A stretch of DNA of 64,000 nt. Origin: Paraeggerthella hongkongensis (GTDB lineage Bacteria > Actinomycetota > Coriobacteriia > Coriobacteriales > Eggerthellaceae). The notes beneath the pieces are model-generated. The model did no database searches, had not been told where the DNA came from, and saw only the letters and a list, made by a program, of their open reading frames with translations. Where the stretch lies: assembly GCF_003340345.1 (NCBI RefSeq), contig NZ_PPTQ01000006.1:62001-126000 (forward strand), read 5' to 3'. Within the stretch, counting starts at the first letter, position 1. Each line of letters begins with the position of its first letter. The position numbers and the translations under genes were made by a program. Positions 1 to 64,000 of this stretch are shown piece after piece.

Positions 1-1551
1 GTTCGAGCAATGGATGTACGCGCTTTTCACCACGTAGTCCTCGCCCTTGAACTTGCCCGTAGTGAACACCTCTTCGAACACTGTCGTATCCAGATGTCCC
101 GAAATGCCCGGAGCCGCCTCTCCTGCGGAATTAACCGGATAGCAGGCACCTTTGATGTTGGAGAACAGCATCTGAGGCAGGTATTCCTCGCTCTGGCCGA
201 TCGCAGCACCAGGCTTGCCAGCATTGCCAGTCAGCAATCCGACCAAATATACCGGCCAACCAGTGTAGTGTGCGTTGCGATAATGGTTCAAGCCTTGCAT
301 GATTTCGGTCGTCACCGGACCGTCCTCGTGATACACGCGTGCCAGCTCTTGAATGTCCTCTACGGAAACGCCGCACACGGCAGATGCCGCTTCGGGCGTC
401 CAAGCGGAAATGTAACTCATAGCATTCTCGTACACCGTTTGAACCACAACGCCGTCGATGGGAGCCACGTTCTTGAGCGCCGGCTTCTGAGCCTCGCTGA
501 ACGCAACGGCCTTGCTCGCAGCTTCGTCCCATACGGCAGGCGGGTTGATAACCTTCGGCTTGCCCGTAAGCGGGTCAACGTCGCCCTCGGTCGGCTCAAC
601 GCCCAGATCGCTCATGCGTAGGTACATGCCATCTTCCTTGATGAGCAGGCCACAGTTGGTCTTGCTGCGCAGCGTATCCTCATCCACCCAACCGTTCCCG
701 ATCAGCACGTTCAAAACACCTAACGCGAGCGCACCGTCCGTACCGGGCTTGACGGGTATCCACCAATCGGCCTTGGCCGTGTTCGGGTTGTACACCGGAT
801 CGATCACGATAAGGCGCGTCCCGTTTTCCTTTGCCTCCATCATGAAGTGCAGGGTATGAGGAAGCGAAATAGCAGGGTTGTTGCCCCAAAGAATCTGCGT
901 TTTTGCATTCTTACGATCAGTAAGCTCATTGCCCAGATCAGCTCCACCATGAGCACGCGACGCGCCGTATCCCGTTCCTACGTCAACATCTAGGCCGGCG
1001 TCGGTGCATCCAAGAATGTTCTCGAACCGCACAACCGCACCTGCCGCGTTGCAACTACCGCTATACAAAGCATAGTTTCCCGATCCGTAAAAAAACATGA
1101 TGGACTTCGGGCCGAATTGCTCGCGATAGCTCTTCCACTTCTCAGCTATGGTATCGAGCGCCTCGTCCCAGCTAATGCGCTCAAAATCGTTCGAACCACG
1201 CTCTCCCACGCGCTTCATGGGATACAGCACGCGCTCCGAACTGTACATACGACCCACGTGCGTCAAGCCACGAGGACAGATGCGGTTGTACTCCGTGTTC
1301 GGCATATCGCGCGCCGACGTACGCACCACTTGCCCGTCGCGCACGTGCACATTCAAAAAGCAGCCGCCGCCGCAGTTACCACGGCAGACACCCGGGTAAA
1401 GCTGCGTCTCAGGGGCTTCCTGCTTCTTGTCCGTTTCCTCCAGGTTCTTGGCCTGCGGGCTGCAGCCGACCAGCGCGCCCGTTGCAGTGAGCGCCGCCGC
1501 GCCCTTGATGAAGCTTCTGCGGGTGAAACCATGCGTTGCGTTTTCAGCCAT
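1..1551 (-). CDS. Molybdopterin oxidoreductase, DMSO reductase family, catalytic subunit (3' end missing)
   Basis: The frame is open from the ATG at 1551 to the left edge of the window, giving 517 codons with no stop. The N-terminus has a twin-arginine signal (TRRSFIKGAAAL) followed by a Cys (LVGCS) that could be lipidated. Next comes a four-Cys iron-sulfur motif (CRGNCGGGC, then ICPRGL about 28 residues later), and then the usual bis-MGD core with WGNNPAIS and IVIDPVYNPNTAKAD. The enzyme should act outside the membrane as a respiratory reductase or dehydrogenase. I cannot assign the substrate or identify the Mo ligand with confidence. A strong ribosome site (GAGAGGAG) sits about 5 bases before the start. 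Partner subunits, if any, would lie off the left edge. Confidence 0.93.
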   Translation of the reverse strand, partial: MAENATHGFTRRSFIKGAAALTATGALVGCSPQAKNLEETDKKQEAPETQLYPGVCRGNCGGGCFLNVHVRDGQVVRTSARDMPNTEYNRICPRGLTHVGRMYSSERVLYPMKRVGERGSNDFERISWDEALDTIAEKWKSYREQFGPKSIMFFYGSGNYALYSGSCNAAGAVVRFENILGCTDAGLDVDVGTGYGASRAHGGADLGNELTDRKNAKTQILWGNNPAISLPHTLHFMMEAKENGTRLIVIDPVYNPNTAKADWWIPVKPGTDGALALGVLNVLIGNGWVDEDTLRSKTNCGLLIKEDGMYLRMSDLGVEPTEGDVDPLTGKPKVINPPAVWDEAASKAVAFSEAQKPALKNVAPIDGVVVQTVYENAMSYISAWTPEAASAVCGVSVEDIQELARVYHEDGPVTTEIMQGLNHYRNAHYTGWPVYLVGLLTGNAGKPGAAIGQSEEYLPQMLFSNIKGACYPVNSAGEAAPGISGHLDTTVFEEVFTTGKFKGEDYVVKSAYIHCSN

Positions 1552-1639
1552 GCTTGCTCCTCTCGTTCTCTCCCCACGACCTCTCGGTCGCACCGTTCTT
1601 GCGCTGCGAACAGCAGGGAGGGAGGCCGTCCGCAGCGCA

Positions 1640-1837
1640 AGATGAAAAGTCTCGCTTCCCCCCGACTTTCCCTTGCTATGCACTCTACGGATCATTAAGA
1701 ATTATTGCGATAAACTGAAAATAAGTTTTGCGTTAAGAAGATATTAACCGGATATTAATGACTAAATTAATAAGCTTGAATGGTGCATCGAGGATGCGAA
1801 AAGGTGCCGGACAATCCCGCCAAGCAAGAAAATCCGT
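1640..1837. promoter_or_regulatory. AT-rich spacer upstream of the molybdopterin oxidoreductase
   Basis: This stretch between the oxidoreductase start and the PIN-domain gene stop is much richer in A+T than the coding sequence around it, especially 1695-1790. It contains several TTAAT/ATTAAT runs and no credible ORF. It is the natural place for the oxidoreductase promoter on the minus strand, but I cannot single out one -35/-10 pair. Confidence 0.4.
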
Positions 1838-2284
1838 CTAAGACCTGGCCAGATCGTACTCATATCCAGCGGGGCGGTAGACTTCGCAGAACTGCTGAGA
1901 GGTCATAGCGGCAACGGGAGATCCGACAAAGTCCCGCACGTTTCGAGTCACAATGAGATCGACTCCATGTCGAAAAGCAGCCCAGGCGACCATTGCATCT
2001 TCAAAATCGCCCAGAGGATCGACCAACGCGCGACGAAGGTCAACCTCCGTCACATCAAGGACGCTTACGACGTCAACTAAATTCTGGAGCGCCGAAATGG
2101 CTCCCGGCTTTGAAGCGTATTTACGAGTAGAAAGAACGTACTGAACCGTGGGCGCCATCGACGCGGTCATAAATGGCTCGAACCGCTTCAGCAACATCAC
2201 GTCCAACGCCTGGAACGAATAAAGCACGTCTTCGGTCGCTCCTAAAATGTCAACTATGACATTAACGTCAAGAAGCACTTTCAT
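1838..2284 (-). CDS. PIN-domain ribonuclease toxin, VapC-like
   Basis: This 148-residue protein has the acidic PIN pattern: D6 in the first strand (LLDVNVIVD), a central cluster D93/E95/D96 (GDFEDAM) and a late TRNVRDF with D118. PIN toxins are Mg-dependent endoribonucleases that cleave tRNA or other RNA and are held in check by the partner antitoxin. The gene starts inside the stop of the upstream antitoxin (ATGA overlap at 2281-2284), so the two should be co-translated. The full set of acidic residues suggests an active enzyme. The RNA target cannot be read from the sequence. Confidence 0.85.
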   Translation of the reverse strand: MKVLLDVNVIVDILGATEDVLYSFQALDVMLLKRFEPFMTASMAPTVQYVLSTRKYASKPGAISALQNLVDVVSVLDVTEVDLRRALVDPLGDFEDAMVAWAAFRHGVDLIVTRNVRDFVGSPVAAMTSQQFCEVYRPAGYEYDLARS

Positions 2285-2586
2285 GAGTGCAACCCCGGTC
2301 CGTGCTTTTCTGCCAGGTAGTCGCGATATTCCTGCCGTGCGTCAACTCCACGAGGCAAGTCGACCACCCCCACCAGCGAACGAAGCTTCTCGCGGCGCTT
2401 GGACACTTCGTCGCATGCACCCGCATCGCCACGCATCCACTCAGGCACACGTTGCTCTCGCTCCAAATACTCATAGAGGCATCGAACGGCTTGCGTCGTC
2501 GACACCCCTTCGCGCGCCAAAACTTGACCTCCGCGACGCTTCAGGTCTTCCGGCAACCGCGCATTAATCGTTCCCGCAACAGCCAT
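2281..2586 (-). CDS. Antitoxin of the PIN-domain pair (RelB/DinJ-like N-terminus)
   Basis: About 101 residues, starting MAVAGTINARLPEDLKRRG. The N-terminus looks like a ribbon-helix-helix DNA-binding half of the RelB/DinJ type (TINARLPEDLKRR... VLAREGVSTTQAVRCLYEYL). The charged C-terminus would wrap the toxin. The ATG at 2586 was preferred over an upstream in-frame start because AAAGGAGG lies just before it. A perfect palindrome immediately upstream fits autorepression by the antitoxin-toxin complex. The stop overlaps the toxin start by four bases. Confidence 0.8.
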   Translation of the reverse strand: MAVAGTINARLPEDLKRRGGQVLAREGVSTTQAVRCLYEYLEREQRVPEWMRGDAGACDEVSKRREKLRSLVGVVDLPRGVDARQEYRDYLAEKHGPGLHS

Positions 2587-2609
2587 TTTCGCCTCCTTTG
2601 CTCTGCACG

Positions 2610-2648
2610 ATCTTAACAAATTGCATTACATAATGCAATTTGTTAAGA
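2610..2648 (-). promoter_or_regulatory. Palindromic operator overlapping the toxin-antitoxin promoter
   Basis: Two 18-base arms (2611-2628 and 2631-2648) are perfect inverted copies separated by two bases. On the minus strand the palindrome contains a -35-like TTGCAT (2633-2638), a 17-base spacer and a -10-like TAAGAT (2610-2615). A bound antitoxin would therefore cover the whole promoter. The repeat ends 24 bases before the antitoxin ATG. Confidence 0.75.
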
Positions 2649-2710
2649 CATAATGCCTTGCTTGATGCAGGAAACAAGCGGAGTAACGAATCTTCGGCTT
2701 CCTGCGAGCC

Positions 2711-3427
2711 TTACCCCTCCACTCGATCAGCCATTTTGTAACCCACGCGCTGAACCGTCAGCAGGTACCGTGGCTCGGAAGGGTTCTCTTCGATCTTCTC
2801 GCGAATCTTGCGTACGAACACCGTTATGTTGTTGGTCGGTTTGCAGTTGGCATCGGACTCGCCCCAGATATACTCCTGAATTTGGCTGCGCGTGAACACT
2901 TTGCCCGGGTGCGCCGCCAAAAACGCCACAATCTCGAACTCCTTCGTGGTTAGCTGCACCGGCTTTCCCTTGATGCGCACCTGGTACTCTCCAAAATGCA
3001 CCTCAAGATCGCCAATCTGAGCAACCCCTTCCCGATTTCTCGAGCGCGCAAAATCTATCGTGTCCTTATGACGGCGGATGTTCGCCTCGATGCGCAGCAG
3101 CAACTCCATGGCATCGAACGGCTTGGTCACATAATCGTCCCCACCCGACCGAAAGCCGATGCTCTTGTCGACAATATCGCATTTCGCAGAAAGGAAAATG
3201 ACCGGAATGCGACGGCCTTCTTCGCGGATGCGCGCGCACAAATCGAAACCGTTCGTTCCCGGCAGCATCACATCGAGCAACAGCAGGTCCGGCTTTTCAT
3301 GCAGAAGCATCTCCATGCCCGATTCGGCGTCTTTCGCGCCACAAAATGCGTACCCGTTCGACGTTAGAAGCTGCTCGATCGCCTGTCGCAAATTATCCTC
3401 ATCGTCGATGAGCATCACCTTATACAT
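2711..3427 (-). CDS. Two-component response regulator, OmpR/PhoB family
   Basis: This 238-residue protein has a receiver domain (residues 1-120) with the acidic pair D8/D9, phospho-acceptor D52 (LLLLDVMLPG) and K102 (TKPF). A winged-helix trans_reg_C domain follows (about 135-235), with the typical LTTKEFEIVAFLAAHPGKVF stretch. It should bind DNA directly when phosphorylated. The start lies inside the sensor kinase gene (8-base overlap), with GGGGGAAG as the ribosome site, so kinase and regulator form one operon. Targets are unknown. The nearby molybdopterin oxidoreductase is a candidate only by proximity. Confidence 0.92.
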   Translation of the reverse strand: MYKVMLIDDEDNLRQAIEQLLTSNGYAFCGAKDAESGMEMLLHEKPDLLLLDVMLPGTNGFDLCARIREEGRRIPVIFLSAKCDIVDKSIGFRSGGDDYVTKPFDAMELLLRIEANIRRHKDTIDFARSRNREGVAQIGDLEVHFGEYQVRIKGKPVQLTTKEFEIVAFLAAHPGKVFTRSQIQEYIWGESDANCKPTNNITVFVRKIREKIEENPSEPRYLLTVQRVGYKMADRVEG

Positions 3428-5096
3428 CGTCTTCCCCCACTATCAGCCTCTTCGGCACCGTAATAACGAAAGCGCTGCCCTTCCCCACTTCGCTCTCCAC
3501 CGAAATGGCGAACCCTTGCATGTCAGCGTATTCGCGCACAAGGGCAAGGCCCAGGCCGCTGCCATTGTACTTTCGCGTCGACGTGCTATCCACCTGGAAG
3601 AATCGCTCGAAAATGCGCTCCTGGTCCTCGGGCGCAATGCCTATGCCGGTATCGACCATCGACAGCGTTACCACCTGACGATTCTCGTCGTATGCCACCC
3701 TCAACTCCACTGACCCGCCGTCGGGCGTGAACTTGATGGCGTTGCTGGCCAGGTTTTCAAGCATACGCAACGTCTTCTCGTAATCGCCGTTCACCAGGGG
3801 CACGTCCGAAGCAACCCTCGTACGGAACGAAACCTCGTACTTGCGCGCGAGCGGAGCCATGGTGCCCTTGACCGACGCCGCCACGTCGCCCAAATCCATC
3901 GGCTCGCATGTAGACTTGATGCTGCCCGCGTCGGATCGCGCGATGTCCAGCATGTTGTTGATCATGTTGAGCAAGATCTGGCTGTTCTTCTCGATTTCCT
4001 CCCAAGACCGTCGATCGCTTTCACGCCCTGGATCGCACGTTTCGCGCGAAATCTGCGCGAACGTAATGATGGACGTCAACGGAGTGCGCAGCTCGTGGTT
4101 CACCATGGACAAAAGATCGGACTTGAAACGAGTCTCCTGCTCAAGGCTTTCGTTCAGCTTTTCCAACTTGTCGCGCTGATGCTCGAGCAGCGCATTGGCT
4201 TCCTGCAAATCAATCGTGCGAGCCTCAACCTGCGACTCCAAGTGCTCGTACATATCGCGCAGATCGCCCGCCATGTCGTTGAACCCGCCAACAAGCTGCT
4301 GCACCTCTTTCGCCGCATGCCCGCCGCCCAGTTCTGCATCCATACGGCCGCGCTTCAGCTTTCCGAATGCCGCATGCAACCCCCCTATCGGGCGCAGCAC
4401 GAAGAAGGTTGTCACCACGTAGATCACCGCGCCAATGAACACGGTGATCCCCAGGAAGAACACGACGTCGCGAATCACGTTGTCGCGCAGCGTTTGCTGT
4501 TGCTGATCGATGGGAATGACAATGCTGATAGCGCCCCCAACGGAATCAAGCGTCCATCCTTCTTTTTCTTTGCCGGTAACGTCAAGCTCGCCCGCCGGTT
4601 CGCCGTGACAGGACAGACAGCTGTTATCAACCTCAAGTGCTTGCAGGTACCGAAAACGCTCTTCCCCCTGATACTCGGCAATGCCGTAATGTTCTTTCAC
4701 CGACGAGTTGGCGTTGAAGCGTTCGAGCGCTTCCGCCTCGAATTCATCGGGTATGTCCTGCTCGCTGCGCGGGTTGAAATTGGTGTAGCGAATAGCGTAG
4801 TCGCTGCCGGCCGAGAATAAGCGCCCGACGCTCTTTCCAACCAATGAGCAGTGCAAACCCTTGAATTCGTACGTCCCGTCAGAAGTGTTGTTGATCACGC
4901 TTTGCGAGTTGTCCATAAACTGCCACACGGCGTCCATTTCGCGAGCAAACGTGCGGGCCTCTTCCAGCAAAGCCGCCTCGGTCTGGCGCTGCTGCGAGTA
5001 GAAATCGAACACAGCAAACGCAAGAAACGACACGCCGAACACCGCCGTCAACGCAGCTAGATAAATAGTTTTCAGACTGAAAGAGTGCTTCCCCAT
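3420..5096 (-). CDS. Sensor histidine kinase with DUF3365 periplasmic domain and CxxCH motif
   Basis: About 558 residues from the ATG at 5096. Order: N-terminal membrane helix (about 8-30), an extracytoplasmic DUF3365-type domain with CLSCH at 160-164, a second helix (about 208-232), HAMP, a coiled coil (about 280-325), HisKA with H334 (VNHELRTPL), and a HATPase domain with N, G1 and G2 boxes (NLASNAIKF, DTGIGIA, GSGLGLAL). The CxxCH may bind haem c or a metal, which would suit redox or gas sensing. An upstream in-frame start at 5135 exists, but its extra 13 residues look non-native and GGGGGCGGGGA sits just before 5096. It overlaps the regulator gene by 8 bases. Confidence 0.9.
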   Translation of the reverse strand: MGKHSFSLKTIYLAALTAVFGVSFLAFAVFDFYSQQRQTEAALLEEARTFAREMDAVWQFMDNSQSVINNTSDGTYEFKGLHCSLVGKSVGRLFSAGSDYAIRYTNFNPRSEQDIPDEFEAEALERFNANSSVKEHYGIAEYQGEERFRYLQALEVDNSCLSCHGEPAGELDVTGKEKEGWTLDSVGGAISIVIPIDQQQQTLRDNVIRDVVFFLGITVFIGAVIYVVTTFFVLRPIGGLHAAFGKLKRGRMDAELGGGHAAKEVQQLVGGFNDMAGDLRDMYEHLESQVEARTIDLQEANALLEHQRDKLEKLNESLEQETRFKSDLLSMVNHELRTPLTSIITFAQISRETCDPGRESDRRSWEEIEKNSQILLNMINNMLDIARSDAGSIKSTCEPMDLGDVAASVKGTMAPLARKYEVSFRTRVASDVPLVNGDYEKTLRMLENLASNAIKFTPDGGSVELRVAYDENRQVVTLSMVDTGIGIAPEDQERIFERFFQVDSTSTRKYNGSGLGLALVREYADMQGFAISVESEVGKGSAFVITVPKRLIVGEDDV

Positions 5097-5148
5097 GCGC
5101 GTCCCCGCCCCCGTATTCGCAACGCCCCCTCGCATTGCGATGTAAACC

Positions 5149-5371
5149 CTAGCACAAGACTAAGAGCCACGTAAAGCAGTGAGCATCGGGCGCATGGCCG
5201 AAAACGGAAGCAGGGGAACGTGCGAACGGCCCTCGCGCGATTCGCGGCGGCACCGCAATCGAACAGCCCCGTACGTTCGTCGACATCAGCGATAAGCAGG
5301 CGATTCCTCGGCGACGTGCCGGCGCGTTACCCGCTTGTTGCCGCCGCTTGCCGCCGCCGCAGGGGAAGCAT
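5149..5371. other. Intergenic stretch before the first 206-bp element
   Basis: There is no credible gene here. The sequence is GC-rich and includes a CCGCC-rich run (about 5330-5362) leading directly into the 206-bp inverted-repeat element. Reading frames crossing it have no domain signature and no ribosome site. Confidence 0.5.
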
Positions 5372-5577
5372 GCGCACGAAAAACCGCCCTTGCTGGCAGG
5401 TTTTGACGGTTTGAGGTCGTCATGTTGAGCGCTCTCTTCGCCATGGCGCTGCCCGCGTTTAGTTTTGCCTGGTCGCAGCTTTGGAGCGTCGCATCGTGCT
5501 TTCGAGGACGCTCGTCCGGCCAAGCAAAACGACCCCTAAACGTGAAAACCTGCCAGCGAAGGCGGTTTTTCGTGCGC
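5372..5577. repeat. 206-bp inverted-repeat element, copy 1
   Basis: Left arm 5372-5420 and right arm 5529-5577 are 49-base near-perfect inverted copies around a 108-base centre. Both arms start with GCGCACGAAAAACC, contain GCTGGCAGGTTTT and end in GGTCGT. Copies of exactly the same length sit at 53036-53241 and 60023-60228. The shared centre motif GACCAG appears here in reverse orientation relative to the other two. The layout is that of a REPIN/MITE-like non-coding element. No coding capacity is evident. Confidence 0.88.
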
Positions 5578-5718
5578 GGCTGCGCCAGCGGCGGGCCGCC
5601 GGCGCATCCAGCCCGCAGGCGCGACCCCCGTCGGCGGCTCGTCGGCGCATCCGACCCTCACGTGCAACCCCTCCAGCGGCCCACTGGCGCAGCCAACCCG
5701 CAGGCGCGACCCTCGACG
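5578..5718. repeat. GC-rich imperfect repeats beside copy 1
   Basis: Between the 206-bp element and the rsgA stop there are imperfect reiterations of units such as GGCGCATCC and CCCGCAGGCGCGACCC, the latter at about 5610 and 5698. No gene is supported. Similar GC-rich reiterated sequence lies beside the other two copies of the element. Confidence 0.5.
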
Positions 5719-6711
5719 CTACCGCTTCCTGCGCGCGCGTCCCTTTCCGCCCTTGCGATCGGATGCCTTCTCGCCGCGCATGCGACGAGCCTCCTCGCGA
5801 CGTTCGCGCAGGTCAGCGGTTTCCTGCTTGAGCACTCGATAGGACGCGAACCGCTCCTTGCTGATCTCGCCAGCCTCCACCGCAGCACGCACGGCGCACC
5901 CAGGCTCGTCAACATGGCGGCAATCGCGGAATCGGCAGCCCTCGGCAATCTCTTCCACGTCCGAGAACGCGGCGCCGATGCCCGCATCGGCCTCCCACAA
6001 GCCCAGGCCGCGCACGCCGGGCATGTCCACCATGAACCCGCCGCCGGGAATGGGGACCATCTCGCGACTCACCGTGGTATGACGGCCCTTCCCGTCGTCG
6101 CGCACGGGCGTCGTTTCTTGAATATCGCTTCCCACCAGCATGTTCACCAGACTCGACTTCCCCACGCCGCTCTTTCCCAGCAGCACGGCAGTCGTATTTC
6201 GGGGCACCAGATCACGCACGGCCTCCACACTGACGGGATCGTTTTCGGAAACCACCAGCGTCTGCACGTCGGGACCCACCAGCGCGCGCACGCGATCGCG
6301 CACCTCGGCCACATGCGCTTCGTCCTCGGCAAGATCCGCCTTAGTCAGCACAACGGTCACCAAGGCACCCGTTTCGTAAGCCAGCACCAGCTCGCGCTCA
6401 AGCCGACGAGCGTTCACGTCGGCAAGGGGCTGCGCCACGAACACGCGGTCGAAGTTCGCGGCAAGCACCTGCGGAAGCGCCCGTTCGGTCGGATCTTTGC
6501 GCACGAACGCGCGCGTGCGCGGAAGAATACTGGCTATGATGCCCTTGTCATGCCCCTCCGGCACGTCCACTTCAACGAAATCGCCGATCACGGCGCGCAC
6601 TTCCTCGCCCTTGACCAGCGCCGTTGCATGTTCGCATCGCACAAGCGTCCCATCGTCGCATCGCACAAGCGGATATCCACGATCAAGCTTGACTACCTGG
6701 GCCCTTTGCAA
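5719..6711 (-). CDS. rsgA: Ribosome small subunit-dependent GTPase RsgA
   Basis: This 330-residue protein has the RsgA order: N-terminal OB-fold, a circularly permuted GTPase (TKAD, then GKSGVGKSS as P-loop, then DMPG), and a C-terminal zinc finger with CRFRDCRH and GC. RsgA checks late 30S maturation and releases RbfA. The start is a TTG at 6711 preceded by AGAGGAGGACGC, which is more convincing than any nearby ATG. The tail is strongly basic (KGGKGRARRKR), consistent with rRNA contact. Confidence 0.95.
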   Translation of the reverse strand: MQRAQVVKLDRGYPLVRCDDGTLVRCEHATALVKGEEVRAVIGDFVEVDVPEGHDKGIIASILPRTRAFVRKDPTERALPQVLAANFDRVFVAQPLADVNARRLERELVLAYETGALVTVVLTKADLAEDEAHVAEVRDRVRALVGPDVQTLVVSENDPVSVEAVRDLVPRNTTAVLLGKSGVGKSSLVNMLVGSDIQETTPVRDDGKGRHTTVSREMVPIPGGGFMVDMPGVRGLGLWEADAGIGAAFSDVEEIAEGCRFRDCRHVDEPGCAVRAAVEAGEISKERFASYRVLKQETADLRERREEARRMRGEKASDRKGGKGRARRKR

Positions 6712-6764
6712 GCGTCCTCCTCTGCTCCAATCGGCACAACCGCACCCTCACCATCAAAAAAGCG

Positions 6765-7379
6765 CTAGCGCTGGCGCTCCCTCAACCAATAGAATACGCC
6801 CGTCATGGCAAGGCCGATGGCCACGGCCACGATACCGGGGACGAACGTTCCGAACACGAACGGATCCTGCTTTCGCTCGCCGGGCTCGATAACGGTCACA
6901 ACTTCGGCATGCAAGTCCGACAGACCCTCGTGCTCCGGGCACACCAGGTGAAACGTTCCTCGCACCTGCACGATGGAGCCTTTTCTGTCGTACGCGCCGA
7001 ACGTGTCTATTTTCGCCGCCGCCTCGCTCGACATGTACACCGTAATGGTTGCCGAATCGCCCGGCGACGAAAGCGTGATCCAGCGATGCCTTCCATCCAA
7101 GCCCTCTTTGATGCTATCGCCAATGGCCTCGCCCGTTACTTGCACGGTTTGGTTATCGTAATACGCGTCGGCCTCGCTCAAGTCGGCAATGGACGTATCG
7201 TAGATGAACGAGCTATCGGGAAGCTGCTGCGGATTCACCGCATTCCCGCCTTCGGCCTCTTCGGCATACGCCGTTGCAGCGGCACCGCTCGACGCAAAGC
7301 TCCCGATCAGAATGCACGCCATCAAGACCGCCGCCATCGTCCACCACGTTCTTTTCCTGTTGCACCACGGCACGTTCAC
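6765..7379 (-). CDS. Membrane-anchored OB-fold protein, function unknown
   Basis: 204 residues: an N-terminal hydrophobic helix (about 14-34) ending in a signal-peptidase-like AYAEE, an extracytoplasmic region, and a C-terminal helix (about 178-198) followed by the basic tail RERQR. The middle part (YYDNQTVQVTGEAIGD ... ITVYMS ... VQVRGTFHLVCPEH) reads like an OB-fold. It starts with GTG overlapping the trkH stop (GTGA), so it is translationally coupled to the potassium transporter. That coupling suggests an accessory role, but no family assignment gives a function. Confidence 0.75.
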   Translation of the reverse strand: MNVPWCNRKRTWWTMAAVLMACILIGSFASSGAAATAYAEEAEGGNAVNPQQLPDSSFIYDTSIADLSEADAYYDNQTVQVTGEAIGDSIKEGLDGRHRWITLSSPGDSATITVYMSSEAAAKIDTFGAYDRKGSIVQVRGTFHLVCPEHEGLSDLHAEVVTVIEPGERKQDPFVFGTFVPGIVAVAIGLAMTGVFYWLRERQR

Positions 7380-8896
7380 GACCGATGCACCAACCTTCGG
7401 GGATCAAGCGACACGACAATTTCAACGATAAGCGCCAGAAGCGTCACGAACTCAAGACGGCCGGCCCACATTTGAAGGATGTAGAACAGCTCGAGGGTGA
7501 CCGGCATACCCGGAGCCGCAAGCCCCGAAGAAATGCCGCCGTTGCTGGCCATAGCCACCGATTCGAAAATAGCCTGCGTCGCGTCGTAACCATGGGCAAT
7601 GCCCACCAGCGAGCCAATCGCATACGTGACCACGTACAGCACGAACACCGTCATAGCCTCTTTCACCACTTCGGGCGAGAGAATGCGGCGACCAACGTGA
7701 TTGTAGTCAACCACCACGCGCGCGGAGTCGGGCGCAAGTGCTTCCTTGATAGTTGCCACCAACGATTTCATGATAACGCCCATGCGGCTGAACTTGAAAC
7801 CGCCCGAAGTGGACCCGCCGCTGCCTCCGACGGCCATCAGAATGGCCACCACCAAAAACGCGCCCGACGAAAGGGCCGTGGTCAGCTGATTTGTAGTGAC
7901 GTTCTGAAATCCCGTAGTCGAGAAGGCCGAGATCACCGTGAACAAGCCGCGCCGCAGCATGGCCGGCAGGTTGGAAAACTCGGCGCTCGCGCTCAACGAA
8001 GCTGCAAAAACACAGGTCATGACCGCAATCCACAAAACCATCGTGCGAATTTCCAAGTCTTTGAAGAACACTTCGACATGGCCCTTCCACACCTCGGAAT
8101 GAAGCACGAAGTTGATGGATCCCAGCAGCATAAGCAGCATGAGCACCAGCTCGATGGGCAGGGAATGATAGTACATAACGCTTTGGCTCATGGGCGCGAA
8201 TCCGCCGGTCATAAAGCCGGAAATCGACAGCCACAGCGACTGCAAAAGCGCGCGCGACGGCTCCATCCCTATGAACAGGCACATGCCCGTCAAGATAACC
8301 GTTGCAATGAGGATGATGCCGACGGCGATCTTCGCAATGAACTGCGTGGTTTGGACCACGTTGGGAACCACGTGCTCGCTTCGGCCCTCGGACATATACA
8401 GGCTGGCACCCGCGCGCTTGCCGAACAGGCCGAACGACAACGCCACAACGATGAGTCCCAAGCCTCCGATCAGGTGCATCATGAAGCGCCACATGTTGTC
8501 GGCGTTCGACAGGTGATCCAGATCGGTGATGATGCTTGCGCCGGTGGTGGTAATGCCCGACACGCCGTCGAACAACGCGTCAAGGTACGTTTCGTAGTGG
8601 CCCGACAGGTGGAGGGGAATCGTGGCAACCATAGCCAGCACGATCCAAGCCAGACCGGTGACAACAAGGGCTTGCTGGCGGTTGAGCCGTCCGGGCTCTA
8701 TGCGCAAAAAGCGCAGGCCAGACCCTATGATAAGAGAAACGCCAATGGTCAGCAGATAGTTGGCCGCAGGAATCCATTCCTGAAACGCAAGAGCCGTCGC
8801 AAACGGCACCAGCAGCGCCAAGGACGAGAACAGCACGAGCACGCCCAGGTAGTGGCCGATGACCCGGACATCGTATAAGGTGAACCGCTGCCACAT
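7376..8896 (-). CDS. trkH: Trk/Ktr-type potassium uptake protein TrkH
   Basis: 506 residues, almost entirely membrane helices, with four P-loop-like repeats typical of the Trk/Ktr/HKT family (TTTGASII, STTGF, GGSGGSTSGGFK, ASNGGISSG). The conserved glycines of the K+ filter are visible. It should form the K+-translocating subunit with a TrkA/KtrA regulator, which is not encoded in this window. The downstream OB-fold gene overlaps by four bases and a small membrane protein gene lies just upstream on the same strand. Confidence 0.93.
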   Translation of the reverse strand: MWQRFTLYDVRVIGHYLGVLVLFSSLALLVPFATALAFQEWIPAANYLLTIGVSLIIGSGLRFLRIEPGRLNRQQALVVTGLAWIVLAMVATIPLHLSGHYETYLDALFDGVSGITTTGASIITDLDHLSNADNMWRFMMHLIGGLGLIVVALSFGLFGKRAGASLYMSEGRSEHVVPNVVQTTQFIAKIAVGIILIATVILTGMCLFIGMEPSRALLQSLWLSISGFMTGGFAPMSQSVMYYHSLPIELVLMLLMLLGSINFVLHSEVWKGHVEVFFKDLEIRTMVLWIAVMTCVFAASLSASAEFSNLPAMLRRGLFTVISAFSTTGFQNVTTNQLTTALSSGAFLVVAILMAVGGSGGSTSGGFKFSRMGVIMKSLVATIKEALAPDSARVVVDYNHVGRRILSPEVVKEAMTVFVLYVVTYAIGSLVGIAHGYDATQAIFESVAMASNGGISSGLAAPGMPVTLELFYILQMWAGRLEFVTLLALIVEIVVSLDPRRLVHRS

Positions 8897-8951
8897 GGTG
8901 CGCTCTAACCTCGCTTTATTCCGCAGACGCGCGGTGTTATCTCGAAGCCGA

Positions 8952-9089
8952 TCAATCCAGCACGACCCTTACGACAATGATAAGCGTCCACAGCGCAAGC
9001 AAAAAGCAAAGCAACGCCAACATCACAACGCCGAACCCCAAGGCTGGCGTCTCGATAGCTTGGCGGATGTCCTGTTTTCTTTTGCGCAT
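8952..9089 (-). CDS. Small single-helix membrane protein upstream of trkH
   Basis: A 45-residue frame reads MRKRKQDIRQAIETPALGF and then continues into about 22 hydrophobic residues ending LIIVVRVVLD. The basic N-terminus plus one helix is typical of small membrane subunits. No ribosome site is visible. Instead a -10-like TAGAAT lies six bases before the ATG, as in leaderless actinobacterial mRNAs. It precedes trkH by 55 bases on the same strand. It could be an accessory peptide of the transporter, by analogy with KdpF, but no sequence relation is claimed. Confidence 0.45.
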   Translation of the reverse strand: MRKRKQDIRQAIETPALGFGVVMLALLCFLLALWTLIIVVRVVLD

Positions 9090-9251
9090 GCAGGTATTCT
9101 AGTACAAATATGCGCAACACGACACGCCAGCTCGGCAACAGCGCACAACCCAGAAAAGACGCCGAAGCGCCAGCTTTGCATATTCGCAGCCCGTTCGCAA
9201 GGGCGTTCAGCAAAGAAATCGACACCTAATCGTTAAACTTTTCACCTGCGG

Positions 9252-9370
9252 GGCTTGCGCAAGGGGTGTCAAGGTATAATTTCCGAATCTTTTAATCGCC
9301 CGCACAAATTTACAACCATTCGTGCGGACATGGGGTTTCCCGTCGCAAAAGCGCGCGGGACGGAAAGGAA
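9252..9370 (+). promoter_or_regulatory. Promoter and structured leader of the NCS1 permease
   Basis: A perfect -10 TATAAT lies at 9275-9280 with only a weak -35 (GGCTTG at 9252-9257, 17-base spacer). The leader contains a hairpin CCGCAC/GTGCGG (9300-9305 with 9322-9327) and a second stem TCCCG/CGGGA (9338-9342 with 9356-9360) just before the ribosome site GGAAAGGAA. I see no match to the purine or preQ1 riboswitch consensus, so any leader control is speculative. Confidence 0.5.
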
Positions 9371-9375
9371 CAGTA

Positions 9376-10722
9376 ATGGCAACGGAAGAAGACATCGACT
9401 ACTCGTTGTCGCGCGTTCCTGACGAAGCGAAACAGCCGTTTTGGCGGATTCTCTTCATCAGGATCGGCGCGATCTGCTGCGTGTCGCAGCTCATGTTGGG
9501 AGCCGCACTCGGCTTCGGCTTGACCTTTTGGGACGCGTTCCTGGCAACCATGCTGGGATCGGTGCTGCTGCAGGTAGTCAGCTGGGCGCTTGGCACCGCC
9601 GCTGCCCACGAGGGCTTGTCCACCAGCTTGCTTTCGCGCTGGGCGGGCTTCGGCAAGGGCGGCTCTGCCCTGTTCGGCGGCGTTGTGGCCATCTCGATGG
9701 TCGGCTGGTTCGGCGTGCAGAACTCCGTGTTCGGCGAAGGCATGGCCAGCATCGTCACGCTGACCGACTTCCTGGGAGGCATGGAGTACCCGATTTGGGC
9801 CATCGTCACCGGCCTGGGCATCACGCTCCTGGTCGTGTTCGGCATCAAGGCCATCGCGAACTTCGCGGCTATATTCGTGCCCTTGTTCGTGATCGTGGTC
9901 ATTGTGGCCGCAGCCATCATCCTGCAGAACCACTCGCTCACCGAGCTTCTGACCACCGCGCCTCCGGGACCGGCCCTTACCCTGGGCGCCGCCACCACCA
10001 TGGTTGCGGGCGGCTTCATTGCAGGCGCCATCTGCACCCCCGACTACGCGCGCTTCCTGAAGAACGGCAACCAGGTGTTCTGGATGACGCTCATCGGCAC
10101 GTTCGTGGGCGAACTGGGCATGAACCTTCTGGCCGTTCTGCTGGCGCACGCCATGGGAACCGAGAACGTCGTCGACATCATGATGGGCACTTCGGGCATC
10201 ATCGGCGTCATCATCGTTGTGGCCTCTACGGTCAAGCTCAACGACATCAACCTGTACTCGTCCAGCTTGGGCCTGGCCACCATGCTGAACGCCCTGTTCA
10301 ACAAGAAGCTCAGCCGCAACGCGCTGGTGTGGATGCTGGGCATCGTGGGCACCGCGCTGTCGGTTATCGGCATCATCAACTACTTCACCGACTTCCTGGT
10401 GCTGCTGGGCGTGGCTATTCCGCCCGTCGCCGGCATCATGGTCATCGACTACTTCGTGCTGCGCCGCAGCCGCAAGACGCTCGACGAGTCGCGCGCCAAG
10501 GGCCAGCTGCCCGCGAAGGTTGAGAACTGGAACCCCATCGCAATCGTGTGCTGGATCGCCGGCTTCGCCGTGGGCGAAATCACCAGCATCATGGCAATCG
10601 GCATTCCGGGTCTGAACTCGCTTGTTCTGGCCGGTGTGCTGTACTGGGCCATCATGAAGGCTTACGCCAGCATCAAGAAGCAGGACGTGATCACGTTCGC
10701 GGAAACGGATCAGGTCCTGTAA
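9376..10722 (+). CDS. NCS1-family permease, cytosine permease CodB-like
   Basis: 448 residues with about 12 membrane helices. The start at 9376 has GGAAAGGAA ahead of it; the upstream extension of the frame was rejected. CodB-type features include an N-terminal helix with GAALGFGLTFW, the GWFGVQ segment in helix 3 and TPDYARF in the middle cytoplasmic stretch. The family imports nucleobases or related compounds, typically with Na+ or H+. No deaminase is adjacent, so the substrate could be cytosine, a purine or another heterocycle. A strong terminator follows. Confidence 0.88.
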   Translation: MATEEDIDYSLSRVPDEAKQPFWRILFIRIGAICCVSQLMLGAALGFGLTFWDAFLATMLGSVLLQVVSWALGTAAAHEGLSTSLLSRWAGFGKGGSALFGGVVAISMVGWFGVQNSVFGEGMASIVTLTDFLGGMEYPIWAIVTGLGITLLVVFGIKAIANFAAIFVPLFVIVVIVAAAIILQNHSLTELLTTAPPGPALTLGAATTMVAGGFIAGAICTPDYARFLKNGNQVFWMTLIGTFVGELGMNLLAVLLAHAMGTENVVDIMMGTSGIIGVIIVVASTVKLNDINLYSSSLGLATMLNALFNKKLSRNALVWMLGIVGTALSVIGIINYFTDFLVLLGVAIPPVAGIMVIDYFVLRRSRKTLDESRAKGQLPAKVENWNPIAIVCWIAGFAVGEITSIMAIGIPGLNSLVLAGVLYWAIMKAYASIKKQDVITFAETDQVL

Positions 10723-10748
10723 GCAAAGAGCATACCTCCTTGCAGGTG

Positions 10749-10790
10749 AAAGCCCCGCTCGCGCGCACTGCGCCGGCGGGGCTTTTCGTT
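10749..10790 (+). terminator. Rho-independent terminator after the NCS1 permease
   Basis: A perfect stem AAAGCCCCGC (10749-10758) with GCGGGGCTTT (10776-10785) is followed by TTTTCG. Its right half is also the beginning of the 136-bp repeat at 10765. The other copies of that repeat keep only the right half. Confidence 0.85.
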
Positions 10791-10900
10791 TGTGCGCAAA
10801 TCAGCCTGCTTGCGCGAGTCAGCCTGGAAGCACATTGTCGCCCGAAACGTACGTTTTTCGGGCTGAAAACGTACGTTTCGGGCGACAATGCAGGCGGCGC
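10765..10900 (+). repeat. 136-bp repeat, copy A
   Basis: It begins with GCACTGCGCCGGCGGGGC and ends CAGGCGGCGC. It contains a small inverted repeat GCGCAA/TTGCGC and a perfect 25-bp hairpin (10833-10857 with 10866-10890) whose stem carries CCCGAAACGTACGTTT. Copies B (19231-19366) and C (21030-21165) are almost identical and of equal length. Copy A has the most intact hairpin, while C has decayed in the right arm. Confidence 0.9.
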
Positions 10901-10947
10901 TTCGTAGGTCCACGCTTGCTTGCCAGAAACTATCCGCCTGATAGCCG

Positions 10948-11799
10948 CTACGACCAGCTATCCGAGAAGGGACCGCGGCAGGGAACCTCAACCCGCTTGA
11001 TCATGCGCACGGTAGAAACAAGAATGGGCACGTACAGCACCGTGAAAATGACGTAGGCGATGACCGCACCCGTCGCCATCATGGGGTCGGTACTGACGTA
11101 CTGGTGGGATACGGAGCCGGCGCAGAGCGCCTCGCTCAACATCGCGAACAGGTCGTTCACGCAATGCACCCGCACAACGCCCCAAAGGTTGCGCGTTACG
11201 AGGAAAATCGCCGCCAAAAACGCGCCGAGAATGCCCGGCTGCACGGTTTTGAGAATTGCCTGCGCTGCGCCTAGGCCGTCGGTCACCTGACCGGACAAGA
11301 GGGAGGCGGCCACGTGCACTACACCGAATATGAGCGAGGAGGCGACTACGGCTCCCACGAGGCCGCGGTGCGTGTTCCCCAGGCGGGCCAACAGGGGGCT
11401 CAAGACGATGCCGCGGAACAGTCCTTCCTCGAACGCGCCAACAACCAGGCACAGCAGGACGACCAGCGCCAACTGGAACGGCCAGTCGGGCAATAGCTCC
11501 TTGTTCTGGTACAGCGCCATCCCGATGGCGAATGCGCCGGTGGTCAGCGCGATGGCCAGCAGGTAAATCGACTTCTCGAACGCGAAGCCAATGCTTTTGG
11601 CCGTAGGCGTGATCACGCGTCGCCCCGCCGCTATGGTGATGACGGCGAATGCGGCAATCGACAATCCCAGGCGAACGAACATCATGCCCGACACGGAACC
11701 GCCCGTCGGAATGCCCCAGATGCACCCTAGTCCGACGGTGAGGGCGATGATGGCTACGAGCGACGGGCGGGATCGAACGAACTTGCGAACAGCGACCAT
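10948..11799 (-). CDS. CPBP-family intramembrane metalloprotease
   Basis: 283 residues from ATG 11799, chosen because AAAGGAAA precedes it; a longer frame without a ribosome site was dropped. There are about eight membrane helices and the CPBP (CAAX protease/bacteriocin-processing) motifs: EEGLFRG (EExxxR), a conserved His in GVVHVAAS, and HCVND near the end. Such proteases process prenylated or bacteriocin-type peptides or give self-immunity. It is divergent from the Nif11-type precursor remnant at 12065, which makes a role in peptide maturation or immunity a reasonable guess. Confidence 0.85.
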   Translation of the reverse strand: MVAVRKFVRSRPSLVAIIALTVGLGCIWGIPTGGSVSGMMFVRLGLSIAAFAVITIAAGRRVITPTAKSIGFAFEKSIYLLAIALTTGAFAIGMALYQNKELLPDWPFQLALVVLLCLVVGAFEEGLFRGIVLSPLLARLGNTHRGLVGAVVASSLIFGVVHVAASLLSGQVTDGLGAAQAILKTVQPGILGAFLAAIFLVTRNLWGVVRVHCVNDLFAMLSEALCAGSVSHQYVSTDPMMATGAVIAYVIFTVLYVPILVSTVRMIKRVEVPCRGPFSDSWS

Positions 11800-11883
11800 G
11801 GAGTTTCCTTTCAGCGAGGGCATCGAAGATCTGCGTAACGTGCGACGATTGCACCCGCGTTTCCGGACGGCCTTCCGCTCTGC

Positions 11884-11960
11884 CGAACGAACGACCAGGC
11901 CGAAACGTTCCCTCCCTTGCCGGAAAAGGCTTTCGTGCTGCCGGAGAGGTCGTTCGTTCG
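11884..11960. promoter_or_regulatory. Long-spaced inverted repeat between the CPBP and RiPP genes
   Basis: CGAACGAACGACC (11884-11896) and GGTCGTTCGTTCG (11948-11960) are perfect 13-bp inverted copies, 64 bp centre to centre. They sit between the divergent starts, and a -10-like TATACT follows at 11992-11997. The CGTTCG core resembles repeats next to the LytTR-type genes further right. Confidence 0.5.
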
Positions 11961-12064
11961 CGTCGGGTTGCGGGCGGGGGAAGGAACTTCCTATACTCGA
12001 CGAAGAGAGCCGCCTGGAAGCGGACGGCGGAATGGCGGGGAGAAGAGAGGGGGGAGGGTGCATC

Positions 12065-12389
12065 ATGGCAGCAACCGAGCAGGAAATGATGGAACGGGCC
12101 GAAGCCATTCAGACGGTGGAGGAGCTGCGCGAGGCGTGCGCCGAGTTCGGCATGGAGATGACTCCCGAGCAGGAGGATGTCTTCATGGCAGCGAAAGCAT
12201 CTGGAGGCGAGCTTCCGACAAGGACTGGGCGCCACCGTCGGCGGAGGAGGGGTCCACAGCGCCTACAGTGGCCGCCTGATCGTGACTGCGTTCTATAAAT
12301 GCGACCGGATAACGCCGGGCGCGAACAACTGCGTGCCATGCTGCAACAGCAAATACGTTTTTCCCTACCGCTATTGCATGATCTCGTAA
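12065..12389 (+). pseudogene. Nif11-type RiPP precursor peptide, frameshifted
   Basis: The ATG at 12065 has GGGGGGAGGG upstream. The first frame gives a Nif11-like leader: MAATEQEMMERAEAIQTVEE, then LREACAEFGMEMTPEQEDVF. It then runs into a basic non-homologous tail ending at 12298. Restoring one base in GAGCTTCCGAC and one in GGACTGGGC continues the leader as GELSDKDLGATVGGGG, the usual Gly-Gly end of such leaders. A Cys-rich core follows (YKCDRITPGANNCVPCCNS, then YRYC) to a stop at 12389. It looks like a decayed or mis-sequenced lanthipeptide-class precursor. No modifying enzyme lies in the window. Confidence 0.6.
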
Positions 12390-12432
12390 GGGAAAGGCGG
12401 GGTCGCTCGGCGCCGACGGAACCGGGCGACCG

Positions 12433-12712
12433 TCATTTGTACAGGACGAGGACGGTGCAGCACATCAAGCTGTCGCCCATGCCGCTGGGAGAAAGCTGCA
12501 TATCCACTATCTCGCAGCCTTGCTTCTGCATGAACTCCAGCACGCCGTTGAGGATGCGCGACGTGCTCTTGCGGCCGTAGCCTCCCGCCAACTCGAAGGC
12601 GCCCGCATGAACCATCCCGTCCTTCTCTTGCAAATCCATGTTGTCCAGATACGTTGCCAACTTCTCGAGGGTTTCATCCTCCGAGCTCTTCCCCCATGCC
12701 CACGATGCCCAT
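12433..12712 (-). pseudogene. Small gene of unknown function, frameshifted near its start
   Basis: An ATG at 12712 with AAGAAGGGAG upstream begins MGIVGMG, then hits a stop after 12 codons. Removing one G from the run GGGGG joins it to the downstream frame, which reads KSSEDETLEKLATYLDN through SPSGMGDSLMCCTVLVLY. I do not recognise the family. It follows the anti-sigma-factor remnant, so it probably belonged to the same regulatory operon. Confidence 0.5.
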
Positions 12713-12739
12713 GACGGCTCCCTTCTTTTGCAACCCTGT

Positions 12740-12994
12740 CCTATTGCCAGCGCTTTTCGACGGTCACCTCGTTGCAGCCGTCGACGCGTCGGTACGAGCA
12801 CGCGTCCATCAGGCGCTTGACCATGAGAATGCCCAGCCCCCGACGGGAGTTTCTTCTATCGTGCACGGAGTTTCGGGGTCGGTCGGGGCGAACGGATCGA
12901 ACGGCATACCGCCGTCGCGCAGCACCACCTTCGCGCTGCGGGCGTCGTCCGCAACGGCCACCGACACCTCGACGTCGCATCCGTCGTCATCGCC
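12740..12994 (-). pseudogene. Anti-sigma factor kinase (RsbW-like), N-terminally deleted and frameshifted
   Basis: Directly after the STAS stop, one frame reads VSVAVADDARSAKVVLRDGG then MPFDPFAPTDPETP, the second half of an RsbW/HATPase domain. After ETPVGG a one-base loss shifts the frame. The other frame continues RGLGILMVKRLMDACSYRRV to the end. About 60 N-terminal residues, including the first ATP-binding helix, are missing. It cannot be a functional kinase. Confidence 0.7.
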
Positions 12995-13300
12995 CTACTC
13001 CACGTCGAAGACGTCGGAGAGCCCCGTGGCGTCGAACACTTCGCGAATGTCGTCGATGACGTTCACGATACGCAAGGTTCCGTCCGCCTTCATGGTCTTC
13101 TTCTGGGCAGCCACCAGCACGCGCAATCCAGCTGAAGAGAAATACTCCAGCTCGTCGAAGTCGAGCACGACCCGGTTCGTGCTCTCAAGCACCGGCTCGA
13201 GCGCGTTCTCCAGTTCGGACGCGGTGTTGGTGTTCAAGTGGCCCCCAAGCTCGAGAACCGCCGCACCGTCGTCGTAGCTGGTCTTGATCTCCATGTCCAT
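12995..13300 (-). CDS. STAS-domain anti-sigma factor antagonist (RsbV-like)
   Basis: This 101-residue protein is a complete STAS domain with the phosphorylatable Ser in DELEYFSSAGLRVLVAAQ. In an intact partner-switch, dephosphorylated RsbV binds RsbW and frees a sigma factor. Here both the kinase downstream and the phosphatase upstream are broken, so this may be an orphan or act on an anti-sigma factor elsewhere. GCGAGGA precedes the start. A second ATG two codons in is an alternative start. Confidence 0.8.
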   Translation of the reverse strand: MDMEIKTSYDDGAAVLELGGHLNTNTASELENALEPVLESTNRVVLDFDELEYFSSAGLRVLVAAQKKTMKADGTLRIVNVIDDIREVFDATGLSDVFDVE

Positions 13301-13302
13301 CG

Positions 13303-13625
13303 CTATCCTCGCTTTCCGGCCGTCGACACCGCGCGGCCTTCCTTTCCATCGTAGCGCAGCACCAAAAGCGTTATGTCGTCAGCCTGGTCGGCCCCTTGCG
13401 TAAAGGCGCGCACGTCTTCCTCTATAATGTCCGAGACTGCCGACGGGCATCCGTCGCACTCCTGCTCAACCAAGCGGAACAGGCGGTCGTTGCCGTAGCA
13501 ATGATCCGAAGCGTTCATGGCCTCGGTCACTCCGTCGGTGCAGAGAACAAGCGAGTAGCCGGGGGCCATGGTGCGCGAGAACACGCGATACGACATGCAT
13601 GGATGCCGCCAACCCGAAGTCGTCG
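13303..13625 (-). pseudogene. PP2C/SpoIIE-type phosphatase fragment (RsbU-like)
   Basis: Only the C-terminal part is present: MAPGYSLVLCTDGVTEAMNA ... ADDITLLVLRY, with the metal-binding Asp of TDGVTEA and the ADD motif. The N-terminal catalytic half and any sensor domain are absent, and the frame upstream of about 13620 is unrelated. It sits 2 bases before the STAS gene, the usual RsbU-V-W order. It is a remnant and should not be active. Confidence 0.7.
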
Positions 13626-14100
13626 CAACCCGAAAACGGCGGCCGTGCTCACGCCGTACAGGGACAGAGATCCGTTGTTGCCTACGTATACGCCAGCGCC
13701 TTTCGTGCATTCCAGATGGTTCTTTCCCTCAAACCACACTTCGCAGGCCTCCTAGGATCCCGTTTGCACCAGAGCGCCCCAAACATTGTTCGTTTTAATG
13801 GAGACGTTTCTCAAAACGACATAAGGCGAGCTTCCCTTTACAACGATGTTCCAGTCCGTTTGACCGACGCCTTCGGCCATGGAAATGGTGTACTCCTGAT
13901 AGCACACGGCAGAATCGCTGCGCCCAATCACGACCAGACTTGTGTCGTCAACGTAGTAATCGTTGCCGAACACAGCCGGATTTCCATCTTTGCCTACAAC
14001 AACGAACGGAAGATCGGTGGGAGCCTCGTCATCAGCTTTTGTCGCTTGATCAGGATCTTCCGGGAGCACCGCGCTCGGAGGCGCCTCGGACAGAGCGCTT
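13527..14100 (-). pseudogene. Fragment of a beta-strand-rich surface protein
   Basis: One frame reads NIVVKGSSPYVVLRNVSIKT, meets an in-frame TAG at 13752-13754, then continues EVWFEGKNHLECTKGAGVYV with GNNGSLSLYG. Alternating N/G-rich strands of this kind occur in right-handed beta-helix or carbohydrate-binding surface proteins. No start, signal peptide or anchor remains. It is joined in frame to the NTF2-like remnant upstream and runs into the phosphatase fragment downstream. These joints look like deletion scars. Confidence 0.5.
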
Positions 14101-14557
14101 TCCAAGCGATCTGAAGGGGGGTTGGACACGTGGTAATGGCGAATCTTCGGCGAAGACCCTCCAACGTCCCATACGAACGTAAAGCGCTGCTCCTGCGCAA
14201 GCACTTGCCCGGACGAAGGACGCTGAAGCCCAGGTAGCTACCCGCCGTCACGCAGAGCTCCGCAGCCGCAGCGACGGGCACGTAGCGCTCGCCCGCCAGC
14301 ACCACGCACGGGCGCTCCCTTGCGATCTCCTCCATTTGGCAGCGAAACTCGTCGCGGAAAACGACGGATTGGTCCTCCTGCACGCCTATCCACAGGAAGT
14401 CCTCGGCCAAGCGGTCGACGCACCACGCCACTTCGCCGTTCCAAAAGCGATGGACGAGCTCTTTGGTCAGCAAAAGAGCCTCGCCGACGAACGGGTTTGC
14501 GTCGGGCGAGTCCTCGAGAACCGTCGTCTCGGACGAGTTGTTGCATGGCAAATTCAT
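14100..14557 (-). pseudogene. NTF2-like domain of a LytTR-type regulator, frameshifted
   Basis: The frame begins MNLPCNNSSETTV at 14557 and includes LTKELVHRFWNGEVAWCVDR. After ELCVTAGSYLG it shifts frame near 14235 and continues FTFVWDVGGSSPKIRHYHVS. This matches the N-terminal half of the intact regulator at 18304-19038 (TYVWAPTPDGPRIVHLHVSN). The LytTR half is missing. A -10-like TATACT lies about six bases before the start, suggesting the parent gene was leaderless. Confidence 0.65.
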
Positions 14558-14607
14558 GCACCTAGTATAAAAGGATGCCAATGCCTATTAGGGGCTTGGT
14601 GCAGAGG

Positions 14608-14641
14608 GGCGAAACGAACGCCCGCCTGGCGAAACGAACGC
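14608..14641. promoter_or_regulatory. Two direct repeats GGCGAAACGAACGC, 20 bp apart
   Basis: Identical 14-base copies begin at 14608 and 14628, about two helical turns apart, upstream of the broken NTF2/LytTR-type regulator. LytTR regulators bind pairs of direct half-sites with this spacing. A looser pair with TTTCGC/CTTCGC at 21 bp lies at about 18269-18297, upstream of the protease-nucleotidase gene. Confidence 0.45.
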
Positions 14642-14648
14642 GGCTGCT

Positions 14649-17600
14649 TTAGCTACGGTGTGTTGCGGCTCCTTCCACTCGTTCCCGACGTCGCGCCGCT
14701 TGCGTCGCCACGGCCAGGCAAGCCAAGGTCGAAAGCGCCAGGGCGCCTACCGCCGCCGTCGCCGGCGCCGCGGTGTCGCCCGTGCGCACAAGGGACTTCG
14801 GCCCGTCGCCCTGTTCGGTCGTTCCGGGTGCCGGCAGAGGCTCGGGTTCGACCGCGGCCCCCGTCTTTATCAGGATGCGACCGGCGCCGTTCTCGTTGGC
14901 GTAGACGGAATCGGCGCGTATCACGCCGTCCAGGTCGTTCTGCATGAAGGAGATGAGCGCCTCGTAATCGAGGCCCTGCTCGGACACGAGCACCTTCGCG
15001 TCCTTGAACATGGAGAACCCGTCGCCGCCGTCTTGCAGCAGGTAGGTGATGGACGACACGGTGTAGGTTTTGCCCAGGTCGATGGGTTCGCCGCCCACGC
15101 GCACGTTCTGCACGCGCCGCGCCCCCTCGATGCCGGCAAAGACGCCCTTCGCGTCCAGCTTCACGGGCGACGGGATGTCGGAGCGTATCTCGTAGGCAAG
15201 CCCCGAGGTTTGCAGCAGCCCGCCGTTGGGTTCGGGGCACAGGCGCGCACCCATTTCCAGCGCATCGACGATGGTCTGGCCGGTGGCCTCCACCTTGCAG
15301 AGCGTGTTGCCGAACGGGAGCACCGCGATGGCGTCGCCGTACGTGATGTCGCCCACGGCTACGTCCGAGCGGATGCCGCCCCCGTTCATGAGGCCGATGT
15401 CGGCGCCGAGCGATGCGCGGACGGCATCGGCCGCGAGATCGCCCAGGTTCGTCTCATGCATGCGCACGGCCCAGCTATGCTGCGCGTCGTTCTCCACGGC
15501 CACCAGCTTGACCTCGGTGCGGGCGACCACCTGGTCCAGCGTCTCGCTCAGCTTGCCCTCGATGTCCTTGACGAAGGCGACGGTGTCGGGATCCTGTGCG
15601 ACGGGCGGCTCCACCAGCCGCGCTTCGATCTGCCCCGTCGCGGGATGGATGATCACCTCGCCGTAGGTTTGCAGCTGCGTGCCGGTTTGCGCCAGCAGCA
15701 CGTCCTTGCCCGCCTTGTTGGCGACGTGCTGCTCGTACTGCTCGTGGGAGTGGCCGTCGATGAACACGTCGATGCCCGTGGTGTTCGCGATAACGGTATC
15801 CGAACGCCAGTGCGTGGCGACCCCCGACTCGCCCAGGTGACCGATTGCCACCACGTAATCGGCCCCGTCCGCGCGCGCGTCGTCGACGGTTTGCTGGACG
15901 CGGTCGTACAGCTTCTGCCCCGTCTCGTCTTCGCAGAAGCCGTAAAGGTAGGCGCCGTTCGCATCCTTGAAGTGCGCCGGATTCGATTTGGTCAATGACT
16001 CGGGCGTGGAGATGCCCACGTAGGCTACGCGCACGTTGCCGTACGTTTCGATCACGTAAGGCGAGAACTCGGTTGCGCCCGTTTTCAGGTTGTCGAAGTT
16101 GCATGATAGATAGGTGGCGTTCGAGCGATCGACGAGCGTGCGCAGCTGGTCCATCCCGTAGTCGAACTCGTGGTTTCCGGGTATGGCCAGGTCGTAGCCT
16201 ACCTGGTTCATAATGTCCACCAGGTCGGCCCCCTGCGAGAGCGTTCCCAGGGGCTTGCCCTGCACGGCATCGCCCGCGTCCACGAGGGTGACGTTGTCGG
16301 CGCCGTATTTCGCTTCCGCATCCTTCAGCGCTTGGGAAACCCCGGCATACCCGATGCTCGTGGCCTGGCCGGTTTCCTTGTCGAAGGTTTGGTCGACGCC
16401 GCAATGCACGTCGTTGGTGTGCAGGATGGCGATGGGCGTGTCCTGCCCTGCGGGCGTGTCGACCGTGTACGCCTTCAGCAGGGCATTGCCCGCCGTGTAG
16501 CCGGCTTCGTCCTCGAGCAGGTTCTTGCGGGCCATGTCGTGCCAGCCGGTCGCTCCCGCGTCAGTATAGTAGGTTTGTCCGGCTGCGCAGTCGATGGCGA
16601 CACGGCTCATGCTTGCATCGTCGATTTCGGCGAGCATGAGGTAGTTTCCGTTGAGGGCCTTCGCGGAGGCAACCACCGAGAAGGTGTCGCCCGCTATCAC
16701 GGGAAACGCAGCGTCGCCCAGGTCGATGGTAGTGTAACCGGCATTGGCTTCGGTGAGCGTCGTGTGCCACTTCAACGTGCCGCTTTGCGGGTTCAGCGTC
16801 CCGTCGTCGGTCAGGCCGGTGGGATTGCGGTAGACGGCGATGTCCACTTGAGAACAGGCCGTGGGCAGAAACACGCTGGCAGCCTGCACGGTCTCGTTGC
16901 CGCGCGCCTCGAATACGTTGGCGAACTGGATGCGCTCGGTGTTGACGAACCCTGCCTCGCCGACGCCCACCCCGTCGTACTGGTAGATGCCGTCGTAAAC
17001 ATGATCGGTCCCGTTGGCGTCGTAGGCCGCCTGCTCCGCCTGGTAGGATGTGGGATTCGAGAAGCTGGTGTCGTAGTAGGACAGGTAGAAGTAGCCGTCC
17101 TTGTGCCCCGGCGCCTGGGTGCCCCAACTGTTCTTGACGATCCAGGCGCCGTCGCCTTGCGGCGTGGTGGAGAAGTTCTCCTTCGGAAAGTTGTCGTCCC
17201 ATCCGACGATGCTCACTTCGTGATTCGCCAACCATTCGGCGGCTTCGGTCGTTTTGTTGTAGTAGAAAGCGCTCGTCGCGGGGTTCCAGTTGTCCTTCGG
17301 CGCGGCTTCATTGCCCGCGATCGCATCGTCGGCGCAGAACGACATGTCCACGACGCCGTTTTCCATAAGACATGTCTTGATGGCGTCGACGGCGCTGCTG
17401 TCGTACCTATGCTCCAAGGTAAACGACCCGTCTCCGGACTCCTGCCAGGTGTACACGTTGGGCTCGGGAAGGAACACGACGTTCTGCACGTGCAGGTCGG
17501 ACTGGGTGCGCAGGGCGGCGTTCGGCGCACCCATGTTGGCGTCGTCGGTGTACGGGGCCTTCTGCTCGTCCACGGCGCCGTACCAGCGCATGAGCGTGGC

Positions 17601-18155
17601 GGCAGACAGGGCCCGCGTCCCGCCCGCGTCGTAGTCGGATCGGCCCGTGGTGTTGAGGAACGTGTCGCCACCCGCCCACAGGCTGTCGTCGGCGTTGTCG
17701 TCCGCACCGTTGTACGTGAACCACGCCAGATGGCGCTCGGATAGGTCAGGATGGCCAGGAGCGCCCGCAGCATGGCCCTCGACCAGCAGGTTCGACTCGA
17801 GCGACGACAATGCGCCGAACGACCAGCAGCTGCCGAAGGGGCTCTGGTTCTTGACGGCGGTCGAGAGGATCGCCCCGCTTGTTCCCACCGTGCGCAGGTC
17901 GTAAGAGGACGGAAGGGCCGTCCGCGCGTTGGCTCCCGATGCGGGGTTGAGCAGGGTGGGGTCGAACAGGCTGAACACGGGGCCGCGTTCGGTTTCGATC
18001 GTGCGTCCGAGCGGCTGAAGCGTGCCAGTGCCGGCGCTGCCGGGATCGGCGGAAGCGGGCAGGGGGAGCAATGCGACGGCAAGCGCGAGAGCGAGCGCGA
18101 TGGCGCGCGCCGTGCGTCCGAGAGTGCCGAGCGGGTTGCAGGAAGTCTTCTTCAT
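14649..18155 (-). CDS. Secreted papain-like cysteine protease fused to a 5'-nucleotidase, wall-anchored
   Basis: About 1168 residues from ATG 18155, chosen because AGAGGAACC precedes it and a signal peptide follows (residues 1-36, cleavage near ASA-DP). Residues 85-345 are a C1A-type protease with C110 (GSCWSFG), H312 (NHEVSIVGW) and N342 (VKNSWGT). A lectin-like beta region spans about 380-570. From about 575 there is a UshA-type metallophosphatase (LHTNDVHCG, DAGDAVQG, GNHEFDYG, GHSHEQYE) and its C-terminal domain (NGGGIRSD). It ends with LVRTGD, a hydrophobic helix and RRRER, a sortase-type anchor. It should degrade peptides and scavenge nucleotides on the cell surface. Confidence 0.9.
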   Translation of the reverse strand: MKKTSCNPLGTLGRTARAIALALALAVALLPLPASADPGSAGTGTLQPLGRTIETERGPVFSLFDPTLLNPASGANARTALPSSYDLRTVGTSGAILSTAVKNQSPFGSCWSFGALSSLESNLLVEGHAAGAPGHPDLSERHLAWFTYNGADDNADDSLWAGGDTFLNTTGRSDYDAGGTRALSAATLMRWYGAVDEQKAPYTDDANMGAPNAALRTQSDLHVQNVVFLPEPNVYTWQESGDGSFTLEHRYDSSAVDAIKTCLMENGVVDMSFCADDAIAGNEAAPKDNWNPATSAFYYNKTTEAAEWLANHEVSIVGWDDNFPKENFSTTPQGDGAWIVKNSWGTQAPGHKDGYFYLSYYDTSFSNPTSYQAEQAAYDANGTDHVYDGIYQYDGVGVGEAGFVNTERIQFANVFEARGNETVQAASVFLPTACSQVDIAVYRNPTGLTDDGTLNPQSGTLKWHTTLTEANAGYTTIDLGDAAFPVIAGDTFSVVASAKALNGNYLMLAEIDDASMSRVAIDCAAGQTYYTDAGATGWHDMARKNLLEDEAGYTAGNALLKAYTVDTPAGQDTPIAILHTNDVHCGVDQTFDKETGQATSIGYAGVSQALKDAEAKYGADNVTLVDAGDAVQGKPLGTLSQGADLVDIMNQVGYDLAIPGNHEFDYGMDQLRTLVDRSNATYLSCNFDNLKTGATEFSPYVIETYGNVRVAYVGISTPESLTKSNPAHFKDANGAYLYGFCEDETGQKLYDRVQQTVDDARADGADYVVAIGHLGESGVATHWRSDTVIANTTGIDVFIDGHSHEQYEQHVANKAGKDVLLAQTGTQLQTYGEVIIHPATGQIEARLVEPPVAQDPDTVAFVKDIEGKLSETLDQVVARTEVKLVAVENDAQHSWAVRMHETNLGDLAADAVRASLGADIGLMNGGGIRSDVAVGDITYGDAIAVLPFGNTLCKVEATGQTIVDALEMGARLCPEPNGGLLQTSGLAYEIRSDIPSPVKLDAKGVFAGIEGARRVQNVRVGGEPIDLGKTYTVSSITYLLQDGGDGFSMFKDAKVLVSEQGLDYEALISFMQNDLDGVIRADSVYANENGAGRILIKTGAAVEPEPLPAPGTTEQGDGPKSLVRTGDTAAPATAAVGALALSTLACLAVATQAARRRERVEGAATHRS

Positions 18156-18268
18156 GAGCGGTTCCTCTTTCGCGCGCTTGTTCTGCTGTCTTGGGACGAG
18201 GGGCGTGACCATGCAGCCCAGTATAGGAGGGAGGTGCGTTTGACCGGCCTTCGGTCCAGCGACGGCGA

Positions 18269-18300
18269 AGCGGGCGCCCTGTTTCGCGAAACGAGCGTCG
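18269..18300 (-). promoter_or_regulatory. Candidate LytTR half-site pair upstream of the protease-nucleotidase
   Basis: On the minus strand GCTCGTTTCGC is followed 21 bp later by GCCCGCTTCGC. The pair lies about 115-145 bases upstream of the protease-nucleotidase start and just past the stop of the LytTR regulator gene. The spacing and the TTCG core match the perfect direct repeats at 14608-14641. Confidence 0.4.
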
Positions 18301-18303
18301 CCC

Positions 18304-19038
18304 CTACCATTGCGCACCAGCCGCGGCAAGCGATTGCTTGACCTCGCGATAGCGCCGCTCGGCAATGGGATATTCCGAGCCGTCGTCGAGCTTCGCCCGA
18401 TGCCCCTCTACGCCGACGATCCGATCGCGATGCACAAGGCGGCCGCGATGAAGCCGAAGGAAATCATGTGCGGGCAACTGGCTCTCAAGATCCGCCAAGG
18501 CCACACGCATGGGAAACGCGCCGTGGGCATGCCTGACAACGCATCGGGGACCTTCCGATTCGATCGCGTACAGCTCGTTAGGGTGCAAAACATGAAGATC
18601 CCCGCCCACATCGCGGAAATTGATCTTTCCCGCGACCGAACCCTGAGCATCGAAATGCTCGTATATGAACTCGATGACGTTTTCTTTCGAATCGAGCGAC
18701 GGCAGGAGCGGGTTCGCGTCGGCGGCATTCGAAACGTGCAGGTGGACGATGCGCGGCCCGTCCGGCGTGGGCGCCCATACATAGGTTGCGTGCTGCTCGA
18801 ACGGCATGCTCCGCTCGCCGTCGACCGACATGACGAACGGCGTGTAACAGGCTGACACGATCCACGTGCCCGCCCGCTGGCCCACCCACTCGACGTCGTC
18901 GGCCATATGCGCCAAAGCGACGTCCATGTTGCGCGTAACGAAATGGTTGACAAGGGATTGCCTCGACAGCTCGATGACGGCACGCTCTTTGGGAAGCCGT
19001 TCGACACCTCGCGTTTGATCGCTCCGAGCTTCAGTCAC
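18304..19038 (-). CDS. LytTR-family transcriptional regulator with NTF2-like N-terminal domain
   Basis: About 244 residues. The first 110 form an NTF2/SnoaL-like fold (SLVNHFVTRNMDVALAHMAD ... TYVWAPTPDGPRIVHLHVSN). The last 100 are a LytTR DNA-binding domain (HPNELYAIESEGPRCVVRH, LPAHDFLRLHRGRLVHRDRI, ERRYREVKQSL). A GTG start at 19038 is chosen because AAAGGAGGTGG lies five bases before it. Upstream ATGs have no ribosome site. Replacing a receiver by an NTF2-like domain suggests direct sensing of a small ligand. It ends about 150 bases upstream of the protease-nucleotidase gene, its likeliest target. Confidence 0.88.
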   Translation of the reverse strand: MTEARSDQTRGVERLPKERAVIELSRQSLVNHFVTRNMDVALAHMADDVEWVGQRAGTWIVSACYTPFVMSVDGERSMPFEQHATYVWAPTPDGPRIVHLHVSNAADANPLLPSLDSKENVIEFIYEHFDAQGSVAGKINFRDVGGDLHVLHPNELYAIESEGPRCVVRHAHGAFPMRVALADLESQLPAHDFLRLHRGRLVHRDRIVGVEGHRAKLDDGSEYPIAERRYREVKQSLAAAGAQW

Positions 19039-19230
19039 GCAACCACCTCCTTTCGCAATGTCGAAAAAGAGCATGACACAAACGCCGCGCCCGAGCAAGA
19101 ACTCCAAGGGCAGCGGTCACCGTTCCGCGCCACGAGCGATCTGCATGGTCACCTGCATGATGGACGTTCGCTTTCATCCCGCCCTCGCTTCGGCCGCACG
19201 TTCGACTACCCTTGGAATCGTCAGCGCACT

Positions 19231-19366
19231 GCACTGCGCCGGCGGGGCTTTTCGTTTGTGCGCAAATCAGCCTGCTTGCGCGAGTCGGCCTGGAAGCACA
19301 TTGTCGCCCGAAACGTACGTTTTTCGGGTTGAAAACGTACGTTTCGATCGACAATGCAGGCGGCGC
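19231..19366 (+). repeat. 136-bp repeat, copy B
   Basis: Nearly identical to copy A over 136 bases, but the right hairpin arm reads TTTCGATCGACAATG instead of TTTCGGGCGACAATG. Similarity with copy C continues about 20 bases past the end (TCTCAGCGCGATGGA against TCTCAACGCGATGGG). B and C therefore share a more recent origin. It lies upstream of the AlbA-domain gene in the same orientation as copy C downstream. Confidence 0.9.
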
Positions 19367-19413
19367 CGGTTCTCAGCGCGATGGAGACAAATACAAAAGC
19401 GCCCGTATGCCAC

Positions 19414-19477
19414 TTTGTACTTTATGCTTTGTACTTTTTCAAAAGTTTTGTACTTTTTACTACAAAAATTGTACTTT
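19414..19477 (+). promoter_or_regulatory. Array of four TTGTACTTT boxes upstream of the AlbA-domain gene
   Basis: TTTGTACTTT occurs at 19414, 19428 and 19447, and ATTGTACTTT at 19468, all on the plus strand. The surroundings are strongly AT-rich and end 61 bases before the gene start. Regular same-strand boxes of this kind are typical of an operator array, possibly for the winged-helix end of the gene's own product. Confidence 0.6.
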
Positions 19478-19537
19478 CACTTAAAGGATTGTATGCTCGT
19501 TTTAAATGTTCTGTAGGAATCCTCGAAAGGGGTTTGT

Positions 19538-20986
19538 ATGCTTGAAACAGATCTTGAACATCTGGTGTCGCATGTCCAAGAAATGCAAGCAGAGTCACAA
19601 ACCGTAGAGATTAAAAAGGCGCACGACGGCTGCCCCAAACGTCTCTTTGACACGCTTTCGTCGTTTTCCAACCAAGATGAAGGCGGAGTCATCATATTCG
19701 GCCTAGACGAAACCGACGATTACCGATGCGTGGGAGTATACGACATCCAAGATCTACAAAAGAGCGTCGTCGATCAGTGCAATCAAATGGATCCCGTGGT
19801 CCGTCCCCTCTTTAGCGTTTGCAAACTAGGCGAAGCATACGTTGTCTCCGCCGAGATACCCGCCCTCGATTTAGCGGACCGCCCTTGCTATTACAAAGGA
19901 AAGGGCAAGACCAAAGGATCGTACAAACGCGTAGGCGAAGCAGATGAGCCCATGACGGAATACGAAATATACAGCTACGAAGCATTTAGAAAGAAGTACC
20001 AGGATGATGTTCGGGTAATTCCCCATGCCGATCTATCGTCGCTTAACAGCACTTTGCTCGAAGAGTACCTTCTCGCGCTAAAGCGAGATAAGCCGAATCT
20101 GAGCAGGCTCGACGATGAAAGCATCTGCAACCTGATGAGCATACGCCGAGAAGAAGGCGTAACCCTTTTCGCCGAGTGGCTGTTCGGACTATATCCCCAA
20201 GCCTTCATTCCTCAACTATGCATCATCGCGGTGTCGATCCCCGGAAAAGCATTGGGAGAAACAGGCTCCGAAGGGGAACGCTTCATCGACAATCGACGCA
20301 TCGAGGGAACAATCCCCGACATGCTCAAAGAAGCACTTGTGTTCGTAAGAAACAACATGAAGACAAAAACAGTAGTCGATCCCATCACCGGAGATCGCCG
20401 AGACGTTTCCGACTACCCCGTGGAAGCCATCAGAGAAATCATCCTCAACGCGCTGGTTCATCGCGACTACAGCGTGCATACCGAGGGAATGCCCATACAA
20501 ATCAAGCTGTTCTCCGACCGCATCGAAGTAAGCAATCCGGGCGGTCTGTACGGCAGGCTGCGCGTTGATCAATTGGGAAAGACCCAGCCCGACACCCGAA
20601 ACCCCATCATCGCCACCGCCATGGAAACCCTTGGCTTGACGGAGAACCGCTATTCGGGCATACCGACCATACAAAGGCTTATGAGCGAGGCACGCTTGCC
20701 AGAGCCAGAATTCATCGATGAGCACGATTCGTTCACCGTTGTTTTGCGCAAGCATCCCGTCGAATCGCTCGAACCAGAACAGGAAAGCCAGCTCGACCTG
20801 ATCTCGTTCTGCTCGACACCTCGATCTCGAGCAGAAATAGCTGAGTTCTTGGGGCTTACCTCTGTGCCGTACGCCAGCCGCGTGTACATTGCCCCCGCCG
20901 TCGAACAAGGTCTCTTGCGCATGACAATCCCCGATAAACCTCAAAGCTCGAAACAAAGATTCATCGCCGCGTCGTCAAGGCTCTAA
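19538..20986 (+). CDS. AlbA_2 (Schlafen-type) ATP-binding transcriptional regulator
   Basis: 482 residues. The N-terminal AlbA_2 domain (about 15-145) shows VEIKKAHDG and LSSFSNQDEGGVIIFGLDE. The middle holds a GHKL-type ATPase (about 290-400) with EAIREIILNALVHRDY, IEVSNPGGLYG and TRNPIIATAMETLGL. The C-terminus looks like a winged helix (SRAEIAEFLGL). GGGG precedes the ATG. Members are common stress or phage-related regulators with unknown ligands. The gene is AT-richer than its neighbours and is bracketed by 136-bp direct repeats, which points to acquisition as a unit. Confidence 0.85.
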   Translation: MLETDLEHLVSHVQEMQAESQTVEIKKAHDGCPKRLFDTLSSFSNQDEGGVIIFGLDETDDYRCVGVYDIQDLQKSVVDQCNQMDPVVRPLFSVCKLGEAYVVSAEIPALDLADRPCYYKGKGKTKGSYKRVGEADEPMTEYEIYSYEAFRKKYQDDVRVIPHADLSSLNSTLLEEYLLALKRDKPNLSRLDDESICNLMSIRREEGVTLFAEWLFGLYPQAFIPQLCIIAVSIPGKALGETGSEGERFIDNRRIEGTIPDMLKEALVFVRNNMKTKTVVDPITGDRRDVSDYPVEAIREIILNALVHRDYSVHTEGMPIQIKLFSDRIEVSNPGGLYGRLRVDQLGKTQPDTRNPIIATAMETLGLTENRYSGIPTIQRLMSEARLPEPEFIDEHDSFTVVLRKHPVESLEPEQESQLDLISFCSTPRSRAEIAEFLGLTSVPYASRVYIAPAVEQGLLRMTIPDKPQSSKQRFIAASSRL

Positions 20987-21029
20987 TTCGCTCGCATCAA
21001 TCGCAAGCCGGACGCGCAGCTGCTTTATC

Positions 21030-21165
21030 GCACTGCGCCGGCGGGGCTTTTTGTTTGTGCGCAAATCAGCCTGCTTGCGCGAGTCAGCCTGGAAGCACAT
21101 TGTCGCCCGAAACGTACGTTTTTCGGGCTGAAAACGTGTTTTTCGATCGACAATGCAGGCGGCGC
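21030..21165 (+). repeat. 136-bp repeat, copy C
   Basis: Same length and orientation as copies A and B. The hairpin's right arm is degraded (AACGTGTTTTTCGATCGAC), so the stem is imperfect. It keeps the GGCGGGGCTTTTTG segment and could still act with upstream sequence as a transcript end for the AlbA-domain gene. Confidence 0.9.
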
Positions 21166-21239
21166 TAACTCTCAACGCGATGGGAAACGCCGGCGATAGC
21201 GGCAGGCCCAGCGAAAGCGCAGTTCAACCAGACTGCCCC

Positions 21240-22067
21240 TTACGGCAGCAGCACCAAATCGTACAAGTCGGGACGGCGATCGCGCAGATAAGGGCTGCGC
21301 TCGCGGAAGCCGTCGATCTCGTTCAGATCGATATCCGCGTACAGCACGCCTTCGGCAGGATCCTCCAGCTGCGCCACCACATGGCCGCGCGGGTTGCACA
21401 CCAGCGAACGACCGGGCATCGACAAGCCGTCCTCTTCGCCGAAGCGGTTCACAGCCGCCAAGAACACCGTGTTCTCCAATGCGCGGGCAGGGGCGTTCAC
21501 GTCCCACACGTCCATGTCCTCGGCGCACCACGCACTGGGGCACACCACCAGATCGGCACCTTGCAAGGTCAACATGCGCGCCACCTCCGGGTAGCCCATG
21601 TCGTAGCAGATCATCACGCCGACGCGCCCGAAATCAGTCTCGAACACCGGGCAGTCGCAGCCGGAGCGGAAGTAGAAGCGCTCCAAAGCCCACAGGTGCT
21701 GCTTGTCGTACGTACCCATGAGGTTGCCGCCGCGGTCAATAAACACGGAGCTGTTGTACACCACGCCGGTCAAATCGTACGTCAGCGCAAGACCGGCAAC
21801 CACGTAGCAATTCGCAGCGCGAGCAGCTTCGCACAAAGCCGTAACCGTAGGGCCTTCCACCGGTTCGGCGAGTTCGACAATGCGAGGTCCCACGATGTTC
21901 AGCTGGTACCCCGTAGAGAACAACTCGGGGAAAATCACCAGGTCGGCGCCTTGTGCCCCAGCCTCGGCTATCATGCGGCAAGCTTTTTCGGTATTGGCGG
22001 CCGGATCGCACAGGGCGCTTTCAAACTGGACGAGCGCCAAACGCGCCGTGCGCTTCGCTTCGGTCAT
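21240..22067 (-). CDS. Carbon-nitrogen hydrolase (nitrilase superfamily amidase)
   Basis: 275 residues from ATG 22067, preceded by AAAGGAG; an upstream in-frame start has no ribosome site. The Glu-Lys-Cys triad is visible: E in VIFPELFSTG, K in TYDKQHL and C in MICYDMGYPE. The family hydrolyses amide or nitrile bonds of small molecules such as omega-amides, N-carbamoyl compounds or polyamine precursors. The neighbouring MarR gene lies downstream on the same strand. The natural substrate cannot be deduced. Confidence 0.88.
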   Translation of the reverse strand: MTEAKRTARLALVQFESALCDPAANTEKACRMIAEAGAQGADLVIFPELFSTGYQLNIVGPRIVELAEPVEGPTVTALCEAARAANCYVVAGLALTYDLTGVVYNSSVFIDRGGNLMGTYDKQHLWALERFYFRSGCDCPVFETDFGRVGVMICYDMGYPEVARMLTLQGADLVVCPSAWCAEDMDVWDVNAPARALENTVFLAAVNRFGEEDGLSMPGRSLVCNPRGHVVAQLEDPAEGVLYADIDLNEIDGFRERSPYLRDRRPDLYDLVLLP

Positions 22068-22230
22068 GAACAACTCCTTTATTGGGTGCAGATTTCGTCT
22101 TGACGGCATTATCTCATGACGAACGCAGAACGCCAAAGAACAAGCAGCCGAATGTCGGGAAGATGGGCGCAGCAGGGCGAAAGCCGCGGCAAACGCGCCG
22201 CGTTATCAGCAAAAAGCTCGGAACAGACCG

Positions 22231-22698
22231 TCAAACGCGCGTTGGGCGGCCGTACGAATTCGCGAATTCCAACACCTTGTCGAGCGACGCCATAAGATCC
22301 TCGATCTCGTCCACGCCAATCGTGTTGCAGAATTCCGTGATAAGCGCGTGCATCTCGTACTGGCACCCTTCTGCCAGCTCCCATCCACGCTCCGTCAGCT
22401 CGATCGACACGGTTCTCGCATCATCGCGCAGCCGTTCCCGCTTCACGTACCCTTTGTCTTCAAGTGGCTTGAGCGCTTGCGACAGCGAACTGGCGGGCAT
22501 GCGGAGCAATCGGGCGAGCGACCCGGGACGGATCGTTTCGCCTTTCTTCTGATGGCCTGACAAAACCATCAGGACATCGGCTTCGAGTTGCGAAAGGCCC
22601 ATGCGCGCCATGTACGGCTGCGAACACGTCCGGTTGACCTCTTTCACCAACCGGAAAAGTTCGGTCACGATCGCTATTTCTTGAAGGGAAGCCTTCAT
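22231..22698 (-). CDS. MarR-family transcriptional regulator
   Basis: About 155 residues starting MKASLQEIAIVTEL. A GTG at 22725 is an alternative start, but GAAAGG lies just before 22698. The winged helix is clear: LSQLEADVLMVLSG, then the recognition region RPGSLARLLRMPASSLSQAL, then the wing (KGYVKRERLRDDART). These proteins bind palindromes and are released by small phenolic or acyl ligands. An inverted repeat sits between this start and the fixX stop. Its position next to the CoA-linked catabolic cluster makes it a candidate controller of that cluster. Confidence 0.88.
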   Translation of the reverse strand: MKASLQEIAIVTELFRLVKEVNRTCSQPYMARMGLSQLEADVLMVLSGHQKKGETIRPGSLARLLRMPASSLSQALKPLEDKGYVKRERLRDDARTVSIELTERGWELAEGCQYEMHALITEFCNTIGVDEIEDLMASLDKVLEFANSYGRPTRV

Positions 22699-22734
22699 CG
22701 GGGCCTTTCGCTTGCTCGAATCCACATACTTTGT

Positions 22735-22754
22735 CTAGGATAGCGGAATCCTAG
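22735..22754. promoter_or_regulatory. Inverted repeat CTAGGAT-N6-ATCCTAG upstream of the marR gene
   Basis: Seven-base arms at 22735-22741 and 22748-22754 are perfect inverted copies. They overlap the fixX stop and lie 37 bases before the marR ATG. Position and symmetry suit a MarR autoregulatory operator. A short hairpin ending the fix transcript is the alternative reading. Confidence 0.5.
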
Positions 22755-23050
22755 CCGAAGCGGTACTCCACGCCCATGGTGGGCTGGGGGTTCTCCCACT
22801 TCTTGACGATGGTCGACCCGCAGGCTATGCGGCAGGTGCCGCACTCCAGGCAGCCGGCGTAGTCGAACGACTTCGCGCCCGACTCGTCGACCTTGTAGAG
22901 GGCCGCCGGGCACACGCGCACCAGCTTGAGGAACTCCTCGTCGTCCGGGTCGTCCACCAGCTCGATGTGGGCGCTCTCCTCGTCCACCTCGTACTTGTCC
23001 AACGCCAGGAACTCGTCGACGTTGACCGTGATCTCGCATACCTTGCTCAC
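22751..23050 (-). CDS. fixX: Ferredoxin-like protein FixX
   Basis: 99 residues, starting with GTG (VSKVCEITVNVDEFLALDKY) and overlapping the fixC stop by four bases. The iron-sulfur ligands are in RVCPAALY and GCLECGTCRIACG, so it should hold one 4Fe-4S cluster as FixX proteins do. It passes electrons between FixC and its acceptor. It is the last gene of the fixABCX block and of the whole catabolic cluster. Confidence 0.92.
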   Translation of the reverse strand: MSKVCEITVNVDEFLALDKYEVDEESAHIELVDDPDDEEFLKLVRVCPAALYKVDESGAKSFDYAGCLECGTCRIACGSTIVKKWENPQPTMGVEYRFG

Positions 23051-24342
23051 AGCGCCTTCACCGCCTTTCGCACCTCGCCTGCGAGCTTGAACAGCCCGCG
23101 CTTCTTCACGATGGGCATCATGCGCTTCACGAGCGGCTTCTGGGGCTGCCCGTCCACGCTGAACATGGCGTTGAAGATCTCCCTCACCATGGCGGGGTAC
23201 TCGCCGAACATGCGGTCCCAGCCTTCCATGACGTGGGGCCACTTGCGGAAGGTCTCGAGGTCCTTGACGACGAACGAGTCCTCCATGGCCTGCTTGTACG
23301 AAGCCAGGCCCGCCGCGCTCGTGTCGCCCGCGTCCAGCGCCTTGACGGCCGCCTGCCCCGCCATCTGGCCCGACGCTACGGCGAAGTCCATGCCGCGCAC
23401 CTGGTAGCCCATGTTCATGCACAGGCCCGCCGTCTCGCCGGCCACCAGGCAGCCGTCGAAGACGTACTTCGGGATCATGTCGTAGCCGCCCTCGGGCACC
23501 ATGTGGCCGGAGTGCTCCACCAGCTTCGCGCCGCGGATGACGGGCGCCACGGCCGGGTGGTTCTTGAAGTCCTCGAGCATCTGGTACACCGGGTACGGGT
23601 TCGACGCGTCGGCCGCCGTGGAGATGGTGGCCACGAGGCCGAGCGAGATCGAGTCCTTGTTGGTGTACAGGAAGCCGCCGCCCACGTTCCCGTGCGTGCA
23701 GTCGCCCACGAACAGCATCGCCGCGCCCTCGCCCTCGGGCACGAGGAAGCGGTCCTCGATCTGGGAGGCCGGCAGCTCGAACACCTGCTTGACGCCCACG
23801 GCCATCTGGGAGGCCTTGGGGCGGGGGTTGCCCAGGCAGCGCTCGGCGAGCACGGTGTTGCAGCCCTCGGCCAGGACGACCACCTCGGCGGTGATCTCGT
23901 CCTCGCCCGCGCGCACGCCGCAGACCTTGCCGGAGCCGTCCTTCAAGAGCTCCTCCACGGCGATGCCGCAGATGTACTCGGCGCCCGCGTCCTCGGCCTT
24001 GGAGGCCAGCCACTGGTCGAACGGCCCGCGCAGGACGCTGTAGGAGTCCTTGCCCTCCTCGGCCAGCTCCGGGCTGGCGAAGTCCACCGCCAGCTGCGCC
24101 GCGGGGTCCATGAACGCCATGCGCTCGTGGGTGATCTTGCGCTCGAGGGGCGCCTCCTGCTCGAAGTCCGGGAACACCTTCTTGAGCGAATGCGAGTAGA
24201 TCCGCCCGCCCGTCATGTTCTTGGCGCCGGCGAAGTTGCCGCGCTCGACCACGAGGACCGACTTGCCGGCGCGCGCCAGCTCGTAGGCCGCCACGGCCCC
24301 GGCGCAGCCGGACCCGACGACGATCGCGTCGAAATCAGCCAT
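23047..24342 (-). CDS. fixC: Electron transfer flavoprotein-quinone oxidoreductase-like FixC
   Basis: 431 residues with an N-terminal FAD-binding Rossmann motif (DAIVVGSGCAGAVAAYELAR) and the ETF-QO family segments MTGGRIYSH and GLCMNMGYQVRGMDFA. FixC works with FixAB and FixX, either delivering electrons from ETF to quinone or ferredoxin, or bifurcating them. The gene is very GC-rich, like fixA and fixB. It overlaps fixX by four bases and follows fixB by about 65. Confidence 0.92.
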   Translation of the reverse strand: MADFDAIVVGSGCAGAVAAYELARAGKSVLVVERGNFAGAKNMTGGRIYSHSLKKVFPDFEQEAPLERKITHERMAFMDPAAQLAVDFASPELAEEGKDSYSVLRGPFDQWLASKAEDAGAEYICGIAVEELLKDGSGKVCGVRAGEDEITAEVVVLAEGCNTVLAERCLGNPRPKASQMAVGVKQVFELPASQIEDRFLVPEGEGAAMLFVGDCTHGNVGGGFLYTNKDSISLGLVATISTAADASNPYPVYQMLEDFKNHPAVAPVIRGAKLVEHSGHMVPEGGYDMIPKYVFDGCLVAGETAGLCMNMGYQVRGMDFAVASGQMAGQAAVKALDAGDTSAAGLASYKQAMEDSFVVKDLETFRKWPHVMEGWDRMFGEYPAMVREIFNAMFSVDGQPQKPLVKRMMPIVKKRGLFKLAGEVRKAVKAL

Positions 24343-24406
24343 GTCCTATCCTTTCTCGTATCGGGGTGAAGGGGCCGCTTCCCGCGGCCCCTTTCGCGCC
24401 GGCTCC

Positions 24407-25294
24407 CTACAGGGCGGCCGCCAGGGCGGGCAGGACCGTCTTGAGGTCGCCCACGATGCCGTAGTCGCACTGCTTGAAGATGGGGGCGTTCTTGTCCTTG
24501 TTGACGGCGAACATGGTGCCGGCGCGGTTCACGCCCACCATGTGCTGCATCTGGCCGGAGATGCCGACGCCCACGTACACCTTCGGGGCCAGCATCACGC
24601 CGGACACGCCGATGTAGGCTTCCTTGGGCATCCAGTCCACGCCCTCGGCCAAGGGGCGCGAGCATCCGCACTCGCCCCCGATCTTGGCGGCCAGGGCGCG
24701 CATGAGCTCGAGGTCGGCCTCCTCGGCGAAGCCGCGGCCGCCGGCCACGACCACGTCGGCGGCGGGCAGGTCGACGTCGCTGGCGGGCAGGTCCTTCTCG
24801 CCCGTGACGCGCAGGGCGCGCTCGGGAGCCTCGAACGCTGCCTCCTCGACGGCGTCGGTGCCCGTGGCGGCGGACTCGTCGAACACGCCCGCGCCCACCG
24901 TGTAGACGGCCAGGCTGCCGGCCGGCTTGCTCTTGCGCTGGCCCACGCCGCCGAAGTACATGGTGGTGGCCAGGCCGTCGGCGAACTCGATGACGTCGGT
25001 GACGGCGGCGGTCCCGGCGTGCGCGGCCAAGCGGCCCGCGAGCACCTTGCAGCGGCGCGTGGGCTCGACCAGCGCCACGGACGGGGCCTCGGCGTCGGCG
25101 ATCGCGTTCACGGTCGCGTACGCGTCGTCGATCGCGGAGCCGGCGGGGACGTCGACGTGGACGACCTTGTCGGCGACGCCGGTCGTCGGCTCGACGCCGG
25201 GGGCTACCAGGACGACCTCGTCGGCCATCGTGCGGGCGCCCGCGCACAGGGCGCGCGCGGCGAGCGGGGTTTCGGCTATAACGAGTACTTTCAT
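24407..25294 (-). CDS. fixB: Electron transfer flavoprotein alpha subunit FixB
   Basis: 295 residues from ATG 25294. The C-terminal FAD domain of the ETF-alpha family is clear: GGRGFAEEADLELM, then GCSRPLAEGVDWMPKEAYIG, GVSGVMLAPKVYVGVGISGQ, and MFAVNKDKNAPIFKQCDYGI. It pairs with FixA to carry electrons to or from the acyl-CoA dehydrogenase of this cluster. A ribosome-like AGGAAAGG lies somewhat far upstream. The sequence is unusually alanine- and valine-rich with GC-ending codons. Confidence 0.92.
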   Translation of the reverse strand: MKVLVIAETPLAARALCAGARTMADEVVLVAPGVEPTTGVADKVVHVDVPAGSAIDDAYATVNAIADAEAPSVALVEPTRRCKVLAGRLAAHAGTAAVTDVIEFADGLATTMYFGGVGQRKSKPAGSLAVYTVGAGVFDESAATGTDAVEEAAFEAPERALRVTGEKDLPASDVDLPAADVVVAGGRGFAEEADLELMRALAAKIGGECGCSRPLAEGVDWMPKEAYIGVSGVMLAPKVYVGVGISGQMQHMVGVNRAGTMFAVNKDKNAPIFKQCDYGIVGDLKTVLPALAAAL

Positions 25295-25311
25295 TGCTGA
25301 GCCAACCTTTC

Positions 25312-26070
25312 CTACAGGGCCGCTTTGAGGGCGGCTGCGAACTTTTCGATGTCGCCGTCGACGGAGGCGTCGAGGATCTCGAGCTTGCGCTCGGCCTGCT
25401 GGGGGGCCTTCGTCTCGACGATCTCGACGACGGCCGGGGCGGCCTCGGAGGCGGCTTCGACCGTGGAGGGCTTCTTGCCGGCGGCCAGGATGTCCTTCAT
25501 GCCCGGGATGCGCGGCAGCGCGACGTCGGGGACGACGGACACGACGGCGGGCAGGTCGACCTGGACGGTCTGGACCTGGGACTCGAGCATGCGGTCGCAC
25601 GTCGCGACGCCGCCCTCGACGGAGATGGCGCACACCGCCGTGACGACCGGCAGGCCCAGCGCGTCGGCCAGCTGCACGTCGACCTGCTGCGCGTAGTTGT
25701 CGGCGGAGCCGTCTCCGCACACGACCAGGTCGAACCCGCCCTGCGCGCCGGCCAGCTTCGCGAGCATGGCGGCGGTGGCGTGCGCGTCCAGGTCGGCGCA
25801 GGCGTCGTCGGCGACCATGGCCAGCTCGTCGACGCCGCGGGCCAGGATGCCCTTCTTCAGCTTCGAGTCGTCGGCCTTCGCGTCGGCGACCGACACGGCG
25901 ACGACCTTCGAGCCGTCGTGCGCGGCGGCCAGCTGGGCCGCGGCCTCCAGCGCGTTCAGGTCGTAGGTGGAGACGATGCGATGGGCCTTGGAGTCGTCCA
26001 GGCTCCTATCGGCAGCGACGACGATATCCTGATCGTCGGCCAGAACTTTGATGGGAACGATGATGTTCAT
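25312..26070 (-). CDS. fixA: Electron transfer flavoprotein beta subunit FixA
   Basis: 252 residues of the ETF-beta family, starting MNIIVPIKVLADDQDIVV. The adenine-nucleotide region ICGD-type loop appears as LVVCGDGSADNYAQQVDVQL and the ETF-beta signature as ALPRIPGMKDILAAGKKP. GAAAGGATAG precedes the ATG. It is the first gene of the fixABCX block. Of the fix genes only this one has a sizeable leader (26071-26252), so it may have its own promoter besides read-through from the CoA genes. Confidence 0.92.
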   Translation of the reverse strand: MNIIVPIKVLADDQDIVVAADRSLDDSKAHRIVSTYDLNALEAAAQLAAAHDGSKVVAVSVADAKADDSKLKKGILARGVDELAMVADDACADLDAHATAAMLAKLAGAQGGFDLVVCGDGSADNYAQQVDVQLADALGLPVVTAVCAISVEGGVATCDRMLESQVQTVQVDLPAVVSVVPDVALPRIPGMKDILAAGKKPSTVEAASEAAPAVVEIVETKAPQQAERKLEILDASVDGDIEKFAAALKAAL

Positions 26071-26115
26071 GGTATGACTATCCTTTCTAACTTATCGTCA
26101 GCATGCCGCGCGTGC

Positions 26116-26238
26116 GACATGGACGCTTCGACCAAACGGTTGGGTACCGCACAAAGCGGCTAGGCGATACGCAGCGGTTGGACCAAGCGTCCATGTCCGC
26201 AGGCGATACCGTGGCCGGCCGGGAAGGTCGGCCACGGT
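26116..26238 (-). terminator. Two hairpins between the hydratase genes and fixA
   Basis: ACCGTGGCCG (26208-26217) pairs perfectly with CGGCCACGGT (26229-26238). GACATGGACGCTT (26116-26128) pairs perfectly with AAGCGTCCATGTC (26185-26197). Neither is followed by a T-run, so they may attenuate or stabilise mRNA rather than terminate fully. They separate the CoA-enzyme genes from the fix block. Confidence 0.55.
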
Positions 26239-26252
26239 GCGCAGCGTTGCTG

Positions 26253-26792
26253 TTACTGCTGATGCTTGGCAGCGGCTTCCTCGAACTGCTTCTCGAAGAA
26301 GATCTTCTTGGCCAGGACCAGGTGATACTCGCCGGTCTGGAGAACGTCGCCGTTCTGGTCGATCATCGACATCTGGATGATGATGACGCCGCGTTCGGGC
26401 TTGTTGTCGTCCTTCGCAACAATCTCGGACGTGGTGTAGACGGTGTCGCCCACGGCCGGCATCTTCAGGAACTTCCAGTTCTTCGTGCCCTTGGTGGCAA
26501 GAATGGAGTTGTTCATCTTGGCCATCATGGGATCGGAGGGGTTGATGGAGGGCGTGAACGTGTAGATCAGCATGTGCTGAGCCAGCACGGTGTCATGGCC
26601 ATGGGCCTTGCAGTACTCGAGGTCCATGTGAATGGGAGCCCACTCGCCGGAGATGCCGGCGAAGTTCAGGATGTCAGCCTCGGTGATGGTGCGACCCGTG
26701 GTAGCCGGCGTCTTGTGGTTCAGGGGCACGTCCTCGAAGAACCAGGTGTCCTTGAACTTGGCGTCGAAAGCTGCCTGCAGTTGCTCGTTCAT
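26253..26792 (-). CDS. MaoC-like hot-dog hydratase
   Basis: 179 residues. The MaoC/R-hydratase signature is present: GRTITEADILNFAGISGEWAPIHMD in two steps, with the Asp-His pair replaced in part (GEWAPIHMD), then VLAQHMLIYTF. MaoC proteins add water across the double bond of enoyl-CoA thioesters. GAGGAGG precedes the start. It follows another MaoC gene by 30 bases, so the two may form a heteromer as in archaeal and mycobacterial pairs, or act on successive intermediates. Confidence 0.85.
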   Translation of the reverse strand: MNEQLQAAFDAKFKDTWFFEDVPLNHKTPATTGRTITEADILNFAGISGEWAPIHMDLEYCKAHGHDTVLAQHMLIYTFTPSINPSDPMMAKMNNSILATKGTKNWKFLKMPAVGDTVYTTSEIVAKDDNKPERGVIIIQMSMIDQNGDVLQTGEYHLVLAKKIFFEKQFEEAAAKHQQ

Positions 26793-26822
26793 AATGAGAT
26801 CCTCCTCAAATGGTTGCTTGTG

Positions 26823-27284
26823 TTAGTTCTTCTTGGCGATGGAGTAGTAGCGCACGTTGTCGAGGCAGGTCGTGCCTTCCTGGTTGATGCCCAGGATGGA
26901 GATCTCGATGGTGCCCGTGCCGTCGCCGTTGTCCTCTTTGCCCACGATCTCGCACTCCAGGTGAATCGTGTCGTTGAAGAACACCGGGTTGAAGAACTTC
27001 ACATGCTTGAAGCCCGTCAGATCGCCCAGAGTCTCGGCCGTAGCCGTCCAGAACTCCGTGCGCTTGAGCATGCCGCCCACCAGCGTCAGCGTGAGCGCGC
27101 CGTGAGCAACGTTCTTGCCGTACATGCCGGTCTTAGCAAACTCCTTGTCCAAGTGGACCAGGTTGTAGTCGCCCGTGATCTGCGCGAAGTTCACCACTTC
27201 AGCGTTGGTGATGGTGCGGCCACCGGGAGACTGGAACTTGTAACCAACCTCAACGTCCTCGAAGTACATCGGTGCTTGCAGCAT
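26823..27284 (-). CDS. MaoC-like hot-dog hydratase
   Basis: 153 residues with the full MaoC catalytic stretch: GRTITNAEVVNFAQITGDYN followed by LVHLD, then GKNVAHGALTLTLVGGM. The Asp and His expected for enoyl-CoA hydration are in place (GDYNLVHLD). AAGGAGGAG precedes the start. The gene lies between the acyl-CoA ligase and the second MaoC gene. Of the pair, this one has the more canonical active site. Confidence 0.87.
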   Translation of the reverse strand: MLQAPMYFEDVEVGYKFQSPGGRTITNAEVVNFAQITGDYNLVHLDKEFAKTGMYGKNVAHGALTLTLVGGMLKRTEFWTATAETLGDLTGFKHVKFFNPVFFNDTIHLECEIVGKEDNGDGTGTIEISILGINQEGTTCLDNVRYYSIAKKN

Positions 27285-27366
27285 TCTGACTCCTCCTTAA
27301 TAGGTAGTGCTTCTTTGTATCGAATGCCCGCCGTCGGCGGCGGCGGGGTAATACCGTTGTTCGCGC

Positions 27367-28914
27367 TTATGCGCAAGGCTCATGCTCGGACAGCCCTTGC
27401 AGGCGCTGCTCAATGAGCTCTTTTCTTCTAATCTTGCCGAAATCGGTGCGGGGCATGCACTCGATGATCTCGAACGTCTTCGGGCACTTGTACCCGCTGA
27501 TCTTCATACGAAGAAACGCGCTCAAGTCATCGAACGATATCGACGATGCATCCGTTCCCGCTTCAAGCTCCAGGATGGCATGCACGCGCCGACCCCACTC
27601 CTCATCGGGAATGCCGATCACCACGGCATCTTGAATGCCCGGGTAATCGAACAGGGCGTTCTCCACCTCGGCCGTGTACACGTTCTTCCCGCCGGTGACG
27701 ATCATGTCCACCCGGCGGTCGGATATGTACAGATAGCCGTCGGCATCAAGCCAGCCCATGTCCCCCACGCTGCAGTAGCCCTCGTCATCGGCCGCTATGG
27801 ACGGCGCCCCCACGTAATGCGTTATCAGGCCAGGAACCGGCTTGCCAAAGATCTCGCCAACCTGTCCGGCCGGCAGAACCTCGCCCTCCTCGCTCCTGAT
27901 CTGGAACGCGCACCCCACGGGTCGTCCCACGCTGCCGCGATGCTCAAGCCACTCGTCGCCTCGAATGACGGCGGAACCCACCATCTCGGTTGCCGCGTAC
28001 ATTTCGTACACGCGATCCGCGCCCAAACGATCGATCCAGCCAAGCTTCACGCGGTCCGGGCAAGGCCCGCCGCTGTGGAACACCGCCTTCAAGCTGCCCA
28101 GGTTGCGCGTCGTAAACGACGGCTCGGCCATCATGCGCTCCATCATGGTGGGCACCAAACCAATGCAATCGATCTGGTGCTTCTCAATCAGCTCAAGCGC
28201 ACGTGCAGCGTTGAACCGCTCCATCAAGTACACGGTCTGCCCGAAGAACAAGCCAATGTAGGTGGTGTTGTTGTACAGGTTGTGGAACAACGCACCCGGC
28301 ACCAGCTGTCGACCCCATGCAATCTGGCCGGTCATAGCCGTCCAGCTTTCCAGATCGGCACCGCAGTACGCGGGTTTGATCCCCTGCACCACCAGCTTCG
28401 GCTTCCCGGACGACCCGCCCGTTGCCACCGCGCGCATCGGCGTGCAGGCGAAAAAGGGCAGGTTTTCGGAACCCTCCGGGAAGCCTCCGGCCATCCATTC
28501 ACGCACGTCCTCTCGCGTAGCCGCACCGTGAGATCCTTCGAAATCCCAGTCCGACACAAGAAGACGGCAATCGATCAAACCAAGCAGATCGCGCTTTTCA
28601 GAAGCGGTTCCCTTGGGGGGCATGAACACACAGCAGGCTCCCAGCTGCCAAGCCGCGATGGTGACCACCGCATGCTCGAGGCAGTTAGGCAAGGCAACAG
28701 CTACGAAGTCTCCTTCGGCCACGCCCTGGGCATGCAGGTGGCTGGCCACCTTCTCCACCGCCTCGAACAACTCTTTGCGCGACATGCTGCGCTCGGATCC
28801 GTTGTTGGCGACTTCGACCAGCGCCGTCTCATCTCCCCATGCTTCAGCAAGCCTTCTAAGCTGCTGGGCAAGATCGATGGACTTCTGCGGAATGCCTTCA
28901 TGCCGTGAGCTCAT
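27367..28914 (-). CDS. Acyl-CoA synthetase (AMP-forming), CaiC/BaiB-like
   Basis: About 515 residues from ATG 28914, with GGGGGGG upstream. Adenylate-forming motifs are in order: ATGGSSGKPK (P-loop), YAATEMVGS, VGDMGWLDADGYLYISDRRV with the hinge, and FGKIRRKEL with the catalytic Lys. It should activate a carboxylic acid as its CoA thioester using ATP. Within this cluster the CoA-transferase can later recycle CoA from product to substrate, as in the carnitine pathway. The exact acid is unknown. Confidence 0.9.
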   Translation of the reverse strand: MSSRHEGIPQKSIDLAQQLRRLAEAWGDETALVEVANNGSERSMSRKELFEAVEKVASHLHAQGVAEGDFVAVALPNCLEHAVVTIAAWQLGACCVFMPPKGTASEKRDLLGLIDCRLLVSDWDFEGSHGAATREDVREWMAGGFPEGSENLPFFACTPMRAVATGGSSGKPKLVVQGIKPAYCGADLESWTAMTGQIAWGRQLVPGALFHNLYNNTTYIGLFFGQTVYLMERFNAARALELIEKHQIDCIGLVPTMMERMMAEPSFTTRNLGSLKAVFHSGGPCPDRVKLGWIDRLGADRVYEMYAATEMVGSAVIRGDEWLEHRGSVGRPVGCAFQIRSEEGEVLPAGQVGEIFGKPVPGLITHYVGAPSIAADDEGYCSVGDMGWLDADGYLYISDRRVDMIVTGGKNVYTAEVENALFDYPGIQDAVVIGIPDEEWGRRVHAILELEAGTDASSISFDDLSAFLRMKISGYKCPKTFEIIECMPRTDFGKIRRKELIEQRLQGLSEHEPCA

Positions 28915-28965
28915 AAACGTCAACCCCCCCTTCGAACCGTACCCTCCTGCAATGCGACTATCAGA

Positions 28966-30123
28966 CTAGCGGTACTGCTTGAGAATTTGCGGAGCGGTGT
29001 TGAACACCATAACCTGATCGGAACCGCCCGCGATGCGGCAGCTGCGGATGTCAACGTAGTAGCGACCCACGCGATGGTCGCCCACCACGCCGATGCCAGC
29101 CAGGATCTGCACGGCGTCGTCGACCACTTCGCAAGTGGTCTTGGAGCAGTAGTACTTCGCCATGCCGGCCAGGATGCGCACGTCTTCGCCGTTGTCGGCC
29201 TTCCAGCACAGCTTGTACAGCATGTTCATCATGTTCTCGATCTTGCAGGCCATGTTCATGACCATTTCCTGCACCAGCTGATAACGACCGATCTGCTGAC
29301 CGAACTGCTCGCGCTGGTTAGCGTAGGCGCAAGCGTCCTCGAACGCGTTCACAGCCGTAGCGATAACGCCGGACACGTTGGCAATGCGCTCGCGGGTGAA
29401 GTTGTGCATGGTCTGCATGAAGCCGTTGTGCTCCTGGCCCAAGATGGCGGAGCGAGGCAGACGCACGTCGTTCAGGAACACTTCGCAGATGCTGGTGGGA
29501 GCATCCTCGTGACCCATCTTCGGAAGCTTGTTGATGGTCACGCCCGGAGTGTCGCGGTCGACCAGGAACATCGTAGCGCCGCGGTGCACGTTGTCCACGG
29601 TGGGGTCCTTGGCGATAACGATGATGGCCGGAGCCTCCATGCCGCACGTGGTGTAGTGCTTGCCGCCGTTGATGACCGCGGTGTCGCCGTCCCACGTGTA
29701 GGACGTCTGCATGCCGGCAACGTCGGAACCCGTCGAAGGCTCGGAGATGCCCAGAGCCAAGGGGGCGCCGCCCTCGATGTAGGGCTTGACGTACTTCTCG
29801 ATCTGCTCGGGCGTTCCGAAGGCGCACACATCGAACATCGTGGGCATGCCCATGGAGTAGAACGCGGACAGCGGGCCGCCGTAGCGAGCGATGGTGAAGT
29901 TGGCCAGAGCAACCGTCATCAGGTCGACATCGGTGCCGCCAACCTCCTCGGGCAGACCAAGACCCGTAAAGCCAGCCTCAGCCATGGCCTTCCAGGCGTC
30001 CCAGGGGAACTCGGCGTTGCGGTAGCACTCGCGCTCCTTCTCGGGCGGGAACTCGCGCTCGAGAAGCTCCTTGATGCTCTCAAGAAGCAGTTCCTGCTCC
30101 TCGGTCTTGGAAAAATCGATCAT
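28966..30123 (-). CDS. Acyl-CoA dehydrogenase, CaiA-like
   Basis: 385 residues from ATG 30123, with AAGGAGG before it; the longer frame extends into a hairpin and was dropped. The family's FAD and substrate segments are visible: GISEPSTGSDVAGMQTSYTW, and near the C-terminus DDAVQILAGIGVVGDHRVGR followed by IAGGSDQVM. With FixABCX as partner it probably runs as an enoyl-CoA reductase, as CaiA does for crotonobetainyl-CoA. It lies between the CoA-transferase and the ligase, all on one strand. Confidence 0.92.
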   Translation of the reverse strand: MIDFSKTEEQELLLESIKELLEREFPPEKERECYRNAEFPWDAWKAMAEAGFTGLGLPEEVGGTDVDLMTVALANFTIARYGGPLSAFYSMGMPTMFDVCAFGTPEQIEKYVKPYIEGGAPLALGISEPSTGSDVAGMQTSYTWDGDTAVINGGKHYTTCGMEAPAIIVIAKDPTVDNVHRGATMFLVDRDTPGVTINKLPKMGHEDAPTSICEVFLNDVRLPRSAILGQEHNGFMQTMHNFTRERIANVSGVIATAVNAFEDACAYANQREQFGQQIGRYQLVQEMVMNMACKIENMMNMLYKLCWKADNGEDVRILAGMAKYYCSKTTCEVVDDAVQILAGIGVVGDHRVGRYYVDIRSCRIAGGSDQVMVFNTAPQILKQYR

Positions 30124-30153
30124 TGGTGGTGCCTCCTTGGGCGTGTTGTTGCT

Positions 30154-30188
30154 CCGTGCGGGGGCGCGGGGAGCGCACCCCCGCACGG
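30154..30188 (-). other. Strong hairpin between the CoA-transferase and dehydrogenase genes
   Basis: CCGTGCGGGGG (30154-30164) pairs perfectly with CCCCCGCACGG (30178-30188). There is no T-run on the minus strand, so it more likely protects or processes mRNA than ends it. It would let the flanking genes be expressed at different levels. Confidence 0.6.
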
Positions 30189-30246
30189 ATCGGAAACGGT
30201 ATTTCTTCGAACCGGCGTGCAGCCGCCGATCGTTCTTGCTTTGCTG

Positions 30247-31521
30247 CTATTCAGCGGCCTTCTTCTTGGCGGCAGCGGCGGCAGCCATCATCTTCTCCAT
30301 GTTGTACTGGTCTTTGTTCCACTGGTCCTCTTCGGTCACGATGCCGCGCTCGCGCAGGTCGTCGATCTTGGCGTCGTCGAAGCCGTACTCCTTGAGGACT
30401 TCGCGGGTGAACTCGCCCGGATAGCCGCTGGCCACGAACTCAGCCTCGCCCGAAGAGAAGATGGCGGGAGCCTTGACGATGCCGATGTGCTTGCCGGAGG
30501 GATAGTCGATGCCCTGGAAGAAGCCGGCGTCCCAAGCCTGCTGGTCGTCCTGCAGGTCGGAGAAGTGCTGGCACAGGTCGAACGGGATGTCGGTGGTCAT
30601 GAGCTTTTCGATAGCCTCGTCGCGCGTCACGCCGGCAAGAACCTCGGTGATGATCGGGGTGATCTCGGCGGAAGCGGCAAGCGCGGTCTGGTAGTCAGGC
30701 CACTTGGCGATGTAGCCCTCGTCCATGCCGAACGCATGCACGAACTCCGGCCAGGAGTTGTGCCACTGCAGGCCCATGAGCGCGATGGCCTTCTCGTCGG
30801 AGCACATGTACGGACGAGCCAGCGGCAGCACCGAGTTCGGATCCGTGGGATACTCGTCGCCGTAGGCAGCGGTCACGATGGGCACGCCCACGCTCCACAT
30901 GCCGGCATGCATGAGCGCCACGTTGACGTCCTGGCCCTTGCCCGTGCGCTGCTGCTCGACGTACGCAGCCAGCACGGCCATCGCCAGGTAGGTGCCCGTG
31001 GGGATGTCGCCGAAACCGAAGTACGGGATCATGGGGTTGTCGCCCTTGATGGGGCAGTCCAGGTCGTAGCCAGCGCGCGCCGCGTACGAAGCAGCGTCGA
31101 AGCCGCCGCGCGGAGCCCACTCGCCCTTGGTGCCGTAGCCCGAGGTGGAACCGCAGATGATCTTCGGGTTGATGGCCGACAGGCTCTCGTAGTCAAGACC
31201 GAGCTTCTTGGAGTCCTTCGGGCGCAGGTGCGACAGGAACACGTCGCAGTCCTTCAGCATTTCCTTCAGGATGGCCAGACCCTCGGGGTTGCGGGTGTCC
31301 AGCGTGATGCAGCGCTTGCTGGCGTTGATGGAGTCCCAACCAGCCTGGTCGCCGTTGTAAATATGACGTGCAAGACCGATACCGCGGTTGCTGTCGCCAG
31401 TGGGCGGCTCAACCTTGATGACGTCGGCACCCCACTCGCCCAGGATGCGGCCGCCCATGGGAGCTGCCATGAACGCGGCGATCTCGATAACCTTCATGCC
31501 TTCCAGTAGTTTCAGAGCCAT
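30247..31521 (-). CDS. CaiB/BaiF-family CoA-transferase
   Basis: 424 residues, class III CoA-transferase. It starts MALKLLEGMKVIEIAAFMAAPMGG in two parts, with GRILGEWGADVIKVE and the Asp-containing TGDSNRGIG region. GAGGAGGAAGC precedes the start. Such enzymes swap CoA between an incoming acid and the product acid (CaiB: crotonobetaine and gamma-butyrobetaine). The tail is an Ala/Lys-rich extension. It is the second gene of the cluster after the transporter. Confidence 0.92.
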   Translation of the reverse strand: MALKLLEGMKVIEIAAFMAAPMGGRILGEWGADVIKVEPPTGDSNRGIGLARHIYNGDQAGWDSINASKRCITLDTRNPEGLAILKEMLKDCDVFLSHLRPKDSKKLGLDYESLSAINPKIICGSTSGYGTKGEWAPRGGFDAASYAARAGYDLDCPIKGDNPMIPYFGFGDIPTGTYLAMAVLAAYVEQQRTGKGQDVNVALMHAGMWSVGVPIVTAAYGDEYPTDPNSVLPLARPYMCSDEKAIALMGLQWHNSWPEFVHAFGMDEGYIAKWPDYQTALAASAEITPIITEVLAGVTRDEAIEKLMTTDIPFDLCQHFSDLQDDQQAWDAGFFQGIDYPSGKHIGIVKAPAIFSSGEAEFVASGYPGEFTREVLKEYGFDDAKIDDLRERGIVTEEDQWNKDQYNMEKMMAAAAAAKKKAAE

Positions 31522-31599
31522 GATGCTTCCTCCTCTTTCTCAGGATGGATGTTTCGGCGATACCCCGACCGTTCGGGGTCGTCATGCACGGAGCAATGC

Positions 31600-31660
31600 C
31601 CCGCAGAAACCAAAGGGTGGTGGCGCGCTTCGGATGTGCGGTGCCGGATCGCGCGCCCGG
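31600..31660 (-). other. Hairpin-bearing spacer between the MFS and CoA-transferase genes
   Basis: An imperfect stem GTGCCGGATC with GATCCAGCAC lies near 31639-31667 in the 164-base gap. There is no T-run. It may moderate read-through from the transporter gene into the enzymes. Confidence 0.35.
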
Positions 31661-31685
31661 ATCCAGCACCGCAGGGGCGATGCGG

Positions 31686-32978
31686 TTACGCCTTCGGCAT
31701 CCACATGGCCTGGACCTTCTTGCCGGTCTTGAAAGCCATGATCATGGAGATGGCGCAGACAACGATGAAGCCAAGGATCATGATGAGGGCCGGAGTGAAG
31801 CTGCCCGTGGCGTCGTAGATGAAGCCGTACGCCGGGATCAGGATCATGGAGCCGATGCCCGTGGCCATCATGACGATGCCGTAGATGGAGCCGAACTCTT
31901 TCTGACCGAACAGCGTGCCCAGAACCAGCGGGCCGATAACGCCCAGGGTGGCGGACAGGCAGCCGTAGAAGAACAGCGAGCCGAAGAACATGTACAGGTT
32001 CGTGCGGAAGAAGATCAAGCCGACCAGCGCGATGATGCCGCAGGCGCACGCAACCATCGTAGCCTTCAGGGGGCCCAGCTTGTCGGAGATCGTACCGAAC
32101 ACGATAGCGGCAATAGCCGTGCCGATCATGTACGCCGTCATGGCGAAGCCGCTGGTCACGGTGTCGAAGCCGGCCTCAATGGCAAGCGTGGGAACGATGG
32201 AGGCGAACGCCAGCGTGCCGGTGAGCAGCACCATGAAGATGAAGAAGAACCAGAACGTCGGGGTCTTCAGGGCTTCCTTCGAGGTCAAACCAGGCAGGTT
32301 CTTGGCGGCAGCAGCAGCGGCGGCCGGGTCGGCAGCCTGAGCCTTCGCATCCTCTTCGGTAGCGCCCAGGGGCAGCGTGTTCTTCTGCTCGGGAGTGCGG
32401 AACAAGAACAGCGCAGCCGGGATGACAACCACCAGGGCAAGCACGCCCAGCACGATGTAGCCCATGCGCCAACCGGACGAAGCTATGATGGAGGAAACGA
32501 CCGGCGAAAGGACGGCGGAGCAGATGGCAACGAAGCTCATCATGATGCCCATGGCCAGGCCGTTCTTGTCCTTGAACCAACGGTTGATCATCATCGGGCC
32601 TACCAGCTGGGTCACGAACACCGAGCCGAACGCCATGAGCGCGGCCAGTGCATAGAAGCCCCACACGGCGTCGACCAGGGACAACGCCGCGAAGCAGCCC
32701 GCCTGCACGATAACGCCCACGATGGTGACGATGCGGATGTCGAACTTGTCGAGCAAACGACCCGCGAACGGGCTCCAGAACATGGTGACGAGAGCGGAAA
32801 TAGACGACATCATCGCCACTTCGCCCACGCCGATATGCATATCAGCGCTGATGGGCTGGAAGAACAGGCCCATGCCGCTGTTGATGCCGCCACGGCACAG
32901 ACCCATCATCAGCAAAACGCCGACGAGGACGAACCATGCGAAGTGAATCCCCTTTTTCTTGGCTGTATTGGTAGCCAT
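31686..32978 (-). CDS. MFS transporter, OFA (oxalate/formate antiporter-like) subfamily
   Basis: 430 residues with about 12 membrane helices and a central cytoplasmic loop rich in Ala (about residues 200-225). The OFA-type N-terminus (FVLVGVLLMMGLCRGGINSG) and the motif between helices 2 and 3 (GRLLDKFDIR) are visible. CAGGAGG precedes the start. As first gene of the catabolic cluster it should import the carboxylate substrate or exchange it for product. Over 1 kb of non-coding DNA lies upstream and probably holds the cluster promoter. Confidence 0.88.
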   Translation of the reverse strand: MATNTAKKKGIHFAWFVLVGVLLMMGLCRGGINSGMGLFFQPISADMHIGVGEVAMMSSISALVTMFWSPFAGRLLDKFDIRIVTIVGVIVQAGCFAALSLVDAVWGFYALAALMAFGSVFVTQLVGPMMINRWFKDKNGLAMGIMMSFVAICSAVLSPVVSSIIASSGWRMGYIVLGVLALVVVIPAALFLFRTPEQKNTLPLGATEEDAKAQAADPAAAAAAAKNLPGLTSKEALKTPTFWFFFIFMVLLTGTLAFASIVPTLAIEAGFDTVTSGFAMTAYMIGTAIAAIVFGTISDKLGPLKATMVACACGIIALVGLIFFRTNLYMFFGSLFFYGCLSATLGVIGPLVLGTLFGQKEFGSIYGIVMMATGIGSMILIPAYGFIYDATGSFTPALIMILGFIVVCAISMIMAFKTGKKVQAMWMPKA

Positions 32979-34185
32979 CGATTACCTCCTGTTGTGCGGA
33001 CGCGTCCCCCTCCGGGTTCGTGTCCAACAATTGCTTCCAACGTTGTAGTACGTTTTCCACTCTGCGAATAAAGCTGCACGTCGATGCGGTTTCGAAGGAT
33101 CACTCGATGCGAAGCTTGATGCGCAGACGACACCGTGACATGCCCCATGCACGGTGGCCGGCCTTCCAGGAGCGTATGGCTGAGGTCCCTGACTATGAGT
33201 AGGATGGTCAAAACACGCGAAGTGACCTGCCAGTCGCCGAAAACGGCGGCATCTGAACAAGTTTCGTCTATACTTTGCGGTATCGATTCCTATGGCTTGG
33301 ATCGGTCAGGGGGTAAGCCGGTTCGTCTCCGGGAAGGTGTGGCGCTGCTACGCCATGCCTTCAACCCCTTTCTCTAGGCAGTCCGAATACAACATGGCCG
33401 GGGCCCTGCAAGGGCGCACGCGACCAAGGCATGCCTTCTCAAGCTATAAAAATGAAGAGTTTCGTTGCGGATGCTTCGCCGTAGTTAGCGGACGAACAAG
33501 AAACGCGATGGGTTTGCAGAAGCGGAGCGAACAAAGCGGTTTCCTTCGGAAGCGTGAAACGCGAGAAGAACGCTTTGAACTGGCGGGGGCAACCTTTACG
33601 GTTCCAGGCCCATTTGCTCATGAGCATGCCCATCTTGGCTTGCTTTAAGCGATGGTTACGCTTGATATGCGACTTGACATCAAGAACAAACATATCAGTC
33701 CCCTAGAACGTTGCCCAGAGTCGAGGCCCGTTGCCTCGATCGATGGGTCATATAGTATCTTCCGACACATAATACGTCAACGCAGAATTTTATGTTCTTA
33801 AAAATATGTAGTAACTAAAGTATCGGCAGAATGCAGGGTGCGGGAAGGGGCGATAAACGCAGGGGCGGGGCCGATGCGCCCTTTGACCCGGCTCCGATTC
33901 TCCCTGCTTGCGCCGCTTCGTCGAGGTTCTGTCAAAACGAACGAGTTTTGCTGGTCCTCAAATCAGGATAAATACAGCAAGCAGCGCTCTGACCAGGCAT
34001 GATGAAAAACACCCCTTGGCAACCTGCCCGCGAGAGGCAGAAAATCGCCGCAAAACTCGTCCGTTTTGACAGGATTGAAAAGCCCTGCGGCCAAATCGTC
34101 TCTGGCGTGCGACCGGCAAGGCCAACGAGGCTGGCCGGGCTGTCGCTTCAGACGAGCTCCTTGGCCGGCGCCGCAGTGCAAGCGT
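32979..34185. other. 1.2-kb non-coding region upstream of the catabolic cluster
   Basis: No frame here has a ribosome site, domain or codon pattern I can defend. The part near 33740-33835 is AT-rich (ATGTTCTTAAAAATATGTAG) and may hold promoters. From 33851 it carries repeats: a 28-base sequence (33851-33878) repeated at 34186-34213, and a pair of inverted 23-base arms (33929-33951 with 34050-34072). It is the longest gene-free stretch in the window and could hide a small RNA or a dead gene. Confidence 0.5.
33929..34072. repeat. Inverted pair with arms GTCAAAACGAACGAGTTTTG
   Basis: The left arm (33929-33951) and right arm (34050-34072) are 23 bases each and match at 22 positions as inverted copies, enclosing about 98 bases. 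The interior contains GACCAGGCA, the same motif found in the centre of the 206-bp elements. The arms themselves differ from that family, so this may be a distant relative or a separate element. Confidence 0.6.
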
Positions 34186-34189
34186 CGAT

Positions 34190-34269
34190 AAACGCAGGGG
34201 CGGGGCCGATGCGTCACCGGTCCCGCCCCTGCGTTTGAGAAGGCTCCGCGCACAGGCGGCGGAGCCTTC
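34190..34269 (-). terminator. Tandem terminator hairpins after the hydantoinase gene
   Basis: The first hairpin is GAAGGCTCCGC (34239-34249) with GCGGAGCCTTC (34259-34269). The second is AAACGCAGGGGCGGG (34190-34204) with CCCGCCCCTGCGTTT (34222-34236). Both are perfect and follow the hydantoinase stop. The left arm of the second is also part of the 28-base direct repeat seen at 33851. Confidence 0.7.
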
Positions 34270-34285
34270 TTCGATATGAAAAAGC

Positions 34286-35866
34286 CTACAGCATCAAGTC
34301 GCCGACAGCCTTCACGCGGATGCACAGCGCATCGCCCAGATACGCCATGGGGATGTCCTCCACGTCGACCACTTCCACGGTGCTGGGATTGGCGCCCGCT
34401 TCGATGGCTTCGTCGCATGCGCGCTGCTTCGATTCTGCAATCGCCTGGTCGCGCGGCGTTTCGGACAGCGAGAACACCTTGGCTATCTGGCCGGACACCT
34501 GCGCGATGGCCGAGCCCACGGCATTCGCCACGCCGAAGTTCTCCGGGCGCAGCACCTGGCCCGCGCCCTCAAGCTCTTCAGGCGAAAGAATGGATCCGCC
34601 GCCCACCAGGATGACGGTCACGTCGCCGGCAGAGGTCTTCATGGCGTCCACGGCGTCTTCGATGATGCGCTTGATCTCCACGTACGCCGCATCCACCAAC
34701 GCAGCATCCAAGTGCGCCACCTTCGCAGGGTCGCCCACGCCATCAGCCAGACCCTTGGCCACCACGATGTCGGTAGCGGTCAGCGTCTGCCCGCCGAAGC
34801 ACAGCGCCTCGCGCGTCACCTTGTAGCCCACGCTGTCGGGGCCCACGGTCACGCGGCCGTCGTCCAGCTGCCGCACCAGCGAGCCGCCGCCCAGGCCCAC
34901 GGACACCAGGTCGGGCATGCGGAAGTTCGTGCGCACGTCGCCAATCTCCACGGCCACCATGCTTTCGCGAGGAAAGCCATGTGCCAGCACGCCCACATCG
35001 GTGGTGGTGCCGCCGATGTCCACCACTACGGCGTCCTTCTCCTGCGTCAGGAAGGATGCGCCGCGAATGGAGTTCGTAGGACCGCAGGCAATCGTGAAGA
35101 TGGGATAGCGCTTGGCGTAGTCCACGGACATGAGCGTGCCGTCGTTCTGCCCCAGGTACACCGCCACGTCGGCCAAGCCCTCGGAAGCCAGCGCGGCCTC
35201 GAAGCTGTCGGCCGTCGTGCGCGCCACGTCGTAGAGCGCGGCGTTCAGGATGGACGCGTTCTCGCGCTCCAAGAAGCCGAGCGATCCGATTTCGGAAGAC
35301 AGCGTAACGGGGAATTCCTCGCCCAGCTCCTCGCGCAGCACCGCCGCGGCGCGCTTCTCGTGCGCGTCGGAAACGGGAGAGAACACGCTGGTCACCGCAA
35401 CGGACTCGAAGCCTTCTTCGCGGACGACGCGCGCAACCTCGCGAATCTCGTCCTCGTTGAGGGGGCTGATCTCGCGACCGTCGAACTCGTTGCCGCCGTG
35501 CACCAAGAAGTCGCGCACGCGCATGGCGCTCTTCAGCTCGTCGGGCCAGTCGGCCATGCAGCTGATGGCCGTGGTGGCCGGCGCTCCCACGCGCAAAGCG
35601 GCAACCTTGTTGAGACGCTTGCGCTCGACGATGGCGTTCGTGCAATGCGTGGTGCCCAGCATGGCGAAGCCGATGTTCTGAGCGGCCTCCATGCCAACCT
35701 GCGAGATCACTTCGTGCATGGCCGCAACGATGCCGCTCATGACGTCTGCGGTGGTGGGGCTTTTGGTGGCAGCGACCAGCTTCAGGTCGCCGTCGATGAT
35801 AACCGCGTCGGTGTTCGTGCCGCCGACGTCGATGCCCAAGCGCCACGTGCGCAACTGACCTGCCAT
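34286..35866 (-). CDS. Hydantoinase/oxoprolinase family protein (HyuA-like)
   Basis: 526 residues with the ASKHA-type N-terminal phosphate motif (LGIDVGGTNTDAVIID), a central VVDIGGTTTDVGVLA and a late VILVGGGSILSPEEL. These are ATP-dependent ring-opening enzymes for hydantoins, oxoproline or related lactams. CAGGAGG precedes the ATG. The gene overlaps the DUF917 stop by one base (TAATG), and the two families are often neighbours. The lone A-type subunit with a DUF917 partner is shorter than classical HyuA. Confidence 0.9.
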   Translation of the reverse strand: MAGQLRTWRLGIDVGGTNTDAVIIDGDLKLVAATKSPTTADVMSGIVAAMHEVISQVGMEAAQNIGFAMLGTTHCTNAIVERKRLNKVAALRVGAPATTAISCMADWPDELKSAMRVRDFLVHGGNEFDGREISPLNEDEIREVARVVREEGFESVAVTSVFSPVSDAHEKRAAAVLREELGEEFPVTLSSEIGSLGFLERENASILNAALYDVARTTADSFEAALASEGLADVAVYLGQNDGTLMSVDYAKRYPIFTIACGPTNSIRGASFLTQEKDAVVVDIGGTTTDVGVLAHGFPRESMVAVEIGDVRTNFRMPDLVSVGLGGGSLVRQLDDGRVTVGPDSVGYKVTREALCFGGQTLTATDIVVAKGLADGVGDPAKVAHLDAALVDAAYVEIKRIIEDAVDAMKTSAGDVTVILVGGGSILSPEELEGAGQVLRPENFGVANAVGSAIAQVSGQIAKVFSLSETPRDQAIAESKQRACDEAIEAGANPSTVEVVDVEDIPMAYLGDALCIRVKAVGDLML

Positions 35867-36984
35867 TATGCCTGCACCTCCTGGATTTTCGTCGCCTGAG
35901 CCGCCGCTACGCGCTCCTCAAGCGGCACGTAGTCGATGTCGTAGCCGAACGCGCGCGGACCCACTACGGCCAGGCCTTCGGGCGTGCGCCACTGCGGAGC
36001 GCACGGCATGCCCACCACAACCACGCGAGCACCGTACTTGAGGCCTTCCGTGGTAACGGGCGCGCCGGACTCCATGTCCAGCGACATGATAAGGTCGGGC
36101 GACGTGGTGACCGGCTGGCCGTCGCGCAACGCAATAAGGTTCTCGTTTTGGAACTCGATGATCAGCTGGCTGCCCTTGTCCTCGTCCAGGCCGTCCACGA
36201 TGGCGCGCCCGCGCACGAACATGCCGTCGGTCTTGCGCTCCACATCCACCACTTTGCCGCGGAACAGGCGGAAGCCCTTGGTCACGCGCAACACGGCGTC
36301 GATGGGATCGGCGTGCTGCTCGCGCGCTTCGCGCATGGTGCGGCCGATTTCCTCGCACAGCGTAGGAGTGTCGGGAATGCAGAAGTCTTTGAGCTGCTTG
36401 CCCGTGCACGGGTACGAGGCCAAGATGGTGTAGCCGCCCATGACCGACGTGGCCTGGCGCGCGATGCGCTCGAGCCAGCGATCGTCGATGCCGCGCACCG
36501 TAACGGTGTTGCCCTTCTCGTCGGCGAGCACCGCCGGCTGGCCTTTCACGCCGTTGATGCCCAGCGTGGTCATTTGCAGTTCGGGAAACGCGCGCCCCAT
36601 GAGGTCGCAGTCCACCACGGGAATCTGACGCGTCGCGCCCAGGATGAACGGGATGGTCGAGTTCACGCCGCCCGCTTCGACGGCGTAGATGGCGTAGGGT
36701 TCTTGCCCCAGCTCGTTGACCAGCTCGTCGTAGGTGGCCATGGGCTCGGCACCGCTGCAAATCTTCTCCACCATGATGGTGGGCGCGCCCATCATCTGCG
36801 AAACGCACACCACTGCGTCATCAGGAACCTCGTCAGGCGAGATAAGCTCCACCTCGCCGTACTTCTTGATAGCTTCGATGGCCATAAGCTTGCCAACATA
36901 GGGGTCGCCGCCCCCGCCAGCGCCAAGGACGGTTGCGCCAAGCGCCATGTCCTCGATCTCTTTGATGCCGATCTTCCTTCTCAT
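35866..36984 (-). CDS. DUF917-family protein
   Basis: 372 residues with the DUF917 N-terminus (LGATVLGAGGGGDPYVGKLM) and the family's central stretch AVEAGGVNSTIPFILGA with DCDLMGRAFPELQM. Members are thought to act with hydantoinase-type subunits, but their chemistry has not been settled as far as I know. It is translationally coupled to the hydantoinase gene downstream and divergent from a DUF1177 gene. Confidence 0.9.
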   Translation of the reverse strand: MRRKIGIKEIEDMALGATVLGAGGGGDPYVGKLMAIEAIKKYGEVELISPDEVPDDAVVCVSQMMGAPTIMVEKICSGAEPMATYDELVNELGQEPYAIYAVEAGGVNSTIPFILGATRQIPVVDCDLMGRAFPELQMTTLGINGVKGQPAVLADEKGNTVTVRGIDDRWLERIARQATSVMGGYTILASYPCTGKQLKDFCIPDTPTLCEEIGRTMREAREQHADPIDAVLRVTKGFRLFRGKVVDVERKTDGMFVRGRAIVDGLDEDKGSQLIIEFQNENLIALRDGQPVTTSPDLIMSLDMESGAPVTTEGLKYGARVVVVGMPCAPQWRTPEGLAVVGPRAFGYDIDYVPLEERVAAAQATKIQEVQA

Positions 36985-37480
36985 GGTGCGTGAGCCCTTT
37001 CTCCGTGTAGCGTTGACATGACCAGTCTGTCATTCGGATTGTAATAGAGCAAGCCGGCAACGAACGCGTCGAACTTGCAAAGTGCCCAACAAAGCACCCG
37101 AACAAGCTGCGTTTTGCGCTTCATGCTAGGGTTTCGCGCACGGCGATGGCCTCCCCGGTTTGGCCCGGGTTTGCTTTTGTGCTTCCATTTTCGGCCAGCT
37201 CCTTGCAAGTTGCCCGCATTGCTTCCATACTTGCTGCATGCAACTTCGAGTACACCGTTCTTGCGCAGCCCACAAGCGCGATACCGCCAGTTCAAAGGGA
37301 ATCGAGGGCTCGTCACGGCTGCTGTGCGGCATCGTGCCCACACACCAACAACCAGACCCAGCAGGGCCCCGGCAACGACCGCGCCGGACGGCGGCCGCAG
37401 GAAACAGTACCGATTGACGCGCAGCCAGCGCCAATCGGTATGCACCACAGTTTGCCAGACCAAGAAAACAAGGAGACGCC
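36985..37480. promoter_or_regulatory. Divergent promoter region between DUF917 and DUF1177
   Basis: About 500 bases without a supported gene. A minus-strand frame spans it but has no ribosome site and a shuffled composition. It must contain the promoters of both divergent operons. I see no convincing palindrome. Confidence 0.4.
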
Positions 37481-38446
37481 ATGATCCTGAAGCAGCTGAT
37501 AGAGCTCTACGACATACTGGACTCGCCTACCGCAAGCGGGCAAGCCGCCGTCGAGTACCTGCGCAGCATCGATCCCGCTTGCGATGCGGAAACCTACGTG
37601 CTGGAAGGCCCCAAAGGCGCAACCGACATGGTACGCGTGCGCATTCCGGGCTCGCAGGGACGCGCCGCGGGCGGCGACGCCCCCACCATCGGACTGCTGG
37701 GCCGCCTGGGCGGGCTGGGCGCGCGACCGGAGCGCATCGGCTTCGTGTCGGACGGCGACGGCGCGCTGACGGCGCTGGCCTGCGCGGCGAAGCTGCTGTC
37801 CATGCATGCGCGCGGCGACGTGCTGCCCGGCGACGTGTTCGTATCGACCCACGTGTGCCCGCATGCTCCCACGTTCCCGCACGAGCCGGTGGCGTTCATG
37901 GGCTCGCCCGTGGCAACCGCCGACGTCAACCGCGAGGAAGTGGGCGGCGCCGACGCGCTGGACGCCGTGCTGGTGGTGGACACCACGAAGGGCAACCGCA
38001 TCATGAACGATCGCGGGTTCATGATCTCCCCCACCGTCAAGCAGGGTTGCATCCTGCGCGTAAGCGAAGATCTGGTGTCGCTTGTCGAGATAGCAACCGG
38101 ACGACGCGCCCGCACGTTCCCGCTGACCATGGCCGACATCACACCGTACGGCAACGGGCTGTACCACCTGAACTCCATCCTGCAGCCGTGCACGGCAACC
38201 GACGCGCCCGTCGTAGGCGTTGCCATCACCACCGAAACGGCGGTGCCCGGTTGCGCGACCGGGGCCACGCACCTGACCGATCTGGACGAAGCGGGTTCGT
38301 TCATGATCGAGACGGCCAAGGCCTTCGGCGCGGGCAAATGCTCCTTCTACGACGCCGACGAGTACGCCCGGTTCGTGGAACGCTACGGATCGATGGCGCA
38401 CCTGCAGGGAATGGGCGCGCTGCCTGCCGTAGACCCGCAGGCATAA
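37481..38446 (+). CDS. DUF1177-family protein
   Basis: 321 residues of the DUF1177 family, starting MILKQLIELYDILDSPTASG with CAAGGAGACGCC ahead. Repeated His and Asp residues (STHVCPHAPTFPHEP, VVDTTKGNRIM, DITPYGNGLYHLN) could form a metal site. In other genomes the family tends to sit with DUF917, hydantoinase-like and aminopeptidase-like genes, as here. That grouping suggests a peptide-like or cyclic amide catabolic route, but no activity is established. Confidence 0.85.
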   Translation: MILKQLIELYDILDSPTASGQAAVEYLRSIDPACDAETYVLEGPKGATDMVRVRIPGSQGRAAGGDAPTIGLLGRLGGLGARPERIGFVSDGDGALTALACAAKLLSMHARGDVLPGDVFVSTHVCPHAPTFPHEPVAFMGSPVATADVNREEVGGADALDAVLVVDTTKGNRIMNDRGFMISPTVKQGCILRVSEDLVSLVEIATGRRARTFPLTMADITPYGNGLYHLNSILQPCTATDAPVVGVAITTETAVPGCATGATHLTDLDEAGSFMIETAKAFGAGKCSFYDADEYARFVERYGSMAHLQGMGALPAVDPQA

Positions 38447-38526
38447 ACTCGCTGCAGCTGAAACGGATGCCCGCGAACGACAGCGCTTTCGAGCAAAGTC
38501 GCTTCGCGGGCATCGCCGCTTGCAAG

Positions 38527-38584
38527 CATCTTCGCCCGAAACGTACGCTTTCAGGCGTCAAACCGTACGTTTCGGGCGAAGATG
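38527..38584. repeat. Hairpin relative of the 136-bp family (copy D)
   Basis: Perfect 21-base arms (38527-38547 and 38564-38584) share CGCCCGAAACGTACG with the hairpin of copies A-C, but the outer bases (CATCTT/AAGATG) and the loop differ. The rest of the 136-bp unit is absent. It lies between the DUF1177 and aminopeptidase genes, and may modulate read-through there. Confidence 0.8.
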
Positions 38585-38621
38585 CGAACGAACAGAGACG
38601 CATCAACTCGAAAGGCTGCTT

Positions 38622-39584
38622 ATGAACCTGCAAGAACGCGCACAAACGATACTTTCGACGAACCTCGCGCTGGGCGAGGACGAAACGCTGCTGGTGGTGA
38701 CCGACGACCCCACGCGTGAAGTGGGGCAGCTGTTCTACGACGCCGCCCGCGCGCTCGGCCGGCGCGCGCTGCTCATGGTGATGCCCGAAGGACGCGTGAC
38801 CGGCGAAGAGCCGCCCGCCGCCGTGGCCGCGGCAATGAAGACGGCAGACGTGGCGCTGTGCCCCACCGCGAAGTCGATCACCCACACCACGGCGCGCATC
38901 GAAGCAGCTGCCGCAGGAACGCGCGTGGTAACCATGCCCGGCGTCACCATGGACATGCTGCGCGACGGAGCCGCATGCGCCGACTACGCTGAAGTGGAGC
39001 GTCGGACGATGGCGCTGACCAAACGGTTGACGCATGCGAAAACGGCGCGCATCGAGAAGGACGGACACGTTCTGACCATGGACCTGAACGGGCGCAACGG
39101 CGTAGCCAGCCCCGGCGTGTACCGCACGCCGGGCGCAAGCGGCAACTTCCCCTCCGGCGAGGCGTACATCGCGCCGCTCGAAAGTGGCGCGAACGGCAGC
39201 GTGGTTATCGACGGGTCGATGGTGGGCATCGGCACGCTGGCCGAACCGCTGGTGGTGACCCTGGAGAACGGGCGGTTGGTGCAGGCGGAAGGCGGCGACG
39301 CAAACGGCACCTACGCCGAGCAACTGAGCATCCTGTTCGCGCGCCCGGAGAACGGCACCATCGCCGAGCTGGGCATTGGCACGAACGAGCGCGCCAAACT
39401 CTGCGGCATCATTCTGGAGGATGAAAAGCTGTACGGCACCGTGCACGTCGCATTCGGCACGAACGCATCGTTTGGCGGCGTGACCAAGGCAGACTGCCAT
39501 TACGACGGCATCGTGCTTCGCCCGACTCTGTACTTGAACGACGAGTGCGTCATCCGCGACGGCGAATTCTGCGAAATCATCTGA
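38622..39584 (+). CDS. Aminopeptidase, M29/thermophilic aminopeptidase-like
   Basis: 320 residues from ATG 38622, preceded by CGAAAGG; the longer frame runs back through the hairpin and was dropped. The family pattern includes FPSGEAYIAPLE, IAELGIGTNERAKLCGIILE with EDEKLYGTVHVAFGTN, and a metal-binding DCHYDGIVL near the end. These enzymes are metallo-aminopeptidases or relatives without tested function. It is the second gene of the operon starting at DUF1177. Confidence 0.85.
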   Translation: MNLQERAQTILSTNLALGEDETLLVVTDDPTREVGQLFYDAARALGRRALLMVMPEGRVTGEEPPAAVAAAMKTADVALCPTAKSITHTTARIEAAAAGTRVVTMPGVTMDMLRDGAACADYAEVERRTMALTKRLTHAKTARIEKDGHVLTMDLNGRNGVASPGVYRTPGASGNFPSGEAYIAPLESGANGSVVIDGSMVGIGTLAEPLVVTLENGRLVQAEGGDANGTYAEQLSILFARPENGTIAELGIGTNERAKLCGIILEDEKLYGTVHVAFGTNASFGGVTKADCHYDGIVLRPTLYLNDECVIRDGEFCEII

Positions 39585-39662
39585 TTCTTGCGATGCCCGT
39601 CGGACGCGGTTTCGGGACAATGCGGCAAACCGGAGACATCCGTCTGGCGAAAGGAACCGTAC

Positions 39663-40184
39663 ATGCTCGTTGAATTTAAGGGGATGGCCCCTGACGTAAG
39701 CCAAGCCGCCTACATCGCGCCGAACGCTGCGATCTGCGGAGACGTGACGCTCGGCGAAGGAAGCTCGGTGTGGTTCGGTGCGGCGATTCGCGGCGAGGTT
39801 GCCCCTATCCGTATCGGGAAGAACAGCAACGTGCAGGACAACGCCACGCTGCACAGCGACCACGACTGCCCCATCGTGCTGGGAGAACGCGTTTCGGTGG
39901 GACACAATGCCGTGGTTCACGGCGCCGTCATCGAAAACGACGTGACCGTGGGCATGCACGCAACGGTGCTGAACGGCGCCGTTATCGGGGCGGGGTCGAT
40001 GATCGCAGCCGGCGCGCTTGTGAAAGAACGTCAGGTTATCCCACCGTGCTCTTTGGTAGTGGGCGTTCCCGGCAAAGTGGTGCGCACGCTCGATGCCGAG
40101 GCGGTGGCGCGCAACGTAGCCCACTCGCAAGAGGCGTACATCGCAGATGCGCAGGAATACGCGCGCTCGCGCGTGGTGGAATAA
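39663..40184 (+). CDS. Gamma-carbonic anhydrase family protein
   Basis: 173 residues forming a left-handed beta-helix of hexapeptide repeats. The three His ligands expected for the gamma class appear in TLHSDHD, GHNAVVHG and VGMHATV. It could hydrate CO2 or act as an acyltransferase-like scaffold. The ATG at 39663 has GAAAGGAACC before it. A terminator follows directly, so it closes the DUF1177 operon. Confidence 0.9.
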   Translation: MLVEFKGMAPDVSQAAYIAPNAAICGDVTLGEGSSVWFGAAIRGEVAPIRIGKNSNVQDNATLHSDHDCPIVLGERVSVGHNAVVHGAVIENDVTVGMHATVLNGAVIGAGSMIAAGALVKERQVIPPCSLVVGVPGKVVRTLDAEAVARNVAHSQEAYIADAQEYARSRVVE

Positions 40185-40193
40185 ACCGCTGCA

Positions 40194-40223
40194 GTCCCGT
40201 TCGGCCGCGCAGCCGAACGGGAC
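40194..40223. terminator. Terminator hairpin after the carbonic anhydrase gene
   Basis: GTCCCGTTCGGC (40194-40205) pairs perfectly with GCCGAACGGGAC (40212-40223) around a six-base loop. No T-run follows. It lies between convergent genes. Confidence 0.7.
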
Positions 40224-40242
40224 AAGCGACCAGGGTCGAGGA

Positions 40243-40312
40243 GCAGTCGGTCGAGGAGCGGAAGGCCGATCCTTCGCCCTCGCCCTCGCCCTCCCGTTCC
40301 TCGACCGACTGC
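40243..40312. terminator. Second hairpin between convergent genes, loop with CCCTCG repeats
   Basis: GCAGTCGGTCGAGGA (40243-40257) pairs perfectly with TCCTCGACCGACTGC (40298-40312). The 40-base loop holds three CCCTCG-like units. It could stop transcription arriving from either side, since the nitroreductase gene ends at 40330. Confidence 0.6.
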
Positions 40313-40329
40313 AGCACCGTGCGACGGCG

Positions 40330-40836
40330 CTAGCTCAACCAGTGAACGCGAGACTCCTCGTAACGGTCGGCACCCTTCGCTGCGGGCGGTGCCGCAGGAT
40401 GCCCCAGCGCAACAAGGGCAAACGGCTGAATGCCCTCCGGTGCGCCCACGATGTCCGCAACAGCCTTCATGGGCTCTTCATCAGGCGCAATACCCATCCA
40501 TACCGCTCCTAGATCCATGTCGGCCACAGCAAGCAGCAAATTCTCAACCGCGGCGCCCATGTCCTGCACAGCCAGGTTAGGGAAGCGCAAGCCTTCGGTG
40601 CGCATGCAGGCAACAATGACGCACGGCGCCGCATCAGCCGGCTTCGCATACTTCGTGACCTGGGACAACCGAGAACGATGCTCGGCATCTCGCACCACGA
40701 AAAACTCCCAAGGCTGCTGGTTTCCACCCGAGGGAGCGGCCATGGCAGCACGCAGGGCCGCCCGCACCTGATTGTCGGTCACTGCTTCGTCCGTAAATGC
40801 GCGAACGCTCGCTCGCTTGTAAATCGCTTCAACCAT
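40330..40836 (-). CDS. Nitroreductase-family flavoprotein
   Basis: 168 residues, a short nitroreductase-fold protein. The FMN-binding N-terminus (YKRASVRAFTDEAVTDNQVR ... MAAPSGGNQQPWEFFVV) and the later NLLLAVADMDLGAVWMGI and PFALVALGHPA are typical. It should use FMN and NAD(P)H to reduce nitro, quinone or similar groups. AAAGGGAGG precedes the start. It is a single-gene unit. Confidence 0.92.
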   Translation of the reverse strand: MVEAIYKRASVRAFTDEAVTDNQVRAALRAAMAAPSGGNQQPWEFFVVRDAEHRSRLSQVTKYAKPADAAPCVIVACMRTEGLRFPNLAVQDMGAAVENLLLAVADMDLGAVWMGIAPDEEPMKAVADIVGAPEGIQPFALVALGHPAAPPAAKGADRYEESRVHWLS

Positions 40837-40942
40837 AAGAGCCTCCCTTTCCAGGAATCGCTGATCGTTTCTGCTTCATACCCGCAGTATACTTACTCGC
40901 AGCGTTTTGGAGAACACGCGCTTCTCATGAACAGGGGGCACC

Positions 40943-42868
40943 ATGGCCTATCCAATGACCCGTCGATCGTTCTGCGCTCTATCCGCCGTCGCACTTGCAA
41001 CGCTGGGAATTCCCGGACGCGCGCTCGCCGACGAGATCGAAGCCGCCGCGGCACCCGGCCCCATCGTCATCGTCCATACGAACGACGTGCATTGCGCCGT
41101 GGACGAGAATCTGGGCTACGCGAAGCTGGCCGACTACGTGAAAACCGCACGCTCGACCTACGGAGGCGACAACGTCACGCTGGTCGACGCGGGCGATGCC
41201 GTGCAGGGCAAGGCCATGGGCACGCTCTCGAAGGGCGAGTACCTGATCGACATCATGAAACAGTGTCGCTACGATATGGCCATCCCCGGCAATCACGAGT
41301 TCGACTACGGAATGGACCAGTTCAACGTGCTGGTTTCGCGTGCAAAGGACGCATCGGACCCGCAGGCCGGGCCAATCCAGTACCTGTCGTGCAACTTCAC
41401 CGACCTGCGCACGGGCAACCTCATGCTCGACCCGTACGCCATGCGCACGTACGAAACGTCCGCCGGGCAGAAGCGCGTGGCGTTCGTGGGCATTTGCACG
41501 CCCGAGTCGCTGACGAAATCTTCGCCTGCGCATTTCCAGGACCAAAGCGGCGCGTACGTCTACGGGTTTTGCGAAGACGACTCGGGTTCCAAGCTGTACG
41601 CAGCCGTGCAGAGCGCCGTCGATGCAGCGCGCGAGGCCGGCGCGGACTACGTGGTTGCCATGGGGCACCTGGGACGCTCCGGCGTGACCCCGCGTTGGAG
41701 CAGCAGCAGCGTGGTGGCGAACACCTCCGGTATCGACGTGATGATCGACGGGCACTCTCACGAAGAGTACGTGGACACGCTGCTCAACAAGGACGGCGTT
41801 CCAGTGCTGGTCACGCAAACGGGAACCCAGCTTGAAAGCATCGGGCGAGTCATCATCGATCCCGCCGCCAACAGGATTGCAGCAAGCGCGGGCGCCTGCG
41901 CAGGCGAGCTGATAACGGCGTGGGACGGCATCGACGCAGCAACGGCGGCGGTCGTCAACAACAAGAAAGCCCAGATAGAAGCAATAACGGGGCAGAAGGT
42001 AGGCTATTCGGACGTACGGCTTATCGCAACCGAAAGCGACAACTACACCTGGGCCGTTCGTCAGCGCGAGACGAACCTAGGCGATTTCGTGGCGGACGCG
42101 TACCTGGCCCTCGCCTGGCATGGCGGCATAATGGCCGAGGTGGCGCTTGTCAACGGCGGCGGCATCCGCGCGAACATCGAACCGGGAACGATCACGTACG
42201 GAGACGTTATCGACGTGCAGCCCTACAGCAACCAGCTCTGCTACATAGAAACCAAGGGCCAGAACATTCTGGATGCACTTGAAATGGGCGCGAGCAAGCT
42301 ACCCGAAGGAAGCGGCGGATTCATGCAGACGTCTGGCGTAACCTACGCCGTGCGCACCGACGTGCCCTCGTCCATCGAGATCGACGACAAGGGAAGCTTC
42401 GTGCGCGTGGCCGGAGAATACCGCGTGCGAGACGTGCTGGTGGACGGACGGCCGCTCGATACGGAAAGAACGTACAAGATGGTGTCGCACACCTATATGA
42501 TCATGGAGGGCGGCGACGGCATGACCATGTTCAAGGCAGACGATCCCGTGCTGCTCGACGTGGACAACGCCGCGTTGATCGAGTACCTGAAATACGACTT
42601 GAAAGGCGTCATCGGCAGCGAATACGCAAGCGAAGGCGGTCAAGGGCGCATTGCCATCAAGAACGGTCCCGATCCTGCACCCGAGCCAGAGCCCCAGCCC
42701 CAGCCCGAACCGATGCCGGTGCCGACGGCCAAGCCCGACCCCAAGCCGCTCGCACGCACTGGCGACTCCGCCGAAGCCGTGGTCATTGGAGCCGCCGTGA
42801 CGGCCGTTGCAGCAGGCGCCGTCGCCGTGAGCGCACGGGACAAGCTGGACGCACATCAGGAGCTGTAA
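40943..42868 (+). CDS. Secreted 5'-nucleotidase with Tat signal and LARTGD wall anchor
   Basis: 641 residues. A Tat-type signal (TRRSFCALSAVALATLGIPG, cleavage near ALA-DE) is followed by a UshA-type metallophosphatase: VHTNDVHCAVDE, DAGDAVQGKAMG, GNHEFDYG and GHSHEEYV. The 5'-nucleotidase C-terminal domain has NGGGIRAN and GGDGMTMF. Then come a Pro/Glu-rich linker, LARTGD, a hydrophobic helix and a short tail. It resembles the nucleotidase half of the protein at 14649-18155, so the cell makes two surface nucleotidases, exported by different routes. Confidence 0.92.
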   Translation: MAYPMTRRSFCALSAVALATLGIPGRALADEIEAAAAPGPIVIVHTNDVHCAVDENLGYAKLADYVKTARSTYGGDNVTLVDAGDAVQGKAMGTLSKGEYLIDIMKQCRYDMAIPGNHEFDYGMDQFNVLVSRAKDASDPQAGPIQYLSCNFTDLRTGNLMLDPYAMRTYETSAGQKRVAFVGICTPESLTKSSPAHFQDQSGAYVYGFCEDDSGSKLYAAVQSAVDAAREAGADYVVAMGHLGRSGVTPRWSSSSVVANTSGIDVMIDGHSHEEYVDTLLNKDGVPVLVTQTGTQLESIGRVIIDPAANRIAASAGACAGELITAWDGIDAATAAVVNNKKAQIEAITGQKVGYSDVRLIATESDNYTWAVRQRETNLGDFVADAYLALAWHGGIMAEVALVNGGGIRANIEPGTITYGDVIDVQPYSNQLCYIETKGQNILDALEMGASKLPEGSGGFMQTSGVTYAVRTDVPSSIEIDDKGSFVRVAGEYRVRDVLVDGRPLDTERTYKMVSHTYMIMEGGDGMTMFKADDPVLLDVDNAALIEYLKYDLKGVIGSEYASEGGQGRIAIKNGPDPAPEPEPQPQPEPMPVPTAKPDPKPLARTGDSAEAVVIGAAVTAVAAGAVAVSARDKLDAHQEL

Positions 42869-42949
42869 CGAGCGCGCCCTCGTTAACGCAGCACGCCGCA
42901 CGGGCCGCTGCAGCGTCCCTGATTCGCACGTTCACGAGCCCCGAATGCG

Positions 42950-42982
42950 AACTGCCCCGCCGATTCGGCGGGGCAGTTTCAA
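42950..42982 (+). terminator. Terminator after the nucleotidase gene
   Basis: AACTGCCCCGCC (42950-42961) pairs perfectly with GGCGGGGCAGTT (42967-42978), followed by TTC. It is a compact GC-rich stem with a five-base loop. Confidence 0.8.
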
Positions 42983-43090
42983 CGTGCAGGTTGCATGCGA
43001 GCTTTCTTGGCCTATCACCCTGGCTGGCGCAGTGCGTCACGCGGGCCGCAGCGTCGGCATGTTCCGGCGGTCGTCAACCACCGGAACAAG

Positions 43091-45055
43091 TTAGGCCATA
43101 AGCTTCGTTACTGCGTTTGCGTAAGCCACGGGATCGTCGATGGGCATGCCCTCCACGATCAGCGCCTGGTTGTACAGGATGTCGGCGTAGAGCTTCACCT
43201 TATCGGCATCGCCGCCCGCCTGCGCTTCTTTCAGCACCTCGAACACAGGGTGCTTCGCGTTGATCTCCAGCACGCGCTCGGATTTCGGGCCTTCGGCCCC
43301 ATCGGGCATCTGAGCCATGATGCGCTCCATCTCAAGCGACACCGGACCCGCCGCCGTAATGCACGCGGGCGCATCACTCAAGCGCGACGACACGCTCACC
43401 TTCGTCACGGCATCGCCCAGAGCATCCTTCATGGCCGCGAACAGGGTCTCGTTCTCCTTGGCGGTTTCTTCGGCTTCCTTCTTCTCTTCCTCGGAGGCCA
43501 GATCCAAATCGCCCGAAGCCACGTTCTTGAGCTCCTTGGGGCCGGTGCCCTCGATGGGCTTGCCGTCGGCGTCAAGCTCGGGCTCGGGACCGTACGCCAT
43601 CATCGACTGGAAGCAGAACTCGTCCACGTCGCGCGTGCACAGCAGCACGTCGTAGCCCTTCTCGAGCACCGTCTTCACGATGGGCATCTTGCCCAAGCGC
43701 TCGATGCTCTCGCCCGCAGCGTAGTAGATGGCCTTCTGATCAGCCGGTGCGGCTTCCAGGTACTCGTCAAGCGTGACCAGTTTCTGCTGCTTGGCGGAGT
43801 AGAACAGCAGCAGCTCAGCCAGCTCGTCCTTCAACATACCGTAGCTGGTGTAAATGCCGAATTCCAAGCCGCGGCCGAAATCCTCGAAGAACTTCTCGTA
43901 CGTCTCGCGGTCGTTGTCGCGCATCTTCTTGAGCTCGGAGGTGATCTTCTTCTCGATCTTCTTGGCAATGGCGCGCAGCTGGCTGTTGTGCTGCAACGTC
44001 TCGCGCGAAATGTTGAGCGTCAGATCCTGGCTGTCCACCACGCCGCGCACGAAGTTGTAATGGTCGGGCAAAAGCTCCTCGCACTTCTCCATGATGAGCA
44101 CGTTGGAGCTGTACAGGGCCAGGCCCTTCTTGAAGTCCTTGCTGTACAGGTCGTACGGAGCGCGGCCCGGAATGAACAGCAGCGCGTCGTAGCTGAGCGC
44201 GCCCTCGGCATGAATGCTGAACGTACGCGCCGGGTCGGAGAAGTCGTGGAAGTCGGTCTTGTAGAACTCGTTGTACTCCTCGTCGGTAACTTCGGAGGCG
44301 CGGCGCTTCCAAATGGGAATCATCGAGTTGATGGTTTCGACCTCGGTGTAATCCTCGTACTCGGGCGTGTAGTCGTCACCCGCATCCTCGGGCTTCGGCT
44401 TCTCGCGCGTCTTGGAAACTTCCATCTGCACGGGGTAGCGCACATAATTGCTGTAGCGCTTGATCAGGTTCTTCAAGCCGTACTCGGACAGGAACGTATC
44501 GTAGTTGTCGTCGTCGGTGTTGTCCTTGAGCGTAAGGATGACGTCGGTGCCGTGCCCGTCGCGCTGCGCCTCGGAAATGCTGTAGCCCTCAACGCCGTCG
44601 CTTTCCCAAGCCCACGCTTCGTCGCTGCCGTACGCCTTCGAAACCACGCGCACGCTCTTGGCCACCATGAAAGCGGAGTAGAAACCCACGCCGAACTGGC
44701 CGATGATGTCCACATCCTCGCCCTGCACCTCGGCGTTATCGGCCTTGAAGGCCATGCTGTCGGAATGAGCGATAGTGCCCAGATTGAGATCCAGGTCGTC
44801 CTTGGTCATGCCCAAGCCGCTGTCGCTGACGGTAACGGTGCGCGCATCCTTGTCGAACGACACCTGAATGCGCAGCTCGTCCTTGCTCAGCTGGATGTCC
44901 TTGTCGGTAAGGCTTTTGAAGTACAGCTTATCCACCGCGTCGGACGCATTCGAGATAAGCTCGCGAAGGAATATCTCGCGGTTCGTGTAAATGGAGTTAA
45001 TCATGAGGTCGAGCAGTTTCTTGCTCTCTGTCTTGAACTTGCGCATGGTCGGCAT
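43091..45055 (-). CDS. htpG: Molecular chaperone HtpG (Hsp90)
   Basis: 654 residues with the Hsp90 order: N-terminal ATPase (ELISNASDAVDKLYF, SDSGLGMTKDDL, GQFGVGFYSAFMVA), middle domain (the SRETLQ loop) and a short C-terminal dimerisation part. AAAGGGAGCG precedes the ATG. A typical promoter and a CIRCE-like operator lie 77-137 bases upstream, so HrcA control under heat stress is likely. The acidic linker (KPKPEDAGDDYTPEYEDYTE) is within family range. Confidence 0.96.
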   Translation of the reverse strand: MPTMRKFKTESKKLLDLMINSIYTNREIFLRELISNASDAVDKLYFKSLTDKDIQLSKDELRIQVSFDKDARTVTVSDSGLGMTKDDLDLNLGTIAHSDSMAFKADNAEVQGEDVDIIGQFGVGFYSAFMVAKSVRVVSKAYGSDEAWAWESDGVEGYSISEAQRDGHGTDVILTLKDNTDDDNYDTFLSEYGLKNLIKRYSNYVRYPVQMEVSKTREKPKPEDAGDDYTPEYEDYTEVETINSMIPIWKRRASEVTDEEYNEFYKTDFHDFSDPARTFSIHAEGALSYDALLFIPGRAPYDLYSKDFKKGLALYSSNVLIMEKCEELLPDHYNFVRGVVDSQDLTLNISRETLQHNSQLRAIAKKIEKKITSELKKMRDNDRETYEKFFEDFGRGLEFGIYTSYGMLKDELAELLLFYSAKQQKLVTLDEYLEAAPADQKAIYYAAGESIERLGKMPIVKTVLEKGYDVLLCTRDVDEFCFQSMMAYGPEPELDADGKPIEGTGPKELKNVASGDLDLASEEEKKEAEETAKENETLFAAMKDALGDAVTKVSVSSRLSDAPACITAAGPVSLEMERIMAQMPDGAEGPKSERVLEINAKHPVFEVLKEAQAGGDADKVKLYADILYNQALIVEGMPIDDPVAYANAVTKLMA

Positions 45056-45131
45056 CGCTCCCTTTCGTTTCGTCGTCTGTCATGCAAAGGGCCAAGCTGC
45101 CAACCGTCTTCGCGCATGGAAGCATCCTGAT

Positions 45132-45158
45132 TTAGCAGTCTCAGCCTTCGAGTGCTAA
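45132..45158 (-). promoter_or_regulatory. CIRCE element (HrcA operator) upstream of htpG
   Basis: TTAGCAGTC-N9-GAGTGCTAA matches the CIRCE consensus TTAGCACTC-N9-GAGTGCTAA with one mismatch. The symmetry extends outward to 13-base arms (45125-45137 and 45153-45165). It starts right after the -10 box, where bound HrcA would block initiation. Confidence 0.85.
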
Positions 45159-45164
45159 ATCAGG

Positions 45165-45192
45165 ATTGTAAACCGACCTCGAAAGATGTCAA
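45165..45192 (-). promoter_or_regulatory. htpG promoter
   Basis: On the minus strand a perfect -35 TTGACA (45187-45192), a 16-base spacer and a -10 TACAAT (45165-45170). The expected start site lies inside the CIRCE element. Confidence 0.8.
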
Positions 45193-45226
45193 GCGCATCG
45201 CACAATACTCCGCAGTTGCTCCTCGA

Positions 45227-48200
45227 TCATTCGGCAAGTTCGCAACGGATGCTTTTCATATCGGGCGAATACCCCGCACGTGAGCGCTTTCCGTTCATCT
45301 TGGCCGAGAACAGCGCCTCGTCGGCCTTCCGATACAGCTCGTCGAACGAAGCGCCCTCCTGCGGCGCCAAAACATACCCCGCCGAAGCCGAGAACAAGAA
45401 GGTACGGCCATCCGTCACGCGACGAACCTCCATCGCGCGCAAAGCCCGGTCAAGGGCGTTCTCGAGCGACGCAACGTCAACGTCCTCGCACCACACCAAG
45501 AACTCATCGCCGCCCATGCGGCATACGATGTTATCGGGGAACACGGCTTGCAACGATTTGGCCATGTGCGTGATGACTTCGTCTCCGTAAGCGTGGCCGA
45601 ACACGTCGTTGGCCAGTTTGAAGGAATCCAAATCCAGCATGACCAGCGCGCACGGCAGCTCGTTCAACGACCCTTCGCGCACGGCACGCAGACGACCTTC
45701 TATCTTGGGAATGGCGGACTGCCGATTGCGCAGCCCCGTCAGCGCATCCGTTTCCGCCATCTTAGCCAATTGCCCGCTCTGCTCCTTCAGCTGCCGCAGC
45801 GCCTCGACGTTCGCCTTGCTGCGCAAGGACTCGTTTCGACGGTCGGTCACGTCAAGGTAGTACCCCACAGCGCGAATGGGCCGACCTCGGTCGTCGCGCA
45901 CGGTCTCGCACGCGGTCTCCAGCCAGATGGTGGTTTCGTCATCAAGCTCGAACGGCGCCTCGAACGACAAGCGGGCATGATCCCGCGCAGCGTAAACGCG
46001 GCGGAAAAAGTTGGTGAACACCTGCCGATATCCAGGAGGAACGTAACGGAACGGAAGGTCTTCAAGGTCGAACCCTTCGACTATCATCAGGTTCTCCTCT
46101 ATGCGACCGACATGGCCCAACACCCGATCGACCACCTCGCTTCGAGAAAGCACCAGTCGATTGTTCTCCATATCCCAATCCCAAATTTTCACGCCAGCCT
46201 GGCTCAAAACGCCCTCGAGCTTTCGTTGGGCAAGCCAAAGCTCTTGCTGGCGGTCTTTGATTTCGGTCACATCGGTGCACAAGCACAAGGCCGTATGCTT
46301 CGCCGGCAGCATCTCGACCCGGCGCGCTTCAATGTGCATCCAAACGTCTTCCTGCCCTGAGAATCGGGCTTTCGTAACGACAACAGCCTCTTCCCCGCAT
46401 TCGATTTTATCAGCAATCAGGTCGACAAGGCGACGCTCGCCTTCCTCGGACCGAGCATACAGATGATCCAAGACAACCTTCTCGTACTGCTCGCAGGAAA
46501 GACCGTGCTTCCCCGACACCCCGCACGCCACCACGTGCGCGCACACGCGTTCGCGGTCGGACCACGACAGCAGCACGATGTCGTTGGGCGTATGCTCCAT
46601 CAAAATGCGCATCATGTTGCGAAGCTCAACCGTTTCGGTCACGTCGACCACAACGCCCTGCAAAAACGACGTTCCCTCGTACTCCAAAAAGCGGCTTTGA
46701 TCAACCACCCAACGATACCCGCTTTTTGCTCGCATGCGATACTCCAAGGGGAACGGCTGCGCATCGCCCTCCTTCAAGGAGGCCACCCCCTTCAGAACGC
46801 GCTCGCGATCTTCGGGGTGGATCATATTCATGTACTTGTCATCGAACAGCTCCTTGATCTCTTCGTGCGTATAGCCGAACATCTCAAGAAAGCGATCGCT
46901 TATATACAAGAAGTCATGCGTGGGGCCGTCGAGGCAGCGATGGTATCCTCCGGGCATGTCTTCGTTCAAAAACGCCAGTTCGTCGTTGCGGCTCAGCAAA
47001 AATCGGTTGCGCTCCGCAAGATGCTGCTGAACCATCATCACTTCGGTGATGTCCGTGCACGCGCTGACAATGGCCATCCGCCCGTCCTCGGCCTCCACGA
47101 CGCGCCCTTTGTCGATGGTCCAGAACCACGTTCCGTCCTTTTTGGTCATGCGATACGTTGTGGTGTACTCAAGGCCCACGTAGTATTCGGGGCCGATGTC
47201 GGCCACAACCGAGTCGAAATCGTCGGGATGGATGGTGTTGCCAACCTGCCAGTCAATGGATTCCGCCAGCTCTTCGTAGGAATCGTACCCCAGAAGGTCC
47301 ACCATGGCCGCATTGGCGAAATACAGAGGGAAGCCCGGCTCGCAGTACCCGCCGATCAAGCCGCCCGGCGACATTTGAGCGGAAATGGACAAGGCGGTCT
47401 TGCGATTTTCTTCGGTCAGGTTCATCAGCGAGAAATCCGGCGAATTCGCGCCCGCCACCGCAGAAAGCGCGCGGCGCGAGGTTTCCAGCTGGCGCGCCTG
47501 CTGCTGCTCTTGAGTCACGTCCCTCAAAGACCCCAGGTAAAGCGCATGTCCGTCGCGCTCGCGCAAAAAAACTAGGCGCATTTGCAAATGAACGGTCTTT
47601 TCGCCAGCGCGCATGCGCCGCACCACGGCGGTAGCACCGTTCGGAACGCTTTGGCGAGCGCTTTCGAATGCCGCCACAATTTCATCCCAATCGGCCTCGT
47701 ACGCCTGACGTGCGAAGCTATACCGCTGTTCGTGCAGGTCAACGGGGTCAATGCCCGTAAGCTGGCAATAGTGCTCGTTGGCGCTCAGCAATTCCACTTC
47801 GCCATCATGGAAGTCGTACAGCACCAAGGCGCCCATGATGTCGTCGAACATGGTTTTGCTCAGCATTTTGCTCTCAATCAAATCTCGAATGCTGAACTGG
47901 TCGATCGAATCGGCCTGCATACCGCGGAAATCGACGTTTCTCCGAGCAGCGATAAGCGGCTCGAACTCCTCTTTCGACATGGGACGGTAGAAGAAGTACC
48001 CCTGCCCGTACAAGCATCCCATCTGCGCAAGCAACGCGCGTTGGGACTCGGTTTCGACCCCTTCCGCAATGACCTGCATATCCAGAAGCCTTGCCATGCC
48101 GATGATCGATTCCAGAATGCCGCGCCCCTTGCGGCTGCGCGCGTCCACAGCCTCAAGCAGCTTCATGTCCAGTTTCAGAACATCGACGCTTACGTCTTTC

Positions 48201-49528
48201 AGCATGTTGAGCGACGAGTACCCGCTGCCAAAATCGTCCATGTGCACCGAAAGGCCCAGATCGTGCAACCCGTCGACGATAACCGCCATCAGATCGCAGT
48301 CTTCAACGTAGGCGCTTTCGGTAATTTCAACCGCCAGCAAGCGAGGGTCGATGCCGTATTTGCGGATCAGCTCCTCGAACGTGGCAAGGACGTCCAACGC
48401 GTACAAATCCCGGCGCGACACATTGACGGAAATGGGAACGGGCGCGTGGCCCCTTTTCATCCATTCGCGAAGAGAGCAGCACACTTCTTCCCAAATGTGC
48501 AGGTCAAGAGTGGTAATTAGCCCATTTCGCTCCAACATGGGAATAAATCGATCAGGAGGAATCAGCCCCCGCTCGGGATGATCCCAGCGCACGAGCGCCT
48601 CAAGACCCACGATCTTTCCCGTAGTGATGTTGCACTTGGGCTGTGCGTAGAACGTGATCTCCCCGTTCGACAAGGCGCGCTGAACCTCCAGCAAAAGGGA
48701 GTGATCGTCCTCGATCTCTCGCAGCATGCCCTCGTCGTACCATCGCGAGCGCTGCGCGTAGTCGCCTTTGACCGAAGCCAGCGCCAGCAACGCTCGATCG
48801 TACATCGTGCTTACGGGAAGCGACCGATCGTCAACAAGATACAAGCCGAAGGCCGGCAAAAACCCCATGCCCCGCCCATGCCGTAGCGTGCTTTGCGAAA
48901 TACGGCCTTGCAAACCCTCGATCGCCTTGGGCGAACAGGGAATCAGCATGCAGAAATCGTCGCCGCGCAAGTATCCCGCCACGCCGTTTTGCTGCACCGA
49001 CGCCTCCCTGAGCAACCTTCCCACTTCTTCGAGAAATCGGTCCCCGGCCTCTTCTCCATGCCATTCGTTGAACAGCTTGAAGTGCTCGATGTCGATGGCC
49101 ATCAGGCAGTACGAGCGATTCGGGTGGGCGGCAAGGGCGTCGGCGACGGCGCGGAAAAATGCTGCGCGCGTGTACAAGCCGGTCAAAGAATCGATCGGCG
49201 GAGAATCGGGCACCCCTAAATCAGGCTTGTCGGTTTTGCGGCTCAAGAATATATGGCAATCGCCCGCACCGGGCCATTCGATATCGCTGACTTCCGTTTC
49301 CACCCAGCTTTGAAGCACCTGATTGTACAGAAGGCCCTTGTTGCTGTGATCGAGCAGCAACGGGCAATCGTGACACGGCGCCGATTCGCCGCGCAAAGCG
49401 TGATAGCAGCACATTCCCCATTGCAAGCCAGGAAAAGACTCCGCAGCCTTATCGTTGAAATAGACGATGCGATAGTCGCCGTCGATTACATAGGCACTGG
49501 TTTCGACCTCTCCGAACGCTGCCCCCAT
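45227..49528 (-). CDS. Multi-PAS GGDEF/EAL protein (c-di-GMP turnover)
   Basis: About 1433 residues from ATG 49528, with AAAGGTGG upstream; a TTG seven codons earlier is less likely. Order: PAS (about 1-110), a GGDEF-fold domain whose signature is RGDDF (about 115-275), an EAL domain with intact GLEALVRWDHP, VEITES and MDDFGSGYSS (about 285-540), then several PAS domains (about 555-1240), and a C-terminal GGDEF with canonical MGGDEF. There is no membrane helix, so it is cytoplasmic. The first GGDEF is probably regulatory, and the EAL and last GGDEF probably catalytic. It has its own promoter. Confidence 0.93.
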   Translation of the reverse strand: MGAAFGEVETSAYVIDGDYRIVYFNDKAAESFPGLQWGMCCYHALRGESAPCHDCPLLLDHSNKGLLYNQVLQSWVETEVSDIEWPGAGDCHIFLSRKTDKPDLGVPDSPPIDSLTGLYTRAAFFRAVADALAAHPNRSYCLMAIDIEHFKLFNEWHGEEAGDRFLEEVGRLLREASVQQNGVAGYLRGDDFCMLIPCSPKAIEGLQGRISQSTLRHGRGMGFLPAFGLYLVDDRSLPVSTMYDRALLALASVKGDYAQRSRWYDEGMLREIEDDHSLLLEVQRALSNGEITFYAQPKCNITTGKIVGLEALVRWDHPERGLIPPDRFIPMLERNGLITTLDLHIWEEVCCSLREWMKRGHAPVPISVNVSRRDLYALDVLATFEELIRKYGIDPRLLAVEITESAYVEDCDLMAVIVDGLHDLGLSVHMDDFGSGYSSLNMLKDVSVDVLKLDMKLLEAVDARSRKGRGILESIIGMARLLDMQVIAEGVETESQRALLAQMGCLYGQGYFFYRPMSKEEFEPLIAARRNVDFRGMQADSIDQFSIRDLIESKMLSKTMFDDIMGALVLYDFHDGEVELLSANEHYCQLTGIDPVDLHEQRYSFARQAYEADWDEIVAAFESARQSVPNGATAVVRRMRAGEKTVHLQMRLVFLRERDGHALYLGSLRDVTQEQQQARQLETSRRALSAVAGANSPDFSLMNLTEENRKTALSISAQMSPGGLIGGYCEPGFPLYFANAAMVDLLGYDSYEELAESIDWQVGNTIHPDDFDSVVADIGPEYYVGLEYTTTYRMTKKDGTWFWTIDKGRVVEAEDGRMAIVSACTDITEVMMVQQHLAERNRFLLSRNDELAFLNEDMPGGYHRCLDGPTHDFLYISDRFLEMFGYTHEEIKELFDDKYMNMIHPEDRERVLKGVASLKEGDAQPFPLEYRMRAKSGYRWVVDQSRFLEYEGTSFLQGVVVDVTETVELRNMMRILMEHTPNDIVLLSWSDRERVCAHVVACGVSGKHGLSCEQYEKVVLDHLYARSEEGERRLVDLIADKIECGEEAVVVTKARFSGQEDVWMHIEARRVEMLPAKHTALCLCTDVTEIKDRQQELWLAQRKLEGVLSQAGVKIWDWDMENNRLVLSRSEVVDRVLGHVGRIEENLMIVEGFDLEDLPFRYVPPGYRQVFTNFFRRVYAARDHARLSFEAPFELDDETTIWLETACETVRDDRGRPIRAVGYYLDVTDRRNESLRSKANVEALRQLKEQSGQLAKMAETDALTGLRNRQSAIPKIEGRLRAVREGSLNELPCALVMLDLDSFKLANDVFGHAYGDEVITHMAKSLQAVFPDNIVCRMGGDEFLVWCEDVDVASLENALDRALRAMEVRRVTDGRTFLFSASAGYVLAPQEGASFDELYRKADEALFSAKMNGKRSRAGYSPDMKSIRCELAE

Positions 49529-49602
49529 GGGCGCACCACCTTTATCCAAGGAACGGGTGCCGGCCTTTGTCGGCTCCTGGTCTTTGCCTTCACGTGAGAA
49601 TT

Positions 49603-49632
49603 ATTGTACGACATATTCACACATAATAACAA
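49603..49632 (-). promoter_or_regulatory. Promoter of the GGDEF/EAL gene
   Basis: TTGTTA (49627-49632), an 18-base spacer and TACAAT (49603-49608) on the minus strand, in an AT-rich gap about 75 bases before the start. Confidence 0.6.
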
Positions 49633-49653
49633 AGCAGCCGAGAACCTTTGCCG

Positions 49654-51522
49654 CTACCGCACCGGCGCGGCCTGCAAAACCGTGTCCATGGCGTAGCGCA
49701 ACACGTCAGAACGGTTGACGGTTCCCACCACAAGGCCCTCGCTTACCACCGGGACCTTCTTCAGTCGGCGCGACGCCAGCAACGAACATGCCTCTTCGAG
49801 CGTGGCGTCGGCATCAAGCGCGATCAGCTTCTCCGTGGCTATCGTGCGCGCCGGCAGCAGCATGAGCTCGCGCAAGCGTTCGTCGATGCCCTGGTCGTTG
49901 GCTGCCTTCATAAGCGAGTACGCGCCCGTGACCACCGGATGACGGTCGGCAAGATAGCGCATGACGTCGCCGTCGGACACGAAGCCCACCGGATGCCCCG
50001 CCGCATCCACAAGAGGCAAGCCACTCACCTTAAGATCCACGAACGCGCGCATGACCTGGCTTACCGTCGAATCGGCAGGCATCGTGTACGGATCGGGCTC
50101 CATCAGCAGGGCCAAGCACGGCACGGAATGCCCGATGCGCTCGGCAGTTCGCTTTCGCGCGGCGCGGGCGTACAGAAACGACAGCACGAACCCGGCTGCG
50201 GCCACCCCGCTTGCCACCAACATGGCCAGCGAAAACCCTTCGGCCGCAGCCTGGGACGCGCTCGCTCCCTGAGCGACGGCCGCAATCTGTCCCGTCGACA
50301 TGATGCCAATGTAAAGGGACGGGCCAACGCATGCCGCAATTTGAACAACCGTGGTCATAAGAGCCACGCCAAACGGATTTTGCTGCGGCGGCAGCGTGCG
50401 CAAGCCCGCTGTTTGAGAAGGCGAGAACACGAAGCCAACCGCCACGTACATGAGCAGCGCAGCCGCGAACACAACGGGAATAGACAGCGTAGGCCCGGCC
50501 AGCGCCAAGGCGACGAACCCGAGGGCGATGGCCCCGAAGCCTAACGGCAACAGGGGCCATTCGCCGCGCTTGTCCATAATGCGCCCGCCAAGCAGCGTCG
50601 TGCCCGCATTCGCTAGCACGGGAACCAGAATGACCAACCCCGCGGAAAGAGCAGTCATGCCGGCGGCGCCCTCGAAATACAGCGGAAGCAGCACGCTCAT
50701 GGAGAACATGCTGATCATCGAGACGGTTGCCAGCAACAACGCGGGCCAGAAGGCTCGGTTTCTCAGCGGCTCAAGATCGATGAGCGGATGGCTGCAACGC
50801 AGCTGACGCACGACGAACGCCACCGACAGAAGAGCCGAAGCCGCCAGAGAGCCAAGCGCCAAAGGCACGTCGATAGTCAATTGCACCAACCCAAGCGAAA
50901 GCGCGGTCAGCAGCACAGCCGCAAGGGCGACGGAAAGAACGTCAAGGTGAGCTTCGCTGGTTTCCAGGTTCTTCACGAAGCGAAGCCCTAGGCCGAACAG
51001 GATCGCCATCGCAACCATGGGAACCACGAAAATGCTGTGCCAACCGAACGTCGTCACCAAAGCCCCGCATACCACCGGAGCCAAGGCAGGACCGAACGTG
51101 ATGGTGCAGCCGCCAATGGACAAATAGGTGCCCAGTTTGTTTTTGGGCGTAACGGTCACGATCGTGTTCATCATAAGAGGGATGAATATGCCCGTGCCCA
51201 CCGCTTGCACCAAGCGCGCTGCGAACAGCATCTCGAACCCGTTCGCAACAAGCCCCATCGCAGAACCAGCGAAGCTCAAAGCCGATGCAGCGAAAAACAG
51301 CGTGCGCAAGCGGAAGCGTCGGTATAGAAACGCCATGCACATGACCACCACGGTGGCAACGATCATGTATCCCGTCACCAACCACTGGGCCGTCACGGAA
51401 TCCACCCCGTAATCGGCCATGATGGATACGAGAGCCATGTTTACGAGGTTTTCATTGAACCCCGCAAGAAATGCTGCTCCGTATAAAACCAGCAGCAATA
51501 GAACAAGAGGTTTCCCTTGCAT
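49654..51522 (-). CDS. DHA2-type MFS transporter fused to two CBS domains
   Basis: 622 residues from ATG 51522, with AAAGGATA before it; the longer frame adds 206 residues of shadow sequence. The first 470 residues give about 14 membrane helices of the DHA2 drug-efflux type (WLVTGYMIV, motif-C-like FGPALAPVVCGALV). The last 150 residues form a CBS pair (MPADSTVSQVMRAFVDLKVSG ... IALDADATLEEACSLLASRR with LKKVPVV). CBS pairs bind adenine nucleotides, so export may be gated by AMP/ATP or a cyclic dinucleotide. Confidence 0.9.
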   Translation of the reverse strand: MQGKPLVLLLLVLYGAAFLAGFNENLVNMALVSIMADYGVDSVTAQWLVTGYMIVATVVVMCMAFLYRRFRLRTLFFAASALSFAGSAMGLVANGFEMLFAARLVQAVGTGIFIPLMMNTIVTVTPKNKLGTYLSIGGCTITFGPALAPVVCGALVTTFGWHSIFVVPMVAMAILFGLGLRFVKNLETSEAHLDVLSVALAAVLLTALSLGLVQLTIDVPLALGSLAASALLSVAFVVRQLRCSHPLIDLEPLRNRAFWPALLLATVSMISMFSMSVLLPLYFEGAAGMTALSAGLVILVPVLANAGTTLLGGRIMDKRGEWPLLPLGFGAIALGFVALALAGPTLSIPVVFAAALLMYVAVGFVFSPSQTAGLRTLPPQQNPFGVALMTTVVQIAACVGPSLYIGIMSTGQIAAVAQGASASQAAAEGFSLAMLVASGVAAAGFVLSFLYARAARKRTAERIGHSVPCLALLMEPDPYTMPADSTVSQVMRAFVDLKVSGLPLVDAAGHPVGFVSDGDVMRYLADRHPVVTGAYSLMKAANDQGIDERLRELMLLPARTIATEKLIALDADATLEEACSLLASRRLKKVPVVSEGLVVGTVNRSDVLRYAMDTVLQAAPVR

Positions 51523-51589
51523 GAAGGAATATCCTTTCACTTTTTTGTTGTGAGGCGCGCCGCGAGCCGGACGCGTGCGCCGGGCAGCT

Positions 51590-52504
51590 CTATTCGCTGC
51601 GCGCTTCGTCGTCCTTTCGGCACACGCAAAGCCACTTGTTTCCCGTAGCTCCGGCGTATGCGCAACCGACGCAAGCGGGTTTCCGGCACGTCTCGAGCGA
51701 GCGAGGAGCGCTGCCGAACGCGTCATCGGCAAGGGGGTTCGAAGCGTGGCCTTCGAGCGAGCCGCCATCGCATGCCGCCATCGCATGCAAGACCATAAGG
51801 GCAAACTGCGCCATGCCGCGCTTTGTCGGGTGGGTTCCCTCAAGAGCTTCGTAATCGCGGCCCAAAGCGCGAACGTCGGCAACGCAGCATCCGTTCGATT
51901 CGGCGGCCAGGCGAATAGCGTCGTTATAGCGATCGAAATGAACGCCCCGCAACCGGTACGCGAACGTCGAATGGGCGTAACCCTCGATGCGACCGGGGCA
52001 CAGCGTGCAGCACCACACTTTGGCCTGCGGATACGCAGCGCGCATACGAGCGAGCATCGCACTATACGCCTGGCCGAACCGCTCGGCCGCATCGGCAGAA
52101 GCCAGGCCCGCCTCGGCTCCCGGAATGGCGGACAGATCAAGCGTTGCTGGCAGGGCGTTTCCGCGGCCCGCAGCTTGGGCGGCCGGGCCGCCCCACCCGT
52201 AATCGTTGATGCCTATGAATACAAGGATCTCATCGGGCGCAACGCCGTCTTTCGCCAGCGCCGCAATGCGCTCGGCACTGCTTGCTGCAGGAAAACCCGC
52301 GCCCTCCACCATGCTTCCAGAGAACGAACCGTTGCTCAACAGCTTGCCGCCGCATTGCTCGATGACCTGCGCCCACCAGGTGTCCTCCACAAGGCGAACG
52401 CCGGTTGCGTCGCGACGCTCGTTCTCGTAGAACACGTCGAATCCTTCGGGGTTGCACCCCTCGAACGTGCTGATGGAGTCGCCCAGTACCGAAAACCGCT
52501 TCAT
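51590..52504 (-). CDS. SGNH/GDSL-family hydrolase with Cys-rich tail
   Basis: 304 residues from ATG 52504; the preceding 266 codons of the frame are repeat DNA and are not counted. SGNH blocks are visible: SVLGDSISTF (Ser), NGSFSGSMV (Gly), VFIGINDYGWGG (Asn) and EGTHPTKRGM (Asp/His). After about residue 260 a tail carries CRKPACVGC and WLCVC, which looks like a small metal-binding knuckle. There is no signal peptide, so it is likely a cytoplasmic esterase. Substrate unknown. Confidence 0.85.
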   Translation of the reverse strand: MKRFSVLGDSISTFEGCNPEGFDVFYENERRDATGVRLVEDTWWAQVIEQCGGKLLSNGSFSGSMVEGAGFPAASSAERIAALAKDGVAPDEILVFIGINDYGWGGPAAQAAGRGNALPATLDLSAIPGAEAGLASADAAERFGQAYSAMLARMRAAYPQAKVWCCTLCPGRIEGYAHSTFAYRLRGVHFDRYNDAIRLAAESNGCCVADVRALGRDYEALEGTHPTKRGMAQFALMVLHAMAACDGGSLEGHASNPLADDAFGSAPRSLETCRKPACVGCAYAGATGNKWLCVCRKDDEARSE

Positions 52505-52639
52505 ATCACCCGCCATCTTTCCATGATCTCGTCTGGCGACCATGATACCGCAAGGCTCTTCGCCAAGCGCGAAAGGCAGGCGAACGAACCTGCAGCACAT
52601 ATATGCTGCAAGCCGAAAGCCACAAGCCGGTGCGAGCCG

Positions 52640-53035
52640 GATTGCCGTCGGGCCGCCGCGAGATCGGGTCGCGGCGCGCGCTGGCCGCGGGATCGGGTCG
52701 CGAGGTCGGGTCGCAGCGTGCGCTGGCTGCGGGATCGGGTCGCGGCGACGCGCGGGCGAACGCGCAGCCGGGAAGCGCAGCAACGGGCGCCGAGCGAACG
52801 GCCTCAACGGGCGCCCGGACGAGCCCCGGACGCGTGGCACGCAGCCGGGGAGCGGGAGCGCGGCCCCAACAGGCGCCCGAACGCGCGGCCTCTCCAAACG
52901 CGCCCCAACGCACGGCTTCCCAGGCCGCGTCCCAACGTGCGACCCCAGCACGCGGCCTCTCCAGACGCGCCCAGGCCGGCTGCCTTTCGCTTTCGCGCGC
53001 ACGCGCATCGCTCGGCGCCTTCTCCCAGCAAGCTT
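52640..53035. repeat. GC-rich imperfect tandem repeats beside copy 2
   Basis: Units built on GGGATCGGGTCGCG recur at about 52675, 52702 and 52732 with partly repeated CGCTGGC inserts. Further right, GCGGCCTCTCCA and CGCGCCC recur at about 52887-52975. No gene is supported, although long frames run through in several phases because stop codons are rare in such sequence. Confidence 0.6.
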
Positions 53036-53241
53036 GCGCACGAAAAACCTCCATCGCTGGCAGGTTTTCACGGTTTGAGGTCGTTGAACCCCGCCGGACG
53101 GGCTCTCGCAAAAGAGCAGTGCAATAGCCCAAGGCCATGACCAGGCAAAATAAAAAGCAAGCCTCATGACAGAAAGAACGACGCGCCGCCCGACAACCCC
53201 TAAACGCCAAAACCTGCCAGCGATGGCGGTTTTTCGTGCGC
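53036..53241. repeat. 206-bp inverted-repeat element, copy 2
   Basis: Arms 53036-53084 and 53193-53241, 49 bases each, with a 108-base centre, exactly the dimensions of copies 1 and 3. The centre holds GACCAGGCAAAATAAAAAG at the same offset as GACCAG in copy 3. It ends about 90 bases before the stop of the PfkB kinase gene. Confidence 0.88.
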
Positions 53242-53329
53242 ACACCCCTTCGCGAGCGAACGCGAGACCCCGCAAGCGGAGCGCCGCCTTCATCGACGGC
53301 AACCTCGCAGCCGAATTGCAGGCGCGTCG

Positions 53330-54256
53330 CTACAGCGCCACGCCCAACCGAGCGAACGCCTCGTCAGAAAGCGTTGCGCCCTCAACCGAGCATACGCCAG
53401 ACGCCACCTTGTTCGCAAGCTCAAGCGATTCCTTCCACGAACGGCCCGCAGCGCGCGCAGCCGCAAGCGCGCCCAGATGAGCATCGCCCGCTCCCACGGT
53501 ATCGACCACGCGAACCGCCTCCGTTGCAACGTTGGCAAAACAAGCGTCCGGCCCTTCAAGCACAAAGGAGCCGGCAGCACCCGCCGTGATGACTACGGCG
53601 TTTTCGCAAGCTGCAGCCAGAACGCGAGCCGCATCTTCAAGCGTCGAGCAACCGGTGTACGCAAGGGCCTCCTGATCGTTCAGGTGCCAGATGGGGCGAA
53701 GCGCGTTGATGCGCGCGTGCTTCTCCGGCCCCACGCCCAAAATGCGCGGACCGGGCGCATAGAAGAACTGGATTTCGGGATGCTCTTCAAAGAACTCGAT
53801 GATAGCGTTGCCGCCGGAACCCTCTATCTCGTATCCGCTGGCAAGACCGCATGAAACATGCGCAGCGTCGATGACGTCGAACCACGACCGCTCGAAGTAG
53901 CGCTCGACGCCCGGCGAAGTGATCATCGTGCGCTGTCCATCAGGCTCGACCAAGCACGTGCAAGATCCGTTGTCGCGGCCTTTCACGCGCAACGGCGCCT
54001 GCAAGCCGCGCTGCGCAAGCGCACCTTCTACAAACCCTGCGTAGATACCCTCGCCCACGGGCGCAAACAAGGTGCAGTCGGCCCCCAACTGGCGCGCAGC
54101 GTTCGCAGAGTTGAACGCGCAGCCTCCCACGACGGCGCGCGACGACTCGACCACCACGCCTTCGCCCGAGGCCGGCAGCGCCGGTACGCAGCACACCACG
54201 TCCACCATAATGGCCCCCACCGCCAGAACCGCATTGCGCGCTTTCGAAGCCCCCAT
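53330..54256 (-). CDS. PfkB-family sugar kinase
   Basis: 308 residues from ATG 54256, with GGGGGAG before it. PfkB signature 1 is GGCAFNSANAARQLGADC and signature 2 is DTVGAGDAHLGAL, with the catalytic Asp in GAGD. It should phosphorylate a sugar, nucleoside or similar alcohol with ATP. The ribokinase-like N-terminus (AVGAIMVDVVCCVP) is intact. No sugar transporter is adjacent, and the APC permease upstream is separated by a hairpin. Confidence 0.9.
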   Translation of the reverse strand: MGASKARNAVLAVGAIMVDVVCCVPALPASGEGVVVESSRAVVGGCAFNSANAARQLGADCTLFAPVGEGIYAGFVEGALAQRGLQAPLRVKGRDNGSCTCLVEPDGQRTMITSPGVERYFERSWFDVIDAAHVSCGLASGYEIEGSGGNAIIEFFEEHPEIQFFYAPGPRILGVGPEKHARINALRPIWHLNDQEALAYTGCSTLEDAARVLAAACENAVVITAGAAGSFVLEGPDACFANVATEAVRVVDTVGAGDAHLGALAAARAAGRSWKESLELANKVASGVCSVEGATLSDEAFARLGVAL

Positions 54257-54384
54257 CGCTCCCCCTTCGCGTAGATCCGCCTTGATCAGCATAGTATACC
54301 GACACCCGCGCGAGCCGCTGCGCAGGCAAACGCAAAGCGCCGTCGCGCGCCAAGCGAACGCACCAACCCGAACGGCAAAGCGGG

Positions 54385-54412
54385 CGACCCGAAGGCCGCC
54401 CGCTCAACAATC
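54385..54412 (-). terminator. Hairpin after the APC permease gene
   Basis: GCGGGCG pairs with CGCCCGC around ACCCGAAGGC, just past the permease stop on the minus strand. It separates the permease from the kinase gene. Confidence 0.55.
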
Positions 54413-54425
54413 AATCGCCTGTGCG

Positions 54426-55820
54426 CTACACTTCCAGATGCTTGAACGCCTCCGGAACCTCCTTGTAGCCCTTCGATTTCACCGCGCCGATAATCAGGCC
54501 GATGACCATCCAGGAAATGCCCACCGCATAAGTCTGCAAATCAAACCCGGTGAACACGTACACCAGAATGAATATGCCGAGCCAAGGGCAAATCAGGTAC
54601 TTCACCACGTCGCCGAACGAAGAGCGCTTCTTTTCCTTCACGAAGAAGAACAAGAACACGGCAAAGTTCAACAGCACGAACGACGACAGCGCGCCGAAGT
54701 TCACGAATGCCACCAGTGTGGTCATATCCAAGAACATGGGCAGAATCAAGGACACAACGCCCAATGCAATAGACGCAATGTAGGGCGTCTGGAACTTCGG
54801 GTGAACCTTGCCGAAGATGCGCGGGATCACGCCGTCGCGGCCCATGGAGTACAGCAGGCGAGAAGAAGCAAGCTGCGCGTTCATGATGTTGGCGATACCA
54901 ACAGCCACGATATTCACAACGAGCAGCAGCTTGTACAGAACGGGACCGCCCGCCATAAGCGCTGCGTTAAAGAATCCCATTTCGGGATCAACCTGCGAAA
55001 CGTCGGGCTGAATGAGCGCGGCGACGTAGGTCTGCGCCACGAACACGACCACCATGATGCACAAAGCGATGAGGATGCCCTTGCCGATGGTCTTTTCGGG
55101 CTTCACGGTTTCCTCGGCCAACGTGGACATGCCGTCGAAGCCAAGGAACGACAGGCATGCAATGGAAACCGCCGTCGCTATAAAGTGCGCATCAACCTTA
55201 CCCGGCTGATAGATGGGGTCGATCGTCAGCTGACCAGCACCGCCGCCGCCCAAAACGAAGCTCGTGCCAATAGCGATGAACGCGATAACGGCCAGGATCT
55301 CAACAACGAAGATAACCCAGTCCACGCCCTTCGTCATCTGAATGCCGCGAATGTTCACGAACGTGTTGAACACCACGAACACAACAACCCACAGATACCA
55401 CGGGCTTCCCGGAACAAGCGCAACGCCCCAGTTCGCCACCATAACCAGCAGCAACGACGGAACGAACACGTAGTCCAACAAAATGAGCCAACCAGCCATG
55501 AAGCCTACGTGGGGATTGATGCCGCGCTGCACATACGAATACACCGATCCCGCAATGGGAAAGCGCTTCGACATGCGCATGTAGCTCATAGCCGTAAAGC
55601 TGATAGCCACGAAGCCTACGATGTACACGAGCGGCGTCATGCCGCCGCTGGCGATTTGGATTTCGCCGTAGATGGACTGCGGAGCAATGATAACCATGAA
55701 CAACACGCCGTACAAAACGACGTCGCGCAAGGTCATACCCCTTCGCAGTTCTTGCTTGTAGCCGAACTGCTCGATGCTCTCTCCGGACGCTTTCGCCGGA
55801 GAATCGGTTTGAGCCGACAT
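54426..55820 (-). CDS. APC-family amino acid/polyamine permease
   Basis: 464 residues, about 12 membrane helices, with the APC first-helix motif IIAPQSIYGEIQIASGGMTP and the helix-6 stretch LSFLGFDGMSTLAEE. Spacing and the FGFDG-like sequence resemble polyamine or amino acid importers such as PuuP. GTAAGGGGG precedes the start. Its neighbours (acetamidase/formamidase and NSS symporter) suggest a small region for uptake and deamidation of nitrogen compounds. Confidence 0.9.
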   Translation of the reverse strand: MSAQTDSPAKASGESIEQFGYKQELRRGMTLRDVVLYGVLFMVIIAPQSIYGEIQIASGGMTPLVYIVGFVAISFTAMSYMRMSKRFPIAGSVYSYVQRGINPHVGFMAGWLILLDYVFVPSLLLVMVANWGVALVPGSPWYLWVVVFVVFNTFVNIRGIQMTKGVDWVIFVVEILAVIAFIAIGTSFVLGGGGAGQLTIDPIYQPGKVDAHFIATAVSIACLSFLGFDGMSTLAEETVKPEKTIGKGILIALCIMVVVFVAQTYVAALIQPDVSQVDPEMGFFNAALMAGGPVLYKLLLVVNIVAVGIANIMNAQLASSRLLYSMGRDGVIPRIFGKVHPKFQTPYIASIALGVVSLILPMFLDMTTLVAFVNFGALSSFVLLNFAVFLFFFVKEKKRSSFGDVVKYLICPWLGIFILVYVFTGFDLQTYAVGISWMVIGLIIGAVKSKGYKEVPEAFKHLEV

Positions 55821-55989
55821 AGTCGGTCCCCCTTACTAACGTGCAGCCGAAGCCGCCTCTTCCTTCGCCGCTCCGCTGCACTAAAGCGCTGCAACCCAGC
55901 GCGCTTGCGCAGCAAAGCGCATCCTCGAATTATCGCGCTACCTTGTCATCGAATCCACAACTTTTTTGTAAACGGACGCTTACATAATT

Positions 55990-56013
55990 GGAGCCGGGAA
56001 TTCACCCGGCTCC
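55990..56013 (-). terminator. Terminator hairpin after the acetamidase/formamidase gene
   Basis: GGAGCCGGG (55990-55998) pairs perfectly with CCCGGCTCC (56005-56013) around AATTCA. AT-rich sequence follows on the minus strand. Confidence 0.75.
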
Positions 56014-56040
56014 AACAGCGCCCTTCCCGGTAAAACGCGC

Positions 56041-56952
56041 TTACGGCTGGGGAACCAGCGGCGGGAACTGCGGCAACTTCGGCGTCCCAACGCGCAGGCT
56101 CAGCTGAACCTCGCAGGGCTTGCACGCCTGAGACAACTCTACGTCGCTTTGCACCGACATGTACATGTAGGTGTCGATAGCGTCCCAACCCGTAATGCGC
56201 ATGAGCAAACGCTGCATCTCCTTGGAGCCGTTCATCAGGGCCTCGTCAAACTCCTGAGCGCTCGCGTTCACGTACCACTTGCCGTGCGGGCCAAACGTCT
56301 CGAGCACGGGCCAGTTCAACTCGAAATCCTTCACCAGCGACACCTTCACCGTAATGTCGGCAGCAATCTCGATGCCCGTGCCGCACAGTTCGGCGTCGCC
56401 CATGGTTGCGTGCACGTCGCCCATTTGGAGCAGCGCGCCCGGCACGCGCACGGGGAAGTACATGCGAGTTCCCTTGGTGATCAGTTTGTTGTCAAGATTG
56501 CCCCCATGAGCACCCACGAAACCGTCGATGACATCCTCGCCGTCGGGCGCGGTTCCTATAACCCCGATCATGGGGTCGATGGGGAATTTAACGCCGTTGA
56601 ACTCGGCCATGCCGTCTTTGATGGGGATGATCTTGCTGCGGTAGTCGGTCGATTCGAACAACGGTCCGCAGTGGTCATCGGTTGCGATAACGCCCTGGTC
56701 AGCCACCTGCACGTCGTAAATGTCAACCACCAGCACGTCACCTGGCTGGGCACCTTCCACGTACACGGGACCAGCAGCCGGATTGGTGAACCCGTACGAG
56801 AAGTTCAAGTCCTTCATGGTGACGTCTTCGGTAGGAATGCGTCCGGCAAAGCAATCCTGCGTCTTGAACAGCAAAACCTCGCCCGGCTGCGCGGTGTAGC
56901 AAGGCGCATTGTCCTTGGAAAACTTAATGACCTGATCTTCGATGACCTGCAT
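56041..56952 (-). CDS. Acetamidase/formamidase family protein
   Basis: 303 residues of the FmdA/AmdA family: NPAAGPVYVEGAQPGDVLVV, then the metal-site GAHGGNLDNKLI and LQMGDVHATMGDAELCGTGI. The enzymes hydrolyse formamide or acetamide to the acid and ammonia. CAAGGAGG precedes the ATG. The NSS symporter gene lies just upstream on the same strand (about 57 bases), so the two may be co-transcribed and supply nitrogen. Confidence 0.92.
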   Translation of the reverse strand: MQVIEDQVIKFSKDNAPCYTAQPGEVLLFKTQDCFAGRIPTEDVTMKDLNFSYGFTNPAAGPVYVEGAQPGDVLVVDIYDVQVADQGVIATDDHCGPLFESTDYRSKIIPIKDGMAEFNGVKFPIDPMIGVIGTAPDGEDVIDGFVGAHGGNLDNKLITKGTRMYFPVRVPGALLQMGDVHATMGDAELCGTGIEIAADITVKVSLVKDFELNWPVLETFGPHGKWYVNASAQEFDEALMNGSKEMQRLLMRITGWDAIDTYMYMSVQSDVELSQACKPCEVQLSLRVGTPKLPQFPPLVPQP

Positions 56953-57009
56953 GATGCCTTCATCCTCCTTGGGTTGACGATTCGTCCAGTATATTCCTTC
57001 AGCGTTCCG

Positions 57010-58449
57010 CTACGCCATACCCAGCCATACCGCCACTTTCGGTGCATACCCCATAACGAAAATGATCAGAATCAGCGAGGGGATGCCGAACTTCAACCAC
57101 GGAAGCGACCATGCCGGGAACTTCAGCCCCTTGCCCGTGTCGGCTTCGGCCAGGAAGTTCTCCCAACCCCACCCGCTTTTCGTGACGCAGAACAGCACGA
57201 AGAACAGGCTGCCCAGCGGCAGCAGGTTGTTCGACACAATGAAGTCCTCGATAGACTGGATGTCGCCGATAGCCGGAATGGTGACGCCCGCGAGCACGTT
57301 GAATCCAAGAGCGCACGGAAGACTGAGCACCGTCACCAGAATAGCCGTGCGAGCAACGGCCACCTTGCGACTCCAACCCCACTTGTCCATAGACCAGCTG
57401 ATCAGGTTTTCGAACACCGCAATGATGGTGGACAGGGCGGCAAAGCTCATGAACACGAAGAACAGCGCGCCCCACAGCTGACCCATGGGCATTTGATTGA
57501 ACACGCTAGGAAGCGTAACGAACACCAAGCCCGGACCGCTGCCCGGCTCAACCGCAAACGCGAAGCATGCAGGAAAGATGATGAGACCGGCCATAAGGGC
57601 AACCGCCGTATCCAAGCCGCAGATGCGCAGGGCCTCGCCCGTGAGCGAGCGCTCTTTGCCGATGTAGCTGCCGAAGATCTCCATGGCGGCGATGCCCAGC
57701 GAAAGCGTGAAGAACGCCTGGCCCATAGCCGCGTACACGGCGTCGCCGAACGTAGCCCATTGCTCCGCAGGCGTTGCCCCGGCGAACAGCTTGCCAAAGT
57801 CGGGGATCAGGTAGAACTCGAGGCCCTCCAAGCCGCCCGGCAGGGTAACGGCGCGCGCCACCAACACCACCATGATGCCCAGAAGGCACACCATCATCAC
57901 CTTGGTGATACGCTCGACGCCTTTCTGCAAGCCCAGGCTGCATACCAAGAAGCCTAAAACGATGACCACCAGCATCCAGCCCACCAATTCGGTGGGGTTC
58001 GCCAGCATGTCGTTGAACACCTGGCCGACACCCGCGCTATCAAGGCCGTTGAACGCGCCGGTTCCCATTTTCACCACGAAGGAAAGCATCCAGCCGCCCA
58101 CGGTGGTGTAGAACATCATGAGCACCATGCACCCGATGTAGCCCCACCACGAGAACCAATGCCACTTCCGCGAAGGCTGCAGCGTATCGAACGCAAGCGC
58201 CGCGCTTTTTTGGCTGGCACGGCCCACGGCGAACTCCATGACCATGACGGGCAGACCCAGAATGATCAAAAAGACCAGGTACATAAGCACGAAGGCCGCG
58301 CCGCCGTACTCGCCCACGATGTAGGGGAAACGCCACACGTTTCCCAAGCCGATAGCGCATCCGGCGCTGATCAGGATAAAGCCCAACCGCGACGCGAATC
58401 GCTCACGGTCGGCGGTTTGCACGCCACCCGTCCCCTTGCCCTCGCTCAT
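57010..58449 (-). CDS. Sodium:neurotransmitter symporter (NSS) family transporter
   Basis: 479 residues, 11-12 membrane helices. The NSS helix-1 signature is clear: AGCAIGLGNVWRFPYIVGEY, with GGAAFVLMYL next. Helix 6 carries FFTLSLGIAAMEIFGSYI. It should import an amino acid with Na+. GAGGAGCG precedes the start. The downstream amidase gene follows closely, so the two could be expressed together. Confidence 0.93.
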   Translation of the reverse strand: MSEGKGTGGVQTADRERFASRLGFILISAGCAIGLGNVWRFPYIVGEYGGAAFVLMYLVFLIILGLPVMVMEFAVGRASQKSAALAFDTLQPSRKWHWFSWWGYIGCMVLMMFYTTVGGWMLSFVVKMGTGAFNGLDSAGVGQVFNDMLANPTELVGWMLVVIVLGFLVCSLGLQKGVERITKVMMVCLLGIMVVLVARAVTLPGGLEGLEFYLIPDFGKLFAGATPAEQWATFGDAVYAAMGQAFFTLSLGIAAMEIFGSYIGKERSLTGEALRICGLDTAVALMAGLIIFPACFAFAVEPGSGPGLVFVTLPSVFNQMPMGQLWGALFFVFMSFAALSTIIAVFENLISWSMDKWGWSRKVAVARTAILVTVLSLPCALGFNVLAGVTIPAIGDIQSIEDFIVSNNLLPLGSLFFVLFCVTKSGWGWENFLAEADTGKGLKFPAWSLPWLKFGIPSLILIIFVMGYAPKVAVWLGMA

Positions 58450-58705
58450 ACCACGCTCCTCTTGCAGATATTTGCACGCACCTGTCTGTTAGCAAAACGC
58501 TGCAATTGTAGCGCAAAAAGGTGGGAGAACCCGGCTGCGAGCCGCAATATGCCTGTTCGATCGGGCGAAACGACCGACGCAGCCTACGCAATCGGAAGAG
58601 CGGCGGGCCGGGGCGACCGGGGCTGGAAACAGGGCTGCAGCCGAAGGCGGAGGTAGGGCGTGGCCACAATCGAGGGCGGAGGCGCGGCTGAAAGCGGGAC
58701 GTGCT
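58450..58705. other. Gap between the NSS and DUF308 genes
   Basis: GC-rich non-coding sequence with several CGGCGG and GGGGC runs. I see no gene, repeat or convincing hairpin. Confidence 0.4.
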
Positions 58706-59254
58706 CTAACGTAGGTCTTTCGAGGCTTGTGCGAGCCTGCGCTCGATGACCAGGTCGCCAACACCCTTCACGATAAGCAGCACGCCAAGCATCAGGACGA
58801 ATGCCGCCGTGGTTTCGAAGGGGTTGACCACGATAACCACGCCGCCGATGGCCACGGCGGCGCTTATCACCAGCGAAGCGATCCACGTGCTGCCCTGATA
58901 CGCGCGCAACTCGATGGAGCGAATCGCGTTCACAACGCCGCCGACAAGCAGCAGGATGCCCAAGATCAGCGAGAAGAACCCGGCAACGGCCTGCGGGAAC
59001 AAAAACACGAGCAGCGCCAGCACCAACAGCACGACCGCACTAGTAAGCACTCCGGCAGACCGATAACGGCCGCTCGAGGAGCGAAAGTAGGAAAACAGCG
59101 ACGCAGCACCGGAAACAGCAAGGTACAGAGCCAGCAGATAGACCACGGTGAGCACCGTCGCTCCCGGCCAAAATGCCAAAAGCAAGCCCAGCGCAATAGA
59201 CAGAACGGCCTGCACCAAAATATTGGAACGGATTACGTCGATGAACGACTTCAT
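58706..59254 (-). CDS. DUF308/HdeD-family membrane protein
   Basis: 182 residues in about six membrane helices arranged as three hairpins (ALGLLLAFWPG, LLVLALLVFLFPQ, IGGVVIVVNPF), the internal repeat typical of HdeD/DUF308. In enterobacteria HdeD is linked to acid resistance at high density, but the function here is unknown. GATGGAGG precedes the ATG. Confidence 0.88.
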   Translation of the reverse strand: MKSFIDVIRSNILVQAVLSIALGLLLAFWPGATVLTVVYLLALYLAVSGAASLFSYFRSSSGRYRSAGVLTSAVVLLVLALLVFLFPQAVAGFFSLILGILLLVGGVVNAIRSIELRAYQGSTWIASLVISAAVAIGGVVIVVNPFETTAAFVLMLGVLLIVKGVGDLVIERRLAQASKDLR

Positions 59255-59692
59255 AGCTTGCCTCCATCTGATTGGCTATTTGTCGAGCTACCTGCATAAT
59301 ACTCCCGGATGAACGCACGATACAAAACTGATGAACGACGGTTTTCTTCACGCAACGCGCCGCAGCAAGCAGAACCTTGCCGAAGAACGCGCCGCACCAG
59401 ACCGAATGCGTCGCATCGACGCTTAACGCAGAGAAGTCGAAGGAGCACCGCCCGACTAAACTGAGGCGGCTTGTCTGCTTGAGGCCATTTGCCCACTGCG
59501 CATTAAGCCGAAGCCATGCGCCCAGGCGCAGCGGGCATCGCGTTGATCCAGTCGAAGCTGTATCCAATTATGAACATTCTATGAATTGCCAGAAATCGTT
59601 TGCTTCTTATACTGAATGCTAGTAATATTCATTTTCGCCGCTTTTCCTGTTTGAAGGCACTTCGGGCAGGAAGGGTAGGCGCAACACAATGT
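59255..59692. other. Gap between the DUF308 gene and tRNA-Met
   Basis: No gene is supported in these 440 bases. The last 120 bases are AT-richer (TATGAACATTCTATG, ATGCTAGTAATATTC) and probably contain the tRNA promoter. Confidence 0.4.
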
Positions 59693-59769
59693 TGCGGGGT
59701 GGAGCAGTCTGGTAGCTCGCCGGGCTCATAACCCGGAGGCCGTAGGTTCAAATCCTGCCCCCGCGACCA
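59693..59769 (+). tRNA. Initiator tRNA-Met (CAT)
   Basis: 77 bases with encoded CCA. The acceptor stem is GCGGGG/CCCCGC with positions 1 and 72 not Watson-Crick paired. The anticodon stem has the three G-C pairs typical of initiators (CCGGG CTCATAA CCCGG), and the T-arm reads TAGGTTCAAATCCTG. A terminator follows at once. Confidence 0.95.
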
Positions 59770-59780
59770 TAAAACTTGCA

Positions 59781-59817
59781 GCAGGTCAACCAAAGAAAAC
59801 GGTTGACCTGCTTTTTT
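59781..59817 (+). terminator. Rho-independent terminator after tRNA-Met
   Basis: GCAGGTCAACC (59781-59791) pairs perfectly with GGTTGACCTGC (59801-59811), followed by TTTTTT. Confidence 0.93.
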
Positions 59818-60022
59818 GTTGGTCGAAACCGCCAGCGGCAACCCCGGACCCGACTCCTTGACTCGGAACTTCCCCTTGCCTCTCCTGTACGAATAACCGG
59901 ACGGCACCCGCAAACGCACTCTTGGCGCAGACCCGCTCCCGCGCATATCACCTCGGCATGTCGCATCCGATGCAACGCGAGCACGTGCTCGTGCAAGACT
60001 TTCGTCGCCTGCAGGCAAGCCC
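59818..60022. other. Gap before the third 206-bp element
   Basis: No gene is visible. It includes a perfect 14-base palindrome CGAGCACGTGCTCG at 59978-59991. The rest is unremarkable GC-rich spacer. Confidence 0.4.
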
Positions 60023-60228
60023 GCGCACGAAAAACCGCTCCCGCTGGCAGGTTTTGACGGTTAGAGGTCGTTTGGTTCAGCAAGACGAGGGCCAACGGAA
60101 GCGCGATGCGACGTCTCGGCTCTGTGACCAGGGGAAACAAAATACGAGCGGAGCAGCAGCGGAAACAGCGCCCGGTCCGACGACCCCTAAACGTCAAAAC
60201 CTGCCAGCGAGAGCGGTTTTTCGTGCGC
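60023..60228. repeat. 206-bp inverted-repeat element, copy 3
   Basis: Arms 60023-60071 and 60180-60228 with a 108-base centre. The centre carries GCGATGCGACG (offset 32-42) and GACCAGG (offset 55-61). When copy 1's centre is reverse-complemented, ACGATGCGACG and GACCAGG fall at the same offsets. It lies between two tRNA genes. Confidence 0.88.
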
Positions 60229-60332
60229 AAACGGGCCGCGGCGGGGTAACTCCAGGGACGCATCACAGAAACCTGGGCGAATCGCCCGAATCCGTGCCCA
60301 CGCCCGTGCCCGCGGCCGAGATCGGATTCAGC

Positions 60333-60440
60333 CGCACACCGTGCGGCGCGTGCTGCACACCGTGCGGCGCGTGGCACGTGCTGTGCACACCGTACGCCGC
60401 ATGGCGCACACCGTGCAGCGCATGCTGCACGCCACGCGCA
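60333..60440. repeat. Tandem CACACCGTGCGGCGCGTG repeats beside copy 3
   Basis: Four to five imperfect units of about 21-30 bases starting GCACACCGT repeat without a break (about 60334, 60355, 60385, 60406 and 60427). They vary by point changes and one small insertion (GCACGTGCTGT). No coding function is supported. Confidence 0.75.
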
Positions 60441-60546
60441 ACAGCCTCCGCAGCCGTGCCCGGCGCCCCTTCCCCGGCCGGTCCCCCACGCCTCCTGCTC
60501 CATACATGCAAAAAGGCCCCTGGAACCAGAGGCCTTGCAATTCAAA

Positions 60547-60633
60547 TGGTGCGGGCGAGAGGACTTGAACCTCCATGGGGTTGCCCCCATACGGACCTGA
60601 ACCGTACGCGTCTGCCAATTCCGCCACGCCCGC
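60547..60633 (-). tRNA. tRNA-Leu (CAG)
   Basis: 87 bases with encoded CCA. The acceptor stem GCGGGCG/CGCCCGC is perfect, the anticodon loop is TTCAGGT, and there is a long variable arm (TGGGGGCAACCCCA) as in leucine tRNAs. The T-arm reads GAGGTTCAAGTCCTC. Confidence 0.95.
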
Positions 60634-60898
60634 ACAAATCGTGCTTCTTCCGAAGCGGTTGAATATGTTACCGGATTCGCTTTGCAAACGCAAGAACAAA
60701 TTTCCGCTATTTTCTACGCACTCTCAAACGCAGCTTTCACGCTCGCAGCAAGCCGAACTCGCCGGTCGCCCAACACGCGCAAACGCCCACGGCAAGCCGT
60801 CAAAACCCACTTCCGAACAACGGGCTCGTCAGCTTCGCCTCGCACTCGCTATGCTACACTCGAAAACAAAACGATGCCTTCACCACCCATACCACGTG

Positions 60899-60927
60899 GC
60901 CCTCGCCTCGCAAGAAGCGAGGGCCTG
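60899..60927 (+). promoter_or_regulatory. Hairpin in the leader of the PAS-GGDEF gene
   Basis: GGCCCTCGC pairs with GCGAGGGCC around CTCGCAAGAA, 24 bases before the start and just ahead of the ribosome site. A c-di-GMP riboswitch was considered, but the conserved core is not visible. It may be an attenuator or the end of an upstream transcript. Confidence 0.4.
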
Positions 60928-60950
60928 CCGGCCGAAGGGGAACGACCGTC

Positions 60951-62642
60951 ATGCACACCGTCCTAATCGCAAGTACGCTCGAAAGCGACCGTGAAGAGCT
61001 GGGGAGCCTGCTGACGCAAACATGCACCGTGCTGAAAGCATCTGACATCCTGGAAGCGTTCTCCCTTGTCAGAGGATCGAAACAGGGCATATCGGCCATC
61101 ATTGCAGACAACGATTTCCCCCATCTTGCAAGCATGACCGGACCAAACGTTTTCGAAGGGCCCAGCGTAACCGACGGCATTCCGTTCTTCTTGATTGTAG
61201 ATGACCACAACGAAGCGCCCTCCACCGAACGGACGCCGAACGCGTTGGATATCATCGTTCGACCCTTCAGCCCCTATGCATCTCGACGTATCATGAATGC
61301 CATCGAAATGAACCAAGCGCAGCGCAAGCTGCGATCAGCCTTGGCAAACGAGCGGAAAATCAAAGAAGAATACCACCACTTCCTGAAACGCATGCCGGGA
61401 GGGCTGTTCCGCTACCGCGCCGACGGTGGCGAAGAATTCAGCTCGATCAGCGCCGGACTGCTTGAAATGACCGGTTACGAAACCGAGCAGGCATTTCGAG
61501 AGGCAACCGGAAATTCGTTCAGGGGATTCGTCCATCCCGAAGACCTCGAGGCCGTGGAAAAGTCCATAGCCGAACAGATGAAGTACGGCGACACCGATGT
61601 CGTCACCTACCGCATCAAGAAAAAAGACGGCAGCGTTCGCTGGATTGAAGATTGGGGGCGCTTGGTGGTTGACGAGGACGGCGTTCGCTGGTTTTACGTG
61701 GCAACGCTCGACATCACCGACAAGATCACCTACCAAGAAGAACTCGAGAAAAGCAACGAGCGGCTCACCATCTTGGCAGAGCTCAACAACGATGTGCTCT
61801 TCGACGCGAACTGCCGCCTTAAGAAAACGGAGGTGTTCGGGGATTTCGAAAAACGGTTCGGGCGTCCCATGGCGTCGAGCGACTTCGACAAACTGGGTCC
61901 GCAGGGGCCGTCGTGCCAGGCCAACCACGGTGATTTCGAAATCTACCAGCACGCGTGCACGAACCACGCAGCAGCGCGCGTCGACGTTGACGTTGCCTTG
62001 CCCGACGCGCAAGGCAACCCCCTGTGGTGCCGATACCAATCCGTCGTCTTGCGAGACGAAAACGGAAAACCGTATCGCCATGTGGGAAGGCTTCTGGACA
62101 CGCACGCCATGATGATGCAGCAGCAGACGTACAGAGCGCTTGCGGAGCACGATGACCTAACCGGGGCAATTGCACGGCGCACGGCCATCGAGCGCATTCG
62201 AAAACACTGCGAGCAGCACAGCGAGGCGTGCGCGCTCCTGTTCATCGACGTGGACGATTTCAAGGAAGTGAACGATCGATACGGACACCCCACGGGCGAT
62301 CGCGTCCTGACGCACGTTGCCGCATTCCTAAAGGACGTCGCAGGTCCTAGCGCCGTCGTCGCGCGGTTCGGCGGCGACGAGTTCGCCGTGTTCGTACCGC
62401 ATGCGCAAAACACGGCCGACCTCGATCGCCTGGTGGAGCGCATCAAAAGCGAAGCATTCGAAGGTTTTCACGACGAAGCCATAGAAAACCCGCTCGCATC
62501 GTTGTCGCTAGCCGTTGGCGTAGCTCGCAGCAACTGCCCGCAAACATGCGGCAACCCGGTGTTCGAAGATCTGTACCGGCAAGCCGACAACGACTTGTAC
62601 CGTGCGAAGCGCAACAAATGCTCGTGCGCCAGCCAAGACTGA
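60951..62642 (+). CDS. PAS-GGDEF diguanylate cyclase with receiver-like N-terminus
   Basis: 563 residues. The first 115 (TVLIASTLESDREELGSLL ... DIIVRPFSP) resemble a receiver fold that keeps the late Arg-Pro in place of Lys-Pro and has an Asp at the central strand (IIADNDFP). A PAS/PAC unit follows (about 145-265), then a less clear PAS-like part. A GGDEF domain (about 395-560) has FIDVDDFKEVNDRYGH and canonical RFGGDEFAVF. It should make c-di-GMP. CGAAGGGG precedes the start. With the large GGDEF/EAL protein it indicates active c-di-GMP signalling. Confidence 0.92.
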   Translation: MHTVLIASTLESDREELGSLLTQTCTVLKASDILEAFSLVRGSKQGISAIIADNDFPHLASMTGPNVFEGPSVTDGIPFFLIVDDHNEAPSTERTPNALDIIVRPFSPYASRRIMNAIEMNQAQRKLRSALANERKIKEEYHHFLKRMPGGLFRYRADGGEEFSSISAGLLEMTGYETEQAFREATGNSFRGFVHPEDLEAVEKSIAEQMKYGDTDVVTYRIKKKDGSVRWIEDWGRLVVDEDGVRWFYVATLDITDKITYQEELEKSNERLTILAELNNDVLFDANCRLKKTEVFGDFEKRFGRPMASSDFDKLGPQGPSCQANHGDFEIYQHACTNHAAARVDVDVALPDAQGNPLWCRYQSVVLRDENGKPYRHVGRLLDTHAMMMQQQTYRALAEHDDLTGAIARRTAIERIRKHCEQHSEACALLFIDVDDFKEVNDRYGHPTGDRVLTHVAAFLKDVAGPSAVVARFGGDEFAVFVPHAQNTADLDRLVERIKSEAFEGFHDEAIENPLASLSLAVGVARSNCPQTCGNPVFEDLYRQADNDLYRAKRNKCSCASQD

Positions 62643-62655
62643 GGGCGGGAAACCG

Positions 62656-63546
62656 CTACGAATCCGAGGCCGCCTTCGACGGCGCGCGAAAAGCCGACCA
62701 CGCCGCTCGAGCAGGCGCGAGCAAAAGGATCGTAGTAGCCGCAAGCACGATCAGATCGTCAAAGCCGCCGGTCACGTAGACCGGCGGCATCCCCGTAGCA
62801 AGCATGATCGGGCCCAGATAAACCAGATCGAATGCAGCGTGAACCCAGGCTAGAAACCACAGGCTGCAGCCTTTCAGGTACAAAACGGCCATGAAGAAGC
62901 CGAACAGCCCCGCCTGCACCGGCTTGAGCACGGCCTGCGTCCACGCAACCGCGTCCCCAACGGCCAGCGCCTGTCCGAACGACACATGCAGCAGCCCGAA
63001 CAAAACCGCCGAAACCACCGCAGCACGCAGCGGGGCCAAGCGCGTCAAGAACGCATCCAGGGCAAGAACCCTGAAAACACCCTCTTCGAACAAGCCGGTC
63101 ATCAGGCATATCGGAAGAATGAAGGAAACGCGCGCCGCGGCACCCGAATCAAAGAAACCAACCGGTTCGGAAAGCAGGCACAGCGCGATACCCGCGGCAA
63201 ACCCTACCGCAAGCACGAAAACCACCCAACGGCCAAGGGAGCTGATCGTCTTGCAAGAACGCTGCAACGCCTTGGGACGACCAATCCTCACAAGCGCAAG
63301 CACCATGATCGACAGCGCAATCCCCTGCACAAGCGAAGACCCCAGCGTATCGCCCGGGAAGACTTGGAAGCACGTCACCGACAGCACGATTGCCGCAACA
63401 AACAAACCGGGAGCCCGAAACAAAGCGAGCACGGCCGAGGAACCCTCCCTCGGAGCCGAAGCCGAGGCCGAGGCCGAAACGGGCCGGTTCGCTTTCCCAG
63501 CCTCGTTTGACCCGCTTGAACCGTTTGAGCCGTCCTTTGCCTGCAT
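62656..63546 (-). CDS. CPBP-family intramembrane protease
   Basis: About 296 residues from ATG 63546. The N-terminal 40 residues are low-complexity (GSNGSSGSNE, SASASASAPRE) and precede about eight membrane helices. CPBP motifs are FEEGVFRV (EExxxR) and LLHVSFG, with a later HAAFDL. It is the second CPBP protein of the window and lacks a bacteriocin gene nearby. It is divergent from the TraX-like gene, with a shared promoter region of about 58 bases. Confidence 0.82.
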   Translation of the reverse strand: MQAKDGSNGSSGSNEAGKANRPVSASASASAPREGSSAVLALFRAPGLFVAAIVLSVTCFQVFPGDTLGSSLVQGIALSIMVLALVRIGRPKALQRSCKTISSLGRWVVFVLAVGFAAGIALCLLSEPVGFFDSGAAARVSFILPICLMTGLFEEGVFRVLALDAFLTRLAPLRAAVVSAVLFGLLHVSFGQALAVGDAVAWTQAVLKPVQAGLFGFFMAVLYLKGCSLWFLAWVHAAFDLVYLGPIMLATGMPPVYVTGGFDDLIVLAATTILLLAPARAAWSAFRAPSKAASDS

Positions 63547-63586
63547 CACGCAATTTCGCCCTTCATCCCGCAATCCCCCAGCCGTC

Positions 63587-63598
63587 CCAGTATACTGG
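63587..63598. promoter_or_regulatory. Palindrome CCAGTATACTGG between divergent genes
   Basis: A perfect 12-base palindrome containing a -10-like TATACT on both strands. On the plus strand TATACT ends 8 bases before the ATG of the TraX-like gene, so that transcript may be leaderless or nearly so. Confidence 0.5.
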
Positions 63599-63604
63599 AA
63601 TCCT

Positions 63605-64000
63605 ATGAACGAATCGCTCAATACAACCGATGAAGACACGCGTAGGGGCGTCTCGTCCTTCGCTTTGAAAATCGTAGCCATAGTCGGCATGACGGCCAAC
63701 CACGCGTCCTACATGTTCTACCCCTACCTACCTGCCGAAGCGTTCTGCCTACTGTTCGGTCTTGGCGGACTCGCCTTCCCCATCATGGCATTTCTGCTGG
63801 TAGAAGGCTACCGACGCACATCGAGCGTACCTAAATACGCCCGGCGCCTGCTCGTGTTTGCCCTTATATCTCAAATACCCTACGGGTTGTTTCTTGCAGG
63901 AAACCTCAACGTGCTGTTCACGTTGCTCATCGGATTAGCCGTGCTGTATCTTTACGACCGCCTGGAAAACCGAGCAGGTTTTTGGGCGATCGCGGCGGCG
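63605..64000 (+). CDS. TraX-family membrane protein (3' end missing)
   Basis: 132 codons are present before the right edge. After a short polar start the sequence reads FALKIVAIVGMTANHASYMF, LFGLGGLAFPIMAFLLVEGY, and YARRLLVFALISQIPYGLFL. This is the pattern of TraX proteins, first described as acetylating F-pilin but widespread in chromosomes. There is no clear ribosome site, and TATACT lies just upstream. Confidence 0.85.
   Translation, partial: MNESLNTTDEDTRRGVSSFALKIVAIVGMTANHASYMFYPYLPAEAFCLLFGLGGLAFPIMAFLLVEGYRRTSSVPKYARRLLVFALISQIPYGLFLAGNLNVLFTLLIGLAVLYLYDRLENRAGFWAIAAA

Follow-up and report, generated by a model that had tools for sequence, protein, structure and literature searches.

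An intact open reading frame in the 64,000-nucleotide window (the whole stretch of DNA analysed here) encodes a predicted surface protein in which a cysteine protease and a 5'-nucleotidase are joined in one chain. Judging from the sequence and its relatives, we consider it fairly probable that this is a genuine two-enzyme surface protein, most likely a scavenging ectoenzyme displayed on the cell wall, which would have arisen by one old fusion followed by losses. Both enzyme parts are ordinary; their union, found in a handful of related bacteria only, looks new. Open-frame analysis gives a single frame of 1168 amino acids plus stop on the (-) strand, without internal stop, that begins with an ATG at 18155 next to an upstream purine-rich AGAGGAA and closes with a stop codon at 14649–14651, exactly the limits given in the first-pass annotation. 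That annotation had proposed one exported chain, and the frame with its predicted signal peptide bears this out; a frameshift or stop between the halves is rejected, as the frame contains none. The chain runs, in order, through a signal peptide, a C1A (papain) protease, a Lectin_like domain, a UshA/CD73-type 5'-nucleotidase and a sortase-like tail (Table 1), with Pfam matches all above the curated cut-offs (Peptidase_C1, 48.7 bits; Lectin_like, 73.4 bits against a cut-off of 27; Metallophos, 45.4 bits; 5_nucleotid_C, 130.5 bits).

Table 1. Features of the fusion gene, and a second nucleotidase gene of the same genome, in window coordinates.
Feature	Position	Strand	Evidence
Whole fusion gene, 1168 aa + stop	14649..18155	(-)	Open frame; full-length homologues
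Signal peptide, about residues 1–36	18048..18155	(-)	Sequence by eye; comparison with other N-termini
Short propeptide-like stretch, about residues 37–78, TERGPxF motif kept in 5/5 fusions	17922..18047	(-)	Alignment
C1A papain-type protease, about residues 79–365, with Gln104, Cys110, His312, Asn342	17061..17921	(-)	Pfam, alignment, 4ci7 match
Lectin_like domain, PF18560	16464..16988	(-)	Pfam, E 3.1e-20
Junction: KAYT closing the lectin-like domain, 11 linker residues, then nucleotidase AILHTND	16431..16463	(-)	Alignment
Metallophos domain of nucleotidase, metal ligands and His662-Asp665 dyad	15741..16427	(-)	Pfam, alignments
5_nucleotid_C domain (substrate binding), with Arg898, Arg929, Phe948, Tyr1038	15000..15479	(-)	Pfam, alignment, model
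LVRTGD sortase-type signal	14775..14792	(-)	Sequence; comparison of tails
Hydrophobic stretch and Arg-rich tail	14652..14774	(-)	Sequence
Second, stand-alone nucleotidase of same genome, outside fusion, 54% to fused half	40943..42868	(+)	Sequence comparison

The four residues of the protease catalytic set are present and identical in all five fusions that we found, the window's included, and they lie in a papain-family domain of the Cwp84-like C1A kind. The lectin-like domain, the sole PF18560 match in this genome, follows directly, and the N-terminal half as a whole matches the structure of Cwp84 of Clostridioides difficile (4ci7) with an E value of 8e-20. The published description of Cwp84 (PDB 4ci7, 4d59) gives the same order of propeptide, C1A protease and lectin-like domain, and a Cys-His-Asn triad (PMC4089489). 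By analogy, the approximately 40 residues that precede the protease in the alignment of all five fusions would be a propeptide. According to the same source, Cwp84 has cell-wall-binding repeats of its own (PMC4089489), whereas in the fusion a nucleotidase and then a sortase-type tail follow the lectin-like domain. No such repeats occur among the eight Pfam rows for the fusion protein, and this half is therefore related to the catalytic part of Cwp84 rather than being a complete Cwp84. The first-pass designation of a C1A protease stands as far as the papain-type set goes, but the picture was incomplete, as neither the likeness to Cwp84 nor the Lectin_like domain was mentioned. A full-length fold, which had relatives of the nucleotidase alone as input, left the protease half with pLDDT values mostly <50 and gave neither that half nor the domain arrangement reliably.

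In the nucleotidase half, Asp582, His584, Asp629, Asn661, His662, Asp665, His773, His802, His804, Arg898 and Arg929, which we take to be the two-metal ligands, the His-Asp dyad and the phosphate-binding arginines, are identical in the five fusions and do not vary across the 50 rows of a nucleotidase alignment that includes the window's own. All metal ligands are thus in place in every fusion, and the earlier view that both active sites look complete agrees with the alignments. The Metallophos and 5_nucleotid_C domains form a predicted CD73 fold, as in UshA/CD73 5'-nucleotidases: a structure model of this half (pLDDT 94.3) superposes on 3ive (Z 39.4), 2z1a (Z 39.0), closed CD73 entries (Z about 36–38) and UshA 1ho5 (Z 36.5), and a Foldseek search of the model likewise indicates a CD73-type fold. 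If the two base-stacking aromatics lie where we presume from UshA numbering, the first position is Phe948 (F in 35, Y in 14 and W in 1 of 50 aligned rows) and the second is Leu1039 (M in 26, L in 9 and W in 4 of 50), adjoined by Tyr1038 (Y in 47 and F in 3 of 50). One stacking aromatic thus appears to be displaced by a residue, which makes the preferred substrate uncertain. Like CD73, UshA and the Thermus 5'-nucleotidase (2z1a), the fused half has two domains in this fold and keeps the metal ligands, the dyad and the phosphate-binding arginines; it differs from them in that apparently displaced aromatic, in being joined to a protease and in sequence, at about 21–29% identity. Among NCBIfam models, Nt5e, for surface ecto-5'-nucleotidases, matches best, though far under its cut-off (173 of 1050 bits), and the UshA model also scores under its own (161.9 of 600).

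The modelled CD73-type fold and the Nt5e match, far short of cut-off as it is, would suit a host-directed bacterial CD73 whose main task is to produce adenosine at the surface of the gut, kept on host glycoproteins by its protease-lectin half. Such a host purinergic role, which the first-pass annotation had thought possible, would be an analogy drawn from the surface nucleotidases that other Gram-positive bacteria carry, among them those of Streptococcus suis, reported to act through adenosine (PMC11407386). Nucleotide scavenging is, however, an equally good explanation, and the same genome holds a second nucleotidase (Table 1); we regard a bacterial CD73 as very improbable.

The layout of the C-terminus, with a hydrophobic stretch and basic tail in the right places, would suit wall anchoring, as the first-pass annotation had it, but the sorting signal reads LVRTGD, not LPXTG. 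Of the 42 distinct C-terminal tails with such a layout in the sample compared, 39 read L[AV]xTGD; the genome gave a single sortase match, of class B. We infer that the protein is exported and attached to the wall by sortase at LVRTGD. Streptococcal wall-anchored 5'-nucleotidases lack, to our knowledge, a protease half, and the fusion scores far below their Nt5e cut-off. They resemble the fusion as exported 5'-nucleotidases with a sortase signal (Nt5e; SntA-D, named in PMC11407386).

The fusion is present in five of 138 Eggerthellaceae genomes, spread over four genera, in a family search that scored up to five candidate places per genome; the remaining genomes include some with one half and some with both halves apart. 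Orthologues are thus not consistently encoded as two genes, and the first-pass expectation that the joining is uncommon holds, as does the assignment to Coriobacteriia. Because the four other genomes hold full-length homologues (60–84% identity) without internal stop, the fusion is neither a chance nor an assembly join. The one observation that could speak for an assembly or annotation artefact is a same-genus genome, G001, with separate halves only; full-length homologues in five genomes, three of them single-contig (G021, G068 and G070), refute this reading, and we give it negligible weight.

The survey across Coriobacteriia that had been proposed, scoring up to two places per genome, found no further fusion in a sample of 396 genomes (one that overlaps the family, and from which a very divergent fusion could escape), and the idea that the fusion is a general trait of the class is rejected. 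No fusion was found in 391 genomes of Clostridia, the class of G423, with the same number of places scored (E 1e-30; a very divergent one could escape), or in 16 genomes reached through other loci, one a Gordonibacter (E 1e-8). Two protease matches in the Clostridia search and one among the 16 genomes extend past the junction. The first two, reaching query residues 616 (G823) and 595 (G701), are rejected as fusions, their frames of 623 and 695 amino acids being too short for a nucleotidase; the third (G437), reaching residue 602, lies in a 1018-amino-acid frame without a nucleotidase row. The G437 place is the same as that of G089 in the family search. No frame with both domains occurs in a set of 80 loci, and very long nucleotidase-bearing frames from six genomes contain no protease match at E 1e-3. 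Fusions aside, none of the loci, which are only a few to 20 kb long, contains both halves, and within that span an origin of the fusion from neighbouring genes is rejected.

In phylogenies of the separate halves, the five fused nucleotidases group with one stand-alone gene, from G021 (94/91), and the five fused proteases group with two, from G067 and G069 (100/99). The five fusions alone form no clade in either tree, and AU tests holding them together give p-AU values of 0.077 for the nucleotidase and 0.021 for the protease; a single fusion therefore needs losses. The nesting of stand-alone genes among fusions in both trees, with rejection of the five-fusion clade for the protease, is what two independent fusions would produce, one leading to G000 and G063, the other to G068, G070 and the fused gene of G021. 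We consider this somewhat unlikely: the junction lies at one point in all five fusions, across both groups, with a linker of 7–11 residues, and the signal peptide of the stand-alone G021 gene is related to those of all fusions but one. In a comparison that left out four nucleotidase and five protease N-termini, and in which signal peptides are alike in make-up, that stand-alone signal peptide scores 103, 102, 80 and 75 against four of the fusions and only 43 against the G021 fusion's own; among 26 C1 proteases that stand alone the highest score is 79, among 26 further stand-alone nucleotidases it is 48, and shuffles reach at most 55. A fusion-like signal peptide on this nucleotidase is expected if a protease half was lost. 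From the trees, the shared junction point and the signal peptide we favour one old fusion: most likely, a protease-lectin gene without its proline-rich anchor ran into a nucleotidase without its signal peptide, and the nucleotidase half would later have been dropped in the G067/G069 lineage and the protease half in the G021 lineage. Two gains, and one gain with losses, take about equal numbers of steps.

Simple dN/dS ratios over four pairs (protease, 0.32–0.51; lectin, 0.26–0.53; nucleotidase, 0.15–0.31) indicate purifying selection on all parts of the predicted protein. The nucleotidase is the more constrained and has the higher identities (91 v 78 for G000-G063; 93 v 79 for G070-G068), as might be expected if it were the working enzyme and the protease-lectin half served it as a lectin docking module or a self-processing unit for maturation or shedding. 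We think this unlikely, given that the protease active-site residues are intact in every fusion, that the linker is so short and joined at one point, and that the relatives G067 and G069 kept the protease without a nucleotidase. For the scavenging ectoenzyme that we prefer, removal of the short propeptide would free the protease cleft; the lectin-like domain would shape or dock the substrate of the protease, which would trim proteins near the surface; and the nucleotidase would strip phosphate off 5'-nucleotides to give nucleosides and phosphate. Both enzymes would be co-displayed for scavenging, the two sites probably working independently on different molecules. A coupled ectoenzyme, in which the protease-lectin half would position or expose its partner enzyme at glycoproteins of host or microbes, so that peptides and adenosine arise at one spot, and in which the fusion would be a selected device that lineages put together, exchanged between genera and dismantled again, seems to us quite improbable.

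Natural fusions with a UshA-like domain are known in the YfkN-type UshA-CpdB proteins, whose partner, unlike that found here, is another nucleotidase and not a protease (PMC8475336, PMC10454023). Searches of open-licence PubMed Central found no literature linking Eggerthella lenta, nucleotidase and cysteine protease and none on a Coriobacteriia nucleotidase surface protein; combinations of peptidase C1, lectin-like, nucleotidase and LPXTG matched only Staphylococcus and Streptococcus literature, nothing joined ecto-5'-nucleotidase, LPXTG and adenosine in Streptococcus (perhaps owing to how the enzyme name is written), and a papain-family paper (PMC10380794) does not mention nucleotidases. Should both sites be active, a single gene product would couple proteolysis at the surface to the dephosphorylation of nucleotides. 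The fused and unfused pairs (G068/G070 vs G067/G069; both G021 genes) let the value of the union be tested directly. UshA-type nucleotidases occur in about 41 of the 138 Eggerthellaceae genomes by hand count, in a class that a published survey scored as without ushA-like genes (PMC10454023).

The fusion gene, in which a C1A protease, a lectin-like domain and an UshA/CD73-type 5'-nucleotidase are joined, bears out the claim of the first-pass annotation that both enzymes lie in one exported-type chain: there is a single frame, a signal peptide at the N-terminus and both sets of catalytic residues. The frame begins with ATG downstream of a purine-rich tract, and Pfam matches to Peptidase_C1, Lectin_like (PF18560), Metallophos and 5_nucleotid_C all exceed curated cut-offs. 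Papain-type catalytic residues Gln104, Cys110, His312 and Asn342 (counting the start Met as first residue) are present, as are the UshA/CD73-type ligands, dyad and phosphate-binding residues; the roles of both sets are those usual in such enzymes. At the C-terminus, LVRTGD is followed by a hydrophobic segment and a tail rich in Arg. We conclude that the fusion is real and conserved, and that the combination is unusual, its parts ordinary; searches of open-licence PubMed Central papers turned up no description of it.

Features of the fusion locus and of the second nucleotidase locus (window coordinates)
Feature	Position	Strand	Remark
Overlapping frame 1	13752-14204	-	downstream of fusion
Overlapping frame 2	13994-14581	-	downstream of fusion
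Fusion gene	14649-18155	-	one open frame, 1168 codons + stop
LytTR-domain regulator gene	18304-19107	-	~150 bases upstream of fusion, same strand
Second nucleotidase gene	40943-42868	+	beside htpG; twin-arginine-like signal (by eye)
htpG	43091-45055	-	

Full-length fusions occur in 5 of 138 Eggerthellaceae genomes, representing four genera: the window's own genome (G000) and genomes G063, G070, G068 and G021, with 84%, 63%, 62% and 60% identity, respectively, to the window fusion. The family was identified by nucleotidase rows identical to those of named Eggerthellaceae records (G022/L035, G043/L100, G089/L042). Among family genomes with completeness of 90% or more and contamination of 5% or less, the count is 4 of 92 (G068 is 82% complete). 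With at most two candidate places scored per genome, a 396-genome sample of Coriobacteriia yielded the same five carriers and no others, and 391 genomes from the class of the Clostridia genome G423 yielded no fusion; none was found in 16 genomes reached via other loci. G001, of the same genus, has no fusion and carries a nucleotidase gene and a distant protease-lectin gene at separate places. Stand-alone nucleotidases are frequent in the family. Matches to the nucleotidase half at E 1e-40 or better occur, by hand count and with fusions included, in 41 of the 138 family genomes, whereas a TBLASTN survey (score >150, coverage >70%) scored Coriobacteriia as without ushA-like genes (PMC10454023); the family's genes therefore either lie beyond the reach of the survey's probes or were absent from its genomes. 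In G001 and G053, a nucleotidase gene of the same kind as the second one in the window directly adjoins htpG, and some family members have two C1 protease domains per frame (loci L124, L125, L126, L137 and L148).

The protease-lectin half matches the solved structure of Clostridioides difficile Cwp84 (4ci7; E 8e-20), a protein in which a propeptide precedes a cathepsin-L-like protease that is followed by a lectin-like domain (PMC4089489). When the full chain was folded, the protease half came out unusable. For the nucleotidase half, modelled together with 49 relatives, mean pLDDT was 94.3, and the model, by Foldseek search and structure superposition, superposes on Escherichia coli 3ive and Thermus 2z1a (Z 39.4 and 39.0), on UshA 1ho5 (Z 36.5) and on closed CD73 entries (Z about 36-38). 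Because it scores below the NCBIfam cut-offs of both UshA and Nt5e, we regard this half as a relative of these enzymes and not a proven equivalent. The metal-binding residues, dyad and two arginines are invariant in 50 of 50 aligned rows, including that of the window. UshA and 2z1a, aligned to the fusion, have a Phe four residues ahead of the GGDG motif, which, like its CD73 counterpart, presumably stacks on the base. In the 50 rows, by contrast, Met (26) and Leu (9) predominate at that position, Trp occurs in 4, and the preceding position is aromatic (Tyr 47, Phe 3). Because the aromatic residue is displaced, substrate preference may differ.

The nucleotidase tree groups the five fusions with one stand-alone (single-half) gene of G021 (support 94/91), the stand-alone gene lying next to G000 and G063 (99/95). 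The protease-lectin tree unites all five fusions with stand-alone genes from G067 and G069 (100/99), these stand-alone genes lying next to the G068, G070 and G021 fusions (100/97). Constraining the five fusions as a clade gives p-AU of 0.077 (nucleotidase) and 0.021 (protease-lectin). These positions and AU results suggest either one fusion followed by losses (of the nucleotidase half in G067 and G069, and of the protease half in G021) or two fusions. Compared with the first 40 residues of the G021 stand-alone nucleotidase, four fusion N-termini score 103, 102, 80 and 75 and the G021 fusion only 43. Among N-termini of stand-alone genes, the top score is 79 for 26 proteases (level with the lower-scoring fusions) and 48 for 26 other nucleotidases, and 300 shuffles give best-of-set scores of at most 55; the comparison leaves out nine N-termini that could not be picked and is limited by the resemblance of signal peptides in composition. 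From these scores we infer that the G021 stand-alone nucleotidase has a protease-type signal peptide, which, together with the one junction point shared by the fusions, counts in favour of a single fusion.

The fusion loci of G068 and G070 are mutually syntenic, and the G021 stand-alone nucleotidase has neighbours syntenic with that locus, with local rearrangement; the G021 fusion sits elsewhere, with no flank in common with G068 or G070 within the 20 kb compared. HtpG identity to G070 is 99.4% for G068 and only 80.5% for G021. Nevertheless, the G021 fusion is as near to G070 in its protease and lectin parts (79% and 84% identity) as the G068 fusion is (79% and 85%), though not quite as near in its nucleotidase part (86%, against 93% for G068); this pattern suggests that the fusion was transferred between the two genera. 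The G070 halves (locus L006) differ in nearest relatives, the nucleotidase grouping with G068 (L007; 98/95) and the protease with G021 (L114; 99/94), which hints at recombination within the G070 gene. The compared stretches of G000 and G063 have in common the fusion and the LytTR gene (65% over 295 columns), a relative of which adjoins the G063 fusion; this regulator may control the fusion. On inspection by eye, the two overlapping frames, which have no Pfam match, resemble a single regulator-like gene split by a frameshift, and part of them is similar to the intact LytTR gene.

Nei-Gojobori dN/dS ratios, from our own script on four pairs of fusions, range from 0.32 to 0.51 in the protease, from 0.26 to 0.53 in the lectin-like domain and, lowest of the three, from 0.15 to 0.31 in the nucleotidase; all are <1, as expected under purifying selection on all three parts. 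The protease half, changing faster, may serve as a module for targeting or for facing the substrate. With one chain, its domains, its residues and these ratios observed, we propose that the protein would be exported and wall-anchored, that the protease half would lose its propeptide, and that the predicted protease and nucleotidase activities would help to scavenge peptides, nucleosides and phosphate. As for host adenosine signalling, a role would rest only on analogy with surface nucleotidases such as those of Streptococcus suis (PMC11407386).

Among 42 distinct tails with an L..TG[DEN] layout, taken from the window and from loci chosen for these families and thus biased toward them, LAxTGD occurs in 31, LVxTGD in 8, LPxTGD in 2 and LSxTGD in 1; signals of the LAXTG type have been described for class E sortases (PMC5148588). 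L[AV]xTGD thus accounts for 39 of 42 tails, yet a search of the genome with PF04203 found a single sortase match (under cut-off in that search, at cut-off for the whole frame), and this one passes the NCBIfam class B cut-off. We therefore consider wall attachment only likely. UshA-type domains also occur in very large Clostridia surface proteins (L163, L164, L165, L166 and L167); by eye, the tails of L163-L166 resemble S-layer homology repeats, and L167, with two nucleotidase stretches, has a LysM-like tail.
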